Source: Nitrospirota bacterium (lineage in GTDB: Bacteria; Nitrospirota_A; Leptospirillia; Leptospirillales; Leptospirillaceae). Taken from it: a stretch of 11,561 bases of DNA. The notes beneath the pieces were generated by a model that had not been told where the DNA came from, did no database searches, and saw only the letters and a list, made by a program, of their open reading frames with translations. Shown here in pieces: positions 1-11,561 of the stretch. Within the stretch, counting starts at the first letter, position 1. Each line of letters begins with the position of its first letter. The position numbers and the translations under genes were made by a program. Where the stretch lies: the NCBI GenBank assembly GCA_021838585.1, contig JAKCDE010000032.1, forward strand, positions 1-11,561. Direction: 5' to 3'.

Positions 1-2
1 AG

Positions 3-770
3 CAGGAGGGACTCGACTTTACCTTCAAGACGGTCCAGAAGGCGTCGCTGGCGCACCTGACGGTCAACGGTGTCCCGGTTCAGTCGGAGTCGAACGATGT
101 GGCCGACGCCATTCCCGGCTCCGTCATCCATCTTCGCCAGACCACGGGGCCGACCCCGACAACGGCCTCGATCGTCCACAACACCAAGACGATCAAGACG
201 AATGTGGGGGCCTTCGTCAAGAGTTACAACAGTCTTCTTGATTTTCTCGACAAGGAGACCCGGGTGAATCCGGCCACCGGACAGGGAGGCCCCCTGCTGG
301 GAGCCTATTCCGTCGTGGATTTGCGCAATCGCCTGGGAACGGTTCTGACGAGGCCCCTTCCGGAAAAGGTCCAGGGAAAGTTCAGGACCCTGGCCGATGT
401 GGGGATCACCTTCCAAAGAAATGGCCATCTGTCTTTTGATTCCGGAAAGTTCGACAAGGCTCTGGCCTCGAACTACGATGATGTGGTCCATCTCATGACC
501 GGCCAGGGGGCCACTCCGGGAATTGTGGCGGGGGTCCACGACCTCCTCATGGAATTTGCCAACCCGGCCAGCGGCCCCTTGGCGGGGGAGATCTCGGACA
601 TCAACGATCAAGAGAGGACGAACGTCCGGGAGATGACCCGAAAGCAGGACGAGCTGGCCAATCTCAAGGATCAGCTTGAGGAGAAATATTCCGGGCTTCA
701 GGGGCTGCTGGGAGGATTGAACCAGAAGCAGGCTTATGTTCAGCAGCAAATCGCCCGAGGAGTGCTCTAG
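3..770 (+). CDS. fliD: Flagellar filament cap protein FliD (hook-associated protein 2), C-terminal part
   Basis: Partial gene: the reading frame is open from the first bases, so the N-terminus lies upstream and 255 residues are visible. FliD forms the cap at the tip of the growing flagellar filament and helps exported flagellin fold into place. The visible part begins near the family's 'sLTVNGVPV..ESN.vaDAIPGsvihL' stretch (about residues 17-45). It continues through the 'VGAFVKSYNSLLDFLDKET' segment and the 'LADVGITFQRNGHLSFDSG' segment, both typical of the FliD C-terminal domain. The last roughly 55 residues (about 195-250) are a heptad-rich coiled coil ending in 'QKQAYVQQQIARGVL', as expected for the leg region that contacts the hook. 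fliS follows 47 bases downstream, the usual fliD-fliS order. The gene probably belongs to a flagellar operon whose promoter is outside the window. Family assignment is confident. Confidence 0.93.
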   Translation, partial: QEGLDFTFKTVQKASLAHLTVNGVPVQSESNDVADAIPGSVIHLRQTTGPTPTTASIVHNTKTIKTNVGAFVKSYNSLLDFLDKETRVNPATGQGGPLLGAYSVVDLRNRLGTVLTRPLPEKVQGKFRTLADVGITFQRNGHLSFDSGKFDKALASNYDDVVHLMTGQGATPGIVAGVHDLLMEFANPASGPLAGEISDINDQERTNVREMTRKQDELANLKDQLEEKYSGLQGLLGGLNQKQAYVQQQIARGVL

Positions 771-789
771 GGGAGGGAGCGTCCCTCCC
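771..789 (+). repeat. Perfect inverted repeat directly after the fliD stop codon
   Basis: GGGAGGGA (771-778), loop GCG (779-781), TCCCTCCC (782-789): eight perfect GC-rich pairs starting on the base after the fliD stop. No T tract follows, so it does not look like a normal intrinsic terminator. It could limit read-through, protect the 3' end of fliD mRNA or mark a processing site before fliS. Confidence 0.6.
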
Positions 790-817
790 GACGATCCTCC
801 TATGACAAGGATGTGAG

Positions 818-1270
818 ATGAACGCTTACGCCGCCGCAACCTATCGGGAAACCCTCGAGAGAACCCTCCCTCCGGCAGATCTTCTGATCCGTCTGTATGA
901 GGGGTCGGTCCGTCTTGTGGACATGATGAAAGAGGCCATGGTAAACGGCGACATCCCGCGCCGCTCTGATGCCGTCAATCGGTTGACGGGGATCTTTTCG
1001 GAGCTGGCGTCGGCGGTCGACGGCCAGGAGCCCAAGGAGCTTTCTGACTCCCTTGTCTCTCTCTATCTCTTCCTCATCCAGGAGGTGACCTTGGCCAATG
1101 TGGCCGGCGAGGTCGAGCGTCTGGGCCCTGTCAGGGAGATTCTGGTGGATCTTCTGTCGACATGGAAGGCTGCCGCCTCCTCTTCTCGGGGAGGGTCGCT
1201 TCCCTCCTCCCCGGCCAATGCCTTTCCCGAGGGAGGGGTTCCGAAACGAACCCTGTCGGTGCGCGGATGA
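818..1270 (+). CDS. fliS: Flagellar export chaperone FliS
   Basis: 150 residues, close to the family's usual 125-150. FliS binds the C-terminal helix of flagellin in the cytoplasm, prevents early polymerisation and delivers flagellin to the export gate. The N-terminus 'MNAYAAATYRETLERTLPPADLL' followed by 'IRLYEGSVRLVDMMKEAM' matches the family pattern (NAY.., then L..LY.GA.rfi). The four-helix core runs to about residue 117, with 'SLYLFLIQEVTLANVAGEV' and 'VREILVDLLSTWK' as the last helices. Residues from about 118 to the end form a Ser/Gly/Pro-rich tail not needed for the fold. The start is supported by AAGGA at 807-811, six bases before ATG. The stop codon overlaps the next start (ATGA at 1267-1270), so the two genes are probably translationally coupled. 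The call is confident. Confidence 0.92.
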   Translation: MNAYAAATYRETLERTLPPADLLIRLYEGSVRLVDMMKEAMVNGDIPRRSDAVNRLTGIFSELASAVDGQEPKELSDSLVSLYLFLIQEVTLANVAGEVERLGPVREILVDLLSTWKAAASSSRGGSLPSSPANAFPEGGVPKRTLSVRG

Positions 1271-1764
1271 GCCTCCCCGGTGCCAGTCTTCCCGGACCTT
1301 CGGAGACTCTTTCGGTGAAGGGAGCGGGGTCGGAGACAAAAGGCCCCTCCAACACCTCTTCTGAGGGGCCTTCCAGCAGTGCGGACATTGCCAGGGCGGC
1401 AGAGGACTTCTTCTTCGAGGTGGGCTCCCTTCTGGAATTTCTCCATCCCGAGGGAGCGGAAGGAAGCGCTCCTCTCTCCCTTGCCCGGGTCGAGGAGATG
1501 GATCTTCGTCCCCTTCTCCTGGCGCAGGCCGCGGTTGACCGAATCGGGGCCTGCGCCCTGGCCACCCTTCCTCTCCCGGATCTGCTTCTTCTCTCCCACC
1601 GCCTCGACCGTCTCACCTCTGCCCTCGCCCCCTTCGCAGCCTCAGGGGGCCCTCTTGCCTCCCGAATCGCCGCCATTACCGGCCAGGGCCCTCACGGAGC
1701 CTATCGCAAGGCGGGCCGTGATTCCGGGCCGCTCTTTGAGCGCAAGATTCTTGGTCGGGGGTAA
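1267..1764 (+). CDS. Unidentified small protein coupled to fliS; possible second flagellar chaperone
   Basis: 165 residues. I do not recognise the family. The first 40 or so residues are low complexity (Ser, Gly, Pro, Glu). From about residue 40 the protein is predicted to be mostly helical and leucine/alanine-rich, with stretches such as 'FFFEVGSLLEFLHP' and 'LLLAQAAVDRIGACALATLP'. It ends in a basic tail ('AYRKAGRDSGPLFERKILGRG' region). No signal peptide or membrane segment is obvious. The ATG at 1267 was chosen because it overlaps the fliS stop as ATGA. There is no convincing Shine-Dalgarno sequence, which fits re-initiation after fliS, and the longer in-frame ATG at 1162 lies inside fliS and also lacks one. 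The position after fliS, the size and the helical make-up are like FliT- or FlgN-type export chaperones, but this is inference from context only. A perfect inverted repeat lies inside the low-complexity part (1340-1372). Confidence 0.65.
   Translation: MSLPGASLPGPSETLSVKGAGSETKGPSNTSSEGPSSSADIARAAEDFFFEVGSLLEFLHPEGAEGSAPLSLARVEEMDLRPLLLAQAAVDRIGACALATLPLPDLLLLSHRLDRLTSALAPFAASGGPLASRIAAITGQGPHGAYRKAGRDSGPLFERKILGRG
1340..1372 (+). repeat. Perfect 10-bp inverted repeat inside the gene after fliS
   Basis: AAGGCCCCTC (1340-1349) and GAGGGGCCTT (1363-1372) pair perfectly around a 13-base loop. On the opposite strand the arm runs on into TTTTG, so it resembles a bidirectional terminator stem. It lies within the low-complexity N-terminal coding part of the 1267-1764 gene. 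It could act as an attenuator when translation after fliS is poor, or be a former intergenic terminator absorbed into the gene. Confidence 0.55.
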
Positions 1765-1801
1765 TCCTCTCGACCACCCTCTCCCGACGTCAATGTTCTG
1801 A

Positions 1802-1853
1802 CGGGAAGAAATCTCCTGCCATTCTCAGAAACCGGGAAAAAATCTCCCATTCT
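1802..1853 (+). repeat. Imperfect direct repeat upstream of the glycosylation operon
   Basis: Copy one is 1802-1825 and copy two is 1833-1853, repeating with a 31-base period. Both read CGGGAA-R-AAATCTCC, then (tgc in copy one only), then CATTCT. Apart from the three inserted bases there is a single mismatch (G1808 versus A1839). The copies lie about 120-170 bases upstream of the predicted sigma-54 start, where enhancer-binding activators usually bind, so they are candidate activator sites. Confidence 0.55.
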
Positions 1854-1859
1854 TTTTTT
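1834..1859 (+). terminator. Weak intrinsic terminator candidate after the fliDS genes
   Basis: GGGA (1834-1837) can pair with TCCC (1845-1848) around a seven-base loop, and a run of seven T follows at 1853-1859. The stem is only four pairs, so termination would be inefficient. It overlaps the second copy of the direct repeat, and the hairpin may be incidental. Confidence 0.3.
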
Positions 1860-1876
1860 CTCGTCTGCTCCTTCAT

Positions 1877-1897
1877 CTGAATTTCTCTGAAATTTCT
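1877..1897 (+). repeat. Short tandem repeat, about 10-base period
   Basis: CTGAATTTCT (1877-1886) is followed directly by CTGAAATTTCT (1887-1897). The period is close to one DNA helical turn, and the region is A/T-rich compared with its surroundings. It lies between the direct repeat and the sigma-54 promoter, where DNA bending would help an activator reach the polymerase. The role is inferred. Confidence 0.35.
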
Positions 1898-1944
1898 TTG
1901 CCCACAGTGTCTTTTCTTCGTGGTTCCCCCTTGTTTCTGCAGGC

Positions 1945-1960
1945 TGGCATGGATCGTGCT
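1945..1960 (+). promoter_or_regulatory. Sigma-54 (RpoN) promoter, -24/-12 type
   Basis: TGGCATG-GATC-GTGCT matches the sigma-54 consensus TGGCAYR-N4-YTGCW in 11 of the 12 defined positions. The invariant GG (1946-1947) and GC (1958-1959) have exactly the required spacing. Transcription should start near 1970-1971, just ahead of the Shine-Dalgarno sequence at 1972-1978, giving a leader of only about 13 bases. It would drive the glycosyltransferase run from 1984. Sigma-54 control is common for flagellar operons in Gram-negative bacteria. Confidence 0.7.
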
Positions 1961-1968
1961 TTATGCAG

Positions 1969-1983
1969 GGCAAGGAGGTTGCC
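1969..1983 (+). promoter_or_regulatory. Hairpin presenting the Shine-Dalgarno sequence of the 1984 gene
   Basis: GGCAA (1969-1973), loop GGAGG (1974-1978), TTGCC (1979-1983), with the ATG directly after. The whole Shine-Dalgarno core sits in the loop. CAAGGA fits the core of the CsrA recognition pattern (GGA in a hairpin loop). A transcript starting at 1971 would lack part of the 5' arm, so only read-through RNA would form the full hairpin. The regulatory role is inferred. Confidence 0.4.
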
Positions 1984-2949
1984 ATGAACATCCTGATGAT
2001 GTACACGTCCATGCCCCATACGACCGGTGCCTACCTGGAAAAGGCTCTCAGAAAGGTCGCCACCGTCAAAACCTGCGGACCCACCATCGCCGACTGGACG
2101 ATAAGGGCCTGGGACCTGGACGCCATCGCCGACCGGATCACTCCCCACGATATCGATTTGAAGGAGGGAACGCTCGAGGAGGTCAAAAAAGGGCTGGGAG
2201 GTTTTCGGCCGGACTGGCTCCTCTTCGTGGAGAGCGGCGTCTGGTTCGAGATGCCCATCCTCTCGGACCCCTCTCTCCCCAAGGCCTGCTATCTCATCGA
2301 TACCCATCTCCAGGCGGCGGACCATCTCCAGATCGCCAGCCGCTTCGACGTCGTCTTTCTGGCCCAGAAGGCCTATGTTGACATCTTCCGCGAACGCCTG
2401 GGAAAGCCGGTCTTTTGGCTTCCTCTGGCCTGTGATCCGGAGATCCATCGCCCCCATGAAGTTCCGGAAGTCTTCGATATTGCGATCTGCACCTCTCCCG
2501 GGAAGACGGACAGGCGTTCACGGCGTCTTGCCCGGCTGGGCATCCGCTTCAATGTGGGGGTTCGTCGGCTTTTCTTCGAGGAGATGGCCCGGTTTTTGTC
2601 CTCGTCCCGCCTGCTCTTCAATTCGGCCGTCAAGGACGACCTGAACATGAGGGTTTTCGAGAGTCTGGCCATCGGCAAATGTCTGCTGACAGACTCCGTT
2701 CCGGGACTGGCCGACCTGTTTGTTCCCGATGTCGATCTGGTGGTTTACGAAGATGCGGACCTGGTCGACCGGGTCCGCTTCCTTCTTGACCACCCTGAGG
2801 TTGCCGATCGCATCGGAGCCCAAGGACGAAAGAAGGTTCTTGCGCATCACACCTACCATCACCGGGCCCGATCGATCGTCCGGATCCTTTCAGAAGGTGC
2901 TTCCTTCAAACCACAAGGAGTCGACCATGTTGCGCATTCTTACGTTTAA
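1984..2949 (+). CDS. CgeB-type glycosyltransferase
   Basis: 321 residues. A cytoplasmic GT-B glycosyltransferase of the CgeB/Glyco_trans_1_2 type, presumably moving a sugar from a nucleotide donor to a flagellar or surface glycan. The N-terminal half begins 'MNILMMYTSM' and contains 'GGFRPDWLLFVESGVWFEMP' (about residues 71-90), as in proteins of this type. The C-terminal half carries the family signature: 'FNSAVKDDLNMRVFESLAIG' from residue 212, then a Leu/Thr-Asp segment and 'YEDADLVDRVRFLLDHPEV', ending in 'RKKVLAHHTYHHRARSIV'. No signal peptide or membrane segment is seen. The start at 1984 was chosen for AAGGAGG at 1972-1978, five bases ahead. The alternative ATG at 1963 has no Shine-Dalgarno sequence and lies upstream of the predicted sigma-54 start. 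It is the first gene of the glycan run and overlaps the next gene by 23 bases. Donor and acceptor sugars cannot be read. Confidence 0.82.
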   Translation: MNILMMYTSMPHTTGAYLEKALRKVATVKTCGPTIADWTIRAWDLDAIADRITPHDIDLKEGTLEEVKKGLGGFRPDWLLFVESGVWFEMPILSDPSLPKACYLIDTHLQAADHLQIASRFDVVFLAQKAYVDIFRERLGKPVFWLPLACDPEIHRPHEVPEVFDIAICTSPGKTDRRSRRLARLGIRFNVGVRRLFFEEMARFLSSSRLLFNSAVKDDLNMRVFESLAIGKCLLTDSVPGLADLFVPDVDLVVYEDADLVDRVRFLLDHPEVADRIGAQGRKKVLAHHTYHHRARSIVRILSEGASFKPQGVDHVAHSYV

Positions 2950-5260
2950 CTGGCATGAAGGATACATCTCCCTTTTGGGCAAGCTCCCGATCACCTTCGA
3001 CATCGTCGAGAGGACAAAGGGCGGATACGAACGATGGATGACCGAGTTTCGTCCCTGTCCACGAGGATCCCGGATCGTCGACTTCAAGACGGCCATGGGC
3101 CATCTGGCCCGGGAGGAGTACGATGCCATCATTTGCCACGACATGAGCGACCTGCTGCTCACGCGCAAGTCTCCGGTTCCTCAGTTCATGGTCTTTCACA
3201 ACCGACTCGACACCATGATTGCCTTGGGGAAAAATTCCATCGATCCTCGGGAGTACCGAAAGGCCCTGTCTGAGCTGATGTCCCAGGTGAGCGACCTCAC
3301 GCCGGTCTTCATCTCCGCCTCAAAGAAAGAGTCCTGGGGATTTGCCGGTCCGGTGATCTTGCCGGGAATCGATCCGGCCGAATGGGGAGGTTATGACGGG
3401 TCGCTCGACCGGGCTCTCCGGATCGGGAACTTCATTGAGGAGCGGGACCTCATGTTGGGAGCTACCCTGTCAGGTCAGGTTCTCGACGGCATTCCCCACA
3501 CCACTCTGGGGCTGAACCCCCGGATTCCCGGAGCGCATCCCTCCCGGAATCTTGAGGATCTGAAGGAGCAGATGCGCCATCATCGCCTCCTTCTCCACAC
3601 GACGGTCGAACCCTGGGAAGACGGATACAATTTCTCCCTTCTCGAGGCCATGGCCACCGGGATGCCGATCGTGGCGCTGACGCATTCCGGCTCGCCCGTG
3701 AAGGAGGGCGTCAACGGCTTCCATGCAGAGCGTGTCGAGGATCTGAAGGATCATGTGAAGACACTTCTCGGCAATCGGGCGTTGGCCCAGGAGATGGGAG
3801 CCGCCTCCCGGGAGATCGTGGCACGGGAGTTCCCTCTTGATCGCTTCCTGGAAAGCTGGGAGCGGCTCATCAACCAGAAGGTCGCTGTCTGGAAGCCCAA
3901 GCAGGTCTATCGGAAGGAACGGGGAGAGGTCATTGACCGAATCCCCGCCGGCGCGAATCGCATCCTCGACATCGGATGCGGCGCGGGATCCATGGGACGA
4001 GGAATCCGGACGCGATGGGGGAATGTCACCCTGGTGGGGATCGAGAAGGATGCCGCCCGGGGATTTGAGGCCAAGGCGTTCTATGACCGGGTGATTGTGG
4101 CCGATGCGGCGACGTGGGAGCCGGACTTCACGGAGGAGAGCTTCGATGCCATCGTCATGGCCGATGTTCTCGAGCATGTGGAAGATCCTGTCAGTCTTCT
4201 GAGAAAGTATGTCCCCTACCTTTCTCCTCAGGGCGTTCTTGTCCTCTCGGTCCCCAACATCCGCTACCACGAGATCCTCGGAGGGCTGGCCCAGGGACGG
4301 TTCGACTATCAGGAGCAGGGAATCCTCGACCGCAGCCATCTCCGCTTCTTTACCCGCAAGACCTTGGTGGAGCTTCTCGAGCAGACCGGTCTTCAGATCG
4401 AAACTCTGGGAGCCAATGTTTCCAGCGAGTTCTCGAAGATGGCCGAGGAACTCGCCCGTCGGGGAGAGTCGCGGACCGATATTGACCTTGGAAGTATCGT
4501 TCTTCGGGATCAGTCCACGGAGGAGATCCGGGACCTTTTTGTCATGCAGTATCTGGTCACAGCCCGGCGACGGGTCTTCGGGATCATCGAGAAGGTCGAC
4601 GACATGATTGGCTCGGGGATTTCCGAGGGCGTGGAAGAGCTCCTTTTTTCGGCCCTGGCGGATCCGGGGCTGACCCGCGAGGAGCGGGGAGAGGTCGAGA
4701 TCAAACTCGGCGAAATCCTCTCTCGCAAGGGGGATCTCCCGGGAGCTCGCCACGCCTTCGAGCGGGCGATTCCCATGGTTGCCGACGAACGGGCCTATCA
4801 GGGGCGGGCGGTGGTGGCCCTTCTGATGGGCGACTTTGCCGACTCCCTCGCCGACTTCAAGCGTGCCTTCGAGAAAAATCCCCGCTCTCAAGCCGCCCTT
4901 TCCGGCTTCGGGATGGTGTGCCAGGAGCTTCGAAACTATGAAGAGGCGGTCTACTATTACGACCAGTCCTTGGGAATCGATCTCGACCAGGAAGAGGTGC
5001 TGCGGCTTTTGGTGGATGTGGCGCGCGCCATCGGGAGACCCGAGGCGGCGATTGGACGGGTTCGGGAGTTTCTGCTCCGCCATCCCTTCAAGAATGGGTT
5101 CCGGGCGCTCTATGCCACGCTTCTCGAGGAGTCCGGGCAACACGAAGAGGCCTTTCATGTGGCCCGGGAGATCCTCGCGCGGGATCCGAAGAATAGTGTG
5201 GCCCTTGGCATTGTCGAACGGACGGAGTCCGCAGTTCCTGCTCTGGCCCTCAAGGCCTAG
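2927..5260 (+). CDS. Three-part protein: GT4-like glycosyltransferase, SAM methyltransferase and TPR repeats
   Basis: 777 residues, a fusion of three modules. Residues 1 to about 325 resemble a GT4-type glycosyltransferase. The acid motif region is E231-D232-G-Y-N-F-S-L-L-E240 followed by 'AMATGMPIVAL', where Asp232 stands at the place of the usual first Glu of the E-x7-E motif. Residues about 335-560 are a class I SAM-dependent methyltransferase (Methyltransf_23-like): motif I 'ILDIGCGAG' at 346-354, an acidic residue in 'VGIEKD' near 370-375, 'DVLEHVEDP' near 413-421 and 'LSVPNIRYHE' further on. Residues about 588-758 hold about five TPR units, likely for protein contacts. The start has AAGGAG at 2915-2920, six bases ahead, and overlaps the previous gene. 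The protein probably adds a sugar and methylates it, or methylates the chain end, within the same complex. All three modules look intact. Confidence 0.85.
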   Translation: MLRILTFNWHEGYISLLGKLPITFDIVERTKGGYERWMTEFRPCPRGSRIVDFKTAMGHLAREEYDAIICHDMSDLLLTRKSPVPQFMVFHNRLDTMIALGKNSIDPREYRKALSELMSQVSDLTPVFISASKKESWGFAGPVILPGIDPAEWGGYDGSLDRALRIGNFIEERDLMLGATLSGQVLDGIPHTTLGLNPRIPGAHPSRNLEDLKEQMRHHRLLLHTTVEPWEDGYNFSLLEAMATGMPIVALTHSGSPVKEGVNGFHAERVEDLKDHVKTLLGNRALAQEMGAASREIVAREFPLDRFLESWERLINQKVAVWKPKQVYRKERGEVIDRIPAGANRILDIGCGAGSMGRGIRTRWGNVTLVGIEKDAARGFEAKAFYDRVIVADAATWEPDFTEESFDAIVMADVLEHVEDPVSLLRKYVPYLSPQGVLVLSVPNIRYHEILGGLAQGRFDYQEQGILDRSHLRFFTRKTLVELLEQTGLQIETLGANVSSEFSKMAEELARRGESRTDIDLGSIVLRDQSTEEIRDLFVMQYLVTARRRVFGIIEKVDDMIGSGISEGVEELLFSALADPGLTREERGEVEIKLGEILSRKGDLPGARHAFERAIPMVADERAYQGRAVVALLMGDFADSLADFKRAFEKNPRSQAALSGFGMVCQELRNYEEAVYYYDQSLGIDLDQEEVLRLLVDVARAIGRPEAAIGRVREFLLRHPFKNGFRALYATLLEESGQHEEAFHVAREILARDPKNSVALGIVERTESAVPALALKA

Positions 5261-5274
5261 CTTCGGAGGCGATC

Positions 5275-6894
5275 GTGGGAGCGAAGGTTCTGGTCGTTCA
5301 GGAGGCTCGTCTCGGAGACCTCATCCAGAGTGAACCCCTGATCGAGCGACTCCGAAAAAAAGGGGAGACCCCCATGCTCCTGGTTCGTCCTGGAGTCGTG
5401 GAGGGGGCGAAGGCCCTGGCGCTGGCTCCGGAGGTTGTCTCTTGGCCTGATTTTGGAAATCCGGCCGTGCCGCTTTCCCTCTTCGAGCGGATTTCGGGGG
5501 CCCGGGATTTTGTCCGGAAGATGCGCCGGGAGAGACTGTCCCGGGTCATCGTCCTCAACCACCATGGAACGGGAGCCGCTCTGGCCAAGCTTCTGGAGAT
5601 CCCTGTCTCGGGCTTTGACCACCTCTTCGATCGGGGGGATGGCACGGTCGAGCCCCTCTCCGGGTGGCCGGCCTATCTGGTGGCCTCATCGCGGGGCGTC
5701 CGGGCCCTTAATCGCATCCATCTCTCCGACATGTGGCAGGGATTTGCCGGACCCGGAACCTTTGCTCCCCGCCCCGCGTCCGCTCTTGGGAGAGCCTCCG
5801 GTCCGACGGTGGTGGTTCTGGGAGGGCGAAGCCCCTTCCGGAGGCTGGCTCCGGAAGCACTGTCCCGGCTGGTTGCCGCATTGCTCCGGATAGACGGCCA
5901 CCCTGTCATTCTTTCCGGGGGCTCCGAAGACCGGAAATTGGGGGAGGCCCTCGAAAAGGAATGCGGCTCTCGGGTGAAAAATACCGCCGGACTCACCGGC
6001 GTGTCCGAGCTTGTCTCTCTGGTTGCCGAGGCGGGAGTGGTTCTCTCGCCCGATACGGCGACGCTCCATCTGGCCGCATCGTTGGGGGTGCCCACTGTCG
6101 GGCTTTTCTTTGCCAGCGCTCTTCCCTTCGAGACCGGAGCCTATCGGGAGGGGGCTCTCTCGGTCGTGTCGGGGATGTCATGTTATCCCTGCGCCGGGGA
6201 GGGATCGTCCTGCGCGTCCCTTTCCTGCCGGAATGATCCCTCCCCTGAGATCCTGGCCCAGATTGTGGCGGGAATCCGCCGGGGCGAGGCTCCCTCCGGG
6301 ATTGCCGCCCGACTGTCGGGATTTCTGACGGGGAGCCAGCTCTTTGTCGCCCGGGAGACTCCCTCGGGGTTGTTGCAGGAGGCCATCACTCCCTTTTCCT
6401 TCTCAAAGGAACACGTCCTGGCCCTCCTCTTCCGTCGCTTTGTGATGCGTTATCTCAATCCGGAGACCCCTCTTCCCACCCTCTCCCAAGAGATGTCCCT
6501 ATCGGGCATGAGTCTTGCTAGAAATGTCTTGCAAGGGAATCGGGGGTCGGGGATCTCCGTCAAGGGGGAGGGGCCGATGAAGGATGAGGAAATCGATCCT
6601 CTCTGGTTTGTCCGTCTCGAGCGGGGAATTGAGCTCTATCTGGGTCTCCGGGAACGATCCCTTCACGCGGGAGAGCGGGAACGAATGGTGGAGAGGTTGG
6701 CGGTGGACTACCCGGCGATCTGGCCACTCCTGCACTTCCTGGAGCGAGTGGAGGGAGGTCGGGGGGATCTCCCCGGACTTCTTCGCGCCGGAGCGGCCCT
6801 TTCCTGGGAGGCCATGAGCGCCGGTCGAATTCTGGGAAGCGGATCGGAGCGGGAGCGTCCCGAAAAGGAGGAGCGTTATGTGGCAATTCGATGA
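5275..6894 (+). CDS. GT9 (heptosyltransferase-type) glycosyltransferase with C-terminal extension
   Basis: 539 residues; the usual GT9 length is about 330-360, so about 190 residues are extra. GT9 enzymes use ADP-heptose or related donors, classically in LPS core synthesis. The N-terminus 'AKVLVVQEARLGDLIQSEPL' has the glycine-aspartate turn of the family. The donor-site signature is S258-P-D260-T-A-T-L-H265-L-A-A-S-L-G followed by 'VPTVGLF'. A four-cysteine motif follows: C303-x2-C306-x6-C313-x4-C318. Residues from about 345 form the extension, with 'QLFVARETPSG' and a helical 'HVLALLFRRFVMRYL' stretch that resembles the extension of the second GT9 protein in this run. The start is GTG at 5275 with GGAGG at 5265-5269, five bases ahead and 14 bases after the previous stop. 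Context points to flagellar glycan rather than LPS core, but LPS remains possible. Confidence 0.85.
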   Translation: MGAKVLVVQEARLGDLIQSEPLIERLRKKGETPMLLVRPGVVEGAKALALAPEVVSWPDFGNPAVPLSLFERISGARDFVRKMRRERLSRVIVLNHHGTGAALAKLLEIPVSGFDHLFDRGDGTVEPLSGWPAYLVASSRGVRALNRIHLSDMWQGFAGPGTFAPRPASALGRASGPTVVVLGGRSPFRRLAPEALSRLVAALLRIDGHPVILSGGSEDRKLGEALEKECGSRVKNTAGLTGVSELVSLVAEAGVVLSPDTATLHLAASLGVPTVGLFFASALPFETGAYREGALSVVSGMSCYPCAGEGSSCASLSCRNDPSPEILAQIVAGIRRGEAPSGIAARLSGFLTGSQLFVARETPSGLLQEAITPFSFSKEHVLALLFRRFVMRYLNPETPLPTLSQEMSLSGMSLARNVLQGNRGSGISVKGEGPMKDEEIDPLWFVRLERGIELYLGLRERSLHAGERERMVERLAVDYPAIWPLLHFLERVEGGRGDLPGLLRAGAALSWEAMSAGRILGSGSERERPEKEERYVAIR

Positions 6895-8680
6895 AAACGT
6901 ATTCCGCAACAATCTCGATGTCTTTGGCCAGGGAGCTCTGCGGGAGGTTCTTGTCCGCCCCGACCGGAGCCGGGAACGGTGGGAGATCGTTGCCTCCAAG
7001 GAAGGATCCCCCACCCTTCTCTGGGATGGGGCGAGTCTCCACAGCCGATACGATCCTGTGGCGGAAGGCGGGCGCTGGGCCGAAGAGATTGTCGGCAAAC
7101 TTCCTGAGGATGCCCGGGGGATCCTGGTCCTGGGGCTGGGGCTTGGATATCATGTCGAGGCTCTGCTTGCCCGGACCCCCCTTCCCGTCGTTGTTTTTGA
7201 GCCCTCTCCCGATATCCTTCGAGCCTCTTTCCGTCTTCTCCCCTGGCACCGCCGGTCGGGGCAGATCCGATTTGTCACAGATCCGGGGAGCCTTCGAGGT
7301 CAGGTGGAGGGGTGGTTCATGGCCTCCCATGCTCCGTCGGAGAAGGTTCGCCCCGATGCCTACCGGTCTGTCAGGAATCTTGCGGGAGCGTTCTCCGGAG
7401 CGTCCGACTACTCCCTGCGGGTGCTGGTCGTCTCTCCTGTTGCGGGAGGCTCCTATCCCATCGCCCACGGAGTGGTTCGGGCCCTCGCCGGGATGGGGCA
7501 CCGGGCCACTCTTTTTGATGCCGGAGAATTTGCCGGCTCCCTTCGGGCCATTGGCGCCCAAAGCCGGATCGACATGCACCGGGCCCAGCTTCGGGGGCTC
7601 TTCCAGAACTTCATGGCCGAGATGATCCTCGCCCGCGTCTATCAGGAGAAGCCCGATCTCATCGTGGGACTCGCCCAGTCGCCTCTCTCCACAGAGCTTC
7701 TGGAACGGCTTCGCGGGATGAACATCCCCGTGGCCTATTGGTTTGTCGAGGACTTCCGGATTGCCACCTATTGGGAAAGGGTGGCCCCGCTGGTCACCTC
7801 CTTTGCCGTGATCCAGAAGGGGGAGTGGCTTCCCCGCCTGGAAGCCCGGGGACTCACCAACGTTCTCTATCTCCCCACGGCGGCCGACCGGACAATCTTT
7901 CGGCCCGAGCCCGGAGAAGGGGAAGATCCGGTAAGATTTTCGGCCCCGCTGGCTTTTATGGGAGCGGGGTATTACAACCGTCAGCACTTTCTCCGGCATC
8001 TTGCGGATCTGGGGCTGGGGATCTGGGGAGCCGACTGGGAGAGCAGCGATCCCCTGGGCCCCTATCTCCGATCCCCCGGTCGACGGATCGAGCCCGGCGA
8101 AGCGGCCCAAATCTATAGAAACTCCATGGTGAATCTGAATCTCCACTCCTCGGTCTATCACAGAGGTGTCAATCCCGACGGGGATTTTGTCAACCCTCGC
8201 ACCTTTGAAATTGCCGCCTGCGGAGGTTTTCAGCTGGTCGACCGGCGGTCGCATCTCCCCGAGCTTCTTGTCCCGGAGGAGGAGGTGGCCGTCTTTGAGG
8301 ACGAAGAGAGCTGTCGCAAACTGGTGCGACACTACCAGGCAAACCCGGCGGAAAGGGCGGCCATGGCCCAGGCGGGACTCAGGCGAACACTGCGTGATCA
8401 CACCCTCGAACGGCGGATGGAGATGTGGCTGGACCATCTCTACGCGCAGGGATTCCGCCCGAAGGGGGCGGAGTTTCCAGGACGCCAGAGTGTCCCGGAG
8501 CTTGTCGCGGCGGCCAATGGGGATCCTGAACTTTCCGGTTTTTTCGATAGGTTCCGATGCTTCGGTTCGGTGGATCTCGATGATCTGGAACGGGGAATTC
8601 GTCCTCAGGAGGCGCCCCTCTCCGAGACGGAGGCTGCGGTGCTTCTTTTGCGGGAGTTTGCCCGGGAGGTCGAGGCATGA
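6878..8680 (+). CDS. Large CgeB-type glycosyltransferase with N-terminal nucleotide-binding-like segment
   Basis: 600 residues. The C-terminal half is a CgeB/Glyco_trans_1_2-type GT-B fold: 'PVAYWFVEDFRIATYWERV' mid-protein, then M417-V-N-L-N-L-H423, N439-P-R-T-F-E-I-A-A-C-G-G-F, 'LPELLVPEEEVAVF' and a terminal helical region with 'TLERRMEMWLDHLYAQG'. A segment starting near residue 180 ('LRVLVVSPVAGGSYPIAHGV') begins the GT N-terminal Rossmann half. Ahead of it, residues 1 to about 170 form an extra domain with a glycine-rich strand-loop-helix 'GILVLGLGLGYHVEALL' (about 81-97) and 'VVVFEPSPDILRAS'. That pattern is like the N-terminal part of Maf-type motility accessory proteins. The start has AAGGAGG at 6865-6871, six bases ahead, and overlaps the previous gene by 17 bases. 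Its role is likely transfer of a sugar in flagellar glycan assembly; the sugar is unknown. Confidence 0.82.
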   Translation: MWQFDENVFRNNLDVFGQGALREVLVRPDRSRERWEIVASKEGSPTLLWDGASLHSRYDPVAEGGRWAEEIVGKLPEDARGILVLGLGLGYHVEALLARTPLPVVVFEPSPDILRASFRLLPWHRRSGQIRFVTDPGSLRGQVEGWFMASHAPSEKVRPDAYRSVRNLAGAFSGASDYSLRVLVVSPVAGGSYPIAHGVVRALAGMGHRATLFDAGEFAGSLRAIGAQSRIDMHRAQLRGLFQNFMAEMILARVYQEKPDLIVGLAQSPLSTELLERLRGMNIPVAYWFVEDFRIATYWERVAPLVTSFAVIQKGEWLPRLEARGLTNVLYLPTAADRTIFRPEPGEGEDPVRFSAPLAFMGAGYYNRQHFLRHLADLGLGIWGADWESSDPLGPYLRSPGRRIEPGEAAQIYRNSMVNLNLHSSVYHRGVNPDGDFVNPRTFEIAACGGFQLVDRRSHLPELLVPEEEVAVFEDEESCRKLVRHYQANPAERAAMAQAGLRRTLRDHTLERRMEMWLDHLYAQGFRPKGAEFPGRQSVPELVAAANGDPELSGFFDRFRCFGSVDLDDLERGIRPQEAPLSETEAAVLLLREFAREVEA

Positions 8681-10533
8681 GCGCAGGGAAAGGGGATCAC
8701 TCCATTGTTTGGCAAGGGGCAGGAGCGGGAATGCGGATTCTCATCGTTGCCATGACACGCATGGGGGACCTCTTCCAGATGGCTCCCATGGTGGCCTCCC
8801 TCCGGGAGCGCCATAAAGGGTGCCGTATCGCGCTGGTGGCCTACCGGGAGTTCGGAGAGGCGGCCGCTGGCTTGGACCTTTTCGATGAGCTCTATCTCGT
8901 CGATGCCCTGGCCCTTCGAAAGATGATCTACGACGACACGGTCTCCCTTCGGGACAAGATCCGGAAGGTCAAGGAAATGTGCGCCGACTGGAGCGGGGCC
9001 GCCGTCGACCTTCTGATCAATCTGACTCCGAACCGGATCGGTGCGGTCCTGGGTTATCTCGTCGGAGCCCGGGAGGTCCGGGGGGTGACGCTGACACGGG
9101 ACGGATTTCGCGCCTTTCTCGATCCCGCCATTGCATACTTTGGCCAGATGGTCCAGAACCGCCCCTACAACGACACCAACCTCGTGGACCTCTTTCTTCG
9201 GGTCGGGCAGGTCCCTCCGCCCCAGCGCCTTGTTCTCGCAGAGAAGATGGGGGGGCAGGACTCCGGTCTTCTCCCGGAAGGGCGAACATGGATCGCCGTT
9301 CAGACCGGCGCCTCGGTGGAGATCAAGCGCTGGCCAGAACACGCTTTTGTACGGATGATTGCCCATCTCCTCTCCCGGGAGCCCGATTGGGGGGTCGTCC
9401 TGATCGGGGCGGGAGCGGAGGAGATGTCCCGAAATCGGCGCATTGTGGCCGCTCTCGAAGACCGTTGGTCCGCGGGACGGATCCTGAACCTTACGGGTCA
9501 GACAAGCGTGTCGGAGTTGGCGGGAGTCCTCCGGCGAGTCGCCCGCCTTGTCTCGAACGATACCGGGGCGATGCATGTGGCAGCGGCGATGGGAACTCCG
9601 GTCGTCGCCCTTTCATTTGCCAATCTTTACTACCACGAGACAGCCCCCTACGGCGAGGGCCATGTGGTGATCCAAAGCCGAAGGCCCTGCGCTCCCTGCG
9701 GTCTCGATGCCGTCTGCCTGAACCCTCTCTGTCGCGAAGAGATCGATCCGGAGTGGGTGGCCCGTCTGGTGGTGGCCCTGGGCGCGGGAGAGAGGAGTGG
9801 CGCGGGAGGGGAAGGGAACGAAGAACGCCAGAAGGTTCAAAGAGAATCGCTTTTGTCCTTTCTTTCCGAAAATCCCCCCGGTCCGCAGATCCTTGTGGCC
9901 CGTTCGGAGTTCGATGGCCGCCGCAGGCTCCTGTATCGCCCTCTCACACGCTACCCGATGGGGGTCGAGGATCTCTTTCGGGCTCTCTATCGCCAGATCT
10001 GGTCGATGGAGTCCGGGGCGCTTGTCGACTGGGAGGGCCAGAGGCGCATCCTGGTCGAGGATTTTGATCCATCGGGGCTTCCCCGATCAGCCTGGGAAGA
10101 GGTGCGCTCCCAGGCCCTTGAGCTGGGGGGGATGTTCCGGGAGGGAGAGAGCCTATGCTTCTCCATCTCCCAGTCCTTGTCGGAAGGAGGGATCGGGGAG
10201 TCGGACAAGGAGGCCCTTTCCCGGACGGCTGCCTCCCTTGAGGAGCTTGACCGAAAAATTCGCGAAAAGGGCTGGGTGGCCCCTCCGCTGGGGCCAGTGA
10301 CCACCCTTTTCGGGATCGAGAAGGAGGCGGTGGCCATCGATGACCCCCTCCGTCTCATTGAAATGGTTGAATCGATCGGGAAAGTCTATCGCCAGGGTGT
10401 TCTTCGGGTCGACCGACTGATTCGTCTGGCTGACCGCTGGTTTTCGGAAAATGGCTCTCCCGCGGAAAAGAGAGAGCAGGACGTCAGGGCCAAGGGGCTC
10501 CGCCCAAGGGCGGAGCGAGCCTTGCATGGGTAA
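8677..10533 (+). CDS. Second GT9 (heptosyltransferase-type) glycosyltransferase with long C-terminal extension
   Basis: 618 residues, with about 240 residues beyond a normal GT9 domain. The GT9 core starts at 'MRILIVAMTRMGDLFQMAPM' (residue 19). The donor-site signature is S293-N-D295-T-G-A-M-H300-V-A-A-A-M-G followed by 'TPVVALSF'. The four-cysteine motif is C338-x2-C341-x5-C347-x4-C352, as in the GT9 protein at 5275. The extension has 'QILVARSEFDGRRRLLYRPL' near residue 403 and 'VEDLFRALYRQIW', which resembles the matching part of that paralogue. The start is uncertain. ATG 8677 overlaps the previous stop as ATGA and has GGGAGG at 8664-8669; ATG 8731 has AGGAG at 8721-8725 and begins exactly at the GT9 fold, so the true protein may be 600 residues. 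The last codons run through a strong inverted repeat (10492-10523). It probably adds a second heptose-like sugar. Confidence 0.85.
   Translation: MSAGKGDHSIVWQGAGAGMRILIVAMTRMGDLFQMAPMVASLRERHKGCRIALVAYREFGEAAAGLDLFDELYLVDALALRKMIYDDTVSLRDKIRKVKEMCADWSGAAVDLLINLTPNRIGAVLGYLVGAREVRGVTLTRDGFRAFLDPAIAYFGQMVQNRPYNDTNLVDLFLRVGQVPPPQRLVLAEKMGGQDSGLLPEGRTWIAVQTGASVEIKRWPEHAFVRMIAHLLSREPDWGVVLIGAGAEEMSRNRRIVAALEDRWSAGRILNLTGQTSVSELAGVLRRVARLVSNDTGAMHVAAAMGTPVVALSFANLYYHETAPYGEGHVVIQSRRPCAPCGLDAVCLNPLCREEIDPEWVARLVVALGAGERSGAGGEGNEERQKVQRESLLSFLSENPPGPQILVARSEFDGRRRLLYRPLTRYPMGVEDLFRALYRQIWSMESGALVDWEGQRRILVEDFDPSGLPRSAWEEVRSQALELGGMFREGESLCFSISQSLSEGGIGESDKEALSRTAASLEELDRKIREKGWVAPPLGPVTTLFGIEKEAVAIDDPLRLIEMVESIGKVYRQGVLRVDRLIRLADRWFSENGSPAEKREQDVRAKGLRPRAERALHG
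10492..10523 (+). repeat. Strong inverted repeat at the end of the second GT9 gene
   Basis: GCTCCGCCC (10497-10505) and GGGCGGAGC (10508-10516) are perfect nine-base arms with only AA between them. Outer arms AAGG (10492-10495) and CCTT (10520-10523) extend the stem after a small internal loop. The end of the gene is coded within it and no T tract follows. It lies 45-76 bases before the next start and could slow ribosomes or polymerase or stabilise the upstream mRNA. Confidence 0.55.
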
Positions 10534-10567
10534 ACCCGGCAAGAACGCCGATAAAAAGGAGTCAGGG

Positions 10568-11248
10568 ATGGAAGAGACAAGACAGACAAAAAATGGTCAG
10601 ATTCTGATGGACGGAAATCCGGTTTCCTGGGGCTGGAACGAGGGAGAGTCCTTGGCCGATGTCCTCGACAGGGTCATCGGAGACATGTCCAAGGAGCGGA
10701 CGATCGTGGCGGTGAAGCTCGATGGGAGTCCTGCCAGTCGCGCCCAGGTTGCCGCCTGCGCCGGAGGGGATTTTCTCCTTGAGATCGAAACGGAGGCGCT
10801 CTCGCTTCTTCTTGAGGAGGTGCTCTCCGACCTCACTCACCACATCGATAGCCTTCTGGTGGTTTTTGGAGAGATCGGTGCAAATCTCCGCCGGGGAAGC
10901 CTGGCCGCCGTCTTTGGATCTGCCGAAAGAAAGGAAGAGACGGGCGGTGTCTACATGCAGGGACTTGAAGGAATCGTGGCGACACAGGTTCTTGTCGAAG
11001 AGGTCGGTCGTATCGAGCGACAGGCGGGCCACGACACCTTTCGCCTTTGCTTTATCGAGGAAAATGATCGTATCGACTCGATCCTTTCTGGCATGCTCGG
11101 TGCCCAGGAAAATCAGGACTGGATTCTTCTTGCCGATCTCGTGGAGTATGAGATCCTTCCCATCCTCCAGCGAGGCCGGGGCAAGGCAGCAGAGGCCTTG
11201 GCCCGGCAGATCGATGTTCTTCGCGGAGAAAATCGGGTCGTTGCCTAG
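10568..11248 (+). CDS. Unidentified protein at the end of the glycosylation run
   Basis: 226 residues, family not recognised. The first part (about residues 8-52) alternates strand-like and helical stretches: 'NGQILMDGNPVSWGWNEGES', then 'LADVLDRVIGDM', then 'RTIVAVKLDGSPAS'. This is a pattern that could be a small beta-grasp-like domain, by inference only. The remainder is strongly helical, with 'LSLLLEEVLSDLTHHIDSLL' (about 78-97) and acidic C-terminal helices such as 'ILLADLVEYEILPILQRG'. There is no signal peptide or membrane segment. The ATG at 10568 was chosen for AAGGAG at 10556-10561, six bases ahead. An in-frame ATG at 10526 overlaps the previous gene by eight bases but has only a distant GGAG. 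The 34-base gap to the GT9 gene suggests cotranscription, so it may be an accessory of the glycan enzymes or a flagellar factor. Nothing in the sequence decides. Confidence 0.75.
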   Translation: MEETRQTKNGQILMDGNPVSWGWNEGESLADVLDRVIGDMSKERTIVAVKLDGSPASRAQVAACAGGDFLLEIETEALSLLLEEVLSDLTHHIDSLLVVFGEIGANLRRGSLAAVFGSAERKEETGGVYMQGLEGIVATQVLVEEVGRIERQAGHDTFRLCFIEENDRIDSILSGMLGAQENQDWILLADLVEYEILPILQRGRGKAAEALARQIDVLRGENRVVA

Positions 11249-11296
11249 CTGACATTCTCTTTGATCCTTAAAGAGGACAACTGTTTAGCCACTCCC

Positions 11297-11324
11297 TTGA
11301 CGGAGGTCGTTTTCGTGATAAAAT
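11297..11324 (+). promoter_or_regulatory. Sigma-70-type promoter
   Basis: TTGACG (11297-11302), a 16-base spacer and TAAAAT (11319-11324), each matching five of six consensus bases. The start of transcription would be near 11331-11333, leaving a leader of about 48 bases before the ATG at 11380. It separates the following gene from the sigma-54 run. Confidence 0.6.
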
Positions 11325-11364
11325 AAAAGTGAGCTAATAGGGACGTGCGAAGTCTGCTTGTGGT

Positions 11365-11381
11365 ATCAGGAGGTTCCTGAT
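11365..11381 (+). promoter_or_regulatory. Hairpin enclosing the Shine-Dalgarno sequence and start codon of the 11380 gene
   Basis: ATCAGGA (11365-11371), loop GGT (11372-11374), TCCTGAT (11375-11381): seven perfect pairs, with a possible T-G pair outside. The Shine-Dalgarno sequence AGGAGG (11368-11373) lies in the 5' arm and loop, and the first two bases of the ATG lie in the 3' arm. This folding would hide the ribosome site. GGA near a hairpin loop also fits a CsrA target. The mechanism is inferred. Confidence 0.5.
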
Positions 11382-11561
11382 GAGTATCTCGCCGCTAAGG
11401 AGTTCGGAAATCATGACAGGTCAGGGGGGAGGGTCGTATGGGCCGCTCTCTGCCGCTGCCACGATTTCGCCTTTGCGACCGCCGGTTCAAGGAGGCGCTG
11501 GCTCCTCCACGGGAGATCTTTTGCAAGTGCCACTTCTCGCCACGCCCAAACACTCACGATC
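11380..11561 (+). CDS. Start of an unidentified gene, cut off by the window end
   Basis: Sixty codons are visible with no stop; the gene continues beyond the window. ATG at 11380 has AGGAGG at 11368-11373, six bases ahead, and a sigma-70-type promoter about 55 bases upstream. The visible part begins 'MSISPLRSSEIMTGQGGG' and is rich in Ser, Gly, Pro, Ala and Leu with little secondary structure. 'ISPLR' occurs twice, at residues 3-7 and 29-33. There is no signal peptide. Disordered N-termini like this occur in several flagellar proteins (for example hook-length control or FlaG-type proteins), but no family can be named from this part. The reading frame is supported by its start signals and by being open throughout. 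Confidence 0.6.
   Translation, partial: MSISPLRSSEIMTGQGGGSYGPLSAAATISPLRPPVQGGAGSSTGDLLQVPLLATPKHSR

Follow-up and report, generated by a model that had tools for sequence, protein, structure and literature searches.

A run of five putative glycan enzymes directly behind flagellar genes raises the question of what these enzymes decorate and by which type of system. The window considered here, i.e. the whole analysed stretch of 11,561 bp, originated from an acid-mine bacterium of a Leptospirillum-like family. The reading developed below, which we regard as probable, is that of a flagellin-cap-glycosyltransferase cassette in which one of these enzymes, CgeB2, takes the place of the flagellin glycosyltransferase Maf.

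Organization of the locus

Positions 3 to 11248 formed a single tight run comprising fliD, fliS, the five glycan enzymes and a small conserved gene (Table 1), and all named ORFs were open and intact. Intergenic gaps from cgeB1 to orfZ ranged from -23 to +34 bases, with 219 bases upstream of cgeB1. In the closest relatives FliD frames were 483-484 aa long, and relatives displayed a short flagellin gene upstream of the cassette. The gene order was complete in 16 out of 18 genomes of the window's family, the other two being interrupted by contig ends. The tight run of five glycan enzymes after fliD-fliS, as announced by the original prediction, was thus confirmed, its ORFs being intact and its order recurring in relatives.

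Table 1. Features of the window, with the profile matches or other evidence on which they were assigned.
Feature	Position	Strand	Evidence
fliD (filament cap), C-terminal part; gene start outside window	3..770	+	PF07195 2e-40
fliS (flagellin export chaperone)	818..1270	+	PF02561 1e-21; NCBIfam TIGR00208 above cut-off
orfX, 165 aa, ATGA overlap with fliS stop	1267..1764	+	ORF position
Candidate sigma-54-type promoter site TGGCATGGATCGTGCT	1945..1960	+	10/12 consensus positions
cgeB1, CgeB-type glycosyltransferase, 321 aa	1984..2949	+	PF13524 1e-28
GT4 + SAM methyltransferase + TPR protein, 777 aa	2927..5260	+	PF13692, PF13489, TPR families
GT9a, divergent GT9 enzyme, 539 aa, C-terminal extension	5275..6894	+	PF01075 1e-14
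CgeB2, predicted Maf N-terminal domain (~aa 1-175) + CgeB GT-B catalytic domain	6878..8680	+	PF13524 8e-36, PF20157 2e-8, both above cut-off; profile match to Maf N-terminus
GT9b, GT9 enzyme, 618 aa	8677..10533	+	PF01075 3e-23
orfZ, 226 aa, PF26154 family	10568..11248	+	PF26154 precomputed for relatives

The 777-aa protein displayed its parts in the order GT4, methyltransferase and C-terminal TPR; its methyltransferase part matched PDB entry 3cc8 (1e-28). orfX, which presumably occupies the usual position of fliT, yielded no match in the Pfam scan. orfZ likewise had no match in the Pfam copy scanned; precomputed PF26154 annotations were encountered in all 67 relatives listed, and the gene was found in 53 out of 80 loci. 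Its AlphaFold2 model (pLDDT 86) can be read as a beta-grasp-like N-terminus followed by a helical-bundle C-terminus. A FliS-like chaperone and a Maf relative were both considered for orfZ and rejected (profile comparison probabilities of 0.3 and 0.2, respectively).

A sigma-54-type promoter had also been proposed upstream of cgeB1. The site in the window agreed with 10 of the 12 specified positions of the consensus used; the same score was reached in ~8 % of single-base shuffles of the 714-base interval, so that the lone site is weak. A comparable TGGYA...TGC site was the best match, at up to ~65 bases from the called cgeB1 start, in 14 of 18 relatives (several of them close kin) and a tied second match in two more; the remaining two (L047 and L050) displayed none in the stretch scanned.

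Composition of CgeB2 and a candidate glycosylation route

Profile comparison places CgeB2 residues 1-175 in homology with the Maf N-terminal domain of flagellin glycosyltransferases, whereas the catalytic half of the enzyme is of CgeB type. Alignment of these residues to Maf N-termini gave an hhalign probability of 99.9 (E 1e-31, 169 columns), against 0.5 for the operon methyltransferase domain, 8.1 for reversed Maf_N and 0.2 for both the Maf core and the GT4 domain. A methyltransferase origin of this N-terminus was not supported by the control comparison (0.5). Whole profiles of CgeB2 and Maf compared at 99.4 (97.2 for the window's family alone). The top PDB match of the CgeB2 profile was 5mu5 (E 0.004), whose record reads uncharacterized and which we take to be a Magnetospirillum Maf; the Maf from locus L269 matched the same entry (E 8e-4).

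PF20157 (Maf N-terminal domain) scored above the Pfam cut-off in the window CgeB2, the only window enzyme with a Pfam match to a Maf domain. Among 34 aligned CgeB2 members, all displayed PF13524 at E <=0.001, while PF20157 was found at that threshold in 19 and missed in 15. An HMM built from eight Maf N-termini alone (Maf_N) matched 71 of 80 CgeB2 proteins at E <=0.001; the nine that it missed included members of the window's own family. The central Maf domain PF01973 (Maf_flag10/MptE-like) had no Pfam match in the window CgeB2 and was above cut-off in none of 61 relatives (three displayed it below cut-off), and the glycosyltransferase part compared with the Maf core at only 0.5 in hhalign.

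CgeB2 is predicted from these features to be a flagellin glycosyltransferase. It shares its catalytic domain with the CgeB family (spore glycan protein, PF13524), from which it differs by the additional Maf-type N-terminus and the flagellar context. There were 2164 relatives at E <=1e-5, and the best 120 of them were named spore maturation protein CgeB, CgeB family protein, glycosyltransferase, spore protein YkvP, hypothetical protein and, once, response regulator; flagellin was mentioned in none of these 120 names. None of the papers found in the literature searched, as judged by titles and abstract openings, dealt with a part of CgeB enzymes in glycosylating flagellin. The union of a Maf-type N-terminus with a different catalytic part in CgeB2 points to a mode of flagellar glycosylation that has not been described.

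We infer flagellin to be the acceptor and propose the following order of steps. The locus would represent a flagellar filament cassette in which short flagellin, cap and chaperone are followed by their own cytoplasmic O-glycosylation enzymes behind a sigma-54-type promoter. CgeB2 would do the job of Maf: its Maf-type N-terminal domain may recognise flagellin ahead of FliS, and its GT-B domain may glycosylate serine or threonine with the first (or a core) sugar. The sugar after that would be attached by GT9b, whose donor may be ADP-activated, and GT9a, CgeB1 and the GT4-methyltransferase-TPR protein would lengthen and methylate the chain, the TPR region perhaps helping to hold flagellin and orfZ acting as a small partner of the cassette. 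The resulting glycan would cover a filament of flagellin with a D0/D1 core only.

The starting enzyme could also be the GT4-methyltransferase-TPR protein, in an FlmG-like manner, with CgeB2 and GT9b extending the chain on flagellin; this alternative overlaps with the proposed explanation, differs from it in the first enzyme and appears unlikely. FlmG of Caulobacter, a flagellin glycosyltransferase composed of TPR and GT-B parts, uses the TPR region for binding to flagellin (PMC7591256). The window protein resembles it, by domain description, as a GT-B-type enzyme with TPR repeats in a flagellar setting, although its TPR region is C-terminal and joined to GT4 and methyltransferase parts, in reversed order. 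However, a match to this protein (E <1e-40) was found in only 45 out of 80 loci, as compared to 79 for GT9b beside CgeB2; TPR repeats were also displayed at the ends of both Mafs scanned with Pfam, and of the window enzymes CgeB2 alone matched the Maf domain.

Flagellar linkage and the GT9 enzymes

CgeB2 was present in 112 out of 345 genomes of the phylum. Flagellin was detected in 110 of these, versus 69 of the 233 genomes devoid of CgeB2, and in 37 out of 40 further CgeB2 genomes, mostly from other phyla. Within the 112 genomes, CgeB2 was located on the flagellin contig in 103, at a median distance of 4.3 kb and within 11 kb in 96. In two family members, G009 and G019, matches to fliS and flagellin were absent, and so was CgeB2. 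The link of the CgeB2 cassette to flagellar genes is strongly supported by these counts; the flagellin-linked glycan assembly locus of the original prediction was upheld by phylum-wide linkage to fliC, fliD and fliS, while the heptose and the methylation that it predicted are putative. Searched with a fliC HMM, 29 out of 80 loci displayed flagellar markers, and the searches that covered the Nitrospinota fliS contigs gave 10 same-contig cases out of 49.

That the enzymes build surface polysaccharide or an LPS decoration, the flagellar neighbourhood reflecting motility co-regulation only, seems quite improbable. Homologues were not consistently placed in LPS loci, yet in Nitrospinota, which also speaks against the main reading, the module was on the fliS contig in none of 17 loci and CgeB2 on the flagellin contig in one (G097, at 22 kb), and at the one Nitrospinota locus scanned widely (L137) the neighbours were housekeeping and transport genes. 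GT9 is, moreover, the family of LPS heptosyltransferases, whose PDB structures were matched by the GT9b profile. Against these points stand the flagellin counts given above, the Maf-type N-terminus of CgeB2, the occurrence of Maf at the flagellin locus where CgeB2 is missing in families f10 and f26, and separate GT9 arrays elsewhere in several genomes of the window's family.

Both GT9 enzymes scored above the Pfam cut-off of PF01075. In GT9a, D15, D260 and a set of four cysteines were conserved in 18/18 sequences, with Asp-Thr-Ala in place of Asp-Thr-Gly; GT9b displayed D31, D295 and G297, corresponding to the catalytic Asp and the Asp-Thr-Gly motif, and its four cysteines were unchanged in 78/78. 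A catalytic function is ascribed to these residues after WaaC. GT9b directly followed CgeB2 in 77 out of 80 loci. Neither enzyme scored as an LPS heptosyltransferase I, II or III: all NCBIfam heptosyltransferase models that they matched were matched below cut-off, the best scores being 40 bits (GT9a) and 68 bits (GT9b) against TIGR02195 (cut-off 135 bits). They share with the TibC/AAH autotransporter heptosyltransferases a GT9-like nature, a four-cysteine motif and a proposed protein acceptor; the TibC structure is present in the PDB (PMC4358343), yet its entry was absent among PDB matches of the GT9b profile at E <=1, and GT9b is by profile kin to LPS enzymes rather than to TibC. A TibC-like iron finger (CXXC...C...C in both enzymes) was dropped as evidence, since the motif was common to all five ordinary GT9 frames from six loci. 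The ADP-heptose epimerase HldD (TIGR02197, above cut-off) was found in 10 out of 16 family genomes, several of which are incomplete, which makes an ADP-heptose donor plausible in this family.

Exchange with Maf, flagellin size and FliD

All ten fetched loci without CgeB2 from families f10 and f26 carried a full Maf-like protein together with long flagellin and FliD; five proteins were scanned at one of them (L269), and these included NeuB, a 2-epimerase and a dehydratase-type gene. Eight loci without CgeB2 from families f11 and f20 displayed no Maf within the fetched stretch. The cassette resembles Maf (MAF_flag10) with nonulosonic acid genes by a homologous N-terminal domain, by adjoining flagellin and by the position that Maf occupies where CgeB2 is missing in f10 and f26; it differs in that CgeB2 lacks the central PF01973 and no nonulosonic acid gene was found among the window proteins.

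Flagellin frames were shorter than 345 aa, a bound chosen after data inspection, in 109 of 110 genomes with CgeB2 and in 12 of 69 without, so that short flagellin does not require the CgeB2 system. It was also encountered in all 37 flagellin-bearing members of the 40 further genomes, a count covering CgeB2 carriers only and including Nitrospinota with CgeB2 unlinked from fliS. FliD follows cassette type: its tree displayed one change of cassette label versus nine of family label. With this single change, the size association was not independently replicated there, and when flagellin size was tested against CgeB2 by independent pairs, the same tree provided one pair only. That CgeB2 and the short forms of flagellin and FliD were simply inherited together as a block, devoid of a functional tie, would agree with this single change but seems quite improbable in view of the short flagellins of the further CgeB2 genomes, unlinked Nitrospinota included, and of the known type of flagellin glycosyltransferase carried by the alternative block.

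A broader proposal can be put forward tentatively, as a possibility rather than an expectation. Besides Maf and nonulosonic acids, and independently of both, CgeB2 cassettes might constitute a second system for O-glycosylation of flagellin. Here a recognition domain of Maf type, fused to a CgeB GT-B domain, would initiate a glycan containing heptose on flagellin reduced to D0/D1. Across several phyla this system and that of Maf would replace each other as entire flagellin-cap-glycosyltransferase cassettes, the glycan coat of the CgeB2 system substituting for the missing outer flagellin domains.

The role of the Maf N-terminal domain is left open in the available part of an account of Maf structure (PMC11339370). 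If the above holds true, this domain would be a module occurring in combination with two catalytic domains of unrelated type, and its role could then be tested directly. A function would then be assigned to many proteins now named CgeB-like or hypothetical, and predicted flagellin glycosylation would reach Nitrospirota, Nitrospinota and further environmental groups that have been little studied. Two observations stand against the main reading: locus L160 carried a Maf-like frame in addition to CgeB2, and one genome (G192) displayed a CgeB-type frame near Maf.

The gene run and its linkage to flagellar genes

The original prediction of a run of glycan genes beside fliD-fliS was borne out. The family conservation set comprised stretches from 36 places, 20 of which came from 18 genomes of the window's own family, and the order fliD-fliS-cgeB1-GT-MT-TPR-GT9a-CgeB2-GT9b-orfZ was complete in 16 of these 18; in the other two, the contig stopped at CgeB2 (G021) or the genes were spread over three contigs (G015). 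The nearest genome (G001) and the Nitrospirae MAG YF4.bin33 each encoded a CgeB2 protein matching that of the window at 99%. Intergenic gaps from cgeB1 to orfZ were -23 to +34 bases, and the 219 bases between the small ORF and cgeB1 contained a sigma-54-type site, which was the best match near cgeB1 in 14 of 18 relatives scanned (many of them close kin), tied second in two and absent from two. The small ORF, which occupies the usual place of fliT, had no match in a Pfam scan and only weak ones in near relatives among the family stretches. Flagellin and CgeB2 shared a contig in 16 of 19 family genomes; G009 and G019 (completeness 89% and 64%) lacked fliS, flagellin and CgeB2 matches alike.

Features of the gene run and of related loci
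Sequence	Feature	Position	Strand	Remark
Window	fliD (3' end)		+	
Window	fliS		+	
Window	small ORF	1267-1764	+	translationally coupled to fliS
Window	cgeB1	1984-2949	+	321 aa
Window	GT-MT-TPR	2927-5260	+	GT4-methyltransferase-TPR protein
Window	GT9a		+	GT9 enzyme
Window	CgeB2	6878-8680	+	long CgeB-type enzyme
Window	GT9b		+	GT9 enzyme
Window	orfZ	10568-11248	+	PF26154 precomputed in relatives
Window	sigma-70-like site	11297-11324		
Window	more open frames	11358-11561		extending past window end
L055 (G006)	cgeB1, GT-MT-TPR	6090-9337		each broken over two frames (assembly error or decay); counted among the 16 complete orders
L064	cgeB1-like and GT-MT-like fusion	7517-13873		2119 aa, 3' of fliS
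L065	cgeB1-like and GT-MT-like fusion	11500-16377		1626 aa, 3' of fliS

Among 345 surveyed genomes of Nitrospirota, CgeB2 was counted in 112 (E < 1e-100; the G157 copy was in two pieces) and flagellin in 179 (E <= 1e-22); four further genomes displayed only weaker, partial CgeB2 matches. Flagellin was present in 110 of the 112 genomes with CgeB2 versus 69 of the 233 without (Fisher p 5e-39, kinship ignored). In the two exceptions, G153 and G170, the distance between a contig end and the start of CgeB2 was 349 and 1944 bases. The predicted flagellar linkage held across the phylum, where both genes lay on the same contig in 103 of the 112 genomes (median distance 4.3 kb; 96 within 11 kb). In Nitrospinota, none of the 17 loci so titled had fliS on the CgeB2 contig, even though some contigs were longer than 200 kb. 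One of the two CgeB2 pieces of G157 (L304) contained two internal TGA stops, and the flagellin there was short.

A genome scan with an 11-row CgeB2 alignment yielded 520 confirmed stretches, the best 80 of which were analysed. By record title these belonged to Nitrospirota, Nitrospinota, Desulfobacterales and other deltaproteobacteria, Calditrichota, Latescibacterota, Zixibacteria and unplaced bacteria. GT9b lay directly 3' of CgeB2 in 77 of these 80, the exceptions being a locus cut off by its contig end, one in which a short frame labelled GT9a opens the contig ahead of GT9b, and one where GT9b is preceded by a GT9a-like enzyme. OrfZ was found in 53, a GT-MT-TPR match below 1e-40 in 45, and fliC, fliD or fliS inside the fetched flanks in 29. 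For the 51 loci without a flanking flagellar marker, 49 genomes were searched for FliS, the truncated family loci L090 and L096 being left out; 47 possessed it, and in ten it shared a contig with CgeB2, at a distance of roughly 10 to 40 kb. Two FliS matches each were seen in 13 of the 49 (G064, G066-G068, G070-G072, G076, G080, G081, G084, G087 and G092), the second one of G068 being broken by a contig end. One of the 17 Nitrospinota, G097, carried a flagellin 22 kb from CgeB2, and the scanned neighbours of CgeB2 at locus L137 were housekeeping and transport genes. These unlinked Nitrospinota loci and the L137 neighbours are the chief evidence against a purely flagellar role. The flagellar reading of the gene run is well supported.

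A Maf-type domain on a CgeB enzyme

The new point is a chimera of Maf, a known family of flagellin glycosyltransferases, with CgeB, together with cassette exchange. Residues 1-175 of CgeB2 aligned with Maf N-termini over 169 columns (hhalign probability 99.9, E 1e-31), and the controls for this region scored 0.5 (operon methyltransferase domain), 8.1 (reversed Maf N-terminus), 0.2 (Maf core) and 0.2 (GT4 domain). The catalytic part of CgeB2 scored 0.5 against the Maf core; whole profiles gave 99.4, or 97.2 with the window's family alone. The Pfam domain Maf_flag10_N was over cut-off in the window's CgeB2 and matched 19 of 34 aligned relatives (E <= 0.001). At the same threshold, an HMM of the N-termini of eight Mafs matched 71 of the 80 CgeB2 proteins and missed nine (L095, L097, L098, L099, L138, L148, L151, L153 and L161). 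The top PDB match of the CgeB2 profile was 5mu5 (E 0.004).

CgeB2 and the Maf family have the N-terminal domain in common, but CgeB2 is set apart by the absence of the catalytic domain that defines Maf. As judged from sequence, the system is filed as a putative variant of flagellin glycosylation outside the Maf family. According to PMC11339370, the solved Maf structure has three domains, the N-terminal one being a degenerate Rossmann fold whose function is called unclear; we propose carrying the model given there over to CgeB2. No paper tying CgeB to flagellin glycosylation was found among titles and abstract openings, subscription journals being largely outside this search. FlmG and Fgi-1 are described in PMC7591256 and PMC7874193, the second of which mentions neither heptosyl nor GT9; a text on flagellin modification in Enterobacteriaceae (PMC4875605) contains neither CgeB nor heptosyl.

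Exchange with Maf and flagellin size

Flagellin loci were fetched from 40 genomes, hand-chosen across families; CgeB2 was absent from 18 of the 40. In family f10, loci with CgeB2 displayed the order GT9-type gene, CgeB2, GT9b, fliC, fliD, fliS, which places the module 5' of flagellin, versus 3' of fliS in the window's family. The ten f10 and f26 loci without CgeB2 had flagellin frames of 611-655 aa and FliD frames of 777-828 aa, and all ten contained a full Maf-like protein in the fetched region (eight were seeds of the Maf HMM, which found the other two). PF01973 was far over cut-off in both Mafs scanned with Pfam (5e-44 and 7e-39); all eight seeds matched PseD, an NCBIfam model for flagellin modification, and the one match shown was below cut-off. 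Among the five proteins scanned at L269, Maf stood beside NeuB, UDP-GlcNAc 2-epimerase, an epimerase and a polysaccharide-type dehydratase. A GT-MT-like gene was also present at both f26 Maf loci, and a CgeB-type frame accompanied Maf in G192. The eight f11 and f20 loci without CgeB2 had flagellins of 495-522 aa, and no full Maf was found in their fetched stretches.

A single locus, L160, carried both a Maf-like frame and CgeB2 (8014 and 9872), and three genera (g14, g41 and g92) each included genomes with and without CgeB2. On a FliD tree of the 40 loci the cassette label changed once and the five family labels nine times (minimum possible four), which suggests that the cap and the glycosyltransferase set move together across families; with a single cassette change, the tree yields no independent replicates.

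Flagellin size was compared using the best-scoring listed copy per genome (for G017, the copy on the CgeB2 contig). Among the genomes with CgeB2, 109 of 110 had stop-to-stop frames below 345 aa, a limit chosen after the data were seen, versus 12 of 69 without (G053, G140, G151, G195, G199, G203, G207, G221, G312, G363, G372 and G374); 45 of these 69 had frames of at least 450 aa. The sole long frame with CgeB2 (G017, 507 aa) holds a flagellin of 275 aa from its methionine. Counted from methionine in the fetched loci, complete flagellins of CgeB2 genomes measured 274-284 aa and long ones 482-533 aa, four loci having no start by pattern and the 611-655 aa frames being outside this count. Within f10, frames did not exceed 341 aa in any of the 68 genomes with CgeB2 and measured 626-655 aa in all eight without. 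Flagellin (E <= 1e-25) was found in 37 of 40 CgeB2 genomes mostly from other phyla or unplaced, and every listed frame measured at most 338 aa, with no CgeB2-less control from those phyla. Outer flagellin domains are missing in some bacteria (PMC8306008) and Kurthia flagellin has six O-glycosylated residues (PMC6802091), so that short glycosylated flagellin as such is already known.

GT9 enzymes, orfZ and the predicted glycan

GT9b was invariant in 78 of 78 sequences at R28, G30, D31, D295, G297, H300 and four cysteines, and GT9a in 18 of 18 at D15, D260 and four cysteines. The cysteines are not peculiar to these two enzymes: all five ordinary GT9 frames found at six loci carried them too. The GT9b profile matched LPS heptosyltransferases in PDB; TibC was absent among the matches listed. 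Of 13 family genomes searched, several carried separate GT9 arrays at other sites, and the heptose gene HldD was over cut-off in ten of 16 family genomes. Heptose in the glycan is therefore plausible, though unproven, and the glycan may also be methylated. Ordinary GT9 genes in tandem arrays (G013:C14, G003:C73 and G004:C68) probably encode LPS heptosyltransferases.

In profile comparison, orfZ showed no likeness to FliS. The motif DWIxLADLxEYE was conserved in its family and an N-terminal domain was confined to some relatives; the strands and helices of its model may be read as a beta-grasp-like domain followed by a helical bundle.
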